Source of the DNA: Leucobacter sp. CX169
Lineage (GTDB): Bacteria > Actinomycetota > Actinomycetes > Actinomycetales > Microbacteriaceae
DNA: 64,000 nt
NCBI RefSeq assembly: GCF_017161405.1
Contig: NZ_CP071051.1
Location: forward strand, 1,302,001 to 1,366,000
Direction of reading: 5' to 3'
The notes beneath the pieces are model-generated. The model worked only from the letters and a program-made list of their open reading frames with translations. It did not search any database and had not been told where the DNA came from. The translations under genes were made by a program, and so were the position numbers. Below are positions 1 to 64,000 of the stretch, piece after piece. Each line of letters opens with the position of its first letter. Positions within the stretch are counted from its first letter, which is position 1.

Positions 1-456
1 GAAGAGCCCGGTCCACCAGAGCGGAATCATGACCGTCCATACGACCATGCACCAGGGGCACAGCGTGCCGAGAGCAAAGACGCTCTGCACGGACAGCCAG
101 CAGATGAAGACGAAACCGGCGAGCAGGCCTAGCTGGTAGAGGTGCCAGAACCAGCGCGAGAATCGAGCGCCGGCAAGCAAGGCTGCGCCGACGACGATCG
201 GGGCGACAAAGGCGGAAACGCCGATGATGGTGTTGCTGAAGCCGAGGAGGGATCCCTGCCAGGAACCCATGTTGGGGCCGCAGGTGACGAGCACGCTCAC
301 GTTGCAGTTGGGGCTGTACCCGGGGTTCTGCAGCGTCTTAATGTACTCGGTCAAGAGCTCCCACGAGGCAAACCAGCCAATGGCGCCGAGCACAATCGTG
401 AACAGGGCAAAGGCTACCGGGCGAGGCTGAGCGGGCGCGTTCGCGGACGTCGTCAT
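1..456 (-). CDS. VKOR-family (vitamin K epoxide reductase) membrane protein, 3' end outside window
   Basis: The visible 152 residues start at an ATG on the minus strand and stay open to the window edge. The protein is hydrophobic with several membrane helices. It has the VKOR cysteine pattern: a loop pair C51...C59 (TCG) and the CPWC redox motif at C133-C136. Bacterial VKOR homologues reoxidise DsbA-like thiol oxidases using quinone, so a role in disulfide formation outside the cytoplasm is likely from family knowledge. The partner oxidase is not visible here. A TAGGAT hexamer lies 6 nt before the ATG and no Shine-Dalgarno is present, so the mRNA is probably leaderless. The C-terminus is missing because of the window edge. 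Confidence 0.9.
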   Translation of the reverse strand, partial: MTTSANAPAQPRPVAFALFTIVLGAIGWFASWELLTEYIKTLQNPGYSPNCNVSVLVTCGPNMGSWQGSLLGFSNTIIGVSAFVAPIVVGAALLAGARFSRWFWHLYQLGLLAGFVFICWLSVQSVFALGTLCPWCMVVWTVMIPLWWTGLF

Positions 457-462
457 GGCAGG

Positions 463-468
463 ATCCTA
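463..468 (-). promoter_or_regulatory. -10 hexamer, probable leaderless promoter of VKOR gene
   Basis: TAGGAT on the minus strand, followed by 6 nt and then the ATG at 456. The expected transcription start is the A of the start codon. Confidence 0.5.
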
Positions 469-543
469 TCGCCCGCCGAGGGGCGCTCGCCTGAGCGCGC
501 AAATCCCGTCGTGGCGAGGGGTGTTCCCGCGGCCCCCGCATGA

Positions 544-740
544 CATAATGGTCAGAGCGTGAACTCGGACTCTAGGTCCGGGCCACGTGCGAAGTTTACC
601 GGTGCCCGACAGGGTGCCGACGGTCGATGAACGACCGGACGGCACCGAGGGTGCCGCAAAGGATTCGCGGCGCAGAAGTCGCCGCAGGAGTGAGATATCC
701 GGGGAGCGGAAGCTCGCCCGGTAGAGGAGTGCACCTGCGA
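544..740 (+). promoter_or_regulatory. rne promoter and structured 5' leader
   Basis: CATAAT at 544-549 is a plausible -10, giving a leader of about 185 nt before the ATG at 741. The leader contains a strong hairpin: 613-619 plus 621-626 pair with 632-637 plus 640-646 around a 5-nt loop. A second hairpin is 667-672 with 680-685. Long leaders on RNase E genes are known in E. coli and mycobacteria, where they serve autoregulation by cleavage. That this one does the same is inference. Confidence 0.5.
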
Positions 741-3518
741 ATGGTGAATTTTCAGAATGACGATGAACAGCCCGAACTGAGCGGGGAAAACGAACAGACA
801 ACGGACGTCGCACTGGATGCTGCGGCCGAGTCGGTCCGCGACGCTGAGGAGGCGACCGTAGACGCGGCCGGCACTCAAGCCGTGGCGGAAGCGGGAGATG
901 AGGCGTCGTCCGCCGCAGAGCCCGGCACCGAGGCGGACGAAGCGGCCGTCGAGCCGGCAACGGAGCTGCTCGAGGCTGTCGCTACTGACGCAGTTGTCGC
1001 CGATGCAGCGGCAAGCGATGCAGCCGCGGCGACTGACGACGCTCCGGCAGCCGAGGCCCCCCGGGTCGAAGAGCCCGCAGGCGCGGAACCCGCGGCAGCG
1101 GAGCCCGTGGCCGAAGAAGCCGCTGAAGCGGCCGCTCCGGCACTCGCCCCAGTCATTCCGTTTGCCGAGATGACGCCGGAGCAGCGCTTCCGCGCCACGA
1201 CGAAGCTCATCTTCTTGGCACCCGATGTGATGCCGATCCCGCCGCGCTCGCGGCGAGACTCCGGCCGTGACCTGCGCGAGCTGGACGAGATCTTCGATCA
1301 GCGCGCGGATCGCCAGCGCGAGGCGCGAGCATCCCGCGACTCTCGTGAGGACCGCTTCCAGGAGCGCGACCGCGACTCGGACGACCGCGAGAGCGGCCGC
1401 CGACGCACGCGTCGTCGTTCGGGCAGTGATGTTGAGCACGAGGAAGAGCCGCGTCGCGTTCGCGAACGTCAGGCGCCGCTCATTACCGAGCCGCAGAAGA
1501 TCAAGGGATCGACGCGGCTGGAAGCCAAGAAGCAGCGTCGCCGTGATGGCCGCGAGGCTGGACGTCGTCGCGTCGTCGTGACCGAGTCTGAGTTCCTCGC
1601 CCGTCGAGAGTCGGTCGACCGTGTCATGGTGGTTCGCTCAAAGGACGACCGGATCCAGATCGGTGTCCTCGAGGACAGCGTGCTGGTTGAACACTATGTG
1701 GCTCGCTCGAGTGAGAGCTCGCTGATTGGCAACGTGTATCTCGGACGCGTCCAGAACGTGCTGCCGAGCATGGAGGCCGCTTTCGTCGATATTGGTCGCG
1801 GCCGGAATGCCGTGCTGTACTCGGGCGAAGTTGATTGGTCTGCGCTTGAGGGCGGCAACACCGCCCGCCGCATTGAGAACGTGTTGAAGCCCGGTGACCA
1901 GGTCCTCGTCCAGGTGACGAAGGATCCCGTCGGACACAAGGGCGCCCGTCTCACGAGCCAGGTGTCGCTCCCGGGGCGCTTCCTCGTGTACGTTCCCGGT
2001 GGATCCATGAACGGCATCTCCCGCAAGCTTCCCGATACGGAGCGCGCACGCCTGAAGAAGATCCTGAAGGAAGCGCTTCCCACGGGTGTGGGCGTCATCG
2101 TGCGCACCGCCGCGGAGGGGGCGAGCGAAGAACAGCTCACGCTCGACGTACAGCGCCTCACCCGTCAGTGGGAGTCGATTCAGGAGCGCACCGGCAAGGG
2201 CGGAGCCCCGGCCTTGCTGCACTCCGAGCCCGACATGCTCATCAAGATTGTGCGGGATGTCTTCAACGAGGACTTCCACCGCATGGTGGTCTCGGGGGAG
2301 TCGACCTTCCAGACGATCCACGACTACCTCGGCCAGGTGGCCCCCGATCTCTTGGAGCGCACGCTGCGCTACGAGGAAGAGCGCGACATCTTCGAGGAAT
2401 TCCGTATTACGGAGCAGATCTCGAAGGCGCTCGATCGCAAGGTGTGGCTGCCGTCCGGCGGTTCGCTCGTGATCGACCGGACCGAGGCGATGACCGTTGT
2501 CGACGTCAATACCGGCAAGTTCGTCGGCTCGGGGGGAAACCTCGAGGAGACGGTGACGAAGAACAACCTCGAAGCGGCTGAGGAGATCGTGCGTCAGCTG
2601 CGCCTGCGCGATATCGGCGGCATCATCGTGGTCGACTTCATCGACATGGTGCTCGAGTCGAACCGTGATCTCGTGCTCCGCCGCATGGTCGAGTGCTTGA
2701 GTCGGGATCGCACCAAGCACCAGGTGGCCGAGGTCACGTCGCTGGGGCTCGTGCAGATGACGCGCAAGAAGCTTGGCCTGGGCCTGCTGGAGTCATTCAG
2801 TGAGCCGTGCGACACCTGCGCCGGCCGCGGCATCATCGTGCATCACGACCCCGTGACTCGTCACCGGAGCGATGCAGGTGCGAACGCGAACGGTAGCAAC
2901 GGCAACGGCGGAGGCGCGGCGAATAACAGCTCGCGCAATCGCCGAAAGTCCGCGGCTCCGGTCCAGCCTCAGCCCGCAGCGCAGACCCACAGCATCACGG
3001 ACGGCGCCAAGAACATGCTCGCCGCGGTTGCTGCTTCCACGATCCCGGCTTCCGGGCGAGAAGACGCGCATCACGAGGCCGCCGATTCGGCAGATACTCA
3101 GTTGGTGGCCCCGGCGCAAGCGCCAGCGCAGCAGGCGCCCGCGGTGTCCGGTCGCGTGCGCAGCCGCCGCGCAAAGAACGATGCGAGTCGCGAGGCGCGC
3201 GCCGCCGAGGCGGTTGCCGAGCTCATTGCCGATGTCCCGGTGGTGAGTCGGTCCGAGGCCCCCGCGGAGACCGTCGATGCCGATGCCGTGCGCGCAGTGG
3301 CCGAGATGCTTGGCCAGGCAATGCCCTCCGGTAAGAACCCGCCCGCTGAGTCGCCCCGTGCGACGCAGGCGAGTGGGGACGCTCCGAAAGCGGGGCTCTT
3401 GGACTCGGTGCTCGATGCGCTTCCGGAGGCTCCGGCCCCCGGCCAGAGTCGGAACCGTCGTCGGCGAGTTTCCACGGGTGCTATCCGCGGTGGCTCGCTC
3501 GCTGACGGAGCCGAATAG
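741..3518 (+). CDS. rne: Ribonuclease E/G
   Basis: Endoribonuclease of mRNA decay and rRNA/tRNA maturation, 925 aa. The first 200 residues are Ala/Glu-rich and then Arg-rich, as in actinobacterial RNase E. An S1 RNA-binding domain begins near residue 303. The catalytic aspartates lie in VVDVNTG (about 586) and VVDFIDM (about 630). The zinc-link CDTCAGRG follows near 690, and a low-complexity, basic tail ends the protein. I chose ATG 741 because GAGGAG at 724-729 precedes it; the in-frame ATG at 627 falls in the loop of a leader hairpin. The gene sits before rplU-rpmA-obgE, its usual actinobacterial neighbours. Confidence 0.95.
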   Translation: MVNFQNDDEQPELSGENEQTTDVALDAAAESVRDAEEATVDAAGTQAVAEAGDEASSAAEPGTEADEAAVEPATELLEAVATDAVVADAAASDAAAATDDAPAAEAPRVEEPAGAEPAAAEPVAEEAAEAAAPALAPVIPFAEMTPEQRFRATTKLIFLAPDVMPIPPRSRRDSGRDLRELDEIFDQRADRQREARASRDSREDRFQERDRDSDDRESGRRRTRRRSGSDVEHEEEPRRVRERQAPLITEPQKIKGSTRLEAKKQRRRDGREAGRRRVVVTESEFLARRESVDRVMVVRSKDDRIQIGVLEDSVLVEHYVARSSESSLIGNVYLGRVQNVLPSMEAAFVDIGRGRNAVLYSGEVDWSALEGGNTARRIENVLKPGDQVLVQVTKDPVGHKGARLTSQVSLPGRFLVYVPGGSMNGISRKLPDTERARLKKILKEALPTGVGVIVRTAAEGASEEQLTLDVQRLTRQWESIQERTGKGGAPALLHSEPDMLIKIVRDVFNEDFHRMVVSGESTFQTIHDYLGQVAPDLLERTLRYEEERDIFEEFRITEQISKALDRKVWLPSGGSLVIDRTEAMTVVDVNTGKFVGSGGNLEETVTKNNLEAAEEIVRQLRLRDIGGIIVVDFIDMVLESNRDLVLRRMVECLSRDRTKHQVAEVTSLGLVQMTRKKLGLGLLESFSEPCDTCAGRGIIVHHDPVTRHRSDAGANANGSNGNGGGAANNSSRNRRKSAAPVQPQPAAQTHSITDGAKNMLAAVAASTIPASGREDAHHEAADSADTQLVAPAQAPAQQAPAVSGRVRSRRAKNDASREARAAEAVAELIADVPVVSRSEAPAETVDADAVRAVAEMLGQAMPSGKNPPAESPRATQASGDAPKAGLLDSVLDALPEAPAPGQSRNRRRRVSTGAIRGGSLADGAE

Positions 3519-3553
3519 CCGGATTTTTCGCCGAGACACGCGGTTCGCTGCAT

Positions 3554-3582
3554 TTGACCGGCTAGAAACCCTGCGATATAGT
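3554..3582 (+). promoter_or_regulatory. Strong sigma-A-type promoter of rplU-rpmA
   Basis: TTGACC at 3554-3559, a 17-nt spacer, and TATAGT at 3577-3582. Transcription should start near 3589. This is the best -35/-10 match in the window and fits a ribosomal protein operon. Confidence 0.8.
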
Positions 3583-3588
3583 TGAGTG

Positions 3589-3733
3589 TTGCTGCCGTCC
3601 CGCTGGGGATGGCACTGCGGAACCCCGTATCGGTCTCTGGCCGTGGGTGGAACAATCCGCACTCGAGACAGCCTTCGTGAACATATTTCGCGAAGAGCCC
3701 AGAAGACGATTCCCTCGAAGAAAAGGTAGACAA
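3589..3733 (+). promoter_or_regulatory. Structured 5' leader of rplU mRNA
   Basis: About 145 nt of untranslated RNA separate the promoter from the GTG. Just before the ribosome binding site, 3673-3681 can pair with 3687-3695 (9 bp, one G-U) around a 5-nt loop. Leaders of L21 operons in other phyla are autoregulatory; I see no match to a known leader family here, so regulation is inferred. Confidence 0.45.
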
Positions 3734-4042
3734 GTGGTTTACGCAGTTGTGCGCGCCGGTGGCCGGCAGGAGAAGGTAGAGGTCGGGTCCATCATCACGG
3801 TGAACCGTCTTTCGGGCGAGGCCAAGGGCAAGCTTGAGCTTCCCGCGGTGCTGCTCGTTGATGGCGATCAGGTGACGACCGACGCGGCAGTGCTCGCCAA
3901 GGTCAAGGTCACCGCCGAGATCCTCGAAGATCTCCGTGGCCCCAAGATCATCATTCAGCGCTACAAGAACAAGACCGGCTACAAGTCCCGCCAGGGACAC
4001 CGCCAGGATCTGACCCGCATCAAGGTGACGGGCATCAAGTAG
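3734..4042 (+). CDS. rplU: 50S ribosomal protein L21
   Basis: Structural protein of the large ribosomal subunit, binding 23S rRNA. The 102-aa product has the normal L21 length and the typical [17 protein letters not shown] opening. The start is GTG 3734, preceded by GAAAAGGTAG; a longer reading frame from 3647 would add an unrelated tail not seen in L21. It ends 49 nt before rpmA and forms the usual L21-L27 pair, transcribed from the strong promoter at 3554. Confidence 0.97.
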
Positions 4043-4091
4043 CCACTGGCTACTGACGCTCTCAGAAATATATTCAGAGGAGACTGAACTA

Positions 4092-4349
4092 ATGTCATCC
4101 AAAAAAGGTGCGAGCTCGACTCGTAACGGTCGTGACTCGAACGCCCAGCGCCTCGGCGTGAAGCGCTTCGGTGGCCAGCAGGTCAACGCGGGCGAGATCC
4201 TCGTGCGTCAGCGCGGAACCCACTTCCACCCGGGCGCCAATGTTGGCCGTGGTGGCGACGACACCCTCTTCGCCCTCGCCGCTGGCGCGGTCGAGTTCGG
4301 TCGCAAGGGTGGCCGCAAGGTCGTCAACGTGGTGGCCGCAGCAGCGTAG
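4092..4349 (+). CDS. rpmA: 50S ribosomal protein L27
   Basis: Large-subunit protein whose N-terminus reaches the peptidyl transferase centre. The 85-aa product has the expected length and the conserved RFGGQ and GTHFHPG motifs. The N-terminus [16 protein letters not shown] begins directly with the mature-type sequence, so no N-terminal cleavage extension as in Firmicutes is present. GAGGAGA precedes the ATG. It is followed by a hairpin before obgE. Confidence 0.97.
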
Positions 4350-4366
4350 TCGCTAGAAGTTTGAAT

Positions 4367-4396
4367 GGCAGGGGCGAGCTTCGGCTCGCCTTTGCC
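4367..4396 (+). terminator. Hairpin between rpmA and obgE
   Basis: GGCGAGC at 4373-4379 pairs perfectly with 4384-4390 around a TTCG tetraloop. The stem extends to 13 bp with two G-U pairs (4367-4396). There is no long U-tract, so it may be a partial terminator or processing site that lowers obgE expression relative to the ribosomal proteins. Confidence 0.5.
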
Positions 4397-4442
4397 GTAT
4401 CCGGAGTGTGTTTGCCGCGACCGCGGTAAGGAAGGACGAAAC

Positions 4443-5951
4443 ATGGTCACCTTTGTTGATCAAGTACAGCTCCACCTAAAGGCGGGTCGAGGCGGCGACG
4501 GTTGTGCATCGATCAGGCGCGAGAAGTTTAAGCCGCTCGCCGGCCCTGATGGCGGCGTGGGCGGCAACGGCGGCAACGTCGTGCTGGTCGCGGATCCGCA
4601 GGTCACGACGCTCCTGGAGTACCACCGTCGACCGCACCGTACCGCCGAGAACGGCGGTTACGGCGCGGGCAACTACCGTGACGGGAACAAGGCCCCCGAC
4701 CTTGAGCTGCCGATGCCCGTCGGTACCGTCGTGAAGGATCTTGACGGCGAGGTCCTGGTGGACCTCACCGAGCCCGGCATGCGCTACGTCATTGCCGAGG
4801 GCGGCCTGGGTGGGCTGGGCAATAACGCGCTCGCCAGCACGAAGCGCAAGGCCCCCGGCTTCGCGCTCCTCGGCACCGAGGGGTGGGAAGGTTCGGTCAC
4901 GCTCGAGCTGAAGACCATCGCCGACGTTGCCCTGGTGGGGTACCCGTCGGCCGGAAAGTCCAGCTTGATCGCGGCGCTGAGCGCCGCTCGGCCGAAGATT
5001 GCCGATTACCCCTTTACGACGCTGCACCCGAACCTGGGCGTGGTACAGGAGGGTGAACACCGCTTCACGGTCGCCGATGTTCCCGGGTTGATCGAGGGCG
5101 CGAGCGAGGGAAAGGGCCTCGGACTCGACTTCCTGCGCCACGTCGAGCGGTGCAGCGCCCTGCTGCACGTCCTCGACTGCGCAACGCTCGAGCCGGGTCG
5201 CGACCCGCTCTCCGACCTCGACGTCATCTTGCACGAGCTGGGTGCCTACCCGGTCGAAGAGGGCCAGGTGCCGCTCATTGAGCGACCGCAGCTGGTCGCG
5301 CTGAACAAGATTGACGTGCCCGAGGCACGCGAACTTGCTGAGTTGGTGAAGCCCGAGCTCGAAGCGCGTGGCTACCGGGTCTTCATGATCTCGGCGGTCG
5401 CCCACGAGGGCCTTCGCGAGATGAACTTCGCGCTGGCCGAGGTCGTAGAGGCCGAGCGCGCTGCGCGCATCGCGCGCGAGAACTCGGTTGAGCGCATCAT
5501 TATTCGCCCGAAGCCGGTGAACGACGGCGGGTTCCGCGTCGTTTCCGAGGGCGGCAGCTACGGCAACTTCTTCCGCGTACTGGGTCTCAAGCCCGAACGC
5601 TGGGTTGCGCAGACCGACTTCAAGAACGACGAGGCCGTGGGCTATCTCGCTGACCGTTTGCAGAAGCTCGGCATCGAGGAGGCGCTCGTCAAGGCGGGTG
5701 CCGTTGAGGGTTCGACCGTCGTCATCGGCCCCGGATCCGGCGTCGTCTTCGACTGGGAGCCGACCCTGACCACTGCCGCAGAGGTTCAGATGGGCCAGCG
5801 CGGCACCGACGCGCGTGTCGAGCAGAACAACCGGCGCACCAACAAGGAGCGTCGCGAGGAGTACCACGATCTCATGGACGCGAAGGCTGAGGCTCGGTCG
5901 CAGCTGAAGAGCGAGCGTGAGTCTGGCATGTGGGAAGCGTTGGATGAGTAG
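4443..5951 (+). CDS. obgE: GTPase ObgE/CgtA
   Basis: Essential GTPase of 50S assembly and stress signalling, 502 aa. The glycine-rich Obg fold covers about residues 1-157 ([11 protein letters not shown]). The G domain follows with Walker [10 protein letters not shown] near 166, switch DVPGLIEGA and NKID. A C-terminal OCT domain lies near 350-430, followed by a charged tail. ATG 4443 is chosen over an upstream in-frame start because AAGGAAGGA precedes it and the MVTFVDQV start is the family norm. It overlaps proB by 8 nt, so the two are translationally coupled. Confidence 0.96.
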
Positions 5952-6741
5952 TACGGAACAAGCGCTGTTTGGGGCCCGCCGGCTGGTAGTCAAGGTGGGC
6001 TCCTCCTCCGTGAGCGGCGAGAACGCGGATCAGATTCCGCTGCTCGTCGATCAGCTCGCGCGGTTGAGCGCCGCCGGAGTTGAGGTATTGCTCGTCTCGA
6101 GTGGTGCAATCTCGACGGGGGTGCCGTACCTCGAACTCGAGACGCGTCCCGACGATCTCGCGACCCAGCAGGCCGCGGCAGCAGTGGGCCAGAACGTGCT
6201 CATTAATCGCTATCAGCGTGCGCTGAGCGCTCACAACCTGATCGCCGGGCAGGTGCTGCTGACGGCGCAGGACATGCAGAACCCCACCCACCGCGGCAAT
6301 GCGAAGCGATCTCTTGAGCGCCTGCTGCAGCTGCGAATTCTGCCGATCGTGAACGAGAACGATACCGTCGCGACACACGAGATCCGCTTTGGCGACAACG
6401 ATCGGCTTGCCGCGCTCGTCGCGCGCCTGGTCGACGCCGACACCCTCGTGCTGCTCTCCGACGTTGACGCGCTCTACACCGCGCCCCCCACCGAAAAGGG
6501 GGCGAAGCGAATTGCCCGCGTTCCCTACGGCGATGAACTGAGCGGCGTACGTATTGGCGAGGCCGAGTCCGGCTGGGGCACCGGTGGTGCGCAGACTAAG
6601 GTGCAGGCGGCGCGTTTGGCGGCCGATGCCGGCGTGTCGGTGGTGCTGACCGAAACGAGTCGCATCGGCGAGCTGCTCGACGGGGTCGACCTCGGCACCT
6701 GGTTTGAGGCAGCTCCCGCCGCCACAGCGGCGTCCGCCTAG
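5944..6741 (+). CDS. proB: Glutamate 5-kinase, short form without PUA domain
   Basis: Phosphorylates L-glutamate with ATP, the first step of proline synthesis. The 265-aa protein is a single amino acid kinase domain, with KVGSSSVSG near the N-terminus and the [12 protein letters not shown] segment. It stops before the RNA-binding-like PUA domain that E. coli ProB (367 aa) carries. The start ATG 5944 lies inside the end of obgE. ProA, the next enzyme, follows 63 nt later behind its own hexamer. Short ProB proteins are known in several lineages, so this is probably native and not a truncation. Confidence 0.93.
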
Positions 6742-6792
6742 GGGCACGCGAGGGCCTCGGTGGTTCTCGTTCGCCGGCGCTCTATCCCGCGA

Positions 6793-6798
6793 TATGCT
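6793..6798 (+). promoter_or_regulatory. -10 hexamer, probable leaderless promoter of proA
   Basis: TATGCT, then 6 nt, then ATG 6805. No ribosome binding site is seen. Confidence 0.5.
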
Positions 6799-6804
6799 GG
6801 CGGA

Positions 6805-8058
6805 ATGAATGCTCAGGACCCGCTTCTCGACCGCCTGGTTGCCGCCCGTACCGCGGCGAAGACGCTCGCCACCGCCACGACCGCCCAGAAGAATGCGGCG
6901 CTCGAGGCGATCGCCCAGCACATCGAGGCATCGATCCCAGAGATCGTCGAGGCAAATGCCGATGACCTGGCCCGCGGGCGCGACAACGGGCTGGAAGCAG
7001 GTCTCCTCGACCGGCTGCTGCTGGACGAGACCCGGCTGCGCGGACTCGCCGCTGCGGTACGCGAGATTATTGCACTTCCGGATCCCGTCGGCGCCGTCGT
7101 ACGTGGCAGCACGCTTCCGAACGGAATCACCCTCGCGCAGGTGCGGGTGCCCTTCGGCGTCGTGGGCGCGATCTACGAGGCGCGCCCGAACGTCACGATC
7201 GACATTGCGGCCCTCGCGCTGAAGAGTGGCAATGGCGCGGTGCTGCGCGGTGGCACCGCCGCCGAGCGCAGCAATGCGGTGCTCGTGTCTCTCATTCAGC
7301 AGGCGGTGAACAGCGTCGGACTTGCCGGCGCAGCGGTGCAGACCATCGATGAGTTCGGTCGCGAGGGGGCGGCTCGCCTCATGCGCGCTCGCGGCTACGT
7401 CGATGTCCTGATCCCGCGGGGGAGTGCGGGTCTGATCGCAAGTGTCGTGCAGGACTCGACCGTCCCCGTTATTGAGACCGGCGCCGGCATCGTGCACGTC
7501 TACGTAGACGCGAGCGCCGACGTCGAGATGGCTGCGGCGATCGTGCAGAACGCGAAGACACATCGCCCGAGCGTGTGTAACGCCGCCGAGACGCTCTTGG
7601 TGCACCGTGACGCAGCCGCCCGGGTGCTGCCCCGCATTGCGGCCGATCTCATGGGAGCCGGGGTCTTGCTGCACGGGAACGATGCCGCGCGCAACCTGGT
7701 CCCCGCTATGCACTCGGCCACTGACGAGGTCTGGGCTACCGAGCACCTGGGCCTTGAGATGGGGGTCCGCGTTGTCGACTCCATCGACGAAGCGATGGAG
7801 CACATCGACCGCTACTCGACGCACCACACTGAGTGCATCGTGACCGCGGACTATGCGAACGCAGAACGCTTCCTTGCCGAGGTCGACTCGGCCGCGGTAA
7901 TGGTGAATACCTCTACGAGGTTCACCGATGGGGGCGAGTTCGGGTTCGGCGCTGAGGTGGGTATTTCTACTCAGAAGTTGCACGCGCGCGGGCCGATGGG
8001 GCTTCCTGAACTCACGAGCACGAAGTGGCTTGTGCGTGGCTCAGGCCAAATCCGCTGA
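6805..8058 (+). CDS. proA: Glutamate-5-semialdehyde dehydrogenase (gamma-glutamyl phosphate reductase)
   Basis: Reduces gamma-glutamyl phosphate with NADPH, the second step of proline synthesis. The 417-aa length matches the family. The catalytic cysteine is in HRPSVCNAAETLL near residue 257; the VPFGVVGAIYEARPNVT segment is typical for the cofactor domain. ATG 6805 is preferred to an in-frame start 15 codons upstream, because the upstream stretch is not conserved-looking and holds the -10 hexamer. ProB lies just upstream, so the pair can be made from both the obgE transcript and this local promoter. Confidence 0.95.
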   Translation: MNAQDPLLDRLVAARTAAKTLATATTAQKNAALEAIAQHIEASIPEIVEANADDLARGRDNGLEAGLLDRLLLDETRLRGLAAAVREIIALPDPVGAVVRGSTLPNGITLAQVRVPFGVVGAIYEARPNVTIDIAALALKSGNGAVLRGGTAAERSNAVLVSLIQQAVNSVGLAGAAVQTIDEFGREGAARLMRARGYVDVLIPRGSAGLIASVVQDSTVPVIETGAGIVHVYVDASADVEMAAAIVQNAKTHRPSVCNAAETLLVHRDAAARVLPRIAADLMGAGVLLHGNDAARNLVPAMHSATDEVWATEHLGLEMGVRVVDSIDEAMEHIDRYSTHHTECIVTADYANAERFLAEVDSAAVMVNTSTRFTDGGEFGFGAEVGISTQKLHARGPMGLPELTSTKWLVRGSGQIR

Positions 8059-8068
8059 TCAGACCGGC

Positions 8069-8074
8069 TAGACT
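8069..8074 (+). promoter_or_regulatory. Possible -10 hexamer upstream of the small membrane gene and nadD
   Basis: TAGACT lies 11 nt after the proA stop and 43 nt before ATG 8118. No clear -35 is seen. Confidence 0.35.
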
Positions 8075-8117
8075 AGTTTCGACCACCCGGCCGACGATAC
8101 GTTCAAGGAAGTAACTG

Positions 8118-8327
8118 ATGTCTGTTCTCGCCACGATTGCCGCTGCTAGCGAAGGCGCGCACGTTGTCAACGAGCTTCCGATGCCCGCTCCGATGTTCGG
8201 GGCGATCGTCCTCACCCTCTTCGTGGTGCTGGGTCTTGTGACCTTCAGCTTCCGCGACGTGGCGAACCGCCACGCGGAAAAGGCTGCTGCCTACGCCCGC
8301 GAGCACGGCGATTCGCACGGCCACTAG
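8118..8327 (+). CDS. Small single-pass membrane protein of unknown function
   Basis: 69 aa with one clear membrane helix ([20 protein letters not shown], about residues 26-45) and a short charged, His-rich tail (HADSHGH-like end). AAGGAAG precedes the ATG. It lies between proA and nadD, 7 nt before nadD, a position commonly held by a small hypothetical gene in Microbacteriaceae. No enzymatic motif is seen. Coupling with nadD suggests co-expression, not necessarily shared function. Confidence 0.75.
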
Positions 8328-8334
8328 GCGGCGC

Positions 8335-8937
8335 ATGTCCACGAATCGCCGCAGGATCGGCGTGATGGGCGGTACGTTCGACCCGATCCACCATGGCCAC
8401 TTAGTTGCGGCGAGCGAGGTGGCACAGAGCTTCGACCTCGATGAGGTGGTCTTTGTGCCCACTGGCCGTCCTTGGCAGAAGACGGTGGTGTCGGAGAGCG
8501 AGCATCGCTACCTGATGACGGTGATCGCGACCGCTTCCAACCCGCGATTCAGTGTGAGCCGTGTGGATGTCGACCGTTCCGGCCCGACCTACACAGTCGA
8601 CACGTTGCGCGACATCCGTAAGGCATACCCGAACGCGGATCTGTTCTTTATTTCGGGTGCCGATGCGATCGAGCAGATCTTTAGCTGGAAAGATGTGGAC
8701 GAGCTCTGGGAGCTCGCCCACTTCATCGCGGTGTCGCGTCCTGGCCACGAGCTTTCTGCGCTGGGGCTTTCCGGCGAGAACGTGAGTTTGCTTGAAGTTC
8801 CCGCGCTGGCGATCTCTTCGACGGACTGCAGGAGTAGGGTCGCGCGGGGATTTCCTGTCTGGTACCTCGTGCCAGACGGCGTAGTCCAGTACATTGCGAA
8901 GCACGACCTGTATACGGACTCGGGAGTAAATAGATGA
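8335..8937 (+). CDS. nadD: Nicotinate-nucleotide adenylyltransferase
   Basis: Joins nicotinate mononucleotide and ATP to deamido-NAD in NAD synthesis. The 200-aa protein has the nucleotidyltransferase signature [12 protein letters not shown] near the N-terminus and the C-terminal [10 protein letters not shown] motif (ISST/S-x-x-R in the family). It ends in an ATGA overlap with the next gene. The order nadD - acidic protein - rsfS is the usual actinobacterial arrangement. Confidence 0.95.
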
Positions 8938-10436
8938 ACGAGCACGAGGAACCGAAGCTGACCAGCCGCCGTGCGCGGCGGATGCAGGAGCAATTGGAGA
9001 CCACCGGGATCCCCGTGGTCTCGAGTTCCCCTGCCCCCGCCGAGGAGAATGCTGCGGAAAACGCCGCAGTGACGGCGACTGGCAGCGACGCGATCGAGAT
9101 TTCGCCGGTTGACGAGAATGGCCGGGTGCGCACGCGACGCGAAATGCGCGAGCTACGCGAGGCGGCGCTTGCCCGCCAGGCAGAGGTTGACGCGCCTGTG
9201 GCCGCGCCGCAGACGGACACTGTCGTCGACACCGAGGTCGACGATGAGGTCGAGCCGAGCGCACCGGTTGTGGAATCGACTGAGACCGCGGCAGACCCCC
9301 AGCCCGAAGCGGGAGCCGACGCCGCACCCGCGGATGAACCCGCGATCGCGGCAGACGAGTTCGTTGTCGCCCCGGTCGAGGTTCCTGAGTTTGATGACCG
9401 GCTGGCTCCCACCGAGGCGATGTCGTTCGCGGATCTTCTTGAGGTGTCGACGAGCGCGGCAGCTGAGCCGAGCGAGTCGGCAATCGATGCGCTCGACGAG
9501 AGCGGCACGGACGGATCTGACGAAGAGCTCGAGGGGGAGGCGTCGGTTGCGGCTCCCGCAAAGGGTCGGTTCCGGATGCCCTGGAGTCGCTCGAAGGACG
9601 CGGCGAGCGACGACGAAGCCGCAGTCGAGCCGGAGGCTGACGCGGAGGCGGCAGACGACGAGGCGCCCCAGGAAGAGATTCTTGAGATTGATGGCGACGA
9701 AGACGTTGTCGGAGAACTCGTCGCCGAGGATGTTATGGGTGCAGCAGTCACCTTCGACCACTTCGAGCCCGCAGCCCCCGCCCTGGCGGTAGATGAGGAC
9801 GAGGATGAGGACGAGGACGGCGAAGTTGCCGACGCACCCGCGCCTACCTCGGCTCGCACGAGTTACTCGTTCCCCGACATAGCGCCGCTCGCCGAAGAGC
9901 GTTCGGTCTTCGATGATCCGGCGACGCAGGCGATTCCGGCACTGCCATCGGACGATCTCATCGCTCCGCTGACTGAACGCACCGGCGACTTCGACGACCT
10001 CATCTCGCGCGCAATTGCTGCCGAGGGTGCGACGTCGTCGAACACGGCGGCACTGATCCTGCCGTCGATGCCCGAGGGCACCGACCTGGCCGGACCGTTG
10101 GGGGAGACCGGTGAGCTGTTCGTCACCGGTTCCATCGAGCTGCCGAAGTCGTTAGGCGAGACGGGAGGGCACGCGCGTCTGCACGACTCGATCGAGTCTG
10201 ACCCGCTTGCCGACCTCGGAATCGACTTGAGCGACGAGCCTGTCCCTGATGACTCCGCCCCGGTGTCGGCAACGCGCGCCATCAGCGCGCGAACCGTCGA
10301 GGGATCCGGCGTCGTTGCCCCGCACACCAAGAAGGGGAATCGGCTTCCGCTGATCCTCTCGCTGACCGCCGGCGGGCTGCTGCTCGCCGTGATCGGGCTA
10401 CTGGCCTGGGGCGCGTCAAACGGAATGTTTGGGTAG
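8934..10436 (+). CDS. Large acidic, mostly disordered protein with C-terminal membrane anchor
   Basis: 500 aa. The N-terminus is basic ([13 protein letters not shown]), then most of the protein is Glu/Asp/Ala/Pro-rich and probably disordered. A second Arg-rich patch, [16 protein letters not shown], lies near residue 65. The last 30 residues form a single membrane helix. Repeated short motifs of the type [14 protein letters not shown] and [18 protein letters not shown] occur near 340-410. The start overlaps nadD by 4 nt, and rsfS follows 40 nt later, so it belongs to this operon. I do not recognise a family. The topology suggests a cytoplasmic acidic domain tethered to the membrane. Confidence 0.85.
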
Positions 10437-10476
10437 CCAGTCGGCTCCCGAATTCGTAAATCCATGAAGGAGAAGT

Positions 10477-10842
10477 GTGGCTGCTACTGAGCAGGCGCTG
10501 CGTGAACTGCGGGTTGCAGTACAAGCGGCAGAAGACAAGGGTGCGACCGGGCCTGTGGCCCTGGACGTATCGGAGACGTTCGGCCTGGCCGACGTGTTCC
10601 TCATCGTCGGCGGAAGCGTCGAGCGCAACGTGCAGGCGATCGCTGACGAGATCGAGGACCAGCTGAATGAAGCTGGAACTCGGACGCTTCGGCGCGAGGG
10701 TCGCGAGACCGGGCGCTGGGTGCTGCTGGATTTCGGCGACCTCATCGTGCATGTTTTCCACCAGGAGGAGCGCGAGTTCTACGACCTCGAGCGGCTCTGG
10801 AAGGACTGCCCCGCGATCGCTCTCGACGCGCCCGAGGTGTGA
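10477..10842 (+). CDS. rsfS: Ribosome silencing factor RsfS
   Basis: Binds L14 on the 50S subunit and blocks subunit joining when nutrients are low. The 121-aa protein has the core ALDVSETFGLADVFLIVGG and the C-terminal GRWVLLDFGDLIVHVFH and REFYDLERLW motifs. The start is GTG 10477, preceded by GAAGGAGAA. NadD-RsfS proximity is conserved widely in bacteria. Confidence 0.96.
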   Translation: MAATEQALRELRVAVQAAEDKGATGPVALDVSETFGLADVFLIVGGSVERNVQAIADEIEDQLNEAGTRTLRREGRETGRWVLLDFGDLIVHVFHQEEREFYDLERLWKDCPAIALDAPEV

Positions 10843-10915
10843 CCGATTTGCGGCGGGGGTACCCCTCTGTTGTAAGCTAAATGAGTTGTCGGGCGAGCAT
10901 TCGTCCGACTTCCAC

Positions 10916-10988
10916 GGGTCTGTGGCGCAGTTGGTAGCGCACCTGCATGGCATGCAGGGGGTCAGGGGTTCGAATCCCCTCAGATCCA
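10916..10988 (+). tRNA. tRNA-Ala, anticodon GGC
   Basis: 73 nt fold into a complete cloverleaf. The acceptor stem 10916-10922 pairs with 10981-10987 and includes the G3-U70 pair that marks alanine tRNAs. The anticodon stem CCTGC/GCAGG holds loop ATGGCAT, giving anticodon GGC (reads GCC). The T loop is TTCGAAT. CCA is not encoded. A terminator follows directly. Confidence 0.97.
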
Positions 10989-10997
10989 CGTTTATCG

Positions 10998-11048
10998 AAA
11001 AGCCCGGGCAATGAATCGCAGAAATGCGAAACATCGCCCGGGCTTTTT
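10998..11048 (+). terminator. Intrinsic terminator after tRNA-Ala
   Basis: AAAAGCCCGGGC at 10998-11009 pairs with 11036-11047, with a smaller CGCA/TGCG hairpin inside the loop. A run of five T follows the stem. Confidence 0.85.
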
Positions 11049-11274
11049 GCATGGGTGCGAGACGTGGCTCATGCCCCCGGATCTGACTGACCGTGGTGTA
11101 CCCTCCGAGTCAGGGGCGCGATGGGCGCCTCATGCCATTGTGTCCCGCGCGAGCGGCCAGGTCGGATTTCGGGGAGTCGTCAATGTCATCTTCTTGCACG
11201 CTCCGTTGCGCGACGCTCATTGGCGCCTCCGCGGCGCGTGAGCTACCCCGGCACCGAGAGGGCGCCCCGGCGCC

Positions 11275-12687
11275 ATGGTGCTCGAAAACGTAGACCTCCT
11301 CGTCGTCGGGGGAGGCAAAGCGGGCAAGTCACTCGCAATGGAATGCGCCCGCGCCGGGCAGTCGGTCGCCATGGTGGAACGGGGCATGATCGGCGGGACC
11401 TGCATCAACGTCGCCTGCATCCCGACGAAGACGCTGATTAACAGCGGGCGGATCCTGCAAGACGTTCGACGCGCAGCCGAGTTTGGGATCGCCGGGGCGG
11501 AGGACGTCCGAGCGGAGATCGGGCGGCTCCGCCGGCGCAAGGAGGATGTCGTCGACGCGATGGTCCAGGGGCAGCTCGCGGCGTTCACCGGTTCGGGGAT
11601 GGACCTGATCCTGGGCGAGGCACGCTTCGTCGCCCCACGAACAGTGGAAGTGACGCTGCCGGACGGCGGAGTGCGTACGATTCGCGGCGCCGACGTGGTG
11701 CTGAACCTCGGCGCATCCCCGACGATTCCGAACATTGAGGGGCTCGATCGCGTCGAGGTGCACACGAGCGAGACGCTTCTTCGCCTCGACGCCTTGCCGC
11801 AGAGCATCATCGTCCTCGGCGGCGGCTACATCGGCTGCGAGTTCGCAGACGTCCTCAACACCCTGGGCGTCACCGTCACGGTCGTGCAGCGCGCGGAGCG
11901 ACTGCTGCCGGGGGAGGACCCGGACGTCTCCGAAGAAGTCGCCCAGAGTTTTCGGGCCGCCGGCATCACGCTGCACCTGGGGGAGACGGCGCAGCGGGTG
12001 TCGCGTGCCGACGACGGGACGATTTCGGTCACCCTGAACTCAGGGGTCACCCTCGCTGCATCAGAGGTGCTCGTCGCAGTCGGGCGCACGCCGCAGACAG
12101 CGGGAATCGACCTCGAACGCGCGGGCGTGCGCCTGACTGATCGCGGCTTCGTCGAGGTCGACGAGTATCTCCGCACGAGCGCCGAGCGTGTCTGGGCGGC
12201 GGGCGATGTCGCCGGCAGTCCGCAGTTCACGCACGCCTCCTACGACGACTATCGAGTGCTCGCCCACAACCTCGCGTCGCGTGCCGGAGCGGGCGCGCTG
12301 CGCAGCACGAACGGTCGTCTCATTCCGTACTGCGTTTTCACCACGCCCGAGCTGGCGCGCGTCGGGCTCACCGAGTCGGCGGCGCGTGCGGCCGGCCATC
12401 GTGTGCGCATCGCGCGGATGCCGGTGGCGGCGATTCCCCGGGCGCGCACACTGGGGCACCTCGAGGGCACTTGGAAAGCCGTCATCGACGCCGACAGCCA
12501 CCAGATACTGGGGGCAGCCCTGCGCGGGCCCGAGGCGAGCGAGGCGATCGCCGTCCTGCAGATGGCGATGCTCGCGGCCCTCGAATACACGCGGGTGCGC
12601 GACGCGATCATTGCACATCCCACCATTGCAGAGGGTCTGAACCTCTTGTTCACGCCCGCTTTTCTCGAGGCCGAGGGGACACCATGA
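11275..12687 (+). CDS. FAD-dependent pyridine nucleotide-disulfide oxidoreductase
   Basis: 470 aa of the dihydrolipoamide dehydrogenase / mercuric reductase / glutathione reductase fold. The FAD-binding motif is VGGGKAG near residue 11. The redox-active pair is GGTCINVACIPTK with C43 and C48. A second nucleotide-binding motif VLGGGYIGCEFAD lies near 180, and AAGDVAG near 310. The C-terminal HPTIAEGL supplies the His-Glu pair of the active site. No metal-binding domain precedes it, so mercury reduction is not indicated. The substrate is unknown. It ends in an ATGA overlap with a membrane gene. The ATG lacks a good ribosome binding site, so the start is less certain. Confidence 0.85.
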   Translation: MVLENVDLLVVGGGKAGKSLAMECARAGQSVAMVERGMIGGTCINVACIPTKTLINSGRILQDVRRAAEFGIAGAEDVRAEIGRLRRRKEDVVDAMVQGQLAAFTGSGMDLILGEARFVAPRTVEVTLPDGGVRTIRGADVVLNLGASPTIPNIEGLDRVEVHTSETLLRLDALPQSIIVLGGGYIGCEFADVLNTLGVTVTVVQRAERLLPGEDPDVSEEVAQSFRAAGITLHLGETAQRVSRADDGTISVTLNSGVTLAASEVLVAVGRTPQTAGIDLERAGVRLTDRGFVEVDEYLRTSAERVWAAGDVAGSPQFTHASYDDYRVLAHNLASRAGAGALRSTNGRLIPYCVFTTPELARVGLTESAARAAGHRVRIARMPVAAIPRARTLGHLEGTWKAVIDADSHQILGAALRGPEASEAIAVLQMAMLAALEYTRVRDAIIAHPTIAEGLNLLFTPAFLEAEGTP

Positions 12688-13802
12688 GCGAGCTCGACGA
12701 ACTCGACGCACTCCGTGATCGGGTGGCTTCACTCGAGCGCGAGAATCGGACGCTCCAGCGCCCCACGCGTTCCGGGTGGCTACGGTCTACCTTGGCGGTC
12801 ATTCTGATCACGCTGGGCGTTGTCCTTGCTCCCGTCGCGGTGCTCGGAGCGTGGGCGAGGCTCGAGCTCGTCGACACCGACCGTTTCGTTGCGACCTTGG
12901 GGCCTCTGGCGCAGGATCCTGCCGTGCAAGCACTCATCGCGACCGAGGTGACGGCCGCGATCAACGATCAGGTCGACGTTCCGGGCATGGTGCGGGACGT
13001 CGCCGACGGCATTCGAGGGCTGGGACTACCGCCCCGGACGGAAGCCGCGCTGGGACTGCTGGAAGGTCCCGCTGCGATGGGGATCGAGGCGATGATTGGC
13101 GACGTTGTCACGAACGTGGTTGCGTCCCCGCGGTTCGCCGGAGTCTGGAGCCAGACCCTGGCGCTGGCGCACTCCGAAACCATCGCAGTCATCCAAGACC
13201 AACCGGGGTCTGCGCTCGGACTCGCCTCGGACGGCATGCTCTCCCTGCGGCTTGGCGTCGTGGCCGAGGCGGTGCAGAAGGAACTCGTCGACCGCGGGGT
13301 GGCGTTCGCGGCGGCAATTCCCGACGTGGATCGCGAGATTCCCATCGTGCAGTCCGAATCCCTCGGGCAGATTCGCGTGGGCTACCAGCTCGTGGCAACA
13401 GTGGGATACTGGCTGCCCTGGGTCTCGCTCGTGCTCGTCGCCGGGGGCGTGCTCGTGGCGAAGCGCCGCCTGCGCGCGTTCGCCTGGGCGGCGGCGGCTC
13501 TCACTGCGGCGTTCGGGCTCCTCGCGCTGGGCGTCAACCTGGGGCGTGCACTCTTTCTCGGCGAGGTCAGTCCCTCTCTCCTCCCGGCCGATGCCGCCAC
13601 TGCGATGTATGGCCAGCTCACCGCGGCCCTCGCGGCGACGGCAGTCACCGGGATGGTCTTCTCGGGGCTCGTCGCCCTGGGGGCCTGGCTCGCGGGGGCG
13701 TCCCGTTCGGCTCAGTCGGTGCGTGCCGCCGGCGCGGGCGCATTCCGAAAAATACGCGGGCGTGCCCCCGACACGGCTCTGCGCACGCACCCGCTAGATT
13801 AG
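12684..13802 (+). CDS. Integral membrane protein of unknown function
   Basis: 372 aa starting in the stop codon of the oxidoreductase (ATGA). A short coiled-coil N-terminus (ELDALRDRVASLERENR) leads to one membrane helix near residues 35-57. A soluble, presumably extracytoplasmic segment of about 190 residues begins LVDTDRFVATLGPLAQDP. Three further helices lie near 235-345. This layout and the DTDRFV...PLA motif are shared with uncharacterised actinobacterial membrane proteins; no function is known to me. The overlap suggests joint expression with the reductase. Confidence 0.8.
   Translation: MSELDELDALRDRVASLERENRTLQRPTRSGWLRSTLAVILITLGVVLAPVAVLGAWARLELVDTDRFVATLGPLAQDPAVQALIATEVTAAINDQVDVPGMVRDVADGIRGLGLPPRTEAALGLLEGPAAMGIEAMIGDVVTNVVASPRFAGVWSQTLALAHSETIAVIQDQPGSALGLASDGMLSLRLGVVAEAVQKELVDRGVAFAAAIPDVDREIPIVQSESLGQIRVGYQLVATVGYWLPWVSLVLVAGGVLVAKRRLRAFAWAAAALTAAFGLLALGVNLGRALFLGEVSPSLLPADAATAMYGQLTAALAATAVTGMVFSGLVALGAWLAGASRSAQSVRAAGAGAFRKIRGRAPDTALRTHPLD
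13795..13800 (+). promoter_or_regulatory. Possible -10 hexamer for the DUF4870-like gene
   Basis: TAGATT overlaps the end of the preceding gene and lies about 50 nt before ATG 13852. No clear -35. Confidence 0.3.
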
Positions 13803-13851
13803 GCACGCGCCGGCAGTCCGCTGCGCATCACCCTCGCCGGAAAGTGCCCCG

Positions 13852-14334
13852 ATGTCTGATCCTGTATTCCAGCCCGCCCCGCAGCAGCCGCTGACTCCCC
13901 AGCCCGCCTATCCGCTGCAGCAGCAGTATGTGCAGCAGCCCCCTACCGGCCGCAAGTCGTGGGCGCTTGGCTTTTTGGCCTACATTCCCGCGCCCCTGGT
14001 GGGCATCGTGATTGCCGGCATCGTCATGGCCGCGGTCTATCCATCGACGAAGCGCAGGGGCATCCCGCTGGCCACGGAGAATGCGCGCATTGCCGCAAAC
14101 TGGGGCCTGACCGTGCTCAGTGTCGTCGTGCTCTTGGGGCTGTACGTCCTCACCCTCGCGGTCGGATTCCCTGAGACGAAATCGGCCGGGTTCTTCCCGA
14201 TCGGGTTCGCTGTCCTGGGTTACGTCGTGCTCGCCATCGCGCACGCGATTGTCACGATTGCGGGCACGGTCATCAGCGGAACTCGCGTCTTCCGCAATCC
14301 GCTCGCGATCCCGTTCCTGCGCCCGAGCGCCTAG
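13852..14334 (+). CDS. DUF4870-like small membrane protein
   Basis: 160 aa. A Pro/Gln-rich cytoplasmic head (residues 1-35) is followed by three to four helices, with TENARIAANWGL between helices as in DUF4870 proteins. Function of the family is unknown. GGAAAG precedes the ATG. It converges with the next gene, and the two share the four bases CTAG as both stop codons. Confidence 0.75.
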   Translation: MSDPVFQPAPQQPLTPQPAYPLQQQYVQQPPTGRKSWALGFLAYIPAPLVGIVIAGIVMAAVYPSTKRRGIPLATENARIAANWGLTVLSVVVLLGLYVLTLAVGFPETKSAGFFPIGFAVLGYVVLAIAHAIVTIAGTVISGTRVFRNPLAIPFLRPSA

Positions 14335-15008
14335 GCGCGATCGCGGCGACGTCCCCACCACAGCACGGCGGCGCCCACGGCGACGATCGCGATGGCGATG
14401 CCGATGATGTACCCGGTCACCCCGAGGAACCCTCCGGGCACCAGATGCGGGTTGAGGAAGGGATACGGATACCACCAGGGCTCCCCGGTGACGGGGTTGA
14501 CCGTGATCGGACCCCGGATCAGTGTGTATGCCACCCAGGCGATCGGGTAAGCCGCGATCGTCAGGATCCTGCCCCAACCCAGCCCGCGTCGTCCCGGGGC
14601 GACGAGGAGATCGAGGAGCAGGATCAGCGGGGCGATGACGTGCAGCACCTCGTTCGACCAGGGCACCGTGGTGCCCTGCGGCAGCGCGACGCCGCGGAGC
14701 AGCGTGTTGTAGACGATGCCGGTCACGATCATGTAGGTCGTGACCGAGGCCAGCAAGGCGGCGAACCAGATCGGCTCACGGGATTCGGTGGCGGGTCGGC
14801 GCCAGCTCAGGAACGCGCCGACGGCTAGCGTCACCATGGCCAGCAAGTTCGACTGAATCGTGAAGAAGCTCATGAAGTTCACCGCGGTAGTCGCGACGTC
14901 GCGATGATGGTCGATCGCGCCAGTGATGGTGACGGACAATTGAGCGATGACGGCGGCGAGAATCAGGGCAGCCCCCGCCAGGCGTACCCAGGGCCAGACG
15001 CGGGTCAC
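14331..15008 (-). CDS. Pr6Pr family membrane protein
   Basis: 225 aa with about six helices. Conserved features of the Pr6Pr (FAR-17a/AIG1-like) group are FFTIQSNLLA, PWSNEVLHVIAP and the WWYPYPFLNP segment. Biochemical function in bacteria is not established. Its start overlaps the stop of the LapA-like gene by 4 nt, so both are one minus-strand unit. Confidence 0.85.
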   Translation of the reverse strand: MTRVWPWVRLAGAALILAAVIAQLSVTITGAIDHHRDVATTAVNFMSFFTIQSNLLAMVTLAVGAFLSWRRPATESREPIWFAALLASVTTYMIVTGIVYNTLLRGVALPQGTTVPWSNEVLHVIAPLILLLDLLVAPGRRGLGWGRILTIAAYPIAWVAYTLIRGPITVNPVTGEPWWYPYPFLNPHLVPGGFLGVTGYIIGIAIAIVAVGAAVLWWGRRRDRA

Positions 15009-15280
15009 TTCTTCTTGCGCCGTCCGCGGAACCAGGGGAAGAGCGAGCCGATGACGACTCCCATGAGCAGCACGCCGAGGAACCAGATCCAGACGGGCAT
15101 CACGAAGCGAAACCCGAGGAACATGATTGTTCCCTGATTCAGGTTCGAGAAGACGAAGGCGAGCGAGATCGCCAGCAGGATCAATGCGGTGATCGTTTTG
15201 CCCGACATCGAGCGTCGCTGCTCGGGGCTCGACGGGGCTGGCGATGGACGGGGCGTGTTCGGGACAGGTGCAGAAGTCAT
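15005..15280 (-). CDS. LapA-domain (DUF1049) small membrane protein
   Basis: 91 aa. A Pro-rich head of about 25 residues is followed by two helices separated by FSNLNQGTIMFLGFRFVMPV, the signature of the lipopolysaccharide assembly protein A domain. In actinobacteria the role is unknown, since they lack LPS. AGGAGGCCTCC precedes the ATG at 15280, fixing this start; longer in-frame extensions upstream are antisense to the response regulator. Confidence 0.85.
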   Translation of the reverse strand: MTSAPVPNTPRPSPAPSSPEQRRSMSGKTITALILLAISLAFVFSNLNQGTIMFLGFRFVMPVWIWFLGVLLMGVVIGSLFPWFRGRRKKK

Positions 15281-15379
15281 GGAGGCCTCCTCAGGCAAGT
15301 GGCTCAATGCTATGGCCCGGTGATCGCATTTTGGCGGAACGGCTCTGCATTTCTCACGCCGATGCTCTTCGGCAATTGA

Positions 15380-15385
15380 TACGCT
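15380..15385 (+). promoter_or_regulatory. -10 hexamer, probable leaderless promoter of the response regulator
   Basis: TACGCT, then 6 nt, then ATG 15392. Confidence 0.5.
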
Positions 15386-15391
15386 CGGAAA

Positions 15392-16048
15392 ATGAAGACT
15401 CAGTGGACTCGACGTGTGCTGTACGTGGAGGACCAGCAGGCCATGCGAGTGCTCACCGCCGCCGTCTTTGAGAGCGCCGGGTTTGCAGTGATGAGCGCCT
15501 CCTCGGCACACGCGGCACTCGACATGCTGGAGGAGTGGGACCCGGATGTATTGGTCACCGACATCGAGCTGGGATCGCGTCCCGATGGCGTTGAACTCGC
15601 CCACATCGCCCGACGGCTTGCGCCGCATCTGGGCATCGTGTTCGTGACGAGCTTCCCGCGCGCGGCGCATCCGCAGGGTCAGGATGCGATCCTCGGAGCA
15701 GTCCACCTCGACAAGACACAGATCACTTCTCCGGACGACCTCGTAGCGGCGCTCGAGCAGGCGCTGCGTGCTCGCGAGGACCAGCCGATGGCGGCGACGG
15801 TGCCGGCTGACTTGCCAGCGGGGATCGGGGCGCTCACCGAACACCAGCGTCGTGTGCTGTCCCTGATCGCTGCGGGGCTCTCCAACACGGAAATCGCCGC
15901 GCGCACCGACGCGTCGGTGCGCGCGGTCGAACGCACGGTGGCTCGGGTGTTTGACACGCTTGGCGTTTCGCGGGTGAGCGCGGTCAATCCGCGGGTGGTG
16001 GCTGCCAACGAGTACAATCGGCTCTTCGGCCCCCTCGTCCCGACGTGA
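15392..16048 (+). CDS. LuxR-type (NarL-like) response regulator
   Basis: 218 aa. The receiver domain has acidic residues E13/D14, the phosphoacceptor D57 in VLVTDIEL, and K108 in HLDKT. The LuxR helix-turn-helix lies near 148-200 (LTEHQRRVLSLIAAGLSNTEIA). The stop overlaps the start of the sensor-like gene (GTGA), so they form a two-component pair. Target genes are unknown; the adjacent membrane protein operon and carboxylesterase are candidates by position only. Confidence 0.88.
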   Translation: MKTQWTRRVLYVEDQQAMRVLTAAVFESAGFAVMSASSAHAALDMLEEWDPDVLVTDIELGSRPDGVELAHIARRLAPHLGIVFVTSFPRAAHPQGQDAILGAVHLDKTQITSPDDLVAALEQALRAREDQPMAATVPADLPAGIGALTEHQRRVLSLIAAGLSNTEIAARTDASVRAVERTVARVFDTLGVSRVSAVNPRVVAANEYNRLFGPLVPT

Positions 16049-17772
16049 CGCTGCGTCGGCCGTTCGCCCAGGTCGGCCAGGTCCTCTCGCACGGCTCGTT
16101 CTTCTCGGTGTGGTCATGGTTGGTCACTGCACCGTTCGCGATCACCCTCCTGGGAGGGTACGACTCCGCGACGACCCCCACGCAGCGGATGCTGGGTATC
16201 GCTGTCGCGGCGGGAGTACACGTCGTCATTGGCGGCGTGGGAAGCATTGGCGCGCTGCTCGAGCGCCGGGTTCGCGCCGCGGCCGCGCGCACGGCGGTGG
16301 TACTCGCAACGATGGCGGTGCTGGGTGCGTTGCGCCCGCTTTTCACCCAAGCGCTTATGGAGTTGGCCGGAGTGCCCGGCCTGCCCGTGCCCATGGCCGG
16401 CAGGATCCTGACCAATCTCCTCGTCATCTCGATCTCGCTCACGCTCATCGCGCTCGCGACCTCGACGCTGCGCCGCCGGCGGGAGGTGCTTGCCTCGCTC
16501 GCCACCGTGACGCGAGCACTTGAATGCGAGCGGACGGCGGGGTCGAAGCTACGTGCGAGCGCGAGCGCGGCCGTGTATAGGGGCCGGGAGCGCCTCCTCG
16601 CCGCCGTCCCAGAGGGGGTGCTCGGCATCGGGCCGGGGGAGCGCTCGACGGTGCTGCTGGCATTCTCCGAGGGGATTGTGCGACCCGTCGCGCACGAGTT
16701 CAGTGCGCTGCGGGAAACAGACCTGGCCTCGGCCAATCCCGATTCCGAGCACGGCTTTCCAGCCTCGGCGGAGCGGGAGATTTCCCCACACCTCTGGGTG
16801 CTCTCGCCCCCGCCAATCGGGCTCCCGACGCTGCTCTACGTGCTGATCTTCCTCCCGTTTCTATTGCAGCGCGCCGGGGCCGGCCCCACCCTCTGGGCAG
16901 TACTCGTCGTGGGCGGCTGCGGGGCGCTCGCCGAGAATGCCCTGGCTCGTGGCGTGGATCGGTGTGCACCGCGCACCGGTCGGGGCCGCGCCCTGTCCCT
17001 GCTGGTCGGATACACGGTTGTGTCAATCGCGCTCTCAGCCGCAGCGTGGCTGGTGTTGCCGGAGGCGGGCATCTCGGCGGTGGGACCCGTCACCTATCTC
17101 GTGATCGCTGTGGCAAGCGGGCTCTGCGCGGGCCACGTTCTTCGGCTCGCCGCTGAGGAGGAGCGCCTGGCCGCCCAGCTCCTCCGGTACCGCGCCGATG
17201 AGTACGAGGGTCGGCGCTCGGCGGAACAGGTACTCGCCGACGCCGCGGAGTGGGTGCACGGCGAAGTGCAGTCTGCGTGCCTCACAGCTGTCGTTTTCCT
17301 GTCCCAACACGACGATCAGCGGGCTTGGGAGCGCGAGCTCGGGACCATCCGTGCGGCGATCGAGCGCATCGACGAGCCGAGGTCACCGGTCGCCTTTTCG
17401 CGGCAGGCCGTTGAGGAAGTGCTGGCGGCCTGGGGGCGCGTGATTGATTGCGACCTGTCGTGCGACGCGAACGTCTGGCCGATACTCGACGCGTCACCTG
17501 CGTCGGGCCGGGTCGTGGTCGACGCGCTCTCGGAGGCACTCACGAACATCTTGCGGCACGCGGCCCGCCCGATCGCGCGGGTTCGGCTCGAACTCGAAGC
17601 CGGCGCGGTGACGCTTCGGGTTTCGTCGCCCGGAACGCTGGAGCACCTCGTTGCGGGAGGCTCGGGCGTGCGCGAATTGCGCCGCCGGGCGGACCGGGTC
17701 GAACTCACCGAGTCGATGGGCACGGTGCAACTCACCGTCGGGGTGCGCGTCGGGGCGCAGGCTCAGTCGTAA
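16045..17772 (+). CDS. Membrane sensor histidine kinase-like protein, divergent
   Basis: 575 aa. Two groups of helices (about residues 15-150 and 265-370) flank a soluble loop. A segment EWVHGEVQSACL near 400 resembles the dimerisation helix of HisKA_3-type kinases, with His followed by Gly where Asp/Glu is usual. A degenerate ATPase domain follows, with the N-box-like EALTNILRHA and the G-box-like GGSGVRELRRRADRV. It overlaps the response regulator by 4 nt. Partnership is strongly implied by context. Whether it autophosphorylates in the usual way is uncertain. Confidence 0.8.
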   Translation: MTLRRPFAQVGQVLSHGSFFSVWSWLVTAPFAITLLGGYDSATTPTQRMLGIAVAAGVHVVIGGVGSIGALLERRVRAAAARTAVVLATMAVLGALRPLFTQALMELAGVPGLPVPMAGRILTNLLVISISLTLIALATSTLRRRREVLASLATVTRALECERTAGSKLRASASAAVYRGRERLLAAVPEGVLGIGPGERSTVLLAFSEGIVRPVAHEFSALRETDLASANPDSEHGFPASAEREISPHLWVLSPPPIGLPTLLYVLIFLPFLLQRAGAGPTLWAVLVVGGCGALAENALARGVDRCAPRTGRGRALSLLVGYTVVSIALSAAAWLVLPEAGISAVGPVTYLVIAVASGLCAGHVLRLAAEEERLAAQLLRYRADEYEGRRSAEQVLADAAEWVHGEVQSACLTAVVFLSQHDDQRAWERELGTIRAAIERIDEPRSPVAFSRQAVEEVLAAWGRVIDCDLSCDANVWPILDASPASGRVVVDALSEALTNILRHAARPIARVRLELEAGAVTLRVSSPGTLEHLVAGGSGVRELRRRADRVELTESMGTVQLTVGVRVGAQAQS

Positions 17773-17866
17773 TTTCCCCCTCCACGGCTCCGTCGGCTAC
17801 GGGGTCGCGATACCGTCACCCCAGCGCCAGTGCGAGGGGCACGGCGCCAGGGGGAGGACGTTTACT

Positions 17867-18541
17867 ATGGGTGATCTCGGACAACTACTACCGCTGGGGC
17901 TGGGAAGCATCATCAGCCCGCTGCCGATCGTTGCAATCGTCGCGATCCTCCTGTCCCCGCGCGGCGGCAGGAACGGACTCGCATACGTGGCGGCCGTGAT
18001 CCTGGTCGGCTTCGCGTTCACGCTGGTCGCGGCGCTTTCCACCGCCGGCGCGGGAGCCGGCGGTTCGGACAAGGACGACACCGTCGTACTCGTCATTACC
18101 GCAGCGCTGGCCCTCGGGTTCACGGTGCTGGCCGTCGTGAGCTGGCTCGGGAGACCCCGAGGGGGTGCGGCCGCGTCGATGCCGTCCTGGCTTGCTGCGG
18201 TGGACTCGCTCACGCCTCTGAAGGCCGCAGGCCTCGGCGCGCTCATGGCCGTGACGAACAGCAAGAACATCCCGCTTGAGCTGAAGGCCGGTTCGCTGAT
18301 CGGCGCGCACGACCTGGGGGTGCTCATGGTGATCGCGCTCAGCGCGATGTTCGCGATCTACGCTTCGCTCGGGATCCTGCTGCCGACGCTGCTCGCTGCG
18401 AGCGGGTCGCAGCGCGTCATTGCGGTCCTTGAGCGGCTGAAGACGGAGATGGTGCAGCACAACGCGGCCATTATGACGGTCCTGTTTGCGGTACTCGCGG
18501 CGGTAGAAGCGTCGCACCTCATTCACCAGCTCGTTCGCTGA
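17867..18541 (+). CDS. GAP/Sap family (SfLAP-like, LysE-fold) membrane transporter
   Basis: 224 aa, six helices, with GLGSIISPLPIVAIVAILLSP at the start and AVTNSKNIPLELKAG in the middle. These are marks of the sulfolipid-1-addressing protein (GAP) family, distant relatives of LysE exporters. In mycobacteria relatives act in export of lipids, but the substrate here cannot be read from sequence. GGGGGAGGAC precedes ATG 17867. The carboxylesterase follows 17 nt downstream and is probably cotranscribed. Confidence 0.82.
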   Translation: MGDLGQLLPLGLGSIISPLPIVAIVAILLSPRGGRNGLAYVAAVILVGFAFTLVAALSTAGAGAGGSDKDDTVVLVITAALALGFTVLAVVSWLGRPRGGAAASMPSWLAAVDSLTPLKAAGLGALMAVTNSKNIPLELKAGSLIGAHDLGVLMVIALSAMFAIYASLGILLPTLLAASGSQRVIAVLERLKTEMVQHNAAIMTVLFAVLAAVEASHLIHQLVR

Positions 18542-18558
18542 ACTTGAAAGGACGAATC

Positions 18559-20106
18559 ATGACTGATCTCTCCCATCCCATCGTCTCGACCTCGGCCGGT
18601 CGCGTTCGCGGCATCGCCACGGCCGGCATCGCCGTGTGGAAGGGCATCCGCTATGCGCAGGCCCCGACAGGAAACCTGCGCTGGCGGGCGCCCGTGGCGA
18701 GCCCGGTGCATGACGGAGTGCTCGATGCACGCGCGTTCGGCGCCGCCGCGCCCCAATCGCTGAACCCGGCCGTTCCGCTTGGCGCGGACACCGTCACGGA
18801 CGAGGACTGCCTGTTCTTGAACGTCTGGGCGCCGTGGGGCGCGGACGCTGAGACGGCCGCGCCGCGACCGGTGATGGTCTGGGTCCACGGTGGCGCGTAC
18901 ACGTTCGGCTCGGCGAGCCAGCCGCTCTTCGACGGGCGCGCGCTCGTGGAGTCGGGCGACGTGATCCTGGTGAGTATCAACTACCGGTTGGGCGGCCTCG
19001 GGTTTCTCGACCTCACTGGCTTCGCGGACGGAGCTGAGGTGGACAGCAATCTCGCGGTACGTGATGTTCTCTTGGCGCTCAGGTGGGTGCAGGACAATGC
19101 AGCCGCGTTTGGCGGGGACCCGGCAAGGGTCACCGTCTTCGGCGAGTCGGCTGGGGCCGGGATTGTCACGACACTCCTCGCAATGCCCAGCGCCGAGGGC
19201 TTGTTCTCCCGCGCAATCGCTGAGAGCTCGCCAGTGAGCTCGGTCTATACCAGCGAGCGCGCGAAGACCGCGGCGAAGGTATTCCTCGCGGCGCTCGGGG
19301 CGGAGACCGTCACCGAGGCCCGAGAGAAGAGTGTCGATGAAATCGTGGCGGCGAGCAGCGAGGTCTACGCGAAGATCCCAGCCCTCGCGCCCGGGACGCT
19401 ACCGTTCGCTCCCGTCGTGGAGGGGGAGCTCATCCCCGAGCATCCCCTCACGCGGCTTCGTGAGGGCCGGGCGCTTCCGGTGCCATTGCTGATCGGCACC
19501 AACCGGGACGAAGCGACCCTCTTCAAGTACATGAAGTCGCCGCTCATGCCGATTACCGAGCCGACAATCAACGCCATGTTCGCGGCGATGAGCGCCGAGA
19601 ACCCGGACGTCACGCTGCCGCCCCGTGAGCAGGTCCTCGAGGCGTACGAGGGGGTGCGGCATCGGGCGATTGGCCTCGGGATCGCCCGCGACATCGGCTT
19701 TCGGATGCCCACCCTCTGGGCTGTCGAAGGTCACAGCAAGGTGGCCCCTGTCTGGCTCTACCGCTTCGACTACGCCACGCCGATGCTGCGCGTACTCGGT
19801 ATAGGCGCGACACACGCGACCGAGCTGCCCTACGTCTGGGGAAATCTCGACACGACCCCGAAGGACCCGACCTTCCTCCTGGGCGGACGGCGCAAGGGAC
19901 GGGCGCTGTCGGAACGCATGCGTGCCCGTTGGACCGCCTTCGCCAACGGTGAGGCCCCGGGAGCTCCGGCGCCTGCGACCGAGTGGCCGCAGTTCGACCT
20001 GGCTCGCCGACAGTCACTGCACATTGACGCGACCGACGAGGTGCGTTCAGACCTCGACGATACGTTGCGCCAGGGGTGGGGCGATACGGCGCTGTCCTTC
20101 CGCTGA
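18559..20106 (+). CDS. Type-B carboxylesterase
   Basis: 515-aa alpha/beta hydrolase of the carboxylesterase/p-nitrobenzyl esterase family. The oxyanion loop is VWVHGGAYTFGS, the nucleophile is the serine of FGESAGAG near residue 194, and the catalytic His is likely in THATELPYVWGN. It hydrolyses carboxyl esters; natural substrate unknown. ATG 18559 has GAAAGGA upstream. No signal peptide is seen, so it is cytoplasmic. It ends at a large hairpin and converges with the universal stress gene. Confidence 0.9.
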   Translation: MTDLSHPIVSTSAGRVRGIATAGIAVWKGIRYAQAPTGNLRWRAPVASPVHDGVLDARAFGAAAPQSLNPAVPLGADTVTDEDCLFLNVWAPWGADAETAAPRPVMVWVHGGAYTFGSASQPLFDGRALVESGDVILVSINYRLGGLGFLDLTGFADGAEVDSNLAVRDVLLALRWVQDNAAAFGGDPARVTVFGESAGAGIVTTLLAMPSAEGLFSRAIAESSPVSSVYTSERAKTAAKVFLAALGAETVTEAREKSVDEIVAASSEVYAKIPALAPGTLPFAPVVEGELIPEHPLTRLREGRALPVPLLIGTNRDEATLFKYMKSPLMPITEPTINAMFAAMSAENPDVTLPPREQVLEAYEGVRHRAIGLGIARDIGFRMPTLWAVEGHSKVAPVWLYRFDYATPMLRVLGIGATHATELPYVWGNLDTTPKDPTFLLGGRRKGRALSERMRARWTAFANGEAPGAPAPATEWPQFDLARRQSLHIDATDEVRSDLDDTLRQGWGDTALSFR

Positions 20107-20168
20107 CGAGAGACGCGCAGCGGCGGCCAACACCCAGGGGTGCCGGCCGCCGCTGCGCGTCTCTCGTC
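20105..20168. terminator. Long bidirectional hairpin terminator
   Basis: A perfect 24-bp inverted repeat (20105-20128 with 20145-20168) separates the convergent carboxylesterase and universal stress genes. A short CACC/GGTG pair lies in the loop. There is no U-tract on either strand, so it is a stem-only terminator of the kind proposed in actinobacteria. Confidence 0.75.
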
Positions 20169-20176
20169 GGCCCGTC

Positions 20177-21025
20177 TTACTCCGCGCGCGTGACGATGAT
20201 CGGGCAGGGAAGGGCCTGGAGCAGGCCGTGGCTCACCGAGCCGAGCAGCAGCCGCTGGAAACCGCCGCGCCCGCGGCTGCCCACCACGAGGAGTTCGGCG
20301 TTCTCGGCGGCGTTGAGCAGGGCGGCGACCGGGGGTGACTGTACCGTGTGTCGCTCGATCACCAGGTCGGGGTAGCGACTCGCGAGCCCCGCGACGCCGA
20401 TGGCGATCGCCTCGTCGGCGGCGGCGCGCTGCGACTCGGCAAGCTCATCGCTCCAGAGGTACTCAAGGCCGGGCGTGAGTGGCGGCATCCACGCATAGAC
20501 GGCGTGGAGGGCAACGCCGCGCCGAGACGCTTCTTCAGCCGCGTAGGCCACAGCCTTTGTCGAGGCTTCCGAGCCGTCGACGCCGACGACGACCCCCGCT
20601 GCGGCGGGGTGCCGCTTGAACGGGATGACGGCCACCGGGCAGAATGCGGCTGCCGCGATCTTTACGGCGCGGGTGCCGAAGAAAGACCCGGCGAGCCGGC
20701 TGCCCTCGTGAGCTCCCAGCACGACGAGGTCGCCACGCTTCGAGGCCTCCGCGACCTCGGCGATTGGGTGGCCGACGACCGCGGTGCCGGTCACTTTTCC
20801 CGTAAATCCGCGTGATGCGGCGTAGGCGCACTCGGCCTCAAGCATTTGCTCGGAGGCGTGCTGCGCCTCGGACAGGAACGCGACGCTCTCAGAGAGGAAC
20901 GAGTCGTCCGCCACGTGCAGCAGCTCAACTTCGGCACCTCGCGCGGTGGCCCGCTCAAGCGCCCAGTCCAGCGCCGCGCGGCTCTGTTCCGAACCATCTA
21001 CGCCAACGATGATCTTCTCAGCCAT
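20177..21025 (-). CDS. Universal stress protein with two tandem UspA domains
   Basis: 282 aa. Both halves begin with VGVDGSE (residue 6 and about 145), the start of the ATP-binding Usp fold. The C-terminal domain has the full nucleotide loop GSRGRGGFQRLLLGSVS. The N-terminal copy has a variant, GAHEGSRLAGSFFGTRA. Tandem Usp proteins bind ATP and affect survival under stress in mycobacteria; the role here is inferred. AAAGGATG precedes ATG 21025. Confidence 0.92.
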   Translation of the reverse strand: MAEKIIVGVDGSEQSRAALDWALERATARGAEVELLHVADDSFLSESVAFLSEAQHASEQMLEAECAYAASRGFTGKVTGTAVVGHPIAEVAEASKRGDLVVLGAHEGSRLAGSFFGTRAVKIAAAAFCPVAVIPFKRHPAAAGVVVGVDGSEASTKAVAYAAEEASRRGVALHAVYAWMPPLTPGLEYLWSDELAESQRAAADEAIAIGVAGLASRYPDLVIERHTVQSPPVAALLNAAENAELLVVGSRGRGGFQRLLLGSVSHGLLQALPCPIIVTRAE

Positions 21026-21140
21026 GATGCATCCTTTGTGTCGGAGGGTCTGCCTGCAAGGCTTCCCTTGCACCTCTCACGCTAGCCCACTGGCGCTGAC
21101 AACGGGCCATCAAGTCCGAGTTCTTCGCGGGATGCGGCCC

Positions 21141-21686
21141 TCAGAACAGTGTGCCGAGTTCCCCCGGTGATCCCTCGCGCTTCAAGAGGCGTTGTTTGAT
21201 TTCCAGGCCGTATCGAAAGCCGCCGAGACTGCCGTCGGTGCGCAGAATGCGGTGGCAGGGCACAAAGAGCGCTGCAGCGTTCATGGCGCAGGCCGCCGCC
21301 GCGGCGCGCACCGCGGCGGGCCGCCCGGAGAGCGCGGCGTACTCCGTGTACGTCAGTTGGGTGCCGGGGGCGACGGTGCGAAGTGCGGCCCAGGCGTCCA
21401 TCCGGAACGGTCCAGACTGCTGCACGACCGTGATGTCGCCTGGCGCGGCCAGCTCGCCGGCGTAGTAGGCGTCTACCGCGCGTGCGGCGGACGCGATCTC
21501 GTGGTCGGTCCGACCGGCGGCGAACGCGCGGACGTCGGCAGGATCCGGCCGAAGCGTGGGGTGTACGAGCGCGAGTAGAGAGGCTACGTCTTCTGTCCAG
21601 CCCGAGGCGAGGAGCCCGGAGTCGTTTGCCACCAGGGTGAACAACCCGTCGGGGGTAGGAATTGTCGTCGTCAACGTGTGGCTCAC
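21141..21686 (-). CDS. ogt: Methylated-DNA--protein-cysteine S-methyltransferase
   Basis: 181-aa suicide repair protein that takes alkyl groups from O6-methylguanine. The acceptor is C144 in the motif FVPCHRIL, with the recognition-helix region preceding it ([18 protein letters not shown]). The start is GTG 21686, overlapping the stop of the Ada-AlkA gene as GTGA. This repair cysteine domain is the part missing from the upstream Ada fusion, so the two genes together rebuild a full adaptive response set. Confidence 0.92.
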
Positions 21687-23356
21687 TGTGGTGCCTTCCG
21701 GGATACGAGCGGGAGTGGCGCCGCAGAGCCCGCGGAGCGCCAGAGGTGCATCGAGGCATAGGAGCGCCAGGGCGCCCAAACGAGGGCGCGTTCGGCAAGT
21801 GCGCGGTGACTCGCGGAAGCAGATGGCTCCGCGCCGATCGCGCCGATCGCTCGTGCTCCGGCAACGAGGGCCACGTCACCGTCGAGCCAGGCATCGGGAT
21901 CGCCGAGCACACGCATGGCGACGTAGGCGGCCGTCCAGGGCCCGATGCGCGGGCGCTCGAGCAGACTGTCCCGCAGCGCGCTCGCGTCGGCCCCGACGTG
22001 CACGGCCAGCGTGCCATCCGCGAGCGCGCTGGCCGTCGCGGCCACGGCACGAATGGACTGCCGCGGGAGGCGCAACGGACGCTCGGGGTCCAAGGGCCCG
22101 GTCTGCGGCGGATCAGGCAGGCCGGCCGCAATCTGCGCGGGATCCGGGAAGAGGCGGGAGAGGCCCGAAAAAGCCGAGGTGTAGGGGCTCCCCAGGGCTG
22201 CCGCAAGTCGGCTGAGATGCCCCCTCGCGGCCACCACGGAGATTTGCTGGCCGACCAGGGCTCGCACCACCAGCTCGTGCGGGTCCGCCGCTCCCGGTAC
22301 GCGAATTCCCGGCGTCCGTGCGACCAGCGGCGCGAGTACGGGGTCGGCGGAGAGTGCAGCGTCGATCGCCATGGGATCCGCGTCGAGGTCGAGCAAGCGC
22401 CGAACCCGGGCGACGGCAGGGGCGACGTCGGCGACATCGGAGAGCTCAAGGCGCACCCGCAGCGACCATTCACCGGCGCGGGACAGGGTCGCGACGACCT
22501 CGCAGGCCGCCGGACCACGGGGGAGTGCGAGCGTGCGGGCGTACCGCAGGCGTCCGGGATTCTCAATATCCGCGGACTCGACCCCCGCCACCGCACGCGC
22601 GGCGAGAAAGGCGAAGACTCCGGGGGCGTCGAATGGCCAGCGCACGGGGAGGGCGAGTTCCAGGCGCGCCCGAACACCGTGTCCGGTCGACTCGGTAGCG
22701 TCAGCCGGCTCGGGCCGGGTGTCGCTTCGCGCGGCTCCAAACCGCGCGCGGAGTTCACCGGGCTGAGAGTCAAAGACTTCACGGACGGTGTCGTTGAATT
22801 GCCGCACCGATCCGAAGCCAGCGGCGAAGGCGACCTGCGCCATCGGGAGGTCGCTGCCAACGAGCAGGGCCCTCGCCGATTGCGCGCGCCGGGCACGTGC
22901 GAGTGCGAGCGGGGGAGCACCGAGCTCGCTGGCGAGGATCCGGCCCACCTGGCGCGAGGTGTATCCGAGCCGCCGGGAAAGCCCGTCCACGCCCTCTCGG
23001 TCGACGACGCCATCGCTGATGAGCCGCATCGCGCGGCCAACGAGGTCGCCGCGGAGATCCCACTCCGGGGTGCCGGGGGCCGCGTCGGGCAGGCAGCGCT
23101 TGCAGGCACGAAATCCCGCTTCGTGCGCCGCGGCGGAGGTGAGATAGAACGAGACGTGTGCCGGCTTGGGGGTCCGGGCTGGGCACGACGGCCGGCAGTA
23201 GATGCCGGTGGAGCGCACCGCCGTGAAGAACTGGCCGTCAAAGCGGGTGTCGCGGGCATCGATCGCGCGGTAGCGCTCCTCGAATAGCGGATCGCCCGGT
23301 GCGCAGCGCGGTCCAGTCGTGCGGGGCGCTGCGAGCGGGCCGGTTGGGGTGTTCAT
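21683..23356 (-). CDS. Ada regulatory domain - AraC HTH - AlkA glycosylase fusion
   Basis: 557 aa. The N-terminal Ada zinc domain has GIYCRPSC (C54, C58) and CKRC (C85, C88); C54 matches the methylphosphotriester acceptor of E. coli Ada. An AraC-type DNA-binding domain covers about 100-200. An AlkA N-terminal fold and a HhH-GPD glycosylase domain follow, with [16 protein letters not shown] and the [13 protein letters not shown] hairpin and catalytic Asp in [10 protein letters not shown]. It probably senses alkylated DNA, activates its own operon and excises 3-methyladenine. The order and overlap with ogt support this. Confidence 0.92.
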
Positions 23357-23442
23357 GGGTTCTATTACAGCAGGCCCGGAGCGCAGTCACTCGCGGAAAT
23401 CGGACATGACAGTTCCCGGCTGCGTTGCATGCCGCAAACGAC

Positions 23443-23478
23443 GACGCGCTGCCCGCCACAAGGGGCGAACGGCGCGTC
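23443..23478 (-). terminator. Possible terminator after gap
   Basis: GACGCGC at 23443-23449 pairs with 23472-23478, with an imperfect GC-rich inner stem. It lies just beyond the gap stop codon on the minus strand. There is no clear U-tract. Confidence 0.35.
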
Positions 23479-23497
23479 TCGGTCGTGCTGGCTCAGG

Positions 23498-24934
23498 CTA
23501 AGCCTTCAGCGCGGGCAGGTGCGCGGGGTGCGAGCCGGCGAGCTGCTCGACGACGCGGACCACCTGGCAGCTGTAGCCGTACTCGTTGTCGTACCAGACG
23601 TAGAGCACGCAGCTCTTGCCCGTGGTGATCGTGGCGAGACCGTCGATGATGCCTGCGCGGTTCGCGCCGACGAAGTCGGTCGAGACCACCTCGGGCGACT
23701 CGAGGTAATCGATCTGTGCGCGCAGCGGCGACGTGAGCGAGATCTCGCGAAGGAACCCGTTGAGCTCGTCCTTCTCGACCTCGTTCTCGAGCTGGAGGTT
23801 CAAGATAGCGAGCGACACGTTTGGCGTCGGAACGCGGATCGCATTGCCGGTCAGCTTGCCAGCGAGCTCGGGCAGCGCCTTCGCGACGGCTTTCGCGGCT
23901 CCGGTCTCGGAGATGACCATGTTCAGCGCCGCCGAGCGACCGCGACGGTCACCCTTGTGGAAGTTGTCGATCAGGTTCTGATCGTTCGTGAATGAGTGCA
24001 CCGTCTCGACGTGGCCGTGGAGGATGCCGTAGCGGTCGTTGAGGACCTTCAGCACCGGCGTGATGGCGTTGGTCGTGCACGAGGCGGCCGAAAGAATCGT
24101 GTCTTCCGCGGTGATCGTGTCGCTGTTGATGCCGTAGACGATGTTCTTGAGGTCGCCCTTGCCCGGCGCCGTCAGCAGCACGCGCGCGATGCCGTTGGTC
24201 TTGAGGTGCTGGCTGAGACCCTCGGCGTCGCGCCAGATGCCCGTGTTGTCGACGAGGATCGCGTCCTTGATGCCGAACGAGGCGTAGTCGACGCTCGCGG
24301 GGTCGTTCGAGTAGATGACCTGGATGCGCACGCCGTTGGCGAGAATGACGTTCTCTTCCGGCAGGACCTCGATCGTGCCGTGGAACGCGCCGTGCACCGA
24401 GTCGCGGCGCAGGAGGTTCGCGCGCTTCTCGAGGTCGTTCTCCGAGCCCTTACGCACGACGATGGCGCGCAGGTTCAGCCCGTTGCCGCTGCCCGTGTGC
24501 TCGATCATGATGCGGGCCAGCAGACGACCGATGCGGCCAAAGCCGTAGAGCACGACGTCGGTGCCCCCGGCGGTCGACGACGGGACGGCCGCCAGCTGGG
24601 TGCGCAGGAACGACTCAAGATCGCTCTCGCCGGAGGCGCGGAAGTCGTTGGCCAGCAGAGCCAGGTCGAGCGAGACGGGGTGCGGGTCGACGGCCACAAG
24701 TGCCTCGACGATGCGCACGGTCTCCTCGAGCGGCAGCTCAACTTCGTCGATCTTCCGGGCGTAACGGTGCGCGCGGATGATGTCGATCGCGGAGCGACCT
24801 ACCAGCGAGCGGCCGTGGACCGACATGACGACGTCGTGATCACGGTACAGCTGGCCAATGAGCGGGATCATCCGCTCGGCGAGCTCTTCGCGGGTCTTCC
24901 AAGCTTCGAGGTGGGCGTCGGCGCGCTGATCCAT
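23498..24934 (-). CDS. gap: Glyceraldehyde-3-phosphate dehydrogenase, long form (GapB-like)
   Basis: 478 aa, against about 335 in ordinary GAPDH. Residues 1-125 are a helical N-terminal extension. The NAD(P) fold starts with YGFGRIGRLLARI. The catalytic cysteine is in SAASCTTNAITP. Long GAPDHs of about 480 aa are known in Corynebacterium (GapB), where they favour gluconeogenesis; the same role here is an inference. It is divergent from metQ. The ribosome binding site is weak, but the extension is typical for this subfamily, so I keep the full start. Confidence 0.88.
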   Translation of the reverse strand: MDQRADAHLEAWKTREELAERMIPLIGQLYRDHDVVMSVHGRSLVGRSAIDIIRAHRYARKIDEVELPLEETVRIVEALVAVDPHPVSLDLALLANDFRASGESDLESFLRTQLAAVPSSTAGGTDVVLYGFGRIGRLLARIMIEHTGSGNGLNLRAIVVRKGSENDLEKRANLLRRDSVHGAFHGTIEVLPEENVILANGVRIQVIYSNDPASVDYASFGIKDAILVDNTGIWRDAEGLSQHLKTNGIARVLLTAPGKGDLKNIVYGINSDTITAEDTILSAASCTTNAITPVLKVLNDRYGILHGHVETVHSFTNDQNLIDNFHKGDRRGRSAALNMVISETGAAKAVAKALPELAGKLTGNAIRVPTPNVSLAILNLQLENEVEKDELNGFLREISLTSPLRAQIDYLESPEVVSTDFVGANRAGIIDGLATITTGKSCVLYVWYDNEYGYSCQVVRVVEQLAGSHPAHLPALKA

Positions 24935-25032
24935 ATGTCGTGAGTTTCCCTACTGCTGTGAGTGCGATCGAAGAGTTCGGTGGTTCGAAGGTCTGGCCTG
25001 CCCGCCAATGCCTCGAGGGCATACCGCACCAT

Positions 25033-25061
25033 TGTCTCATGCCCGCGTGTGTCATGTAGCG
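25033..25061 (+). promoter_or_regulatory. Promoter of the metQNI operon
   Basis: TTGTCT at 25033-25038, a 17-nt spacer and TAGCGT at 25056-25061. Transcription should begin near 25068, leaving a leader of about 120 nt before metQ. The leader holds a small hairpin (25114-25120 with 25125-25131). I see no recognisable SAM riboswitch. Confidence 0.6.
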
Positions 25062-25187
25062 TCATAGGTTTTCGGGATGTCGCGTTCCTGCGTCAGTCTT
25101 GATCTCGACATCTCCTGTCCACTGGGGCAGGATCCGCGTGACGGTCGGCTTCCGGGCCCCGCTCGCGCCGAAACGAATTGGGGAAAC

Positions 25188-26102
25188 ATGTTGAAGATCA
25201 CGAAGCGCGGGGCCGTTGCCGCCTCGCTCGCGACGCTGGCACTTGCCGCGACGCTCACTGGCTGTGCGGCGGATGCCGCCGAGAAGCCAGCGGACGAGGC
25301 AGTCTCGAAGACGGTCACGCTCGGCGTGGTCGGCGCGAGCGATGCCTACTGGCAGACCTTCGTTGATGCCGCGGCGGAAGAGGGCATCACGGTCGAGCTC
25401 ACGGACTTCACCGACTACAACCAGCCGAACCCCGCGGTCTCGGAGGGCGAGGTCGACCTCAACCAGTTCCAGCACATCGTCTACCTCGCCGATTACAACG
25501 TGAATAACGATGACGACCTGGTCCCGATCGGCGCGACCGCGATCTACCCGCTCGCCGTGTTCTCGGACAAGTACGACTCGGTCAAGGACATCCCCGAGGG
25601 TGGCGTCGTCGCGATCCCGCAGGACGAGAGCAACCGCGCCCGCGCGCTGCTCGTGCTGCAGTCGGCAGGGCTGCTCACCCTCAAGGACGGCGGGACCATC
25701 TTCTCGACGCCCGACGACATCGACGCGTCGAAGTCGAAGGTCACCGTGCAGGAGTTCGACGCCTCGTTCGTTGCGACTGCGCTTCCGGACGTCGACGCCG
25801 GCGTCGTGAACAACGACTTCGTCACGAAGTCGGGCCTGGACTTTGCGGACGCGATCGCGCTGGACGATCCCGAGGATCCGAACGCACTGCCGTACGTAAA
25901 CATCTTCGCGACGCGCGCCGCGGACGCCGAGAACCCGACCTACCTCAAGCTCGTCGAGATCTACCAGACGAACCCCGAGGTGCAGGCGGGCGTGCTCGAG
26001 AACTCGGGCGGCACCGCGGTGCTGTTACAGACGCCGGTCAAGGACCTCAAGGCGAGCCTCGCCAAGGTCGAGGCCGACACGAAGGCGCAGCTCGGCAAGT
26101 AG
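25188..26102 (+). CDS. metQ: Methionine ABC transporter substrate-binding lipoprotein
   Basis: 304 aa of the NlpA/MetQ family. A signal peptide of about 25 residues ends in the lipobox LTGC with C26 as lipid anchor. The binding domain contains DFTDYNQPNPAVSEGEVDLNQFQH and VAIPQDESNRARAL, as in MetQ. ATG 25188 follows GGGGAAAC. The gene heads metQ-metN-metI; D- and L-methionine are the usual ligands, though NlpA relatives may take other substrates. Confidence 0.9.
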   Translation: MLKITKRGAVAASLATLALAATLTGCAADAAEKPADEAVSKTVTLGVVGASDAYWQTFVDAAAEEGITVELTDFTDYNQPNPAVSEGEVDLNQFQHIVYLADYNVNNDDDLVPIGATAIYPLAVFSDKYDSVKDIPEGGVVAIPQDESNRARALLVLQSAGLLTLKDGGTIFSTPDDIDASKSKVTVQEFDASFVATALPDVDAGVVNNDFVTKSGLDFADAIALDDPEDPNALPYVNIFATRAADAENPTYLKLVEIYQTNPEVQAGVLENSGGTAVLLQTPVKDLKASLAKVEADTKAQLGK

Positions 26103-26125
26103 ACTCGCCGCGAGTCCGAATCGAA

Positions 26126-26165
26126 GCAGACGGGGTGTTCGGCGGGTGTCGGACGCCCCGTCTGC
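26126..26165 (+). terminator. Hairpin between metQ and metN
   Basis: A perfect 10-bp stem, GCAGACGGGG at 26126-26135 with 26156-26165. No U-tract follows, so it probably stabilises the metQ mRNA end or attenuates read-through, giving more binding protein than transporter. Confidence 0.5.
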
Positions 26166-26201
26166 GTTCGAGGTAAGTGCAGTGCAACAGATGGGATCGC
26201 G

Positions 26202-27230
26202 ATGACTCGCGTGCAGCTGATCGATGTCGGGAAACAGTACCCGGGCCGGGGCAAGGGCGCCTCACCCGTCGTCGCAGTCGACGACGTCTCAATCGACGTC
26301 GCGTCCGGAGAGATCCACGCCGTCATCGGCTATTCGGGTGCGGGCAAGAGCACGCTGTTGCGGCTCGTCAACGGCCTGGAACGCGCGACGAGCGGCAGGA
26401 TCCTGGTGGGGGAGCACGAGATCAGCTCGCTCCCCGAGCGACGCGTCCGCGACGTGCGCACGAACATCGGCATGATCTTCCAACAATTCAACCTGTTCCA
26501 CTCGAAGAACGTCTCCAAGAACGTCGAGTACCCCCTCGCGCTTGCCGGCATGCCGGCACCCGAGCGCAAGGCACGCGTCGCCGAACTGATCGAGTTTGTC
26601 GGCCTGTCTGGCAAAGCGACGGCGTACACGGATCAGCTTTCGGGCGGGCAGAAGCAGCGCGTCGGCATCGCCCGGGCGCTCGCCACGAACCCGGGCCTCT
26701 TGCTCGCCGACGAGGCGACCAGCGCGCTCGACCCGGAGACCTCGCAGGAGGTGCTGGCGTTGCTGCGCCGGGTGAACCAGGAGCTCGGCATCACGATCCT
26801 GCTGATTACGCACGAGATGGACGTGGTGCGCGAGATCGCGCACCGAGTGACCGTGATGGACTCGGGGCGCGCCGTCGAGCAGGGCGACGTGTTCGACGTC
26901 TTTTCCTCCCCGAAGACGCACACTGCCCGCAAGTTCGCGGCGACGGCGTTGCCGACCACCCCGACCGCGGCCCACCTCGCCGAGCTCCGCGAACGGCACC
27001 GCGGGGCGCTCGTGTCGGTCACGCTGCGGGATGGCGGCGTCGATCAGCCCGTCGTGTTCCAGACCCTTGCCGCGCAGGGCATTGGCGTCAGTATTGTGCA
27101 CGGCGGGGTCACCGAGGTGGGCGGACGAAGTTTCGGCCGTGTCACGCTCGAGCTCATCGGCGCGCCCGATGAAGTGGAAATTGCCATCGCGGCCCTTGCG
27201 GCCCAGACCGAGGTCGAGGTGCTGAGCTAA
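26202..27230 (+). CDS. metN: Methionine ABC transporter ATP-binding protein
   Basis: 342 aa. Walker A is GYSGAGKST (residues 43-51), the signature is LSGGQKQR, and Walker B runs LLLADEATSALDP. The C-terminal 80 residues form a NIL domain, the methionine-sensing module by which MetN is inhibited when methionine is abundant. This supports methionine as substrate. The stop overlaps the start of metI by one base (TAATG). Confidence 0.94.
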   Translation: MTRVQLIDVGKQYPGRGKGASPVVAVDDVSIDVASGEIHAVIGYSGAGKSTLLRLVNGLERATSGRILVGEHEISSLPERRVRDVRTNIGMIFQQFNLFHSKNVSKNVEYPLALAGMPAPERKARVAELIEFVGLSGKATAYTDQLSGGQKQRVGIARALATNPGLLLADEATSALDPETSQEVLALLRRVNQELGITILLITHEMDVVREIAHRVTVMDSGRAVEQGDVFDVFSSPKTHTARKFAATALPTTPTAAHLAELRERHRGALVSVTLRDGGVDQPVVFQTLAAQGIGVSIVHGGVTEVGGRSFGRVTLELIGAPDEVEIAIAALAAQTEVEVLS

Positions 27231-27889
27231 TGGACCAGATCATCGAACTCTTGCCGAAGTTCGGCGAGGCCGCTGTTGAGACGCTGATCTACGTCGTGCT
27301 CGCGATGCTCTTCGGCGGCGTCGGCGGCCTCATCATCGGCGTGTTCCTGACGGTATCCCGCCAGGGCGGTTTGCTTGCGAATGGCGCCGTGTTCTGGGTG
27401 CTGAATCTGTTCGTGAACTTTTTCCGGCCGATTCCGTTTGTCATCTTGATCGCGGCGCTGCAGCCGGTCGCCCGGGTCGTCACCGGGAAGGGAATTGGCG
27501 ACCCCGCGCTGATCTTCACGCTCTCGGTCGCCGCGGCGTTCGGCATCTCGCGGCTCGTTGAGCAGAACCTGCTCTCGGTCTCGCCCGGCGTCATCGAGGC
27601 CGCGCGTGCGATGGGTGCCGGCCCTTTCCGCATCATCATGACGGTGCTGATCCCCGAGGGACTTGGCCCGCTCATCCTGGGCTACACCTTCGCGTTCATC
27701 GCGGTCATCGACATGACGGCGATGGCCGGCGTGATCGGCGGCGGCGGCCTGGGTAACTTCGCGCTGCAGTACGGATACCGCCAGTTCAACCCGGCGGTCA
27801 CCTGGGCGGCGGTGCTCATCATCATCGTGATGGTGCAGCTCGTGCAGTTGCTCGGTAACGTGCTTGCCCGTCGCCTGATGCGTCGATAG
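27230..27889 (+). CDS. metI: Methionine ABC transporter permease
   Basis: 219-aa MetI-type permease with about five helices and the EAA-loop EAARAMGAGPFRII that docks on MetN. The C-terminal part has the family motif VIGGGGLGNFALQYGYRQF. Last gene of the operon, overlapping metN by one nucleotide. Confidence 0.94.
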   Translation: MDQIIELLPKFGEAAVETLIYVVLAMLFGGVGGLIIGVFLTVSRQGGLLANGAVFWVLNLFVNFFRPIPFVILIAALQPVARVVTGKGIGDPALIFTLSVAAAFGISRLVEQNLLSVSPGVIEAARAMGAGPFRIIMTVLIPEGLGPLILGYTFAFIAVIDMTAMAGVIGGGGLGNFALQYGYRQFNPAVTWAAVLIIIVMVQLVQLLGNVLARRLMRR

Positions 27890-28031
27890 GCGCCGCTGCA
27901 CGTCGTCCTCATGGGCGCCGATTGGTTCTTCCAGATGTCGAGCCGCGGAACGACCAGCGTGACGGCGTGATGGGCGTCATCCGGCGCACCGGTGCGGACC
28001 CTGCGACCAGCGAGTGAGTCTCACTTCGGGC

Positions 28032-28037
28032 TAGTCT
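28032..28037 (+). promoter_or_regulatory. -10 hexamer, probable leaderless promoter of the Nif3-like gene
   Basis: TAGTCT, then 6 nt, then ATG 28044. Confidence 0.55.
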
Positions 28038-28043
28038 CGCCTC

Positions 28044-28898
28044 ATGACTGATCTCGCCCAGGCAGCCGAGGCCGCCCCTGTGACCGTCGCCGACCTCCGC
28101 CGCATCGCCGAGCGGTTCTGGCCCGCCGCGACGGCGGAGGGCTGGGACCGCGTAGGCCTGGTCACCGGGCGCGACGCGGCCCCGCTGCGTCGCGTGCTGC
28201 TCGCGGTGGACGCGGTGCGCGCCACTGTCGACGAGGCGGTCGAGTGGGACGCCGACGCGTTGCTCGTCCACCACCCCCTGTTGTTGCGCGGTGTGCACAC
28301 GATCGCAGAAGACACCGCGAAGGGGGCGCTGCTGGCAAGCCTCATTCGTGCCGACTGCGCGCTGTTGGCAGCGCACACCAACGCCGACGCGCCCGAGGGC
28401 GGCGTCTCGGACGTGTTGGCGCGCGCACTCGGGCTCCATCACTCGGTGCCGCTCGAGCCGGGGGCAGATCAGGCCTCGGGCATCGGCCGCGTCGGCGAAC
28501 TGCCCGCGGCAATCAGCCTGCGCGAGTTCGCCGAGCGTGCCCACCGGATCCTGCCGGAGACGGCCGGTGGCGTGCGCGTCGCGGGCGACCCCGATCGCAT
28601 GGTGCGCCGCATCGCGCTGTGCGGGGGAGCTGGCGACAGCCTGCTCGAACACCCGCTGGTGCGCGGGGCAGACGTCTATCTCACGTCAGATTTGCGCCAC
28701 CACCCCGTCCAGGAGTCACTTGAGCAGTCGGTCGTTCTGGGTGGCCCGGCGCTCGTTGACGTGTCCCACTGGGCGAGCGAATCGCTGTGGTTGCGCGGTG
28801 CCGCCGAGCGCCTCGCCGCACACCTGCCGGGTGTCGAATTCCGGGTGAGCGGGCGCCGCACTGACGCCTGGACGTTTACTGTCGGCAGGGCGGCGTAA
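28044..28898 (+). CDS. Nif3-like dinuclear metal centre hexameric protein
   Basis: 284 aa of the Nif3/YbgI family. Metal ligands are visible in LLVHHPLLLRG (near residue 75), AAHTNADAPEGG (near 112), TSDLRHHPVQE and VDVSHWASE. The family is sometimes annotated as GTP cyclohydrolase I type 2, but the true reaction is unsettled. It is followed 31 nt later by the coiled-coil zinc-ribbon-type gene, a conserved actinobacterial pair. It has its own leaderless-type promoter. Confidence 0.9.
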   Translation: MTDLAQAAEAAPVTVADLRRIAERFWPAATAEGWDRVGLVTGRDAAPLRRVLLAVDAVRATVDEAVEWDADALLVHHPLLLRGVHTIAEDTAKGALLASLIRADCALLAAHTNADAPEGGVSDVLARALGLHHSVPLEPGADQASGIGRVGELPAAISLREFAERAHRILPETAGGVRVAGDPDRMVRRIALCGGAGDSLLEHPLVRGADVYLTSDLRHHPVQESLEQSVVLGGPALVDVSHWASESLWLRGAAERLAAHLPGVEFRVSGRRTDAWTFTVGRAA

Positions 28899-28916
28899 GT
28901 CCAGCTCGTTCCCGGC

Positions 28917-28922
28917 TACGAT
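28917..28922 (+). promoter_or_regulatory. -10 hexamer, probable leaderless promoter of the coiled-coil gene
   Basis: TACGAT, then 7 nt, then ATG 28930. Confidence 0.5.
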
Positions 28923-28929
28923 TAGGCGC

Positions 28930-29658
28930 ATGAAGGCAAGCGTTCGACAGCAGCGGGTACTCCTCGACATCCAGAGTCTCGACACCGAGCAGGTGCGACT
29001 TCAGAGACGTCGCGCACAGCTCCCTGAGCGGGCCGAACTTGCGGCCCTGACGGGGGAGACGGCGGCGGTTCGTGACCGCTTCATGGCGGCACAGCGCGAG
29101 CTCGAAGACCGCAACGTCGAGATCAAGCGGATCGAGTCGGATATCGAGGTCGTGGCCCAGCGCCGCGCCCGAAACACCGAGCGCATGGCGGTTTCGACCG
29201 CGAGCAAGGAAGCCCAGTCGCTCCAGGACGAAGTTGACTCGCTGGAGCGCCGACGCCTTGCCCTTGAGGAGCAGGAGCTCGAGGTCATGGAGGCAGTCGA
29301 GCAGGCCCAGCCGAGCTTCGACGCTGCCGCGAACGAACTTGCCGAGATTGACCGCCGACGCGCCGAGCTCGAGCAGCGTCTTGCCGTCGCTGAAGCACAC
29401 ATCGCCCGCGATCTCGCGGCGGCGGCCGAGCAGCGTTCGCTGCTCGCGGCCGAGGTACAGCGCGACCTCCTCGATCTCTACGAGGACACGCGAAACCGCT
29501 ACGGGATGGGCGCCGCGCGTCTGCGCGGCAACGTGTCCGAGGGAAGCAACATGGCGCTGACGGATGCCGAGCTCGCGGGGATCCGCGGCGGCGATCCTGA
29601 AGAGATCGTGTTCTGCCCGGGCAGCGGCGCGATCCTGATTCGCGACTTCGAGGACTAA
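28930..29658 (+). CDS. Coiled-coil protein of the C4-type zinc ribbon family, zinc site lost
   Basis: 242 aa. Residues 10-170 form a long helical hairpin rich in Arg/Glu/Leu. The C-terminal domain should be a four-cysteine zinc ribbon in this family (zf-RING_7/CT398 type). Here only one cysteine is left, in EEIVFCPGSGAILIRD; the other three positions read as non-ligands (LRGNVSEGSNM at the first knuckle, CPGSG at the second). The fold around it looks intact, so the change is probably real and not a frameshift. Function of the family is unknown. It sits between the Nif3-like gene and rnpB. Confidence 0.85.
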   Translation: MKASVRQQRVLLDIQSLDTEQVRLQRRRAQLPERAELAALTGETAAVRDRFMAAQRELEDRNVEIKRIESDIEVVAQRRARNTERMAVSTASKEAQSLQDEVDSLERRRLALEEQELEVMEAVEQAQPSFDAAANELAEIDRRRAELEQRLAVAEAHIARDLAAAAEQRSLLAAEVQRDLLDLYEDTRNRYGMGAARLRGNVSEGSNMALTDAELAGIRGGDPEEIVFCPGSGAILIRDFED

Positions 29659-29677
29659 ATCCCGCGCCCACCTGCCG

Positions 29678-29683
29678 TAGACT
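29678..29683 (+). promoter_or_regulatory. -10 hexamer of rnpB
   Basis: TAGACT lies 7 nt before the predicted 5' end of RNase P RNA, as expected for its promoter. No clear -35. Confidence 0.6.
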
Positions 29684-29690
29684 GAAGCAT

Positions 29691-30064
29691 GAAATGGGTC
29701 GGTGAGACGGTCGCGTAGCCGCGCAAGCGGCTCCGAGGAACGTCCGGGCTCCGCAGGGGAGAACGGTGGGTAACGCCCACCCGGGGTAACCCGCGAGAAA
29801 GTGCAACAGAGAGTAGACCGCCTGGGGGCTTGCCCCTCGGTAAGGCTGAAAGGGTGGGGTAAGAGCCCACCAGCGTTCGTGGTAACACGAGCGGCTAGGT
29901 AAACCTCGTTCGGAGCAAGGCCAGACAGAATGCGTTGACGCGCCCCGCTGAGCATTCGGGTAGGCCGCTAGAGGGTACTGGTAACAGTGCCGCGAGATAG
30001 ATGACCGTCAGCACCGGCCGCGAGGCCGGCGAGACAGAACCCGGCGTATGATCCGGCCCATTTC
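29691..30064 (+). ncRNA. rnpB: RNase P RNA, bacterial class A
   Basis: Catalytic RNA that matures tRNA 5' ends. About 374 nt. The ends form P1: 29691-29702 pairs with 30053-30064 (one G-U). The conserved CR-I region GAGGAACGTCCGGGCTC lies near 29735, CR-II/III stretch AGAGAGTAGACCGCC near 29808, and the 3' ACAGAACCCGG near 30033. It follows the zinc ribbon gene, as commonly in Actinobacteria. Ends are estimated from P1 pairing. Confidence 0.95.
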
Positions 30065-30165
30065 ACGTTCCGCCCCGGTCCAGCGACTCCGCGGGCGTCC
30101 GCAGCAACCATCGGGCTTCTCGGCAATTGCCTGGCAATGTCGTCCGCGTTCCCGGGTTCCCGGTC

Positions 30166-30171
30166 TACCCT
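30166..30171 (+). promoter_or_regulatory. Possible -10 hexamer of the 58-aa acidic protein gene
   Basis: TACCCT about 32 nt before ATG 30203, which has its own GGGGAGG ribosome site. Confidence 0.35.
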
Positions 30172-30202
30172 GGCGGCACCAGTAGCTGATGGGGAGGTCA
30201 TG

Positions 30203-30379
30203 ATGACACAGGAACGCCACTCTGCACACGACGACATCGAGTCGATCGACGAGCCGGTCATGGACGGAGCCGATGAAGTCTTCGACGGAGACGAGGACCC
30301 CCGAAAGGGCGAATCCGACCCGGCTCTGGTCCGGCACCCGGTCGAGGACGACAAGACCATCGCCCCGTACAACCTCTGA
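30203..30379 (+). CDS. Small acidic protein of unknown function
   Basis: 58 aa, strongly acidic (Asp/Glu about one third), no membrane helix and no cysteine. GGGGAGG at 30191-30197 precedes two adjacent ATG codons (30200 and 30203); the second has the better spacing. It lies between rnpB and the convergent map gene. I do not recognise the family. Its composition suggests an unstructured cytoplasmic protein. Confidence 0.6.
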   Translation: MTQERHSAHDDIESIDEPVMDGADEVFDGDEDPRKGESDPALVRHPVEDDKTIAPYNL

Positions 30380-30436
30380 CCTGCCGCAGCTCGCTCGGGC
30401 GCGCCTGAGCGGTAGCGCTCAACGCGAGTTCCCTGG

Positions 30437-31306
30437 CTAGTCCGACAGCGTCAGGATCTCAACACCGCGCTCGCGCACGACGAGCGTGTGCTCGAATTGT
30501 GCGGTCAGCGAGCGGTCCTTTGTGGTGATGGTCCATTCGTCGTCCCACTGATCCCAGGCGTGCCCGCCGAGCGTGAGCATCGGTTCGATCGTGAACACCA
30601 TGCCGGGCTTGATGATGTCGGAGAAGTTCGGCGCGGAGTCGTAGTGGGGGATGATGAGCCCCGTGTGAAACGCCGAGCCGACGCCGTGCCCGGTGAAATC
30701 GCGCACGACGCCGTACCCGAACCGCTGCGCGTACTTCTCGATGGTGCGGCCGATGACGTTCACCTCGCGGCCCGGGGCGACCGCCTTGATGCCGCGACGC
30801 AGGGCCTCCTCGGTGCGTTCGATGAGGAGGTTGACCTCTTCGGAGACCTCGCCGACACGCATGGTCCGATTGAGATCGCCGTGCATCCCGTCAAGGTAGG
30901 CCGTGACGTCGATGTTGATGAGGTCGCCCTCGCGCAGCACCGTGTCGTCGGGGATGCCGTGACAAATGACCTCGTTCACCGAGGTGCAGCTCGACTTCGG
31001 GAACCCGCGGTACCCGAGCGTCGACGGATAGGCGCCGTGGCTGATCACGTACTCGTGGACGATTCGGTCCAGCTCTTCCGTCGTGACGCCCGGCCGGATC
31101 GCCTCGGTGGCCGCATCGATGGCACGCGAGGCGATGCGCCCGGCGGCCCGGATCCGCGCGATCTCTTCCTCGGTGTAGGTGTTGTCGCCGGTGTACGCCG
31201 GCGGCTCCGAGAGACCGACATACGGAGGGCGAGCGATCTCGCTGGGCACCGCCCGCCGGGGGCTGACGGAACCGGGGACCAGATGACCATTGGCGTCGAA
31301 GGGCAT
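30437..31306 (-). CDS. map: Type I methionine aminopeptidase
   Basis: Removes the initiator methionine from nascent proteins. 289 aa with a short N-terminal linker (about 40 residues) of the MetAP1c kind. Metal ligands are in [17 protein letters not shown] (two Asp), [11 protein letters not shown] (His), IEPMLT (Glu) and FEHTLVV (Glu). TAAGCT lies 7 nt before ATG 31306, so the mRNA is probably leaderless. An in-frame extension further upstream is antisense to the neighbouring gene and is not used. Confidence 0.94.
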
Positions 31307-31313
31307 AGCTACT

Positions 31314-31319
31314 AGCTTA
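31314..31319 (-). promoter_or_regulatory. -10 hexamer, probable leaderless promoter of map
   Basis: TAAGCT on the minus strand, then 7 nt, then ATG 31306. Confidence 0.5.
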
Positions 31320-31346
31320 GGAGTCACCGCAGCAAAGGAGGCCAAC

Positions 31347-31550
31347 ATGAGCAAGCGTGACTGGGGTATTGACGATCCTGCCGAGCAGTACTGGTACAAC
31401 GAGCGCACCGGAGAGGTCGAGGAAGGCCCGCAGTCGCTTGCGATCGAGCGAATCGGCCCGTTCGCCACGCGCGAGGAAGCCGCGAGCGCACCCGAAGTGA
31501 TCGCCGAGCGCGCGCGCCGCTGGGCCGAGGAAGACGCCGCTGAGGACTGA
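31347..31550 (+). CDS. Small SPOR-like hypothetical protein
   Basis: 67 aa. The sequence [16 protein letters not shown]...[14 protein letters not shown] resembles short actinobacterial proteins annotated as SPOR-domain, with an ATREEA pattern as in SPOR repeats. No signal peptide or anchor is visible, so binding to septal peptidoglycan is doubtful. AAAGGAGG precedes ATG 31347. It is divergent from map and followed by glnA2. Confidence 0.75.
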
Positions 31551-31608
31551 CTCCAAAGCGAGTTGCAGCGCGGCTGCACGCCGCCGCCATCTGGCGCGCG
31601 AGAAACGC

Positions 31609-31614
31609 TAGTCT
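31609..31614 (+). promoter_or_regulatory. -10 hexamer of glnA2
   Basis: TAGTCT, giving a start near 31621 and a short leader with GAAGGGA before GTG 31639. No GlnR-type site is seen upstream. Confidence 0.5.
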
Positions 31615-31638
31615 GGAGCTCAATCGAAGGGATCTGGC

Positions 31639-32976
31639 GTGAGCAAGCAGCGAGACTTTGTCCTCCGTACGATCGAGGAGCGCGGCGTAAAATTCGTGCG
31701 CCTCTGGTTCACCGATGTCGCGGGCACTCTGAAATCGGTGGCGCTCGCGCCGGCCGAGGTTGAGGGCGCGTTCTCAGAGGGAATCGGGTTCGACGGTTCG
31801 GCGATCGAGGGGCTCACGCGGGCCTACGAGTCTGACCTGCTCGCGATTCCCGATCCGGCTACCTTCCAGATTCTGCCGTGGCGCGGGGAGATCGACCCGA
31901 CGGGCCGGATGTTCTGCGACATTCACACGCCGAACGGCGAGCCCGCCGTCGCCGATCCGCGCAACGTGCTCAAGCGCACCCTGGCGCGCGCGGGCGAGCT
32001 GGGATTCACGTTCTACACGCACCCGGAAATCGAGTTTTATCTGCTGCGCTCGCTCGAGTTTGGCCCCGAGGGACCGCAGCCCGTCGACCGGGCGGGCTAC
32101 TTCGACAACGTGCCCGGGGGCACGGCGCACGACTTCCGCCGCGAGAGCGTCGGCATGCTGGAAGATCTCGGGATTTCGGTGGAGTTTAGCCACCACGAGG
32201 CCGGCCATGGCCAGAACGAAATCGACCTGCGATACGCCGACGCGTTGACGACCGCGGACAACATCATGACGTTCCGCGCCGTCGTGAAGGAGGTCGCGAT
32301 CAGTCAGGGCGTGCACGCGACATTCATGCCCAAGCCGTTCGCGGGCCAGCCGGGATCCGGCATGCACACGCACCTCTCGCTGTTCGAGGGCGATGTGAAT
32401 GCGTTCTACGATGCCGGTGCGAAGTATCAGCTCTCGCAGACCGGCCGACGTTTCGTCGCCGGGATCCTGCGCCACGCGCCGGAGATCACGGCCGTGACGA
32501 ATCAATACACGAACTCCTACAAGCGGCTCTGGGGCGGCGACGAGGCCCCGTCGTTCGTCAGCTGGGGACACAACAACCGCTCCGCGCTCGTGCGCGTGCC
32601 GATGTACAAGCCCGGCAAGGGCGGCAGCGCCCGAGTCGAATACCGCGGCATGGACAGCGCAGCGAACCCGTACCTCGCGTTCTCGCTGCTGCTCGCGGCC
32701 GGGCTCAAGGGTATCGAGGAGGAGTACGAGCTGCCGCCCGAGGCCGAGAACAACCTCTGGGAGCTCAGCGATGGCGAGCGCCGCGCGCTCGGCTTTGACC
32801 CCCTGCCCTCGAGTCTCGAGCATGCCGTCGCCATCATGGAGAACTCTGAGCTCGTGGCGCAAACCCTGGGCGAGCAAGTCTTCGCATACTCGATTCGCAA
32901 CAAGCGCGAGGAGGTCGAACAGTACCGCCGCCAGGTGACGCCGTTCGAGCTCTCGTCAATGCTCGGCACCGTCTAA
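31639..32976 (+). CDS. glnA2: Glutamine synthetase family protein GlnA2
   Basis: 445-aa class-I-type glutamine synthetase. Conserved motifs are [48 protein letters not shown] and NRSALVRVP. The segment matching the adenylylation loop reads NLWELSDGE, with Trp where GlnA1 has the target Tyr, so GlnE should not modify it. GTG 31639 follows GAAGGGA. glnE begins 11 nt after the stop. In M. tuberculosis GlnA2 sits next to GlnE in the same way; its exact substrate here is uncertain (GlnA2-like enzymes in other genera have weak GS activity or use polyamines). Confidence 0.93.
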
Positions 32977-32987
32977 CCCGGGGCCGC

Positions 32988-35900
32988 ATGGCAGAGCAGC
33001 GTGGGCGCGGCGCCCGCACGGGAACACTCACGCGGATCGCACGGGCGGGCTTTGTCGAGCTCACCGCCGCGCGCGACAGCCTGGCTGAGCTCGCCGCGGC
33101 GAGTGGCATCGCCGAGGACCGCTGGCTTGCGGCGCTGTCGCACGCCGCCGACCCGGACGTCGCACTCGTGCGCCTGCGCGCACTCGCCGAGGCGCAGCCA
33201 GAGCTCATGCAGGAGATCTCCCTGCATGATCCGGTGGACGACGGGCCCCTGGAACGATCGCACGCGGGATACACGCCGCTCCAGGCCCTCTCCCTCCTCG
33301 TGGGCGCCTCACCCGCGCTCGGGGACTTTTTCACCCGCCATCCCGAACACCTGCTCGAGATTCTGCTGCGCGGCGGCCGCCTTCCCGGCGCTGCGGAGCT
33401 GCGCGGCGAGCTCCTGCGCTCGGTCGGGGCCGATCCCGCGCGCGCGACCAGCCCCGCGGTCGCCGCCGAGGACGCCGGGATCCTGTCGGGAGAGGCCGGC
33501 TGGCGGGCCCTGCGCGTGCGCTATCGGGAGCTGCTGGCAGAGGTTGTGCTGGAAGACCTCGCGCGTGGCCCTGCAGCCCCCGAGGCCTTTGAAGAGGTCG
33601 CGGCGGCACTCTCCGACCTCGCGGCCGCCGCGATCGAGGCCGCGCTCGCGGTCGCCGCGGCGACGCTATCCCGCGACGGGGGCGCGGGACTGCCCATCGC
33701 CCCGGATCGGGTCGCGCTCACCCGACTCGCCGTCATCGCGATGGGCAAGTGCGGCGCGCGCGAGCTGAACGTGGTGTCGGATGTCGACGTCATCTTTGTG
33801 GTGGAGTCTGCCGACCCAGACGTTCTCGACACCGACGAGGCCATTCGGATCGGCACCCGGCTCGCGAGCGAGATGATGCGAGCGATCCACGACTTCTCGA
33901 TGGAGCCACCGCTCTGGCAAGTTGATCCGAACCTGCGCCCCGAGGGCCGTCAAGGCGCCCTCGTGCGCACCCTCAGCTCTCACCTTGCCTATTACGAGCG
34001 CTGGGCGCGCACGTGGGAGTTCCAGGCGCTGCTGAAGGCGCGTGCCCTCGCGGGGGACCTTGCCCTGGGCGAAGACTACGTCGCCCGTACGCGGCCCCTG
34101 GTCTGGGCTTCAAGCTCTCGCGACGATTTCGTCGGCTCCGTGCAACGTATGCGCGAACGAGTCACCGAGCACATCGAGGATGGCGCGCTCGAGGTGCAGC
34201 TCAAACTCGGCCCTGGCGGGCTGCGTGACGTCGAGTTCAGCGTGCAACTGCTGCAGCTCGTGCACGGCCAGTACGACGAGCGGTTGCGCCGGCGGGGCAC
34301 GATCCCCGCGCTCGAGGCCCTCGTGGACGGCGGCTACGTGGCCCGCGCCGATGGCGACGAGCTCGCCGAGGCATATCGTGAGCTTCGCGTGCTCGAGCAT
34401 CGACTCCAGCTGCGCGACCTGCGTCGTACCGCGCTCATGCCGACAGACCCGGACGGTCTGCGCGTGCTGGCGCGCGCCAGCCAGCTGGCTCCCGACGCCG
34501 AGGCGCTCCGCGCGCGCTGGGAAGAGACCAAGCGGCGCGTGCGCGAGTTGCATCTCAAAGTCTTCTACGCTCCGCTGCTCTCCGCCGTCGCCGAGCTTCC
34601 GGATGAGGATTTCGTGCTCGGCACGGAGGCCGCCAGGGCGCGCCTGCTTTCGATCGGCTTCCGCGACCCGGACGGGGCGATGCGCCATCTGGGCACCCTC
34701 ACGTCCGGCACCTCGCGCCGGGCTCTCGTGCAACGAAACCTCATGCCGGTGCTGCTGCACTGGTTCTCGGAGGGGGCCGACCCCGACTACGGCCTGCTCG
34801 CCTTCCGTCGCATTAGCGAGGGACTCAAGAATTCCTCCTGGTTTGTGCGCCTCCTGCGCGACAGCGCGGGCGCCGCGGAGCGCCTCACACGAGTGCTGGC
34901 GAATTCGCGTTTTGCCGGCGAACTGATGGAGACGATCCCGGAGTCCGCGGCGTGGCTCGAGCACGACGCGCTGCTGCGGCCGGTGCCGCTCGCGCCGCTG
35001 CGGGAAGAGATGCTCGCCCTTGCGGCGCGCCGTGACACCGCGGCGGCGGCGGCCCCTGGCCTACGGACCATTCACCGCCGGGAAGTACTGCGCACCGCCC
35101 TCGGCCAGCTGGTCGGGGTGAACGGTCCAGAGGCCGTATCGGCGGGTCTCGACGCTGCACACACCGCACTCCTCGAGGCATTGTTGGCAGCGATCCGATC
35201 GGAGCCTGAGCGTCAGTCGGTGCCCGGCCTCGAGATCGCCTTGATTGGGATGGGGCGATACGGGGGAGCCGAGCTCGGGTTCGCCTCAGACATCGACCTG
35301 CTCGCGGTGTTCCGTGCCCCGGAGGGCGTGGAGGGAGCGGCGAACGAGGCCGCCCGCGTCATCGCTGAGCTGCGCATGCTCGCCGCAGACCCACGGTTCC
35401 CACTCGACCTCGACTTCGATCTGCGCCCCGAGGGGAAGAACGGACCATTCGTCCGCAGCCTCACGGGCTATCGCAGCTACTACGAGCGCTGGTCGCTGAC
35501 TTGGGAAGCGCAGGCGTTGTTGCGGGCCCGCGCCGTCGCCGGCGATGTGGATCTCGGCGCCGACTTTATGCGGCTGGCAGACGAAATACGCTACCCCGAG
35601 GCCCTCGGCGAATCCGAGGCGCGCGAGGTGCGTCGCATCAAGGCGCGGGTCGAGGCGGAGCGACTCCCGCGAGGCGCTGACCCGCTGCGACATCTCAAGC
35701 TGGGACCCGGCGCGATCAGCGACGTGGAATGGCTGCTGCAGCTGCTGCAACTGCAGCATGCCGCCGCGCTTCCCGAGCTGCGGACCGCGTCGACAGTGGG
35801 CGGCCTCGCTGCCGCGGTGCGAGCGGGACTCCTCGACGAGGCGTCCCGTGAAACGCTCGAGACGGCTTGGAAGCTCGCGGGGGAGATTCGGTCAGCGAAT

Positions 35901-36098
35901 CGACTGTGGTCGGGGCGGGGCTCTGACCTGTTACCGCGCGAACGGGCGGACCTGGACGGCGTCGGGCGGATCCTGGGCTTGCCCACGCAGTCGACGACGG
36001 AACTTGAGGAACGGTATTTTGCAGCGACTCGCCGAGCACGCGCCGTTTTTGAGCGTGAGTTCTATGGGCGAGCGCCGGACGTGTTCCCGGCTGCGTAG
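32988..36098 (+). CDS. glnE: Bifunctional glutamine synthetase adenylyltransferase/deadenylase
   Basis: Controls GlnA1 by adding and removing AMP in response to nitrogen status via PII. The 1036-aa protein has two nucleotidyltransferase halves: GKCGARELNVVSDVDVIFV near residue 254 (deadenylase half) and GMGRYGGAELGFASDIDLL near 754 (adenylylase half). Each is followed by a helical GlnD-PII-type region containing LKLGPGGLRDVEF or LKLGPGAISDVEW. It is tightly coupled to glnA2. Its likely target Tyr is in GlnA1 at 38009-39433. Confidence 0.96.
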   Translation: MAEQRGRGARTGTLTRIARAGFVELTAARDSLAELAAASGIAEDRWLAALSHAADPDVALVRLRALAEAQPELMQEISLHDPVDDGPLERSHAGYTPLQALSLLVGASPALGDFFTRHPEHLLEILLRGGRLPGAAELRGELLRSVGADPARATSPAVAAEDAGILSGEAGWRALRVRYRELLAEVVLEDLARGPAAPEAFEEVAAALSDLAAAAIEAALAVAAATLSRDGGAGLPIAPDRVALTRLAVIAMGKCGARELNVVSDVDVIFVVESADPDVLDTDEAIRIGTRLASEMMRAIHDFSMEPPLWQVDPNLRPEGRQGALVRTLSSHLAYYERWARTWEFQALLKARALAGDLALGEDYVARTRPLVWASSSRDDFVGSVQRMRERVTEHIEDGALEVQLKLGPGGLRDVEFSVQLLQLVHGQYDERLRRRGTIPALEALVDGGYVARADGDELAEAYRELRVLEHRLQLRDLRRTALMPTDPDGLRVLARASQLAPDAEALRARWEETKRRVRELHLKVFYAPLLSAVAELPDEDFVLGTEAARARLLSIGFRDPDGAMRHLGTLTSGTSRRALVQRNLMPVLLHWFSEGADPDYGLLAFRRISEGLKNSSWFVRLLRDSAGAAERLTRVLANSRFAGELMETIPESAAWLEHDALLRPVPLAPLREEMLALAARRDTAAAAAPGLRTIHRREVLRTALGQLVGVNGPEAVSAGLDAAHTALLEALLAAIRSEPERQSVPGLEIALIGMGRYGGAELGFASDIDLLAVFRAPEGVEGAANEAARVIAELRMLAADPRFPLDLDFDLRPEGKNGPFVRSLTGYRSYYERWSLTWEAQALLRARAVAGDVDLGADFMRLADEIRYPEALGESEAREVRRIKARVEAERLPRGADPLRHLKLGPGAISDVEWLLQLLQLQHAAALPELRTASTVGGLAAAVRAGLLDEASRETLETAWKLAGEIRSANRLWSGRGSDLLPRERADLDGVGRILGLPTQSTTELEERYFAATRRARAVFEREFYGRAPDVFPAA

Positions 36099-36128
36099 CG
36101 GCACGAACAGAAGTTCACCTGGCGTTCT

Positions 36129-36178
36129 GGAAAAGTTTTCCCGAAGGTCTAGACCCAGGCCCCGGCTGAGCGTAACCT
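36129..36178 (+). promoter_or_regulatory. Promoter with two palindromes upstream of a 25-codon gene
   Basis: TAACCT at 36173-36178 lies 7 nt before ATG 36186. A candidate -35 (TAGACC, 36150-36155) lies inside the perfect palindrome GGTCTAGACC (36146-36155). Just upstream is another inverted repeat, GGAAAAGTTTTCC (36129-36141). The arrangement looks like a regulated promoter. Confidence 0.45.
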
Positions 36179-36185
36179 GATCGTT

Positions 36186-36263
36186 ATGAACTACCTCCAG
36201 TCATTCCTGGACGCGATCCTCGCCGAGGACGCGGACGAACTCGAGTCTGATCTCGAGTCCTGA
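36186..36263 (+). CDS. Leaderless 25-aa small protein or sRNA unit
   Basis: A 25-codon ORF starting MNYLQSFLDAIL, then an acidic tail (EDADELESD), ending in TGA. The N-terminal half would form an amphipathic helix. It is a complete transcription unit: -10 hexamer 7 nt before the ATG, and an 11-bp terminator hairpin 8 nt after the stop. No similar gene is known to me. It could encode a small regulatory peptide or be a short noncoding RNA. It lies directly after glnE, in a block of glutamine synthetase genes; a role in nitrogen control is only a guess from position. Confidence 0.5.
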   Translation: MNYLQSFLDAILAEDADELESDLES

Positions 36264-36271
36264 GTCGCCTC

Positions 36272-36309
36272 GCAGTCCGGCCCCAGCAAAGTTGCTGAGG
36301 CCGGACTGC
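36272..36309 (+). terminator. Intrinsic terminator of the 25-codon gene
   Basis: GCAGTCCGGCC at 36272-36282 pairs perfectly with 36299-36309, with AGCA/TGCT pairing inside the loop. The following bases are TCTAGTT, a weak U-tract. Confidence 0.75.
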
Positions 36310-36350
36310 TCTAGTTCAGGGGCGTGCGTCGACTGCGATCTCGCTTCGCG

Positions 36351-36356
36351 TAAGCT
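36351..36356 (+). promoter_or_regulatory. -10 hexamer, probable leaderless promoter of the two-helix membrane gene
   Basis: TAAGCT, then 6 nt, then ATG 36363. TCGACT at 36329-36334 is a possible -35 with 16-nt spacing. Confidence 0.5.
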
Positions 36357-36362
36357 GCGGGG

Positions 36363-36611
36363 ATGCAGAAAGAACGCGTTCGAGTTCGAGGTGCCGCGAT
36401 CCTCGCGGCGGCCGGGGTTGCGCTGGCTGGCCTCGTCCTAGCAGCTGTGTTCGTCCGGCTCTCGCTTGACTGGTCAGATGCCCAACCGTACGAGGGTGAC
36501 GTTACCGAGACACGGTACATCGTCTTCATGCTCATCGCGCTAGTGATCGCCGCGGGTGGCCTGCTGTGCGGTGTGTGGATCTATCGCAGGAAGACCCGCC
36601 GAAAGGCATAA
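36363..36611 (+). CDS. Small two-helix membrane protein, unknown function
   Basis: 82 aa with a basic start (MQKERVRVRG), helices near 12-34 and 53-74, an acidic loop between them, and a basic end RRKTRRKA. The charge pattern suggests both ends in the cytoplasm. No known domain is visible. It has a leaderless-type promoter of its own. Confidence 0.7.
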   Translation: MQKERVRVRGAAILAAAGVALAGLVLAAVFVRLSLDWSDAQPYEGDVTETRYIVFMLIALVIAAGGLLCGVWIYRRKTRRKA

Positions 36612-36671
36612 AGATGGGCCGTGCCGCCCGGGGGTGTTCCCCGCGACAACACGGCCCGATCCTGCACGCTC

Positions 36672-36788
36672 CTACGAGCGCTTCTGGTCTGCCTCTTCGG
36701 ACTTGGTGTGCTTCGCCACACGCTTTTCCTTGAGTGTCTGCTTCGCTGGCTTCTTCGTGTTCTTCTGACCGCGATCTTTTCCGGACAT
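36672..36788 (-). CDS. Very small basic protein (38 aa)
   Basis: 38 aa, about one third Lys/Arg, beginning MSGKDRGQKNTKKPAKQTL. AAAGGAGTAGG lies just before the ATG, a strong ribosome site, and codon use fits the genome. Similar tiny Lys-rich proteins occur in other actinobacteria without a known role; nucleic acid or ribosome binding is possible. It is too short to be picked up by most length cut-offs. Confidence 0.6.
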   Translation of the reverse strand: MSGKDRGQKNTKKPAKQTLKEKRVAKHTKSEEADQKRS

Positions 36789-36875
36789 TCCTACTCCTTT
36801 GATGAGAATGCATGGGCTCAAGGCCGACCCTAGCCCAGTGGCCGCGGAATGTCTCGGAAACTTTGCTGGAACGGC

Positions 36876-37112
36876 TCACGTTGATGGAGGCGTCGACTCG
36901 TCGTCGGCAAAGTTGAGTCCCGCCTCCGCGAGCGCGTCAGCTAGCAGCCTGACCGCCTTCGGCCCGACCCCGTGGAGCGCCAGGAGCTGACCCCGAGACA
37001 TTCGGGCCACCCCGGAAAGTGAGCCCACGCCCACCGAGATCAAGGCGGAGGTGGCGGGTCGGCCGATCTTGGGCAGGTTGCCCAGGCTTTCCGGCACATC
37101 ACGAGTGGACAT
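36876..37112 (-). CDS. Helix-hairpin-helix DNA-binding protein
   Basis: 78 aa. The core LGNLPKIGRPATSALISVGVGSL followed by LLALHGVGPKAVRLLADAL is two helix-hairpin-helix units, the GxGxxxA type that binds DNA backbone. TACGCT lies 6 nt before ATG 37112. It is divergent from the VOC gene; the promoters overlap the 60-bp gap. Function beyond DNA binding is unknown. Confidence 0.75.
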   Translation of the reverse strand: MSTRDVPESLGNLPKIGRPATSALISVGVGSLSGVARMSRGQLLALHGVGPKAVRLLADALAEAGLNFADDESTPPST

Positions 37113-37118
37113 GTATCG

Positions 37119-37124
37119 AGCGTA
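37119..37124 (-). promoter_or_regulatory. -10 hexamer, probable leaderless promoter of the HhH gene
   Basis: TACGCT on the minus strand, then 6 nt, then ATG 37112. Confidence 0.5.
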
Positions 37125-37173
37125 TGGGGGAGGAGGCGCCGACTCAACTGCGTCGATCTGGGAGTATGGGCAA

Positions 37174-37605
37174 ATGACTCAGCTGGTGCCCTCGCTCGTC
37201 CCGGAGCTGCTCGTGACGGATTCGCCCCGAAGTATGGCCTTCTGGTGCGGACTCTGCGGGTTCAAGATCGACTACCAGCGCCCCGAAGAAGGCTTCGCCT
37301 ACCTCTCGCTGGGTAGCGCGCACGTGATGCTTGATGAGATCGGGGAGGGGCGCACCTGGGAGACGGCCCCGCTTGAACCGCCGCTCGGCCGGGGTATCAA
37401 CTTCCAGATCGAGATCAGCGATCTGGCCCCCGTGTTGCGGTCGCTTCGTGGCGCCGGCTGGCCCTTGTTCGTCGAGCCCGAGTCAAAGTGGTACCGGATC
37501 TCCGACACCGAGGAGGTCGGGGTCGAACAGTTTCTTGTCACCGACCCTGACGGCTACCTGATTCGATTTCAGACGAAGACCGGCACGCGCACGCTCGGGT
37601 GCTGA
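37174..37605 (+). CDS. VOC-family (glyoxalase/bleomycin resistance-like) protein
   Basis: 143 aa. The two beta-alpha-beta-beta-beta repeats of the vicinal oxygen chelate fold are visible: LLVTDSPRSMAFWCGLCGF at the start and EQFLVTDPDGYLIRFQ at the end. It resembles bleomycin-binding or glyoxalase proteins; substrate unknown. ATG 37174 is preceded by GGAG at 9 nt. An upstream in-frame start would overlap the divergent HhH gene and is not favoured. Confidence 0.85.
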   Translation: MTQLVPSLVPELLVTDSPRSMAFWCGLCGFKIDYQRPEEGFAYLSLGSAHVMLDEIGEGRTWETAPLEPPLGRGINFQIEISDLAPVLRSLRGAGWPLFVEPESKWYRISDTEEVGVEQFLVTDPDGYLIRFQTKTGTRTLGC

Positions 37606-37686
37606 ACGCGCGCCGACCGGGCGGCAGGGGAGACTGTGCCCGCGTAGTCCCGCAGATCCGCCGACTACTTCGCGCCGACGTGGAAG

Positions 37687-37899
37687 GTGACCTGGGTCGC
37701 GTCGACGCCGTCGAGCGATGCCGACCGCTGGGAAATTCGTCCGTGGGCGCCGGGGGCAATCTCCGACAGCGTGGCCAACTGCATCGACGGGTGGTACGAC
37801 ACGTTGGGTTCCTTTGCGGGCGGGACGATTTACCCGAGGCTACTGTCTGCCCACGAGTCCACGTCCGAAGACTGCGTCAGGTGTCCTCCGACCAGGTGA
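37687..37899 (+). pseudogene. Possible gene remnant, 70 codons
   Basis: From GTG 37687 the frame reads WVASTPSSDADRWEIRPWAP then DSVANCIDGWYDTL. The Trp/Asp-rich composition looks like folded protein and not like antisense noise, and the open frame extends upstream of the GTG (DYFAPTWK). There is no spaced ribosome site and no family match that I recognise. It may be the degraded end of a lost gene. Low confidence. Confidence 0.25.
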
Positions 37900-37914
37900 C
37901 CCGGGGAGAACGAA

Positions 37915-37966
37915 ACGCGCCCTACGTGCCGTCCTCGCTCGCGCGATTCGGGCCCGTAGGGCGCGT
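37915..37966 (-). terminator. Terminator of glnA1
   Basis: A perfect 12-bp stem, ACGCGCCCTACG at 37915-37926 with 37955-37966, and a 28-nt loop. On the minus strand it is followed by TTTCGTTCT, a T-rich tail. Confidence 0.7.
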
Positions 37967-38008
37967 CCACAGCAGAGGCAGGAATCTGCCCGCAGCTGGA
38001 AGGTGTTC

Positions 38009-39433
38009 CTAGATGCCGTAGTACAGCTCGAACTCGTACGGGTGGGGACGCAGCGCCATCGGCTGAATCTCCATCGTGCGCTTGTCGTCAATCCAGGTGC
38101 GGACCAACTCTTCGGTGAACACGCCACCCTCGAGCAGGTACTGGTGGTCGTTCTCGAGAGCGACAAGCGCCTCGTCGAGCGAACCGGGAACCTGCGGGAT
38201 GTTCTTGGCTTCCTCGGGGGGCAGTTCGTAGAGATCCTTATCGATCGGCGCCATCGGCTCGATGCGGTTGCGGATACCGTCGAGGCCTGCCATCAGCTGG
38301 GCCGCGAACGCGAGGTACGGGTTGCTCGATGCGTCGGGAGCGCGGAACTCGATGCGCTTCGCCTTCGGGTTGGTGCCCGTCAGGGGGATCCGGATGGCCG
38401 CCGAGCGGTTGCCCGCCGAGTAGGCGAGGTTCACGGGAGCCTCGAAGCCCTTGACCAGGCGACGGTAGCTGTTGATGGTCGGGTTCGTGAACGCGAGCAG
38501 CGACGGGGCGTGTGCCAGGATGCCGCCGATGTACCAGCGAGCGGTGTCCGAGAGACCGCCGTAGCCGTTCTCGTCATAGAACAGCGGATCGCCGTTCGCC
38601 CACAGCGACATGTGGGTGTGCATGCCCGAGCCGTTGTCACCGAAGACGGGCTTCGGCATGAAGGTGGCGGTCTTGCCCCACAGGTCGGCCGTGTTCTTAA
38701 CGACGTACTTGAACTTCATGACGTCATCGGCAGCCTTGACCAGGGTGTCGAAGCGGTAGTTGATCTCGGCCTGGCCGGGCGCGCCCACCTCGTGGTGCGA
38801 GCGCTCGAGGATGAGACCCGATTCGATCAGGCGCAGCGAGATATCGTCGCGGAGGTCGGCCTGCTTGTCGGTGGGGGAGACGGGGAAGTAGCCGCCCTTC
38901 TGCGAGGTCGTATAACCGGGGTTGCCACCCTCCATCTTCTTGCCGGAGTTCCAGTGCGCTTCTTCCGAGTCAATCTCATAGAAGGTGCGCTGCGCGGTGG
39001 TCTCGTAGCGGACCGAGTCGAGAATGTAGAACTCTGCCTCGGCTGCGAAGAACGCGGTGTCAGCAATGCCGGTCGAGGCGAGGTAGCGCTCCGCCTTCTT
39101 TGCGACCTGGCGCGGGTCGCGCGAGTAGATCTCGCCGGTGCGCGGGTTGAAGATGTCGAACAGCATGATGAGGGTCTTCTCGGCCCGGAACTGGTCGAGG
39201 TACGCCGTCGTGACGTCGGGAATGAGCTGCATGTCCGACTCGGCGATTCCGGAGAAGCCACGGATCGACGAACCGTCAAACATCTGACCGGTGACAAAGA
39301 AGTCCAGGTCTACGCTTGCGGCGGGGACATTGAAGTGCTGCTGCACACCAGGGAGATCGGTGAACCGAACGTCAAGGAACTTGACGTCGTGCTCTTTGAT
39401 GTAGCTGAGAACTTCTGCGGGCTCGCGAAACAT
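38009..39433 (-). CDS. glnA: Type I glutamine synthetase GlnA1
   Basis: Main ammonium-assimilating enzyme, 474 aa, dodecameric GSI-beta. Motifs include [51 protein letters not shown] and NRSAAIRIP. The adenylylation site is Y402 in [11 protein letters not shown], the target of GlnE encoded at 32988. AAAAGGAG precedes ATG 39433. A GlnR-type operator with four half-sites lies upstream, placing the gene under nitrogen control at both transcription and activity level. Confidence 0.97.
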
Positions 39434-39485
39434 TCTGCTCCTTTTGGGACTGTGGTGGGCGCCAGACCTGCGCCGCCATACGTTC

Positions 39486-39491
39486 AGCCTA
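39486..39491 (-). promoter_or_regulatory. -10 hexamer of glnA1
   Basis: TAGGCT on the minus strand, placing the start near 39479. The centre of the GlnR-type operator is then about 41 bases upstream, where OmpR-family activators usually bind. Confidence 0.5.
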
Positions 39492-39501
39492 GGGCAGGGC
39501 C

Positions 39502-39539
39502 GTTTCTTCGGCGTTTACCCTGTGTTTCGCGCAGGTTAC
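39502..39539 (-). promoter_or_regulatory. GlnR-type operator of glnA1, four half-sites
   Basis: On the minus strand the order is GTAAC-6nt-GAAAC-6nt-TAAAC-6nt-GAAAC. This matches the GlnR box known from Streptomyces and mycobacteria (gTnAC-n6-GaAAC, in tandem), with one deviation at the third half-site. GlnR itself is not encoded in this window. Confidence 0.75.
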
Positions 39540-39556
39540 GAAATCCCGGTAATCGG

Positions 39557-39562
39557 TAGACT
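39557..39562 (+). promoter_or_regulatory. -10 hexamer, probable leaderless promoter of the RDD gene
   Basis: TAGACT, then 7 nt, then ATG 39570. The promoter lies back to back with the GlnR operator of glnA1. Confidence 0.55.
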
Positions 39563-39569
39563 CATTTCC

Positions 39570-40013
39570 ATGGTGAGTGAGCAGCGTGCCCAGAAATTCG
39601 GCGACCTAGTACCGAGTCAGTGGCCCGGTGAACGATTGGGACTCCCCGAGAGCGGGCCGGGCTCGGTCGGTCGTATCGGTCGCCGCATCCTCGCGATTTG
39701 CATCGACTGGCTGTTGGCCTCCGTGCTCTCAGGGTTTCTCGTGGGGTTTGGAAATCAGGATCCGCGCGCCTCGCTCTTGACGCTCGGCATCTTTGCGGCC
39801 ATCAACATTCTTTTTATCCCCACGATCGGTGGCTCGCTCGGGCACCGGATCGCGGGGCTGCGGGTCGTGCCGATTGCCGGCGGCTGGGTCGGGCCGTGGC
39901 GCCCGATCGTGCGCACGTTGCTGATCGTGCTCGTCATTCCCGTCGTCGTGTGGGACTCGGACCAGCGCGGTTTCCACGACAAGGTCGCCGGCACGGTGTT
40001 GATCCGAGGCTAA
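39570..40013 (+). CDS. RDD-family membrane protein
   Basis: 147 aa with three helices and the RDD pattern: GRRILAICIDWLLASVL with the Arg and Asp pair, then GGSLGHRIAGLRVV, then FHDKVAGTVLI at the end. RDD proteins are often transport-related, but function is not settled. It is divergent from glnA1 and always near glnA in Microbacteriaceae as far as I know. An upstream in-frame start at 39444 would run through the glnA1 promoter and is rejected. Confidence 0.88.
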   Translation: MVSEQRAQKFGDLVPSQWPGERLGLPESGPGSVGRIGRRILAICIDWLLASVLSGFLVGFGNQDPRASLLTLGIFAAINILFIPTIGGSLGHRIAGLRVVPIAGGWVGPWRPIVRTLLIVLVIPVVVWDSDQRGFHDKVAGTVLIRG

Positions 40014-40025
40014 CCAGTCGTGGGG

Positions 40026-40069
40026 AAACGAAGAAGGGCCCGGCATCGCTGCCGGGCCCTTCTTCGTTT
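40026..40069. terminator. Bidirectional terminator between RDD and DUF4191 genes
   Basis: A perfect 20-bp stem (40026-40045 with 40050-40069) around a TCGC tetraloop, with A/T-rich outer pairs (AAACGAAGAAG / CTTCTTCGTTT). The outer T-rich arm serves as U-tract on either strand. Confidence 0.9.
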
Positions 40070-40075
40070 GGTCGT

Positions 40076-40789
40076 CTAGCGCGGGCGCTGCGAGCGAACC
40101 TTGTTGGGGTCGATGCCCTTCGGGATGCCGACCGGCGAGGACTGCAGTGACGCTAGTCGCAGGTGCACGGCCTGAACCTCATTGCGGTTCAAGGACGGCT
40201 TGATCTTCAGGAGCGCGCGAGAAAGCTTGTGCAGCGGCACCGATCCCTCGTCCGGGCCGACCTGAATGTGGGTGATCTTCACGTTGGGAAGGACGCGGCG
40301 AACCTTGCGCTCCTCGTCCAGGCGCAGGCGCTTGGTGCGTTCGGCCGGGCCCTCGGCGATGATGACGACGCCGCCGCGTCCGACGACGCGGTAGATCGCA
40401 TCCTGCGTGCGGGGGTTCATCGCCACGGGGGTTTCGGATCCGCGCCAGGAGCGGCGGAGCGCCCCCTGCACGACCGCGCCCACAGCACCGGGGCGACCCT
40501 CGATCTGCTGGTACGCGGCCTTCTCAGCGCGACGACCCAACACGATCATCACGAGCAGGATGCCGAGCAAGACTCCGGTGATGGTCCATAGCACCCAGGA
40601 GATCCAGTTTCCGGGCAGCAACGCCGCAACGAGCACACCGACCACGATGGGTGCGATGAACGCGAGCAGTAGTGACAGCGTCAGATTGCGATCGTGCTGC
40701 TTGGTGGTCTGATAGACCTGCCACATCTGCTTGATGCGCCCGGGCTGCTTTGCCGCGCGCGCTGCCTTCTTTTCCGGATCCTTTGCCAT
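40076..40789 (-). CDS. DUF4191 membrane protein
   Basis: 237 aa. A Lys/Arg-rich start (MAKDPEKKAARAAKQPGRIK) is followed by two helices near 42-85 and a cytoplasmic domain with RRAEKAAYQQIEGRPGAVGA, DAIYRVVGRGGVVIIAEGP and a C-terminal basic tail. DUF4191 is a conserved actinobacterial family of unknown function, usually found near glnA and the lipoate genes. TACGCT lies 7 nt before ATG 40789, and AGAAGG is also close, so leaderless and SD-led starts are both possible. Confidence 0.9.
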   Translation of the reverse strand: MAKDPEKKAARAAKQPGRIKQMWQVYQTTKQHDRNLTLSLLLAFIAPIVVGVLVAALLPGNWISWVLWTITGVLLGILLVMIVLGRRAEKAAYQQIEGRPGAVGAVVQGALRRSWRGSETPVAMNPRTQDAIYRVVGRGGVVIIAEGPAERTKRLRLDEERKVRRVLPNVKITHIQVGPDEGSVPLHKLSRALLKIKPSLNRNEVQAVHLRLASLQSSPVGIPKGIDPNKVRSQRPR

Positions 40790-40796
40790 ACCTTCT

Positions 40797-40802
40797 AGCG
40801 TA
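40797..40802 (-). promoter_or_regulatory. -10 hexamer of the DUF4191 gene
   Basis: TACGCT on the minus strand, then 7 nt, then ATG 40789. Confidence 0.45.
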
Positions 40803-40894
40803 TCGCGATTCGCGCGGTCGCCGCGCACGTCGATGGCCTTCTCGCCTCCCAGCGAATTGGCAAGAGCGGGCCGGGTTCGCCGGTGCCCGCGTCG

Positions 40895-40946
40895 CCATCC
40901 ACAGAGGTTGCCGTCCACAGACATCGGCGACCGACAGTTTTCCACC
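40895..40946 (+). promoter_or_regulatory. Cluster of DnaA-box-like nonamers
   Basis: CCATCCACA (40895), CCGTCCACA (40911) and TTTTCCACC (40938) each match the actinobacterial DnaA box TTGTCCACA/TTATCCACA at 6-7 of 9 positions. They lie in the gap between DUF4191 and the unknown ORF. DnaA binding is unproven. Confidence 0.25.
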
Positions 40947-41043
40947 GACGGGGACACTGCGGCCCGGCCGAGTGCGCTGGGCGCTTGGATGGTGAGCGCG
41001 GTCCTTCTGAACGGGTCGTCACCACTGAGTAGGGGGAACTGGC

Positions 41044-41679
41044 ATGCGACGTAGGCAGACGACGAGCACTCCGACGCTCTTCGCAGGTCAACGCAGTCTC
41101 GCGAACCGCCCGAGACAGATGCTTCTTGGTGCGGGGGAGCTCGCGTGGCTGGTTCTTGAGCTGCTCACGGTGGGGGAACAAGCGCGGCATCACGGGTGGT
41201 GTCTCGGCGGGCTGCGGCCCGCGAACCTCGCGATATCCGGTGGCCGGTTGCAGCGGGTCGCCCGAGAGCCGCTCGATGTGGCCATGCGCTCGCGGCTTCG
41301 CGCACACACTCACCGCAGAGAAGGGCATGACGATTGGTGTGTAGACCTGGGGATCTCGCGGAGTCACCTCTGGTCCCTGATTCGTGAACTGCAGCCCGCC
41401 GATGGCGGATGGCTCGTGCTGGAAGCCCTCGAGGCCGCACGGGGAGATGCCCGCCTCGGTGTCGGTGCCGCGCACGAATCACCGCGCGAGTGTGCCGAGT
41501 ATCGGATTCGTGCGCGAATTACGCCGGCGCCTTGGGCGCTTGGGTCGGAAGCGCCCGGAGAAGGTCCGCCCCGGACGTCACCCGCCGCGGATCGCCAGAG
41601 ACGCACGATGCCGCGCACCCCGGAAGGGGCACGCGGCATCAGTGGTGCGCCGGGAGCGGCGCGAGGTAAATCGTTCTGA
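41044..41679 (+). CDS. Hypothetical protein, weakly kinase-like N-terminal half
   Basis: 211 aa with no confident family. The stretch EQARHHGWCLGGLRPANLAIS near residues 44-65 resembles the catalytic-loop neighbourhood of protein kinases (HG-L-P-N), but the HRD aspartate and the rest of a kinase are missing. The C-terminal 80 residues are Arg/Pro/Gly-rich and look unstructured. AGGGGGAA lies 8 nt before the ATG. It converges with sucB, 4 nt away. It may be a kinase-derived orphan or a lineage-specific gene. Confidence 0.5.
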   Translation: MRRRQTTSTPTLFAGQRSLANRPRQMLLGAGELAWLVLELLTVGEQARHHGWCLGGLRPANLAISGGRLQRVAREPLDVAMRSRLRAHTHRREGHDDWCVDLGISRSHLWSLIRELQPADGGWLVLEALEAARGDARLGVGAAHESPRECAEYRIRARITPAPWALGSEAPGEGPPRTSPAADRQRRTMPRTPEGARGISGAPGAARGKSF

Positions 41680-41683
41680 ACGG

Positions 41684-43186
41684 TTAGAGACCCAGAAGCG
41701 CCTCGAAGTCGCCGCCCTCAAGGCGGGCCTTCATCTGTGAGAGGAAGCGGGCTGCGTCCGCACCATCGACGATGCGGTGGTCGTACGACACGGCGAGCAT
41801 GACCATCGAGCGGACAGCAATCGCGTCGCCCTCGGGGGTCGAAACAACGCCGGCTTTCTTCACCACGGAACCCGTACCCAGGATTGCGGACTGGGGCAGG
41901 AAGACGAGCGGCGTATCGAAGTGGGCGCCGCGCGATCCCGTGTTCGTGAGGGTGAACGTGCCACCGGCGAGCTCGTCGGGCGTCAGCTTGTTGCTGCGCG
42001 TCCGGGCAGCGAGGTCAGCGATCTCGCCAGCGATCTGCGCGATGTTCTTGTCGCCGGCATCACGAAGCACCGGCGTCAACAAGCCGCGCTCGGTCTCGAC
42101 CGCGATGCTGATGTTCTCCGACGGGTGGTAGGCGATGCTGTCGCCCTCAACGCTTGCATTCAACACGGGGTTTGAACGCAGCGCCTCGGCTGCCGCAACG
42201 GCGAAGAACGGCAGGAACGACAGCTTCGATCCGGTGCGTGCCAGGAACTCGTCCTTCTTCGCCTGGCGCAGCTGAGCGATGCGCGTCACATCAACCTCGA
42301 CGAAGGTGGTGAGCTGAGCGGTGGCCTGCATCGACGCAACAGCGCGCTCGGAGATCACCTTGCGCAGTCGGCTCATCTTCTGAGTCGTTCCGCGCAGCGG
42401 CGAAACCTCGACGGGGGCCGGAGCCGAGACGGCGGCGGCGCCCGTGTTGCTGGCGGCGGCCTGCACGTCTTCCTTGCGGATGCGGCCTCCGACGCCGGTG
42501 CCCACGACGCGACCGAGGTCGACGCCCAGGTCGTGCGCAAGCTTGCGTACGATCGGGGTGACGTAGGCGCCGGCGTCCGCAGCGGCCGGGGCTCCCACGG
42601 CTGCGGGTGCTGCGGCAGGCACGACCGGTGCTGCGGACGGAACAACGGGCACTGCTGCAGGAACGACCGGAACGGCGGGTGCTGCGGCAGGCACGACCGG
42701 TGCTGCGGACGGAACAACGGGCACTGCTGCAGGAACGACCGGAACGGCGGGTGCTGCGGCCGGCACGACCGGTGTTGCAGCAGGAACAACAGGTGCGGCC
42801 GCAGGAACGACCGGAGCAACTGCAGGAACGACGGGTTCCGCGACAGGTGCAGGAACCGCCGCGACGGGCTCAGCGGGGGCGGCCGGAGCAGCCTCGGGGG
42901 CTGCCGGAGCCGCCTCGGGGGTCGCCGGGGCCGCGGCGCCAGCGCCACTGCCGTCGCCTACGCGAGCGAGGACGGCACCGACCTCAACGGTCTCGTCTTC
43001 CTGAACAAAGATCTCTTCCAATACGCCCGCAATGGGCGACGGGATCTCGGTGTCGACCTTGTCGGTCGACACCTCAAGCAGCGGCTCGTCGACGGCGATC
43101 GTGTCGCCGACGTTCTTCAGCCAACGGGTCACCGTCCCCTCGGTCACGCTTTCGCCGAGTGCGGGAAGAACTACGGACTCACTCAT
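41684..43186 (-). CDS. sucB: Dihydrolipoamide succinyl/acetyl-transferase (E2 of 2-oxo acid dehydrogenase)
   Basis: 500 aa. One lipoyl domain with lipoylated K43 in VSTDKVDTE, a long Ala/Pro/Val linker (about residues 80-205), a peripheral-subunit-binding domain (TPIVRKLAHDLGVDL) and a catalytic core ending in SYDHRIVDGADAARFL with the His-Asp pair. In actinobacteria this E2 serves pyruvate dehydrogenase and a hybrid 2-oxoglutarate complex; which is dominant here is open. The linker contains an exact 72-bp tandem duplication. lpdA (E3) lies 48 nt upstream in the same direction. Confidence 0.93.
   Translation of the reverse strand: MSESVVLPALGESVTEGTVTRWLKNVGDTIAVDEPLLEVSTDKVDTEIPSPIAGVLEEIFVQEDETVEVGAVLARVGDGSGAGAAAPATPEAAPAAPEAAPAAPAEPVAAVPAPVAEPVVPAVAPVVPAAAPVVPAATPVVPAAAPAVPVVPAAVPVVPSAAPVVPAAAPAVPVVPAAVPVVPSAAPVVPAAAPAAVGAPAAADAGAYVTPIVRKLAHDLGVDLGRVVGTGVGGRIRKEDVQAAASNTGAAAVSAPAPVEVSPLRGTTQKMSRLRKVISERAVASMQATAQLTTFVEVDVTRIAQLRQAKKDEFLARTGSKLSFLPFFAVAAAEALRSNPVLNASVEGDSIAYHPSENISIAVETERGLLTPVLRDAGDKNIAQIAGEIADLAARTRSNKLTPDELAGGTFTLTNTGSRGAHFDTPLVFLPQSAILGTGSVVKKAGVVSTPEGDAIAVRSMVMLAVSYDHRIVDGADAARFLSQMKARLEGGDFEALLGL
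42607..42774 (-). repeat. 72-bp tandem repeat in the sucB linker
   Basis: Copies 42607-42678 and 42679-42750 are identical over 72 bases. A third partial copy starts at 42751 with one change in its first 24 bases. Each unit encodes 24 linker residues of the APAVPVVPAAVPVVP type and preserves the frame. Confidence 0.95.
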
Positions 43187-43234
43187 GGGGGGAACTCTCC
43201 TTGGTGGTTTCGAAAAAAGTAGGGGTGGCCACGA

Positions 43235-44608
43235 CTACATCGTGTGGAGAGGCTTGCCAGCCAGGTTGAGCATCGCCTCGGCGATCGACTCATTCTGGCT
43301 GGGGTGTGCGTGAATGAAGGGGGCAACGTCTTCGGGGTACGCCTCCCAGTTCACGATCATCTGTGCCTCGCCGATCAGCTCGCCGACGCGAGCCCCGATC
43401 ATGTGGACGCCGACGACGGGGCCGTCGTTGACGCGGACGACTTTGACGGTGCCAGCCGTGCCGAGGATCTCGCTCTTCGCGTTGCCCGCGAGGTTGTACT
43501 CGTATGCGGAGACGCGGTCGCTTCCGTACTCCTCGACGGCCTTCGCCTGAGTCAGACCCACCGAGGCAACCTCGGGATCGCAGTAGGTGATCTTCGGGAT
43601 GTTGATGTCCGAGACGACGACCGGGGCGAGCCCGGCGATCTCTTCAGCGACAAAGATGCCCTGCTGGTAGCCGCGGTGCGCGAGCTGCAGGCCAGGAACA
43701 ATGTCGCCGACTGCGTACACGCCGGGAACGTTCGTGGCGAGGCGATCGTTGGTGAGCACGAAGCCGCGGTCCATCTGCACGCCGACGGCTTCAAAGCCCA
43801 TGCCCTGGGTCGACGGACCACGGCCAACGGCAACGAGCAAGTACTCGGCCTCGACGACGGTGCCGTCCTCGAGCGAGATGACGACGCCCGAATCGTGCTG
43901 GGTGACGGACTGGAAGCGAACGCCGAGCTTGTAGTCGATCCCGCGCTTGCGGAATGCGCGCTCCAGCTGCTTGGAGATCGACTCCTCCTCGTTCGGAACG
44001 AGGTGGGGCAGGCCCTCAATGATGGTGACCTCAGAGCCGAATGAACGCCAGACGCTGGCAAACTCGACGCCGATGACGCCGCCACCAAGAATGGCTACGC
44101 GTCCCGGAATGGTGTCGAGCTGCAACGCATGCTCGCTCGTGATGACGCGGCCGCCGATTTCGAGCCCCGGGAGGCTGCGCGAGTACGAACCCGTCGCCAG
44201 GACGACGTTCTTTCCGACAATGAGGTCGGTTCCGACCTGCACGGTGTTCGCAGCGACCAGGCGACCCTCGCCAGCAATGACAGTGATGCCGCGGGCCTTC
44301 AGGAGCCCCTGCAATCCCTTAAACTTCTTCGCAACAATGCCGTCGCGGTATGCGGAGACGCCGTGAATGTCGACACCGGTGAATGTCGACTGGACGCCAT
44401 ACTCTGCACTGTTTCGAGCGACATCTGCGACCTCTGCCGAGTGGAGCATGGCTTTCGTCGGCACACAACCGCGGTGGAGGCAGGTGCCTCCCAGCTTGTC
44501 CTTCTCAATAACCGCAGCGGTCATTCCGAGTTCAACGGCGCGGATCGCGGTGGCATAGCCCGCGCTTCCTCCGCCGAGGACTACGACATCAAAGTTCTGT
44601 TCGGCCAA
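43235..44608 (-). CDS. lpdA: Dihydrolipoyl dehydrogenase (E3)
   Basis: Reoxidises the dihydrolipoyl arms of E2 with NAD. 457 aa. FAD motif LGGGSAGYA, redox pair GGTCLHRGCVPTK (C43, C48), NAD motif ILGGGVIGVEFA, and the C-terminal HAHPSQNESIAE with the catalytic His-Glu. The start is TTG 44608 with GGGAGAT upstream; a longer GTG start would add an unconserved Arg-rich stretch. sucB follows directly. Confidence 0.94.
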   Translation of the reverse strand: MAEQNFDVVVLGGGSAGYATAIRAVELGMTAAVIEKDKLGGTCLHRGCVPTKAMLHSAEVADVARNSAEYGVQSTFTGVDIHGVSAYRDGIVAKKFKGLQGLLKARGITVIAGEGRLVAANTVQVGTDLIVGKNVVLATGSYSRSLPGLEIGGRVITSEHALQLDTIPGRVAILGGGVIGVEFASVWRSFGSEVTIIEGLPHLVPNEEESISKQLERAFRKRGIDYKLGVRFQSVTQHDSGVVISLEDGTVVEAEYLLVAVGRGPSTQGMGFEAVGVQMDRGFVLTNDRLATNVPGVYAVGDIVPGLQLAHRGYQQGIFVAEEIAGLAPVVVSDINIPKITYCDPEVASVGLTQAKAVEEYGSDRVSAYEYNLAGNAKSEILGTAGTVKVVRVNDGPVVGVHMIGARVGELIGEAQMIVNWEAYPEDVAPFIHAHPSQNESIAEAMLNLAGKPLHTM

Positions 44609-44703
44609 GTGGGATCTCCCTCGGATTCGCGGCAAGTGCAAGTCGGTTCGGACGGCACTTCTGCGCGGTGGCGATCGCACGCCGCACAGACAGTGCCAGC
44701 CTA

Positions 44704-46248
44704 CTACTTTCGGGATTCAGATTCGTCGAGCTGTCCGGAGAATACCCCATCTTGAGGCAGTCTGTTCGCGCCGGCGACCGCTTCGAGATGGGTGATGAGC
44801 GAGCGAATGCTCGCCCCCGTGGCACCAGCGCCATTGAAAGCGTATGGCGCACCCTCGTTCATAGCGGGACCCGCGATATCGAGATGCGCCCACTGAATGG
44901 GGTTCCCGTCGGCGGCATTCCCGATGAAATCTCTCAGAAAGACGCCCGCGACGAGCATGCCGCCGGAGCGATTGCCCATGTTGGCGTTCACGATGTCAGC
45001 GATGTCGCTCTTGAGGACACCACGCAGCTCGTCCGTCAGTGGCATCGGCCACAGAAGCTCGCCCGCTGCGAGCCCGGCGCGGTGCAGGCGGGAGACGAGC
45101 TCGTCGTCGCCCATCAGGCCGGTCGTGCGATCGCCCAGGGCGACTTGCTGAGCACCGGTCAGCGTCGCGACGTCGATAATCTCGTCCGGCTGCTCGAGGC
45201 TAGCCGCGGCAAGCGCATCGCCGAGGACCAGGCGGCCCTCGGCGTCAGTGTTCGTAATCTCAATGGTTTGGCCATTGCGCGCCGTCACCACGTCCCCGGG
45301 TCGAACCGCCCGCCCGGAGGGCATATTCTCCGCCAACGGCAGCCACGCGGTGACTGAAACGTTGAGCGCAAGCTCGGCGGCGGCGCGCAGCACGCTCAGC
45401 ACCGATGCGGCGCCGGCCATGTCGGATTTCATGCCCAGCATGGCGTTTGCCGGCTTGAGCGACAGGCCGCCGGTGTCGTAGGTGATTCCCTTGCCCACGA
45501 GGGCGATGTGGCGGTTCGCACCCTCCGGACGGTAGGCCACGCGCAGGAGGCGCGGTCCGCGTTCGGAGCCCTGCCCAACCGCAACGATCGCGCCAAACCC
45601 TTCCGCTGCCAACCGGGCGTCATCCCAGACCTCGGTCTCGAGTCCGGCCTCGGCAAGTTCAGGAAGTACATGGGCGACGAAGGACTCGGGGTAGATCTCG
45701 TTCCCGGGAAGGTTGACCAGGTCCTTGGTTCGGGCAATCGCGGTCGAAACCACCGCAGCGCGGCGATCCGCGGCGACATCCGCTGCGGCATGCAGCAGGA
45801 CCGACACCGTCTCGTCTTCCGGGGCGCTGAGCCCGCGCGATGCGTCGTACCGATAGGCGCCCAGCAGCGCCCCCTCGGCGATCGCCGCGACCACGCCCGG
45901 CGCGGCATCTTCGCCGGGTGCCGCGATCGCGATGGTCGTGATGCCGCTCAACTGGCGTATCGCGCTGCCCGCAGCGGCGCGATACGCGTCGGCATCGTCG
46001 CGCTTTCCGAGCCCGACGAGACACAGCACCGTACCCGCCGATCCGGGGAGGGCGGTGCGGACGAGTTGGTCGGCCGCGCCCGTCACGCCCAGAGCGTCGA
46101 GCGGGACGGCTCCGTGATCCTGCGCAGTGAACGCGGGGGACGTCACGATCTCGGGAGAATCGCCCCCGCGCACGAACACCAGGATTGCGGTGCCGTTGGA
46201 GACTGAGATCTGATCGGATGAACGACTGAGTTGTACCGTGCGAGACAT
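44704..46248 (-). CDS. pepA: Leucyl aminopeptidase (M17)
   Basis: Cytoplasmic dimetal exopeptidase, 514 aa. The metal-binding motifs are VGKGITYDTGGLSLKPA, GMKSDMAGA and NTDAEGRLVLGDAL, all intact. TATGCT lies 6 nt before ATG 46248, so the transcript is probably leaderless. The remaining in-frame stretch upstream is antisense to the PAC2 gene. It lies upstream of lpdA in the same direction with a 95-nt gap. Confidence 0.94.
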   Translation of the reverse strand: MSRTVQLSRSSDQISVSNGTAILVFVRGGDSPEIVTSPAFTAQDHGAVPLDALGVTGAADQLVRTALPGSAGTVLCLVGLGKRDDADAYRAAAGSAIRQLSGITTIAIAAPGEDAAPGVVAAIAEGALLGAYRYDASRGLSAPEDETVSVLLHAAADVAADRRAAVVSTAIARTKDLVNLPGNEIYPESFVAHVLPELAEAGLETEVWDDARLAAEGFGAIVAVGQGSERGPRLLRVAYRPEGANRHIALVGKGITYDTGGLSLKPANAMLGMKSDMAGAASVLSVLRAAAELALNVSVTAWLPLAENMPSGRAVRPGDVVTARNGQTIEITNTDAEGRLVLGDALAAASLEQPDEIIDVATLTGAQQVALGDRTTGLMGDDELVSRLHRAGLAAGELLWPMPLTDELRGVLKSDIADIVNANMGNRSGGMLVAGVFLRDFIGNAADGNPIQWAHLDIAGPAMNEGAPYAFNGAGATGASIRSLITHLEAVAGANRLPQDGVFSGQLDESESRK

Positions 46249-46254
46249 GCTTCG

Positions 46255-46260
46255 AGCATA
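46255..46260 (-). promoter_or_regulatory. -10 hexamer, probable leaderless promoter of pepA
   Basis: TATGCT on the minus strand, then 6 nt, then ATG 46248. Confidence 0.55.
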
Positions 46261-46347
46261 GGTTGCGGCCGCGACGCCACGCGGGTATTCCCGCAGAGCG
46301 TTCGCTGATGGCACAGCCGAAGCCGCCCACGGGCGCGGCCCCGTTCG

Positions 46348-46353
46348 TAGGAT
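46348..46353 (+). promoter_or_regulatory. -10 hexamer, probable leaderless promoter of the PAC2 gene
   Basis: TAGGAT, then 6 nt, then GTG 46360. The leader would have zero length even though GGAGGG lies there, too close to act as ribosome site. Confidence 0.5.
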
Positions 46354-46359
46354 GGAGGG

Positions 46360-47313
46360 GTGAATGAGACTCTGTATTCTGCGGACTACCCCGAACGTCG
46401 TGCGCTTGTGCCCAAGGGGCTGCCGCTCGTCGTCGCGTTCACTGGTTTCACTGATGCGGGCAGCGCGACCGCACAGCTTGAGAGCCAACTGTGGGAACAG
46501 TGCAAGCCTGAGGAGCTGCTGCGGTTTAACGCCGACCTGCTGCTTGACTACCGGGCTCGGCGCCCCACGATTACGTTTGCCGAGGATCACCTCACTGACT
46601 ACAGCCCGGACGAGCTGTCGCTGTCTCTCGCGCATGATGCAATGGGCTCTCCCTTCTTGATGCTCACGGGCTACGAACCCGACTTTCGCTGGGAGCAGTT
46701 CGTCGACGCGGTGCTGTTGCTCGTGCACGAGTTCGAAGTATCGGTCACGGCGTGGGTGCACGCGATTCCGATGCCGATCCCGCACACGCGCCCCATCGTC
46801 TATACGGTCAGCGGCTCGCGCGAGGACCTCATCGAGTCCCGGTCCGCCTGGCGGCCGACGACGAGGCTCTCCGCCACCGTGGGGCACCTCATGGAGTACC
46901 GCCTGCATTCGCTGGGCGAGGAGGTCGTCGGGCTGGTGCTGTTGGTTCCGCACTACCTCGCCAACACCGAGTACCCCGCGACGCTCCTGAGCGCACTCGA
47001 GGGGCTGATGGCCGCGACCGGCTTGATCTTTGCGACCGACCCCATTCGCGAGCAGGTGCGCGATTTCCAGGCCAAGGTCGATGAACAGATCGCGAGCAAC
47101 GAAGAGTCTCGCGAGATGGTGGCCAACCTCGAGGCCCGCTACGACACGTATATGGAGGACCAGTCGATGCGTTCTCCGCTGATGAGCGAGGACGGCAGTA
47201 TCCCGACGGCCGACCAGCTTGCGAGCGAGCTCGAGCACTTCCTTGCGCAGCAGCCGTGGAAGAACGACTCGGGGCCGTCGGATGGTCCGGGTCCGTCCTC
47301 AGACGTGCAATAA
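46360..47313 (+). CDS. PAC2-family protein
   Basis: 317 aa. PAC2 fold with VVAFTGFTDAGSATAQ near residue 25 and the VGHLMEYRLHSLGEE and VPHYLANTEYPAT segments. PAC2 proteins are related to proteasome assembly chaperones; in actinobacteria the role is unknown. The C-terminus has a coiled coil and an acidic tail. The gene lies upstream of sigA as in other Microbacteriaceae. GTG 46360 is chosen over ATG 46364, which is out of frame. Confidence 0.9.
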   Translation: MNETLYSADYPERRALVPKGLPLVVAFTGFTDAGSATAQLESQLWEQCKPEELLRFNADLLLDYRARRPTITFAEDHLTDYSPDELSLSLAHDAMGSPFLMLTGYEPDFRWEQFVDAVLLLVHEFEVSVTAWVHAIPMPIPHTRPIVYTVSGSREDLIESRSAWRPTTRLSATVGHLMEYRLHSLGEEVVGLVLLVPHYLANTEYPATLLSALEGLMAATGLIFATDPIREQVRDFQAKVDEQIASNEESREMVANLEARYDTYMEDQSMRSPLMSEDGSIPTADQLASELEHFLAQQPWKNDSGPSDGPGPSSDVQ

Positions 47314-47358
47314 TAGAGCCGTAACCCGGTCAACTTGGTCTTCTCGCGTTCTCGCGTT

Positions 47359-47384
47359 GGAATAACTGAGACTTGACATGGGTT
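47359..47384 (+). promoter_or_regulatory. Sigma-R/SigH-type promoter upstream of sigA
   Basis: GGAAT at 47359-47363, an 18-nt spacer, and GTT at 47382-47384. This matches the sigma-R consensus GGAAT-N18-GTT used in thiol-oxidative stress. A TTGACA (47373-47378) within it may serve a second, sigma-A promoter whose -10 is not clear. Confidence 0.55.
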
Positions 47385-47470
47385 TTCTGAGTTTGACCGT
47401 ATTTCCGGTAACGCAGGGACTCGACCGAGAGCCCCAGATGCCCCGGACCCCCGAGCAGAGAGGTGGCTGA

Positions 47471-48907
<1,437 letters not shown>

Positions 48908-48923
48908 ATCGGCACTCGTTCTT

Positions 48924-48964
48924 CACGAAAGGCCCGCCCGGGTTCCCTGGGCGGGCCTTTCGTG
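48924..48964 (+). terminator. Terminator of sigA
   Basis: A 16-bp perfect stem (48924-48939 with 48949-48964) and a 9-nt loop, with CTTT in the descending arm. Confidence 0.9.
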
Positions 48965-49002
48965 TCGAGAGGGGGTGATGTGATTCGTCATGCAACGCAG
49001 AA

Positions 49003-49038
49003 GGCGGGCCGGCCTCCCCGAGGGGAAGCCGACCCGCC
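49003..49038 (-). terminator. Terminator of the DUF7455 gene
   Basis: Imperfect GC-rich hairpin: GGCGGG at 49003-49008 with CCCGCC at 49033-49038 plus inner CCGG and CCCC pairs. On the minus strand it is followed by TTCTGCG. Confidence 0.55.
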
Positions 49039-49085
49039 TGTGCGATACTTCGCAGGATCAGCGCGGCTGGATCCGGTGCGAAGCG

Positions 49086-49310
49086 TTACTTGGCGCTGAG
49101 CCGGTGGCTCTCATCGTGCCAGGAATCGGCAAGCGGCTTGAGCTTGTCCTCGTGCTTGCGCGCGTGGTGCGCGCAGAAGAGAAGCTCGCTGCCGCCCATC
49201 GTGGCGCGGACATACGCCTGGGCGCCACAGCTGTCACAGCGATCGAGCGCTGTGAGCGGGACAGTGTCAATCGTGGTGGTTCCGGCTGCCTGATCTTCGA
49301 GTGTCGTCAT
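49086..49310 (-). CDS. DUF7455 zinc-binding small protein
   Basis: 74 aa. Two zinc-ligand pairs, CDSCGAQAYVRAT and FCAHHARKH, mark DUF7455, a conserved actinobacterial family next to sigA and type II topoisomerase genes. Function unknown. GGGAGGACGCC lies before ATG 49310; longer frames upstream are not needed. It is convergent with sigA and divergent from parE. Confidence 0.88.
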   Translation of the reverse strand: MTTLEDQAAGTTTIDTVPLTALDRCDSCGAQAYVRATMGGSELLFCAHHARKHEDKLKPLADSWHDESHRLSAK

Positions 49311-49513
49311 GGCGTCCTCCCTTCGCTTTCGCTTACTCGCAATCCAAGCATGTTCTGCTGAGTGTTCGGTTCTTCGGATGGGTGTTTCGCTCAGCGCGTA
49401 GCCGGGATCCTGCCGGAGAGCCCCAGAAGCCGCACTCGCCGGTGAACCTGACGAGCGGTGTCGGTGGGTTCGCATAGGGTGGACAAGTTGCCACAGATAA
49501 GGAGCACATCGCC

Positions 49514-51586
49514 TTGGCCGAATCCAGTTACTCCGCTCGCCATCTCACCGTTCTTGAGGGGCTCGAAGCGGTGCGGAAACGGCCTGGCATGTACATCGGC
49601 TCGACCGATTCGCGAGGCCTGATGCATTGCCTCTGGGAGATCATCGACAATTCCGTCGACGAGGCGCTCGCGGGGCACGGCAATGAGATCTCCATCGAAC
49701 TGCACAGCGACGGCAGCGTCACCGTGCGCGACAACGGTCGTGGCGTTCCCGTCGATATCGAGCCGAAGAGCGGCCTCTCGGGCGTGGAACTGGTGTTCAC
49801 GAAGCTGCACGCCGGCGGTAAGTTCGGTGGCGGGGGATACGCCGCCTCTGGCGGCCTGCACGGTGTAGGGGCGTCCGTCGTGAACGCCCTGTCGGCGCGC
49901 CTTGACGTCGAGGTGGACCGGGACGGCAAGACCTGGGCGATGTCGTTCCGCCACGGCGAGCCGGGTATCTTCTCGGGCGATGCGCCCGACAGCACGTTTA
50001 CCCCGTTTGAGAACGCCTCGGAGCTGCGCGTCGTCGGGAAGGTGAAGAAGGGCGTCACGGGCACCCGGGTGCGGTACTGGGCAGACCCCCAGATCTTCCT
50101 GCGCGAGGCCGAGTTCGAGACCGACTCGCTCGTCGCGCGTGCGCGGCAGACGGCGTTCCTCGTTCCCGGGTTGGCGATTGACATTGTCGACGCCCGCGGC
50201 GAGGAGACGACTCACCAGCACTTCGCCTACGAGGGTGGCATCTCGGAGTTCGTCGATTACCTCGCGACCGACGGCCCGGTGAGCGACACCTGGCGCATCA
50301 CCGACACGGGTCATTTCTCGGAGACCGTGCCGGTCATCGACGAGGCGGGAAACATGGTCTCGCGTGAGGTGAAGCGCGAATGTGAGATCGACATCGCGAT
50401 GCGCTGGGGGACCGGGTACGAGACCAACGTCAAGAGCTTCGTCAACATCATCGCGACGCCCAAGGGCGGCACGCACGTGGCGGGCTTCGAGCAGGGCCTC
50501 ACGAAGTTCTTCCGCAAGCAGATCGAGACGAACTCCCGCAAGCTCAAGGCCGGATCGGACCGTCCCGACAAGGACGACATCCTCACCGGTCTCACTGCCG
50601 TGATCATGGTGCGCGTTCCCGAGCCCCAGTTCGAGGGGCAGACGAAGGAGGTTCTGGGCACCGCCGCCGTGCGTGCCATCGTCGCGAAGGTGGTGACGAA
50701 GCACCTCGACGAGCGCTTCAGCTCGGCGAAGCGGCACGACAAGATCCAGTGCGCCGCGGTCCTCGAGAAGATGGTCTCGGAGATGAAGTCGCGGATCTCG
50801 CTGCGCGCGCAGCGTGACACGCAGCGCCGAAAGACCTCGCTCGAGAGTTCCTCGTTGCCTGCGAAGCTGATCGATTGCCGTTCGAAGTCGGTCGAGGGCA
50901 CCGAGCTCTTCATCGTGGAGGGCGACAGCGCACTCGGCACCGCGCGCCCCGCGCGCGACAGCGAGTTCCAGGCGCTCTTGCCGATCCGGGGCAAGATCCT
51001 GAACGTGCAGAAGGCCTCTGTCGCGGACATGCTCTCCAACCGCGAATGTGGCGACATCATCAAGGTGATCGGGGCGGGTTCGGGGCGCGACTTTGACCTG
51101 GCCTCGGCTCGGTACGGCCGCGTGATCATCATGAGCGACGCCGACGTGGACGGCGCGCACATCCGCACCCTGCTCCTGACGCTCTTCTTCCGGTACATGC
51201 GACCGATGCTCGAGGCGGGCCGCGTGTTCGCCGCCGTGCCGCCGCTGCACCGTGTCATCGTGCAAAACGCCGGGCGCAAACCCAACGACGTTATTTACAC
51301 GTACAGCGAGCAAGAACTGCAGTCCCTACTCGCCGACCTCCGCAAGCGGGGTAAGAAGTACGTCGAGCCCATCCAGCGCTACAAGGGCCTGGGAGAGATG
51401 GACGCCGACCAGCTAGCAGAGACGACCATGGACCGCGAGCACCGAATGTTGCGGCGAGTGCGGGTGTCGGACGCGCACGAGGCAGCGCTCATGTTCGAGC
51501 TGCTGATGGGCAACGAGGTGGCCCCGCGCAAGGAGTTCATCGTGGACAACGCCGACGAGATGGACCGCGACCGCATCGACGCGTAG
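49514..51586 (+). CDS. parE: Type IIA topoisomerase subunit B (ParE/GyrB-like)
   Basis: 690 aa. GHKL ATPase with WEIIDNSVDEALAG and GGKFGGGGYAASGGLHGVG. The TOPRIM domain has EGDSALGTARPARDSEFQALLPIRGKI-type sequence, with the acidic D-x-D pair in SDADVDGAHI. The short C-terminal region is that of ParE, without the GyrB insert. The start is TTG 49514, with AAGGAG ten bases upstream. Its partner is the subunit A gene encoded convergently at 53079. The main gyrA/gyrB pair is expected elsewhere near the origin. Confidence 0.93.
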   Translation: MAESSYSARHLTVLEGLEAVRKRPGMYIGSTDSRGLMHCLWEIIDNSVDEALAGHGNEISIELHSDGSVTVRDNGRGVPVDIEPKSGLSGVELVFTKLHAGGKFGGGGYAASGGLHGVGASVVNALSARLDVEVDRDGKTWAMSFRHGEPGIFSGDAPDSTFTPFENASELRVVGKVKKGVTGTRVRYWADPQIFLREAEFETDSLVARARQTAFLVPGLAIDIVDARGEETTHQHFAYEGGISEFVDYLATDGPVSDTWRITDTGHFSETVPVIDEAGNMVSREVKRECEIDIAMRWGTGYETNVKSFVNIIATPKGGTHVAGFEQGLTKFFRKQIETNSRKLKAGSDRPDKDDILTGLTAVIMVRVPEPQFEGQTKEVLGTAAVRAIVAKVVTKHLDERFSSAKRHDKIQCAAVLEKMVSEMKSRISLRAQRDTQRRKTSLESSSLPAKLIDCRSKSVEGTELFIVEGDSALGTARPARDSEFQALLPIRGKILNVQKASVADMLSNRECGDIIKVIGAGSGRDFDLASARYGRVIIMSDADVDGAHIRTLLLTLFFRYMRPMLEAGRVFAAVPPLHRVIVQNAGRKPNDVIYTYSEQELQSLLADLRKRGKKYVEPIQRYKGLGEMDADQLAETTMDREHRMLRRVRVSDAHEAALMFELLMGNEVAPRKEFIVDNADEMDRDRIDA

Positions 51587-51593
51587 TTCGGTG

Positions 51594-51623
51594 GGGGTGG
51601 GGCTGGGGCTGCCTGGCCACCCC
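51594..51623 (+). terminator. Hairpin after parE
   Basis: GGGGTGG at 51594-51600 pairs with CCACCCC at 51617-51623. No U-tract. Confidence 0.45.
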
Positions 51624-51632
51624 GACCTCGTC

Positions 51633-51692
51633 GTTCCCCGGACAGTTGGTGACGGATTTCGCCTGATTTTGGTGCGTAGTTGTCCGGGGAAC
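51633..51692. repeat. 60-bp palindromic repeat element, copy 1
   Basis: Bounded by a perfect 12-bp inverted repeat, GTTCCCCGGACA (51633-51644) and its complement (51681-51692). The left half contains TTGGTGACGGATTTCG, also found in copy 2. Confidence 0.75.
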
Positions 51693-51715
51693 CTTGGGTG
51701 TTGAAACGCTGCGGT

Positions 51716-51775
51716 CTTGCCCGGACGGTTGGTGACGAAATTCGGGCTGGAACCGTGACAAAGTGTCCGGGGGGC
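51716..51775. repeat. 60-bp palindromic repeat element, copy 2
   Basis: Aligns to copy 1 without gaps: 24 of the first 30 bases match, few in the middle, and 8 of the last 10. The terminal pairs CCCGGAC/GTCCGGG are kept. Both arms of both copies share a CCCGGACA...GTNACG core when read outward. Confidence 0.7.
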
Positions 51776-51910
51776 GGCGACTGGGGCTGACGCCCTCGCG
51801 ACCGGGACGCTCGACCTCCGCATCTAGTCCACAAGCCGGGGAACGAGCGTGTTCTCCACAGATTCCTCACCTCGCGCAGCGTGTGGCTTCGCGACGCGCA
51901 AGATGGGAAG

Positions 51911-52897
51911 ATGCCTGAAGCCCAGCGTCCGCTTTCCGCCCAGCTGGGCCAGGTGTTTAGTGCTGCGGAAGCGCGAGCCGATGGCGTTCCGGCTCGGCGG
52001 CTGAAGAGCTCGGACCTCATTCGCGTGTCCAGGGGGCTGTACCTGCGACGCTCCGCTCCTGAGCTCCGGGCAGAACTCGAAGCACCGCACCCTGCCGCGC
52101 GGGCGTATCAGTCACATTTGGAGCGAGCCCTCGCTGTGGGGAGGTACTTGCCGGCTGGACACTTCCTCAGTCACGCCTCAGCGGCAGTTGTCTGGGGCCT
52201 GCCGGTACCGACGAATCGGCTTTCGCGAATCGAGGTCGCTTGCTTCCGCCCATTGCGACGGCTGCGGAGAACGGATGTATGGGCCCATGAGGAAAGCGCA
52301 CAGACGACCATCGTCACCGAGGCGCAGGGCGTCCCCGTGAGCGGCCCAGCGTCGACCTGGGCGATGCTTGCGCCGACCCTCTCGATGCGCGACGGTGTTG
52401 CGCTGGGGGACGCGGTGATTCGTCAGCACCGGATCCCCGGGACGTCGCGGGTGCCCGCCCGGCCGCTTGCGACGATCACCGAACTCGACGCGGCTGTTGC
52501 TGCTGGCCGGCGAATCGGCGTCGCGCGGCTGCGGGAGCTCCTACCACAGCTATCGAATCAAAGCGCATCCGCGCCCGAGAGTCACCTGCGGGTGCTGCTG
52601 CAGCAGTGGGGGCTGCCTCCGCCCCAGCTTGATTTCGATGTGCGCGGCGATGACGGTGAGCTGCTCGGCTGCAGCGAGCTGGTGTACTCCGAACGCCGGC
52701 TCGCGCTCGAGTACGAGGGTGGCCAGCACCGGACCGAGACGGCTCAGTGGAACCGTGACATCGAGAAGTATCGGCACTATGCGCAGGCGGGATGGGAGGT
52801 GATTCGCGTCACGGCCGAGCTGCTCTATCGTCGGCCCGAGGTGTTGCGGAGACAGGTCGAAGAGGCCTTCGCGCGGCGAGGCTGGTCCCGGGAATGA
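51911..52897 (+). CDS. AbiEi-like N-terminus plus DUF559 (endonuclease-fold) protein
   Basis: 328 aa. The N-terminal third resembles the AbiEi-type antitoxin winged-helix domain (GLYLRRSAPE, HFLSHASAAVVWGLPVP). The C-terminal 110 residues form a DUF559/Vsr-like endonuclease fold: SELVYSERRLALEYEGGQHR, then RDIEKYRHYAQAGWEVIRVTA. Such fused proteins are abundant, single-gene, in actinobacteria and no toxin partner is present here. The role is unknown; restriction or DNA repair has been suggested. It is an accessory gene between convergent parE and parC and is flanked by repeats on both sides. ATG 51911 follows GGGAAG closely. Confidence 0.8.
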   Translation: MPEAQRPLSAQLGQVFSAAEARADGVPARRLKSSDLIRVSRGLYLRRSAPELRAELEAPHPAARAYQSHLERALAVGRYLPAGHFLSHASAAVVWGLPVPTNRLSRIEVACFRPLRRLRRTDVWAHEESAQTTIVTEAQGVPVSGPASTWAMLAPTLSMRDGVALGDAVIRQHRIPGTSRVPARPLATITELDAAVAAGRRIGVARLRELLPQLSNQSASAPESHLRVLLQQWGLPPPQLDFDVRGDDGELLGCSELVYSERRLALEYEGGQHRTETAQWNRDIEKYRHYAQAGWEVIRVTAELLYRRPEVLRRQVEEAFARRGWSRE

Positions 52898-52979
52898 TAC
52901 GACGCGGTGCCAGGTTTTCGGGAATGAGGCGAAGCCGCGCCAGGCTTTCGGGAACGATACGACGCGGTGCCAAGTTTTC
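52890..52979 (+). repeat. Three tandem 30-bp repeats
   Basis: Units at 52890-52919, 52920-52949 and 52950-52979, each starting GGGAAYGA and ending in TTTTC or CTTTC, with a GCGGTGCC core in units 1 and 3. Units 1 and 3 differ at two positions, the middle one is more divergent. The first unit contains the stop codon of the DUF559 gene. Confidence 0.85.
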
Positions 52980-53029
52980 GCGAGAGCGCCCTTCGGGCTA
53001 TGCGGAACTGGGTTCCAAGGGACGCAAAA

Positions 53030-53065
53030 GGGCGGGACGCGGTCCCAGAAACAACGATCCCGCCC
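53030..53065 (-). terminator. Terminator of parC
   Basis: GGGCGGGA at 53030-53037 pairs with TCCCGCCC at 53058-53065. On the minus strand the stem is followed by TTTTGCG, a proper U-tract. Confidence 0.8.
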
Positions 53066-53078
53066 CGTGAATTCAGGC

Positions 53079-55637
53079 CTACGGCGCGGAACCGATGAAG
53101 GCCGCTGCCCCGTCGATCGGGGTTCCCGATCCGTCTCGCTTGCCGAGCTCCTGCGGCAGGCTGCGTGGTGCACCGTCGAGCGCGAGTGCGCGCGGCTCGC
53201 CGTGGCCCTCCGGCGTCACGACTCCGACCCAGGCGCACGAGAGGCGGTCTTCGCCCTTCAGGAAGCGCTGGGCGCGCACACCACCGGTGCCGCGGCCCTT
53301 GGCCGGGTACTCGTCCCAGTCTGAGACCTTCGCGGTCGCGACATCGGTGCCGGGAAGCGTTTCCGAGCTCTCGGCGATCGTGACGACTCGCGCCTGGGTG
53401 CCCCCGGGTATGGCCCCCGCGAACACCACGGTGGCGTCGCCGGCGAACCGAATGCCGGCCATGCCGCCAGCGGGGCGACCCTGAGGACGCACCGCGGAAG
53501 TCGGGAAGCGGAGCAACTGCGCATCGCTCGTGATGGCGGCGAACTCAGCGCCATCTTCCGCCACGAACGCGCCCACGACGCGATCGCCGTCCTTCAGGCC
53601 GATCACCTCGAACGAGGGGGGCTTCGGCAGATCCTGGAGTACCACGCGCTTGACGATGCCCTGGGCGGTGAACATGCCGATGGGAGTGTCCGTGTCGATG
53701 GGGACGAGCCCCACCACGCGCAGCGATCGGTCGGTGAGGCCGAGGTAATCGGCGATGGGCACGCCCGCAGCAAACGAGATGCTGGCGGCAGGCACGTGCG
53801 GCAGATCGACCGGCGTGAAGCGGTGCAGGGTGCCATCGGACAGGATCGCGCCGAGCTCGCCTCGCACCGTGCCGTCCACGCTTGCACGCAGCGCACCGTG
53901 TTTCGCGGGGCGCGAAGGGCCGCGCAGCGAATCGGCGACATCCGCCTCGCGGTCGATGCGGAGTGCGCGGCCCGTGACCGAGAGCAGGACGGTGCAGTCG
54001 GTGTCCGCCACCTCGAGCACGACCGCCTTCGAGGACGCCCGTGCGGGCCGGATCGCCGCGCCGGTGAGGACCGTGCGACGGGGCGTCCCGTAGCGCTCGG
54101 CGACCTCGTCGAGTTCGCGGGCGACGACGCTGCGCAGCAGGGCGTCGCTCGACAGGATGGCCTGCAGCTGTTCGATTTCTTCGCGCAGCTTGTCGCGCTC
54201 GGACTCGAGTTCGACACGTGAGAACTTCGTCAGGCGACGCAGTCGCAGTTCAAGGATGTACTCAGACTGGAGCTCGGAGAGGTCGAACACCTGCATGAGG
54301 CGCGTGCGCGCGGCGTCAGTGTCGTCGCTCTGGCGGATGACCTGGATGACCTCGTCAATGTCGAGGATCGCGATGAGCATGCCCTCGACCAGATGCAGGC
54401 GCTCGCGTCGCTTGTTCAGCCGGTATCGGCTTCGGCGAGTGATGACCTCGCGTCGGTGCGCCACAAAGACGCGCAGCAGCTCGAGCAGGCCGAGCGTCTG
54501 CGGCTGTCCTTCGACCAGAGCGACCGAGTTGATGTTGAACGAGTCCTCGAGCGGTGTGTGCCGATAGAGCTGTTCGAGCACGGCGTCGGGGGAGAACCCG
54601 GTCTTGAGTGAGATCACGAGGCGCAGGCCGTGCTTGCGGTCAGTCAGGTCGGTGACGTCGGAGATTCCCGAGAGCTTCTTCGCGTCGACTCCCTGCTTGA
54701 TCTTCTCGATCACTCGCTCGGGCCCGACGAGATAGGGAAGCTCCGTCACGACGAGGCCCGACTTGCGAGCGGTCAGTGACTCGACGGACACCTTCGCTCG
54801 GGTGTGGAACGCGCCGCGACCGGTGCGATACGCATCGCGGATGCCGTCGAGGCCCACAATGGTGCCGCCCCCCGGGAGGTCGGGACCCGGGATGAACTCC
54901 ATGAGGTCCTCGAGTGTCGCATCCGGGTTCTCGAGCAGGTGCTTTGCCCCGGCCGCGACCTCGATGAGGTTGTGCGGGGCCATGTTCGTGGCCATGCCGA
55001 CCGCGATGCCGCTCGCGCCGTTCACCAACAGATTCGGCACGGCGGAGGGCAGCACGGACGGCTGCATGATCTGGTTGTCGTAGTTGGGGACGAAATCGAC
55101 CACGTCCTCGTCGAGGAACTCGGTCATCGCGAGTGCCGCGCCAGCGAGGCGGGCTTCGGTGTACCGAGATGCAGCGGGCCCGTCGTCGAGCGAGCCGAAG
55201 TTCCCGTGGCCGTCGACCATGGGCAGACGCATTGCGAAGTCCTGGCTCATGCGCACCATCGCGTCGTAGATGGCCGTGTCGCCGTGCGGGTGCAGCTTGC
55301 CCATGACCTCGCCGACGACGCGGGCCGACTTGACGTGCCCCTTTTCGGGCTTCAGGCCCATGTCGTCCATCATGAACAAAATGCGCCGCTGCACGGGCTT
55401 GAGGCCGTCGCGCGCGTCGGGAAGTGCGCGCGAGTAAATCACCGAGTAGGCGTACTCGAGGAACGAGCCCTGCATCTCGTTCGAGATGTCGATGTCCTCG
55501 ATGCGCTCGTTCGCGCCGATGCCGACGGCGGCGTCGTCGTACACCGCGACATCGGTCGAGGGCGCCCCGAGGGTCGGTGCCGACTCCGTTCCGGCCTCAA
55601 AGTCCGGATCCATCCCGTGTTCGTTTGTTTCCGTCAC
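53079..55637 (-). CDS. parC: Type IIA topoisomerase subunit A (ParC/GyrA-like)
   Basis: 852 aa. The catalytic tyrosine is Y159 in ASRYTEAR, and the resistance-determining loop reads HPHGDTAIYDAMVRM. The C-terminal beta-pinwheel is present, but the gyrase GyrA-box (QRRGGKG type) is not seen; the nearest segment is KGRGTGGVRAQRF. This favours a topoisomerase IV-type decatenase with ParE. The start is GTG 55637 with AGGAAGG upstream. A longer in-frame stretch upstream overlaps the divergent gene. Confidence 0.92.
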   Translation of the reverse strand: MTETNEHGMDPDFEAGTESAPTLGAPSTDVAVYDDAAVGIGANERIEDIDISNEMQGSFLEYAYSVIYSRALPDARDGLKPVQRRILFMMDDMGLKPEKGHVKSARVVGEVMGKLHPHGDTAIYDAMVRMSQDFAMRLPMVDGHGNFGSLDDGPAASRYTEARLAGAALAMTEFLDEDVVDFVPNYDNQIMQPSVLPSAVPNLLVNGASGIAVGMATNMAPHNLIEVAAGAKHLLENPDATLEDLMEFIPGPDLPGGGTIVGLDGIRDAYRTGRGAFHTRAKVSVESLTARKSGLVVTELPYLVGPERVIEKIKQGVDAKKLSGISDVTDLTDRKHGLRLVISLKTGFSPDAVLEQLYRHTPLEDSFNINSVALVEGQPQTLGLLELLRVFVAHRREVITRRSRYRLNKRRERLHLVEGMLIAILDIDEVIQVIRQSDDTDAARTRLMQVFDLSELQSEYILELRLRRLTKFSRVELESERDKLREEIEQLQAILSSDALLRSVVARELDEVAERYGTPRRTVLTGAAIRPARASSKAVVLEVADTDCTVLLSVTGRALRIDREADVADSLRGPSRPAKHGALRASVDGTVRGELGAILSDGTLHRFTPVDLPHVPAASISFAAGVPIADYLGLTDRSLRVVGLVPIDTDTPIGMFTAQGIVKRVVLQDLPKPPSFEVIGLKDGDRVVGAFVAEDGAEFAAITSDAQLLRFPTSAVRPQGRPAGGMAGIRFAGDATVVFAGAIPGGTQARVVTIAESSETLPGTDVATAKVSDWDEYPAKGRGTGGVRAQRFLKGEDRLSCAWVGVVTPEGHGEPRALALDGAPRSLPQELGKRDGSGTPIDGAAAFIGSAP

Positions 55638-55730
55638 GACGCCTTCCTGAATTGCTCGCCGAGTGCGGCGGGGGTCGCGCCCTTCGGCGCGCGCACGATG
55701 CGGCCGGGGCTCCGGCCCGCACCCCACGGA

Positions 55731-55736
55731 TACGAT
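55731..55736 (+). promoter_or_regulatory. -10 hexamer, probable leaderless promoter of the phosphodiesterase
   Basis: TACGAT, then 7 nt, then ATG 55744. Confidence 0.5.
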
Positions 55737-55743
55737 GGGATTC

Positions 55744-56934
55744 ATGCTACCGATCCCCACCGACAGCGGCGCGAGGCTGGCCGCGATTCTGCCAAGCGTG
55801 CTCGAGAGTCTGGCGCTCGGAAACGGTCAGTCCTCCGAGACCGACGGCCCGCCCCCCGCGACCGCAGGTGCCCCAGCGCTGCCCGCGGCCCGATCCGCGG
55901 TCGTGATCGCCGTCGACGGCCTCGGGTGGGCGAACTTTCGCGCCCGTCGCGGGCATGCCCGCACGCTGAACGCGATGGAGAAACAGCGCATCGAGACGGT
56001 TGCCCCGTCTACGACTGCCGCAGCTCTCACCGCGCTCACGACGGGCCGCCTGCCCGGAGTGCACGGGTTGATCGGCTACCGCATTCGGCACCCCGAGCGC
56101 GGCCTCGTCACGACGCTCAGCGAATGGGACGGCATCGGGGATCCGGCACAGTGGCAGCGGGCGACCCCGCTGTTCGCTCGCGCGCTCGACATCGGCGTGA
56201 ACGCGTATGCCATCGGTCGGCCCCAGCACCGCGAGAGTGGCCTGACGGCGTCCATCCTCGCGGGGGCGACCTACGTGGGGGGCGCGACGATCGAGGATCG
56301 TTTCGCCGCCGCGGCACGGCTTGTTCGCGGGACCGACCCGGTGCTGGCCTATCTGTACGTCGACGAGCTCGACCGGGCCGGGCACCACTCGGGCTGGGAA
56401 AGCGATGCCTGGACGAAGCGGCTCGAACAGTTCGACGCCGCTCTCGGATCGTTTCTCGCCGCGCTGCCCCCCGGCATCGGCGTCGTCCTCACCGCGGACC
56501 ACGGCATGGTGGACGTGCCCGAGCACCGGCGGCTACTGATGGACCAGATGCCGGGACTGCTCGACGGCGTCGAGATGGTGGGCGGCGAGCCGCGCATGCG
56601 CTCGCTCTACCTCCAGGATCCGCGCCAGGCCGCCGCCGTGGCCGCGCGTTGGGAAGCGGTTGAGGGCGGCAGAGCCTGGATCGCGACCCGAGACGAGGCA
56701 GTCTCGAGTGGCTGGTTCGGCCCGGTGGATCCGGTGGTCGCGCAGCGCCTCGGTGACGTGATCGTCGCCGCCCGCGGAGCCGTGGCGTACTACCAGTCCA
56801 CCGACGATGAGCAAGCGCTCGCAATGGTCGGCCAGCACGGCAGTTTCACCGACGATGAACGGGGGATCCCGCTGGCGGTCGCCGGTGCGTTTGCCGGGGG
56901 CGGGTTCATCGCGCGCGTGCAGGCCGCCCGCTAG
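55744..56934 (+). CDS. Type I phosphodiesterase / nucleotide pyrophosphatase family protein
   Basis: 396 aa of the alkaline phosphatase superfamily. Metal ligands and nucleophile are visible: VIAVDGLGWAN (Asp), VAPSTTAAALTALTTG (nucleophilic Thr/Ser), YLYVDELDRAGHHSGW (Asp and His), and VLTADHGMVDVP (Asp-His). No signal peptide, so likely cytoplasmic. Substrate unknown. It converges with sepH. Located between parC and sepH in Microbacteriaceae commonly. Confidence 0.87.
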   Translation: MLPIPTDSGARLAAILPSVLESLALGNGQSSETDGPPPATAGAPALPAARSAVVIAVDGLGWANFRARRGHARTLNAMEKQRIETVAPSTTAAALTALTTGRLPGVHGLIGYRIRHPERGLVTTLSEWDGIGDPAQWQRATPLFARALDIGVNAYAIGRPQHRESGLTASILAGATYVGGATIEDRFAAAARLVRGTDPVLAYLYVDELDRAGHHSGWESDAWTKRLEQFDAALGSFLAALPPGIGVVLTADHGMVDVPEHRRLLMDQMPGLLDGVEMVGGEPRMRSLYLQDPRQAAAVAARWEAVEGGRAWIATRDEAVSSGWFGPVDPVVAQRLGDVIVAARGAVAYYQSTDDEQALAMVGQHGSFTDDERGIPLAVAGAFAGGGFIARVQAAR

Positions 56935-56944
56935 GAAGACCTGC

Positions 56945-58177
56945 CTAGGCGGGGTCGTCCTCGCTCCGCGTGCCGAACAGGATGTCGTCCCAGCTGGGGA
57001 TCGACGCGCGCCGCTTCTTTCCGCCACTCGGTTCGCTGGGAGGCGCGGGGACAGGGGCAGGATCGCGCTTCGTCACGAGCGGAGCGACGCTCTGCGGCGC
57101 CTCCGCGGGTGCAGGAGCGGTCTCTTCCGCGATGGGTGGGGCGGAGACGGGCGTCAGGTCGTGCGCGCTGCGCAGTCGCGGAAGGGGCGCAGCCTCGGGT
57201 TCGCGCTCGGGACGCGCGCTCTCGCGCTCCCCACGTCGTCGGCGCAGAGCGTCGAGCAGATCTGCGGTCTGGCCGAGGTCTGCTGGCGCCTCTTCGCGGC
57301 TAGTGATCGCACGCTGCTCGATTTCCTGGCGGCGTTCGTATGCCGTCTCCGCGCTCACATCGTCGCGGGCGGCGATGGCTGCCGCGGCGGCGTCACGCGC
57401 CGAGGGGACGCTGTTCGGGGCGAATTCCCCGGTGGAGCTCTGATCGTCCTCGTCGGGGCCCACACCGGCGACTCCCCGCGGTAACGGAGTCGTGGCCGCG
57501 AGCGGGGACTGCTCGACGCTGTCGTCCGGGTAGAGGGCGTTCGGATCAAACGCACCTGAATCGAATCGTTCGGTGCGCCCGGGGGAGTCAACCGCCCGAA
57601 GCTTCGGGATAAGGCGATCGCCCACCTCGCCTTGCTGGGAGAGGGTCACGGCATCGCTCGTAAGTGGCGCGAGAATCGCCTTGCGGTGCTCAAACGACCA
57701 GACGGCCTTGTGGTCCACTTCGCGAGAACGGAAAGTGAGGCTGATCATCCAACCGTCGGCCGGATCGCGCCAGGCCGTCCACTGGACGCCGTCAGAACCG
57801 AGGCCGCTCAGGCGTGCGTTGATGACGCCGCCAAACGTCTGGGGGGTTTCCTCGTCCTGCTCGCCCTGGGCGCGCACGGGGACGACCAACGCGCTGTCGA
57901 GGATGTGTTGGCGCTCGGCAAGGACCGGCCCTTCGTGCCGTTCGACGTCAGACTCGTCCGCACCGGTCGCGGCGACGACCTCTGCACGGGTCTTGCCCGC
58001 GCGGATGAGTGACTGGATCTCACGCGGCTTCACCCGGGGTCCCGAGCGTGTCGGACGCGCGACCTGCTTCATTTCAGAGATCAGGTACTCGTCTATGGCG
58101 ATCCGGAACTGCTCCCCGGCGTCATTCGTGACGATTAGGGCGTCGTCCTCGCGTCGCGCGAATTGAAGCTCTTGCAT
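56945..58177 (-). CDS. sepH: Septation protein SepH
   Basis: 410 aa. The N-terminal DUF3071 domain (about residues 1-170) contains REIQSLIRAGKTRAEVVAATG, a helix-turn-helix that in Streptomyces and mycobacterial SepH stimulates FtsZ assembly. The rest is acidic and Pro-rich, ending with RRASIPSWDDILFGTR, the conserved C-terminal tail. GGGAGGAAGTGG precedes ATG 58177. It acts in the cytoplasm at the division site by family knowledge. Confidence 0.93.
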   Translation of the reverse strand: MQELQFARREDDALIVTNDAGEQFRIAIDEYLISEMKQVARPTRSGPRVKPREIQSLIRAGKTRAEVVAATGADESDVERHEGPVLAERQHILDSALVVPVRAQGEQDEETPQTFGGVINARLSGLGSDGVQWTAWRDPADGWMISLTFRSREVDHKAVWSFEHRKAILAPLTSDAVTLSQQGEVGDRLIPKLRAVDSPGRTERFDSGAFDPNALYPDDSVEQSPLAATTPLPRGVAGVGPDEDDQSSTGEFAPNSVPSARDAAAAAIAARDDVSAETAYERRQEIEQRAITSREEAPADLGQTADLLDALRRRRGERESARPEREPEAAPLPRLRSAHDLTPVSAPPIAEETAPAPAEAPQSVAPLVTKRDPAPVPAPPSEPSGGKKRRASIPSWDDILFGTRSEDDPA

Positions 58178-58310
58178 GCGATCCACTTCCTCCCAGCGTT
58201 CTACGGGCCCAAGCATCGCACGGACCGGCGGTAAACCGGGGGATTGACGCGGCGAGGCACCGAAACTTGCCCGGCCGAAGAACCGGATCTGTGAATTTAT
58301 CGGTCCGGGA

Positions 58311-58340
58311 GTTTGCCAAGTTGGATTTCTTCAGGCAAAC
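58311..58340. promoter_or_regulatory. Inverted repeat upstream of the DUF4193 gene
   Basis: GTTTGCC at 58311-58317 and GGCAAAC at 58334-58340 form a 7-bp inverted repeat around a 16-nt spacer, in the promoter region of DUF4193 (possible -10 TATATT at 58354-58359). It could be an operator. Confidence 0.35.
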
Positions 58341-58391
58341 TATGGCCGCTCGATATATTGTGCGCCGAAGAGGCGCGGATTGCAGGAGAGA

Positions 58392-58682
58392 ATGGCCACC
58401 GATTACGACGCGCCGCGCAAGTCCGAGGAAGAATCCGACTCAATCGAGGCGCTGAAGGAACGTGTTCCCGACAAGGCTTCGTCGTCAATTGACGCCGAGG
58501 ACTCGGACAACCCGGGTTTTGAACTCGCGGGTGCCGATCTGTCGGACATGGATCTCGATGTGGTTGTGCTGCCTCAGCAGGAGGACGAGTTCACCTGCGT
58601 GAACTGCTTCCTGGTGCGGCATCGCTCGCAGCTTGATCACGACAGTGACCTCGGCCCGGTTTGCCGGGAGTGCTCGCTCTAG
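58392..58682 (+). CDS. DUF4193 zinc-ribbon protein
   Basis: 96 aa. An acidic N-terminal half and a C-terminal zinc ribbon, TCVNCFLVRHRSQL followed by VCRECSL. DUF4193 is a conserved actinobacterial family; similar small proteins bind RNA polymerase or ribosomes, but the role of this one is unknown. GGAGAG precedes ATG 58392. The position between sepH and dut is conserved. Confidence 0.92.
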   Translation: MATDYDAPRKSEEESDSIEALKERVPDKASSSIDAEDSDNPGFELAGADLSDMDLDVVVLPQQEDEFTCVNCFLVRHRSQLDHDSDLGPVCRECSL

Positions 58683-58691
58683 AAGACACTG

Positions 58692-58722
58692 ATGGGCGCG
58701 CCTGCGGTGCAGGCACGCCCAT
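58692..58722 (+). terminator. Terminator of the DUF4193 gene
   Basis: ATGGGCG at 58692-58698 with CGCCCAT at 58716-58722, plus inner GCCTGC/GCAGGC pairs around a 3-nt loop. Followed by TCTC. Confidence 0.7.
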
Positions 58723-58726
58723 TCTC

Positions 58727-58768
58727 AAAGCCCGGTCAGCGACGGATTTACGTCGCGGACCGGGCTTT
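58727..58768 (-). terminator. Terminator of the DUF3093 gene
   Basis: AAAGCCCGGTC at 58727-58737 pairs with 58758-58768; the loop contains a further CGAC/GTCG pair. It covers the last codons of the DUF3093 gene and ends in TTT on the minus strand. Confidence 0.7.
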
Positions 58769-59194
58769 GTTGATGGCAGCGGCAAGCTCGGCTGGGCGAC
58801 GCGTCGTGAGTACCCAATACGGGGCCGGATCCGCAGGATCAGTGATCTCGACGCGCACGCCCGAGTGGATCCAGCCCCGAATCAGGAGGTGCGCTCGAGC
58901 GTCGCAGCCGGGACCGATGGCAACCCGCAGCTCGGTGTCGCTCAACTCGTCCACGGCGCCCAGCATCGCTACGGGGATCCGTGCAGGGCCGGCAGTGAAC
59001 ACGCCGTCAACGATCGAGATCTTCGGTGCAGAGAGCAGCATGATTGCCCCCACGATGAGATACGAGAGGATGGCCGAGATGATGGCCACCGTCACGTTGA
59101 TGGGCGTCAGCGCCAGTGCGACGGCGGGCAAGATCAGCAGGGTGGCCACGAAGAGCCACGGAGTCGGCCACAGCCGCTCGGAGTACGAGGTCAT
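58748..59194 (-). CDS. DUF3093 membrane protein
   Basis: 148 aa. Two helices near residues 12-55, then a small soluble domain with GPARIPVAMLGAVDELSD and HLLIRGWIHSGVRVEITDP. DUF3093 is widespread next to dut in actinobacteria; function unknown. A GATAAT hexamer lies 6 nt before ATG 59194. Confidence 0.9.
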   Translation of the reverse strand: MTSYSERLWPTPWLFVATLLILPAVALALTPINVTVAIISAILSYLIVGAIMLLSAPKISIVDGVFTAGPARIPVAMLGAVDELSDTELRVAIGPGCDARAHLLIRGWIHSGVRVEITDPADPAPYWVLTTRRPAELAAAINKARSAT

Positions 59195-59200
59195 GTTCCC

Positions 59201-59206
59201 ATTATC
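59201..59206 (-). promoter_or_regulatory. -10-like hexamer of the DUF3093 gene
   Basis: GATAAT on the minus strand, then 6 nt, then ATG 59194. It deviates from TANNNT at the first base but has the same spacing. Confidence 0.4.
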
Positions 59207-59259
59207 CGTGGTGATGCCTGAGTGGGCGTGGAGGTCGGCGCGCGGCGAGCCTGATCCGG

Positions 59260-59265
59260 TAACCT
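59260..59265 (+). promoter_or_regulatory. -10 hexamer, probable leaderless promoter of dut
   Basis: TAACCT, then 6 nt, then GTG 59272. The spacing decides between two in-frame GTG codons (59266 and 59272). Confidence 0.55.
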
Positions 59266-59271
59266 GTGCGG

Positions 59272-59727
59272 GTGACTGATCTTGTCGAGGTACTTATTCG
59301 CGCCGACTCGCCCCCTGTGTATGCCCACCCGGGCGATGCGGGTGCCGATCTGCGCAGCACCGAAGCTCTCGTGCTTGAGCCGGGCGAGCGCGCGCTCGTC
59401 GGCACGGGCGTGTCGATTGCCCTGCCGGATGGCTATGTGGCATTCGTCGTGCCCCGGAGCGGCCTCGCCGCCAAGCACGGCATCACCGTGCTGAACTCCC
59501 CGGGCACCGTCGATGCCGGCTACCGAGGCGAGGTGAAGGTGACGCTCCTGAACACTGATCGCAGCGCCGCCTTCCCGATCGCGCCGGGGGACCGGATCGC
59601 CCAGCTCATCATCATGCCCGTCTCGCGGGCCCGCTTTGTGCCCGCGGAGACGCTCCCGGGCAGCGCTCGAGGCGAGGGTGGGTTCGGATCGACCGGAATT
59701 AGCCAGGACCTCGCCCCGGCGCGGTAA
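59272..59727 (+). CDS. dut: dUTP diphosphatase
   Basis: Hydrolyses dUTP to dUMP, keeping uracil out of DNA and supplying thymidylate synthesis. 151 aa, trimeric type. The five motifs are readable: HPGDAGADL, VPRSGLAAKHG, SPGTVDAGYRGEV, GDRIAQLI and the C-terminal RGEGGFGSTG. It heads dut-DUF3710-DUF3159 in the normal actinobacterial order. Confidence 0.95.
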   Translation: MTDLVEVLIRADSPPVYAHPGDAGADLRSTEALVLEPGERALVGTGVSIALPDGYVAFVVPRSGLAAKHGITVLNSPGTVDAGYRGEVKVTLLNTDRSAAFPIAPGDRIAQLIIMPVSRARFVPAETLPGSARGEGGFGSTGISQDLAPAR

Positions 59728-59792
59728 CGTCACCCCAGAGCATCCGGGCTTGTGTGCCCGGCACCGTTTCATCGCAAGGAGCAAAGAAGCCG

Positions 59793-60440
59793 ATGGCTGA
59801 ATCAACACAGGATCCGCAGGCAGACGCACTCGACGTGCGCGACCCGAGCGCCCCAGAGTACGACGAGAGCAAGTCAGGCCCCGAGGATCGCGAGGCCGAG
59901 GGTCCGTTCGACGTCGCCGAGGTACCCGCTTTGCGACCTTACGTCGACCTCGGGTCGATCAAGGTGGCGCCCCGTGAGGGCCTGCAGATGCGCCTCGATG
60001 TTGAGGAAAGTACGAAGCGCATTGTCGCGGTCTCGCTCGACTATGCCGACTCTACGCTGCAGGTGCAGGCGTTCTCCGCACCGAAATCGACTGGCCTGTG
60101 GCACGAGATTCGTGCGCAGCTCTCCACGCAGCTGGTGTCGCAGGGCGCCACGGTAGAAGAGCGTGAAGGCGCACTCGGGCTCGAGCTTCTCGCGGCGCTT
60201 CCGGTCACAGAAGAGCGTGGCGGCGGGACGACCGCGGTGCGGTTCATAGGTGTTGATGGACCGCGCTGGGTGCTCCGCGGAGTGATCACGGGTGCCGGCG
60301 CAAACGACCCGGTGGCAGCCGGCAAGATTGAGTCGCTGTACCGCGAGCTTGTCGTGGTGCGCGGTGACTCTCCGATGCCGCCGCGTGAGCTGCTCGCTCT
60401 TCGCGTGCCCGCAGGCGCGCAGGGCGCCCAGAACGCGTGA
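59793..60440 (+). CDS. DUF3710 protein
   Basis: 215 aa. An acidic N-terminus of about 45 residues, then the DUF3710 core, with LRPYVDLGSIKVAPREGLQ, VSLDYADSTLQVQAFSAPK and FIGVDGPRWVLRGVI. Conserved after dut in actinobacteria; function unknown. AAGGAG lies upstream of ATG 59793. It overlaps the next gene by 4 nt (GTGA). Confidence 0.92.
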   Translation: MAESTQDPQADALDVRDPSAPEYDESKSGPEDREAEGPFDVAEVPALRPYVDLGSIKVAPREGLQMRLDVEESTKRIVAVSLDYADSTLQVQAFSAPKSTGLWHEIRAQLSTQLVSQGATVEEREGALGLELLAALPVTEERGGGTTAVRFIGVDGPRWVLRGVITGAGANDPVAAGKIESLYRELVVVRGDSPMPPRELLALRVPAGAQGAQNA

Positions 60441-61195
60441 CTCGAGACACCGGCAGCCCTGCGGCGGGAGGCGACGCCGCCGACCAGGATCCTGCTGAGC
60501 CGGGTCCGACCGAGCCCGCGCAGCACCTGCACCTTCCGCAGGTGGGCGGGGCGCTGGGTCGCACGGTAGCCGCCGGGCTCTCCGGTGAGGCGGTCTCCGC
60601 GAAGGGGGTCCTCGAAGCGATCGGCGGGGTGCGGGGTGTGATCGAGTCACTCCTCCCCGGAATGCTGTTCCTCGGGATCTACGTGTTCACGCAGGACGCG
60701 CGCCTCAGCGTCGTGGCGCCCGCAGTGCTCGCGATCGCCGCGTGCGCGTGGCGCCTAGCTCGGCGCCAACCCGCAATGTCCGCACTCGCCGGCCTGATTG
60801 GCGTCGGTATCTGCGTGGTCACCACGCTCGTGACGGGAAAAGGCGAAGACTATTTCCTTCCCGGGTTCTGGACGAACGGGGCCTGGTCGGTCGCACTCGT
60901 CGCCTCGCTGATCATTGGTTGGCCGCTCTTGGGATTCATCGTCGGCGCGATTCACGGAGATCTCATCGGCTGGCGCAAGGACCGCGTGATTCGCCGCGCC
61001 GCGGCGCTCTGCACGGCGAGCTGGCTCGTCCTGTTCCTTGCGCGGCTCGCGGTGCAGCTTCCGCTGTATTTCGCGGGTGAGGTCGGCGCTCTCGGGGTCG
61101 CTCGCCTCGTGATGGGCGTCCCGCTATACGGGCTCTTGGTGATCTTTACATGGCTCGTGCTCCGCGCGGCCATCGCAAAGCGCGACGCGGCCTAA
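60437..61195 (+). CDS. DUF3159 membrane protein
   Basis: 252 aa. A Pro-rich cytoplasmic head of about 55 residues, then about six helices with ESLLPGMLFLGIYVFT and GWRKDRVIRRAA. The family is a paralogue-like partner of DUF3710 of unknown role. The start is GTG 60437, overlapping the DUF3710 stop. Confidence 0.92.
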   Translation: MTRDTGSPAAGGDAADQDPAEPGPTEPAQHLHLPQVGGALGRTVAAGLSGEAVSAKGVLEAIGGVRGVIESLLPGMLFLGIYVFTQDARLSVVAPAVLAIAACAWRLARRQPAMSALAGLIGVGICVVTTLVTGKGEDYFLPGFWTNGAWSVALVASLIIGWPLLGFIVGAIHGDLIGWRKDRVIRRAAALCTASWLVLFLARLAVQLPLYFAGEVGALGVARLVMGVPLYGLLVIFTWLVLRAAIAKRDAA

Positions 61196-61279
61196 CGCCA
61201 CTGCGTGTTCCGGCGCAGCCGGGATCCTGCAGGGCCGTGCGCCCCCGCGCGCCGGTCAGGTCCGCGGGTGCAGAAGAGA

Positions 61280-61303
61280 TATAGTTATCTTGACGTCGAG
61301 ATA
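61280..61303 (+). promoter_or_regulatory. acnA promoter with overlapping palindromic operator
   Basis: TATAGT at 61280-61285 is a good -10. Directly after it lies TATCTTGACGTCGAGATA (61286-61303), an 18-bp palindrome with one mismatched pair, covering the expected transcription start. That geometry suits a repressor. A second -10 candidate, TAGTCT, is at 61368-61373. Confidence 0.6.
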
Positions 61304-61407
61304 GTTTTCGCTGAGAACGCTCCCGAACGCACGCTCAGCGTGCGCGGCGGGGCGAACAGGTGCACACTAGTCTCGCGAGTAGTCGACAACACGGACAGGA
61401 GACGGTC

Positions 61408-64000
<2,593 letters not shown>

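Follow-up and report, generated by a model that had tools for sequence, protein, structure and literature searches.

Between glnE and glnA1, the window (the whole stretch of DNA analysed, 64,000 nucleotides) contains a reading frame of 25 codons, here called the sORF. The locus raises the question of whether this frame is a gene, which signal would control it and on what its product might act. The features of the locus are:

32988..36098, plus strand: glnE (glutamine synthetase adenylyltransferase), from the ORF call and GlnE C-terminal homologues.
36113..36156, plus strand: four 11-nt direct-repeat units, GTTCACCTGGC, GTTCTGGAAAA, GTTTTCCCGAA and GGTCTAGACCC, at -73, -62, -51 and -40 from the sORF ATG, PHO-box-like by sequence, phase and the pstS matrix.
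36129-36141 and 36146-36155: palindromes GGAAAAGTTTTCC and GGTCTAGACC, respectively, both within the repeat array.
36173-36178, plus strand: TAACCT as -10 hexamer; the ATG (36186) follows after 7 nt, and the last repeat unit begins 27 nt upstream.
36186-36263, plus strand: 25-codon ORF, MNYLQSFLDAILAEDADELESDLES*, a predicted leaderless microprotein, from orthologues and purifying selection.
36272-36309, plus strand: GC-rich hairpin with an 11-bp outer stem, starting 8 nt 3' of the stop, likely a U-less terminator.
38009-39433, minus strand: glnA1, convergent with the sORF and farther downstream.

The two palindromes, the TAACCT hexamer, the 25-codon ORF and the 11-bp hairpin 8 nt past the stop had been listed in a first-pass annotation, and all of them are present in the window sequence. 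The location between glnE and glnA1 was also given correctly, with two further ORFs intervening, one membrane-like (82 aa) and the other glyoxalase-like. The 82-aa ORF (36363-36611) has TAAGCT 6 nt before its ATG and is another leaderless candidate; it had no counterpart at the same place in the Leucobacter loci, and its Pfam matches were all sub-threshold.

Orthologues of the sORF were found in 41 of 54 Leucobacter genomes (40 by genus search, the 41st by reading the glnE flank), which with the window's genome gives 42 loci downstream of glnE. glnE is the upstream neighbour in every checkable locus (it was not located in L065), and the glnE-sORF gap is 76-240 nt, the value for L073 being measured from a wrong start. 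Searching 200 family genomes with the 25 residues returned two homologues directly 3' of glnE, in one genus (Leucobacter). A 25-row profile was run against 400 family genomes, and its full-length matches were confined to Leucobacter and to the sister genus to which the window belongs; sub-threshold matches in other Microbacteriaceae were short, lay nearly all within larger ORFs and were rejected as homologues. Among GTDB contigs, the promoter/start DNA pattern GCGTAAYCTNATYGTTATG matched Leucobacter records and no other actinobacterium. Judged by profile searches of Pfam, NCBIfam and PDB, none of which gave a credible relative, the peptide is an undescribed protein family; plasmids searched by tblastn had no match either.

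In the GlnE tree the window's genome adjoins Leucobacter, at a fork that is not strongly supported. Presence and absence of the sORF amount to five changes on this tree, which may be read as a single gain, made before Leucobacter and its sister genus separated, and several losses. About nine Leucobacter genomes with a readable flank lack the sORF and keep glnE, and the sORF is therefore not an obligatory GlnE partner. Where it is absent, glnE abuts glnA1 in some genomes and has a rearranged 3' flank in others.

All 42 frames are exactly 25 codons long, with zero indels. Median pairwise dN/dS was ~0.13 (NG86, 42 copies), and entropy at codon positions 1, 2 and 3 was 0.65, 0.31 and 1.30. The earlier claim had been that of a self-contained, undescribed small-protein gene, with a comparison of the reading frame and of synonymous and nonsynonymous change in relatives as the suggested check. 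In the relatives holding the locus the frame is intact (42/42) at this dN/dS, and the claim stands; by these comparisons the sORF is almost certainly a protein-coding gene. A chance ORF with a chance promoter and hairpin could be argued from the fact that every element is common by itself and that no sigma-70 consensus promoter was called. Reading frame, frame length and -10/ATG spacing are, however, above chance across the 42 loci, and retention in 42 genomes at fixed length under purifying selection refutes this explanation, whose remaining probability is negligible.

The peptide consensus is M(N/Q)YLQSFLEALLAEDGAEFEDELES. Its N-terminal half is hydrophobic and helix-like (helical hydrophobic moment of residues 2-14, 0.36 vs 0.21 in shuffles, SD 0.11), its C-terminal half is acidic, and the net charge is -6 to -9 across orthologues.

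For the start region, a TAnnnT hexamer was found 6-7 nt before ATG or GTG in 42/42 loci, and a Shine-Dalgarno-like sequence in 0/42. Leaderless genes of actinobacteria are arranged in this way, with a -10 hexamer just before the start codon and no Shine-Dalgarno (PMC4633059). Because both features hold throughout (42/42), the sORF mRNA is predicted to be leaderless, which is very probable on this sequence pattern. Two orthologues (L067 and L068) have another -10 hexamer, TATGGT, and retain the 6-7 nt spacing, which supports leaderless initiation. GTG is the start codon in three orthologues (L067, L068 and L056).

Strong stem-loops follow the stop codon in most orthologues; they have no U-tract and their sequences are divergent. 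The hairpin in the window likewise has no U-tract, and a simple terminator scan made no call there. A strong hairpin behind a short ORF is reminiscent of a leader/attenuator, and shuffled sequence folds less well than this region (z = -5.3), so that the RNA itself might be the product (a small RNA, or an attenuator with a leader peptide) and the ORF incidental or a leader only. This is very unlikely given the selection on amino acids (dN/dS 0.13, with least constraint at the third position), the wide variation in hairpin position and sequence, and the lack of any Rfam match above gathering score. There is also nothing downstream to attenuate, since the neighbour on that side varies from genome to genome and is often a convergent glnA1.

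The coding reading leaves the question of control. The palindromes had been counted among the elements of the unit; each perfect palindrome occurs in 1/42 loci, the window only, which does not exceed chance. There it is embedded in the 11-nt direct-repeat array, and both were rejected as operators. The conserved promoter feature is instead a series of GTTCACC-like units that recur every 11 nt, at -73, -62, -51 and -40. The PHO box of Streptomyces is made up of such 11-nt repeats of GTTCACC (PMC6988585). In pstS promoters from 30 genomes of the same clade, GTTCACC-N4-GTTCACC is matched at 13 or 14 of 14 positions, the third unit is mostly GGCAGACC, and the -10 stands 27 nt from the start of this third unit. 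The repeat-to--10 distance in the sORF promoters is 27 nt as well.

A weight matrix was trained on the 30 pstS promoters alone and then applied to the sORF promoters. Averaged over the 42 promoters (-100..-26), it peaked at -84, -73, -62 (maximum) and -51, the maximum being at the offset predicted from pstS geometry. When both strands of the entire 3-kb locus were scored, the top site fell at one of these in-phase offsets in 8/42 loci (~0.03 expected), and a rank of 4 or better in the own locus at an in-phase offset was reached in 15/42 single loci. In about ten diverged loci (e.g. L047, L049, L057, L072, L077 and L178) the array is degenerate, weak or missing. That of the window is moderate, at rank 100 of 127,936 positions and second best in its 3-kb locus. 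The top matches in other parts of the window, at 49452 (minus strand) and 49784 (plus strand), lie in or beside unrelated genes; single-site scores are therefore unspecific, and the phase pattern across genomes was used instead. The matrix z-scores do not count as independent evidence because conservation raises the averages within the coding region too; the in-phase pattern does.

The three-unit array with a -10 at 27 nt was seen in Leucobacter pstS as a clade-specific PHO promoter signature (loci L179-L208 and L239-L248) and is usable for mapping the Pho regulon. L240 is an exception, with no such array seen ahead of its pstS match.

GlnR-type boxes (GTnAC-N6-GaAAC) were present in 1/42 sORF promoters vs 27/30 amtB promoters, and GlnR control of the sORF was rejected on this count. 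Upstream of glnA1 in the window there is a GlnR-type box, GTAACCTGCGCGAAAC (39524-39539, minus strand). Because the sORF promoter is pstS-like and GlnR-type sites are nearly absent from it, phosphate control (PhoP/RegX3 type) is preferred over nitrogen control, and the sORF is quite probably under Pho-type control as far as promoter sequence can indicate. Alternatively, a different member of the OmpR family, such as GlnR or MtrA, might recognise the repeats, with the sORF controlled by nitrogen or growth. Related 11-nt repeats are recognised by Streptomyces PhoP, GlnR, MtrA and AfsQ1, which compete at glnA/amtB (PMC6988585), and the window's genome has eight PhoB-family matches. Against this, the amtB-typical site is missing from 41/42 sORF promoters, and repeat sequence, phase and distance to the -10 all agree with pstS, which makes another regulator improbable. 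A protein-coding gene together with Pho-type control, the target excluded, is likely as a combined reading.

A nitrogen-related role had been suggested in the first-pass annotation. The suggestion is supported in part: the glnE/glnA1 neighbourhood makes a nitrogen-related target conceivable, and the predicted input signal is phosphate and not nitrogen, as the promoter is pstS-like and not amtB/glnA1-like. For the possible target, PII (GlnB/GlnK, PF00543) was searched for and was absent in 22/22 genomes (the window's genome and 21 Leucobacter with or without the sORF); a control search with PF00543 was positive in 13/14 reference genomes. The same PII-less genomes carry GlnE and AmtB. Since GlnE deadenylylates glutamine synthetase (GS) by phosphorolysis, removing AMP with Pi as substrate, a phosphate input at GlnE would be biochemically sensible. 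The GlnE/GS node is named here as a tentative target of the peptide, suggested by gene neighbourhood and less likely than not. Streptomyces PhoP down-regulates glnA, glnII, amtB and glnR (PMC6988585), and nitrogen-limited Sinorhizobium has a lower GS activity when phosphate is low (PMC5127829). The most specific form of the proposal, in which a Pi-starvation-induced 25-aa microprotein has GlnE or GS as its direct target in GlnE-containing, PII-less bacteria and supplies a phosphate signal in place of the usual regulator, is unlikely as it stands.

A phosphate-starvation microprotein might instead have a target unrelated to nitrogen, for instance the Pho sensor/regulator, the Pst transporter, the ribosome or RNA polymerase; the adjacency to glnE would then be inherited synteny and no more. 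This is a substantial possibility. The promoter fits pstS and not amtB, GlnE can do without the sORF in the Leucobacter that retain glnE alone, and synteny is readily inherited inside one genus. The position beside glnE across 42 genomes speaks against it, and so does the observation that most sORF-less genomes have the rearranged glnE 3' flank or the abutting glnA1; both arguments are weak, since the gene has been seen at this place only.

For the mechanism, we infer a monocistronic gene whose leaderless mRNA would be transcribed from a PHO-box-type promoter, with the last repeat overlapping the -35 region, and would end at the hairpin 3' of the sORF. A response regulator of the OmpR family (PhoP/RegX3 type) would switch the sORF on when phosphate is short. 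A PhoB-family regulator is encoded ~15 kb from pstS in the window's genome, and this, like the lack of PII, is compatible with the model. The induced, strongly acidic and amphipathic peptide would then be translated directly from the 5' start codon, and its hydrophobic face would contact a partner. With the neighbouring GlnE/GS node as a first guess for this partner, nitrogen assimilation might be tuned to phosphate supply without PII.

With 25 residues across Leucobacter and the sister genus, the family lies at the lower size limit of genes and is missed by standard annotation. The regulatory signature would link phosphate status to a gene between glnE and glnA1, and the sORF makes the control of GlnE/GS in PII-less actinobacteria a testable question. 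The product may be an undescribed tiny protein that couples phosphate and nitrogen supply.

Among known small proteins acting on GS are the cyanobacterial GS-inactivating factors IF7 and IF17, which are basic and larger than 25 aa; the sORF peptide has 25 aa and a net charge of -6 to -9. Closer in size is sP26 (23 aa), for which an interaction with GlnA1 of Methanosarcina mazei has been reported and which did not bind stably in cryo-EM work (PMC11957540). The neighbourhood of the sORF hints at a GS context, with GS binding by its peptide hypothetical; sP26 is archaeal and no homology is claimed. With the Streptomyces Pho regulon (PMC6988585) the sORF promoter shares 11-nt direct repeats with a GTTCACC core upstream of the -10. 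Its repeats are more degenerate, its response is predicted, and its product is a 25-aa orphan in place of a transporter, phosphatase or known regulator. The leaderless small-protein genes of mycobacteria (Shell et al. 2015, PMC4633059) are likewise unannotated small ORFs with an RTG just past the -10 and no Shine-Dalgarno; in contrast to these, the sORF, known here from sequence, belongs to a different actinobacterial family and is a single gene with its own hairpin, uncoupled from the downstream ORF.

Follow-up and report, generated by a model that had tools for sequence, protein, structure and literature searches.

Do the two palindromic elements that separate parE from a DUF559 gene in Leucobacter sp. 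CX169 represent a family of mobile, REP-like repeats, and if so, which gene might have spread them? An earlier note, based on the sequence of a 64,000-nucleotide stretch of this genome (hereafter, the window), described two 60-bp units lying 24 bp apart, each closed by inverted CCCGGAC arms and sharing an inner motif around a diverged middle, and proposed that they belong to a small mobile or REP-like family rather than being simple terminators. The features considered here are as follows:

49514 to 51586 (+), parE (topoisomerase IV subunit B), the upstream neighbour, not part of the element
51587 to 51632 (+), a separate G+C-rich hairpin between the parE stop and element A (-27.6 kcal/mol, z -2.1), which could be the parE terminator, so that A and B need not be
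51633 to 51692 (+), palindromic element A, 60 bp, with perfect 12-nt arms
51716 to 51775 (+), palindromic element B, 60 bp, with 7-bp perfect arms that then become imperfect
51911 to 52897 (+), a gene for an AbiEi-like plus DUF559/MTES_1575 (Vsr-like) nuclease of 328 aa, the proposed partner

Our analysis confirmed that the observation is real, apart from the spacing, which is 23 bp rather than 24 bp. Element A has the arms GTTCCCCGGACA and TGTCCGGGGAAC with 36 nt between them, whereas the arms of B are CCCGGAC and GTCCGGG, and the outer CCCGGAC-to-GTCCGGG span is exactly 52 bp in both. The sequence TTGGTGACG is shared, and A and B agree at 38 of 60 positions, but at only 5 of 16 in the centre. 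As single strands, A folds far better than shuffled sequences on both strands (z -4.5 [+] and -4.4 [-]), and the corresponding values for B are -2.5 and -1.9. To determine if this arrangement could arise by chance, we searched the 2.94-Mb genome (one contig) with the pattern CCCGGACN{26,50}GTCCGGG, which occurred at 3 places, whereas the reversed control occurred at none, indicating that the arrangement is not due to chance.

The third place is an additional element, C, at about 2780277 to 2780336 of the genome, with the same 52-bp span and z values of -5.4 and -5.8. It lies at an unrelated locus, beyond the 3' end of livF (our reading of the ORF translation) and about 120 bp upstream of the start of an unrelated nucleotidyltransferase-like gene (4536 to 5159, minus strand, of the stretch carrying C; PADLOC PDC-M05A, E 1.3e-13). 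The latter is followed by a small gene without a Pfam match, for which a HEPN partner is only our guess. A and C agree at 39 of 60 positions and B and C at 31, with 5 and 2 agreements, respectively, in the central 16. Arm patterns, BLAST, and a covariance model built from A, B, and C found no other copy in the genome. The sequence TTCCCCGGACR, with up to one mismatch, is unevenly spread in the same genome (36 forward, 64 reverse). A second palindrome family, with arms GACCTTGCGCA/TGCGCAAGGTC, is present there in two copies in about 0.55 Mb (positions 76 to 138 and 9238 to 9304 of two separate stretches), with no partner gene found.

No second genome among 398 of the same bacterial family carries the sequence. 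BLAST of these 398 genomes (own genome included) gave four others, all with short partial matches. The exact pattern with a 38-nt gap was present in 16 of the 398, of which only this genome has three places and each of the other 15 has one; by our count, the reversed control hit 11 genomes. A wide pattern scan of a genome-contig collection, from which own or near records may be absent, gave two hits that look unrelated by eye. Viral contigs, phages, and plasmids gave no element match; the two Rhodococcus plasmid hits cover only 30 bp beside A. No known RNA family was matched.

The earlier note had named the absence of further copies, or presence only as a conserved parE terminator, as findings that would count against its reading. 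Neither was found: copy C exists, and the parE downstream stretches of seven relatives show no such element by eye (in four others of the eleven tried, the tail motif was not found). The note's interpretation is therefore partly supported, because a REP-like family rather than a simple terminator holds in outline, but the family is tiny and the elements are not tagged REPs. More specifically, A, B, and C are 60 bp rather than 20 to 40 bp, CGTC precedes A but not B or C (by eye), and the copy number is not high (3 copies). Moreover, no gene matching Y1_Tnp (PF01797), the RAYT domain, was found in the own genome, whereas the control search detected such genes in 5 of 14 genomes. The note had treated the DUF559 gene only as a boundary, whereas our evidence makes it the likely partner gene.

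To investigate whether palindromes of the same anatomy exist elsewhere, we applied the covariance model to the 398 genomes, which gave 7 with E <= 0.05, own included. Five of the six others (denoted G149, G148, G333, G199, and G173) show real palindromes of ~57 to 80 bp of different sequence, three of them in tandem, whereas the hit in the sixth (G152) lies in what looks like coding DNA. A sequence-blind scan of stretches from six genomes gave 114 inverted repeats of 48 to 70 bp against 50 for the reversed control (G149 38/23, G148 23/6, G333 11/3, G199 8/1, G173 7/7, and G000 27/10), although this count includes ordinary long hairpins and coding repeats. Three stretches of G149 (L110, L114, and L121; L numbers denote individual stretches or loci) carry clusters of palindromes with arms CGAGACTCCACGAC, as well as a 60 to 70 bp family ACCCTCGTGTTCGG with centre GGTCCTAGGACC, with many copies in 400 kb. 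A similar palindrome (CAGGAGATCGCACG/CAGGAGATCACAGG) is present in G148 (L147) and G199 (L160), two species of one genus, so some families may be genus-wide.

When the same stretches were searched with the window's DUF559-like protein, its relatives appeared right beside such palindromes. To test this association, we built a profile, which found 14 strong loci and one weak one (L182) in these stretches and in plasmid-collection records that had been found by protein searches; loci from Collinsella (L238) and Nonomuraea (L239) were added later. We excluded the window as biased and L182 as weak, leaving 15 loci. Of these, 11 have a palindrome scoring >=13 within 200 bp of at least one gene end, against 150 of 1839 predicted control genes (Fisher p 1.5e-9), and 4 of 15 have one on both sides, against 3 of 1839 (p 9.6e-8). 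A first version against 3000 random windows agreed. The controls come from one family only, however, while 10 of the 15 loci come from other taxa, and the gene starts for L121, L190, L192, L212, and L239 were chosen by us (the first start for L212, at 1558, gave no 5' palindrome at 200 bp). Four loci (L193, L195, L196, and L239) have no palindrome, and L192 and L197 only just reach the cut-off. The five loci from family stretches that had not been chosen for this gene (L111, L121, L135, L155, and L212) all score on a side, but the L121 palindrome is compact and terminator-like. The window's own gene has palindromes on the 5' side only, 218 and 135 bp before the ATG, and scores nothing in the 200-bp test. 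One control gene, an alpha/beta-hydrolase-like gene of G148 (L130, 2241 to 3443), is also flanked on both sides by the same palindrome of another family (GCTGCAGTTCCATG), so two-sidedness alone is not unique to DUF559.

We next compared the palindromes on the two sides of each gene. At the six loci with palindromes on both sides under a wider search (L135, L191, L194, L197, L212, and L238), the 5' and 3' palindromes are copies of each other, aligning with scores of 52 to 93 (the better of the two orientations for each except L238 and L191, where direct is better), whereas the maximum of 60 comparisons between loci is 20. The direct alignment is better in three loci and the inverted in three. 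For L197 and L212, the 5' copy lies outside the 200-bp test or scores below 13 in it.

Solo copies also occur elsewhere in the same genomes. We found 12 full-length copies in 400 kb of G148, including the two flanking ones, of which 11 are intergenic, 6 lie between convergent genes, and 1 between divergent genes (genes predicted by a simple script), a REP-like placement. Counting strands of a palindrome separately, there were 20 places in 8 Tsukamurella records, 8 in one record of Arthrobacter sp. ERGS1:01, and 13 in one Collinsella record, and none elsewhere in that collection. The seven annotated Tsukamurella regions inspected lie beside CDS ends, five or more between convergent genes, and none next to a DUF559 gene. 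In contrast, G149 (L111) and G333 (L155) show no second full copy in the stretches examined. Covariation in the G148 family did not exceed that of shuffles, and no presence/absence polymorphism was seen in same-genus genomes, in which no orthologous sites overlapped.

The proteins carry an AbiEi-like N-terminal part (PADLOC E 6e-5 for the window, down to 5e-12 for L135, none for L155) and a C-terminal part resembling DUF559/MTES_1575, mostly under Pfam's cut-off: the window protein scores 25.5 bits against 38.2 for MTES_1575, and of 9 relatives 1 exceeds the DUF559 cut-off (L194, 23.8 against 20.6). Among 13 sequences, E223 is present in 13, D256 in 12 (only the window has Glu), and E267 in 12, and the window protein keeps both E223 and E267; the catalytic roles of these residues are inferred. 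NCBIfam gave no match in 7 of 7 proteins, a profile search of the PDB gave at best a weak match to 3hrl ("Endonuclease-Like Protein", E 0.018), viral contigs contained no relative, and a single-sequence fold prediction of the window protein was discarded (mean pLDDT 34.8).

Taken together, we favour, with moderate confidence, the explanation that A, B, and C are a small, lineage-restricted family of REP-like, non-autonomous palindromic repeats, belonging to a wider class in Actinomycetota whose partner gene encodes an AbiEi-like DNA-binding domain fused to a DUF559/MTES_1575 (Vsr-like, PD-(D/E)XK) nuclease. Our data demonstrate the class-level association of the gene with palindromes, the same palindrome on both sides of several genes, solo copies in the same genome, and sequences that differ between genomes. 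What we infer, by analogy with the mechanism proposed for RAYTs and REPs, is that the N-terminal domain would recognise the arms, the nuclease would nick or cut at the palindrome, and repair or re-joining would copy it to new, mostly intergenic, sites. In this view, the window's family is near extinction or young and possibly decayed, given its three copies, a gene flanked on one side only, and one putative catalytic Asp changed to Glu. A bolder and tentative reading is that these fusion proteins are a second, independent invention of a dedicated REP-mobilising enzyme, i.e., a Vsr-like mismatch- or structure-specific nuclease that recognises palindromes, possibly through their G-T wobbles, and spreads them, in which case a large "unknown function/antitoxin" gene family would be a class of mobile-element enzymes.

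Among the alternatives, the strongest, although unlikely, is that the palindromes are operators, bound by the AbiEi-like winged-helix part as an autoregulator, with scattered copies serving a small regulon. AbiEi antitoxins bind inverted repeats in their own promoter, A and B lie upstream of the gene, and the G148 palindrome reads, by eye, as tandem and inverted copies of a ~17-bp unit, as binding sites would. However, palindromes are as common on the 3' side as on the 5' side of the genes, and solo copies sit mostly between or after gene 3' ends, where an operator has no obvious use, and C lies about 120 bp upstream of an unrelated gene start. It is also doubtful that the elements are remnants of a miniature inverted-repeat element of an ordinary insertion sequence now lost, lying near the DUF559 gene by accident. 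Their sharp conserved ends, diverged centre, fixed 52-bp span, low copy number, and restriction to one genome fit this idea, but no candidate ends of a longer element paired at a distance among the arm matches with 0 to 1 mismatch, and the class-level tie to DUF559 genes would be coincidence.

The least likely alternative is that they act as RNA hairpins, terminating transcription or blocking readthrough behind parE and livF. Folding is strong, with G-U pairs favouring the + strand, and the elements lie behind gene 3' ends; nevertheless, they have no T-run and an open 36-nt centre, separate compact hairpins lie nearer parE and livF (the latter by eye), C is oriented opposite to the transcription of its neighbours while A and B are oriented with it, and the parE downstream stretches of the seven relatives examined lack the element by eye. 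The only terminator-like prediction was a 5-bp inner stem within A (1 found against 0.4 in shuffles).

The closest known systems are REP/RAYT units, or REPtrons (PMC2817692; Di Nocera et al., PMC3733652), which comprise a gene flanked by copies of a palindrome scattered in the same genome, as at the two-sided loci of our class but only on the 5' side in the window, and likewise have species-specific sequences, locations behind genes and between convergent genes, and tandem clusters. Here, the partner is instead a DUF559/Vsr-like nuclease with an AbiEi-like N-terminus rather than a tyrosine (Y1) transposase, the elements are ~50 to 75 bp rather than 20 to 40 bp, there is no conserved GTAG/CGTC tag, and the hosts are Actinomycetota. 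CGTC-type REPs, which are reported to lack a dedicated transposase (PMC3733652), are also REP-like palindromes whose mobilising enzyme is unknown, but are mainly alphaproteobacterial and were not linked to DUF559 in the text consulted. AbiE type IV toxin-antitoxin systems share the N-terminal similarity to AbiEi, but our proteins carry a C-terminal nuclease in the same polypeptide. Vsr/DUF559 endonucleases, e.g., VsrA of Caulobacter (PMC12907096) and the MTES_1575 REase (PMC3710099), share weak similarity with conserved E, D, E, and [HK], although the D is Glu in the window protein, and are described there in mismatch repair or conflict-system fusions, not with repeats. Literature searches on DUF559 with palindromes, inverted repeats, transposition, or actinobacteria, and on MTES_1575, found nothing linking them, although absence from open-licence articles alone is weak evidence. 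As RAYTs are the known dedicated partners of bacterial palindromic repeats, a second partner class built on a Vsr-like nuclease would give a function to an actinobacterial gene family now named "DUF559" or "AbiEi antitoxin", and would make the spread of REP-like elements testable in a new group.

Finally, the 3' end of the window's DUF559 gene is overlapped by three ~30-bp tandem direct repeats (CGGGAATGATACGACGCGGTGCCAGGTTTT; 52889 to 52983), which are not palindromic.
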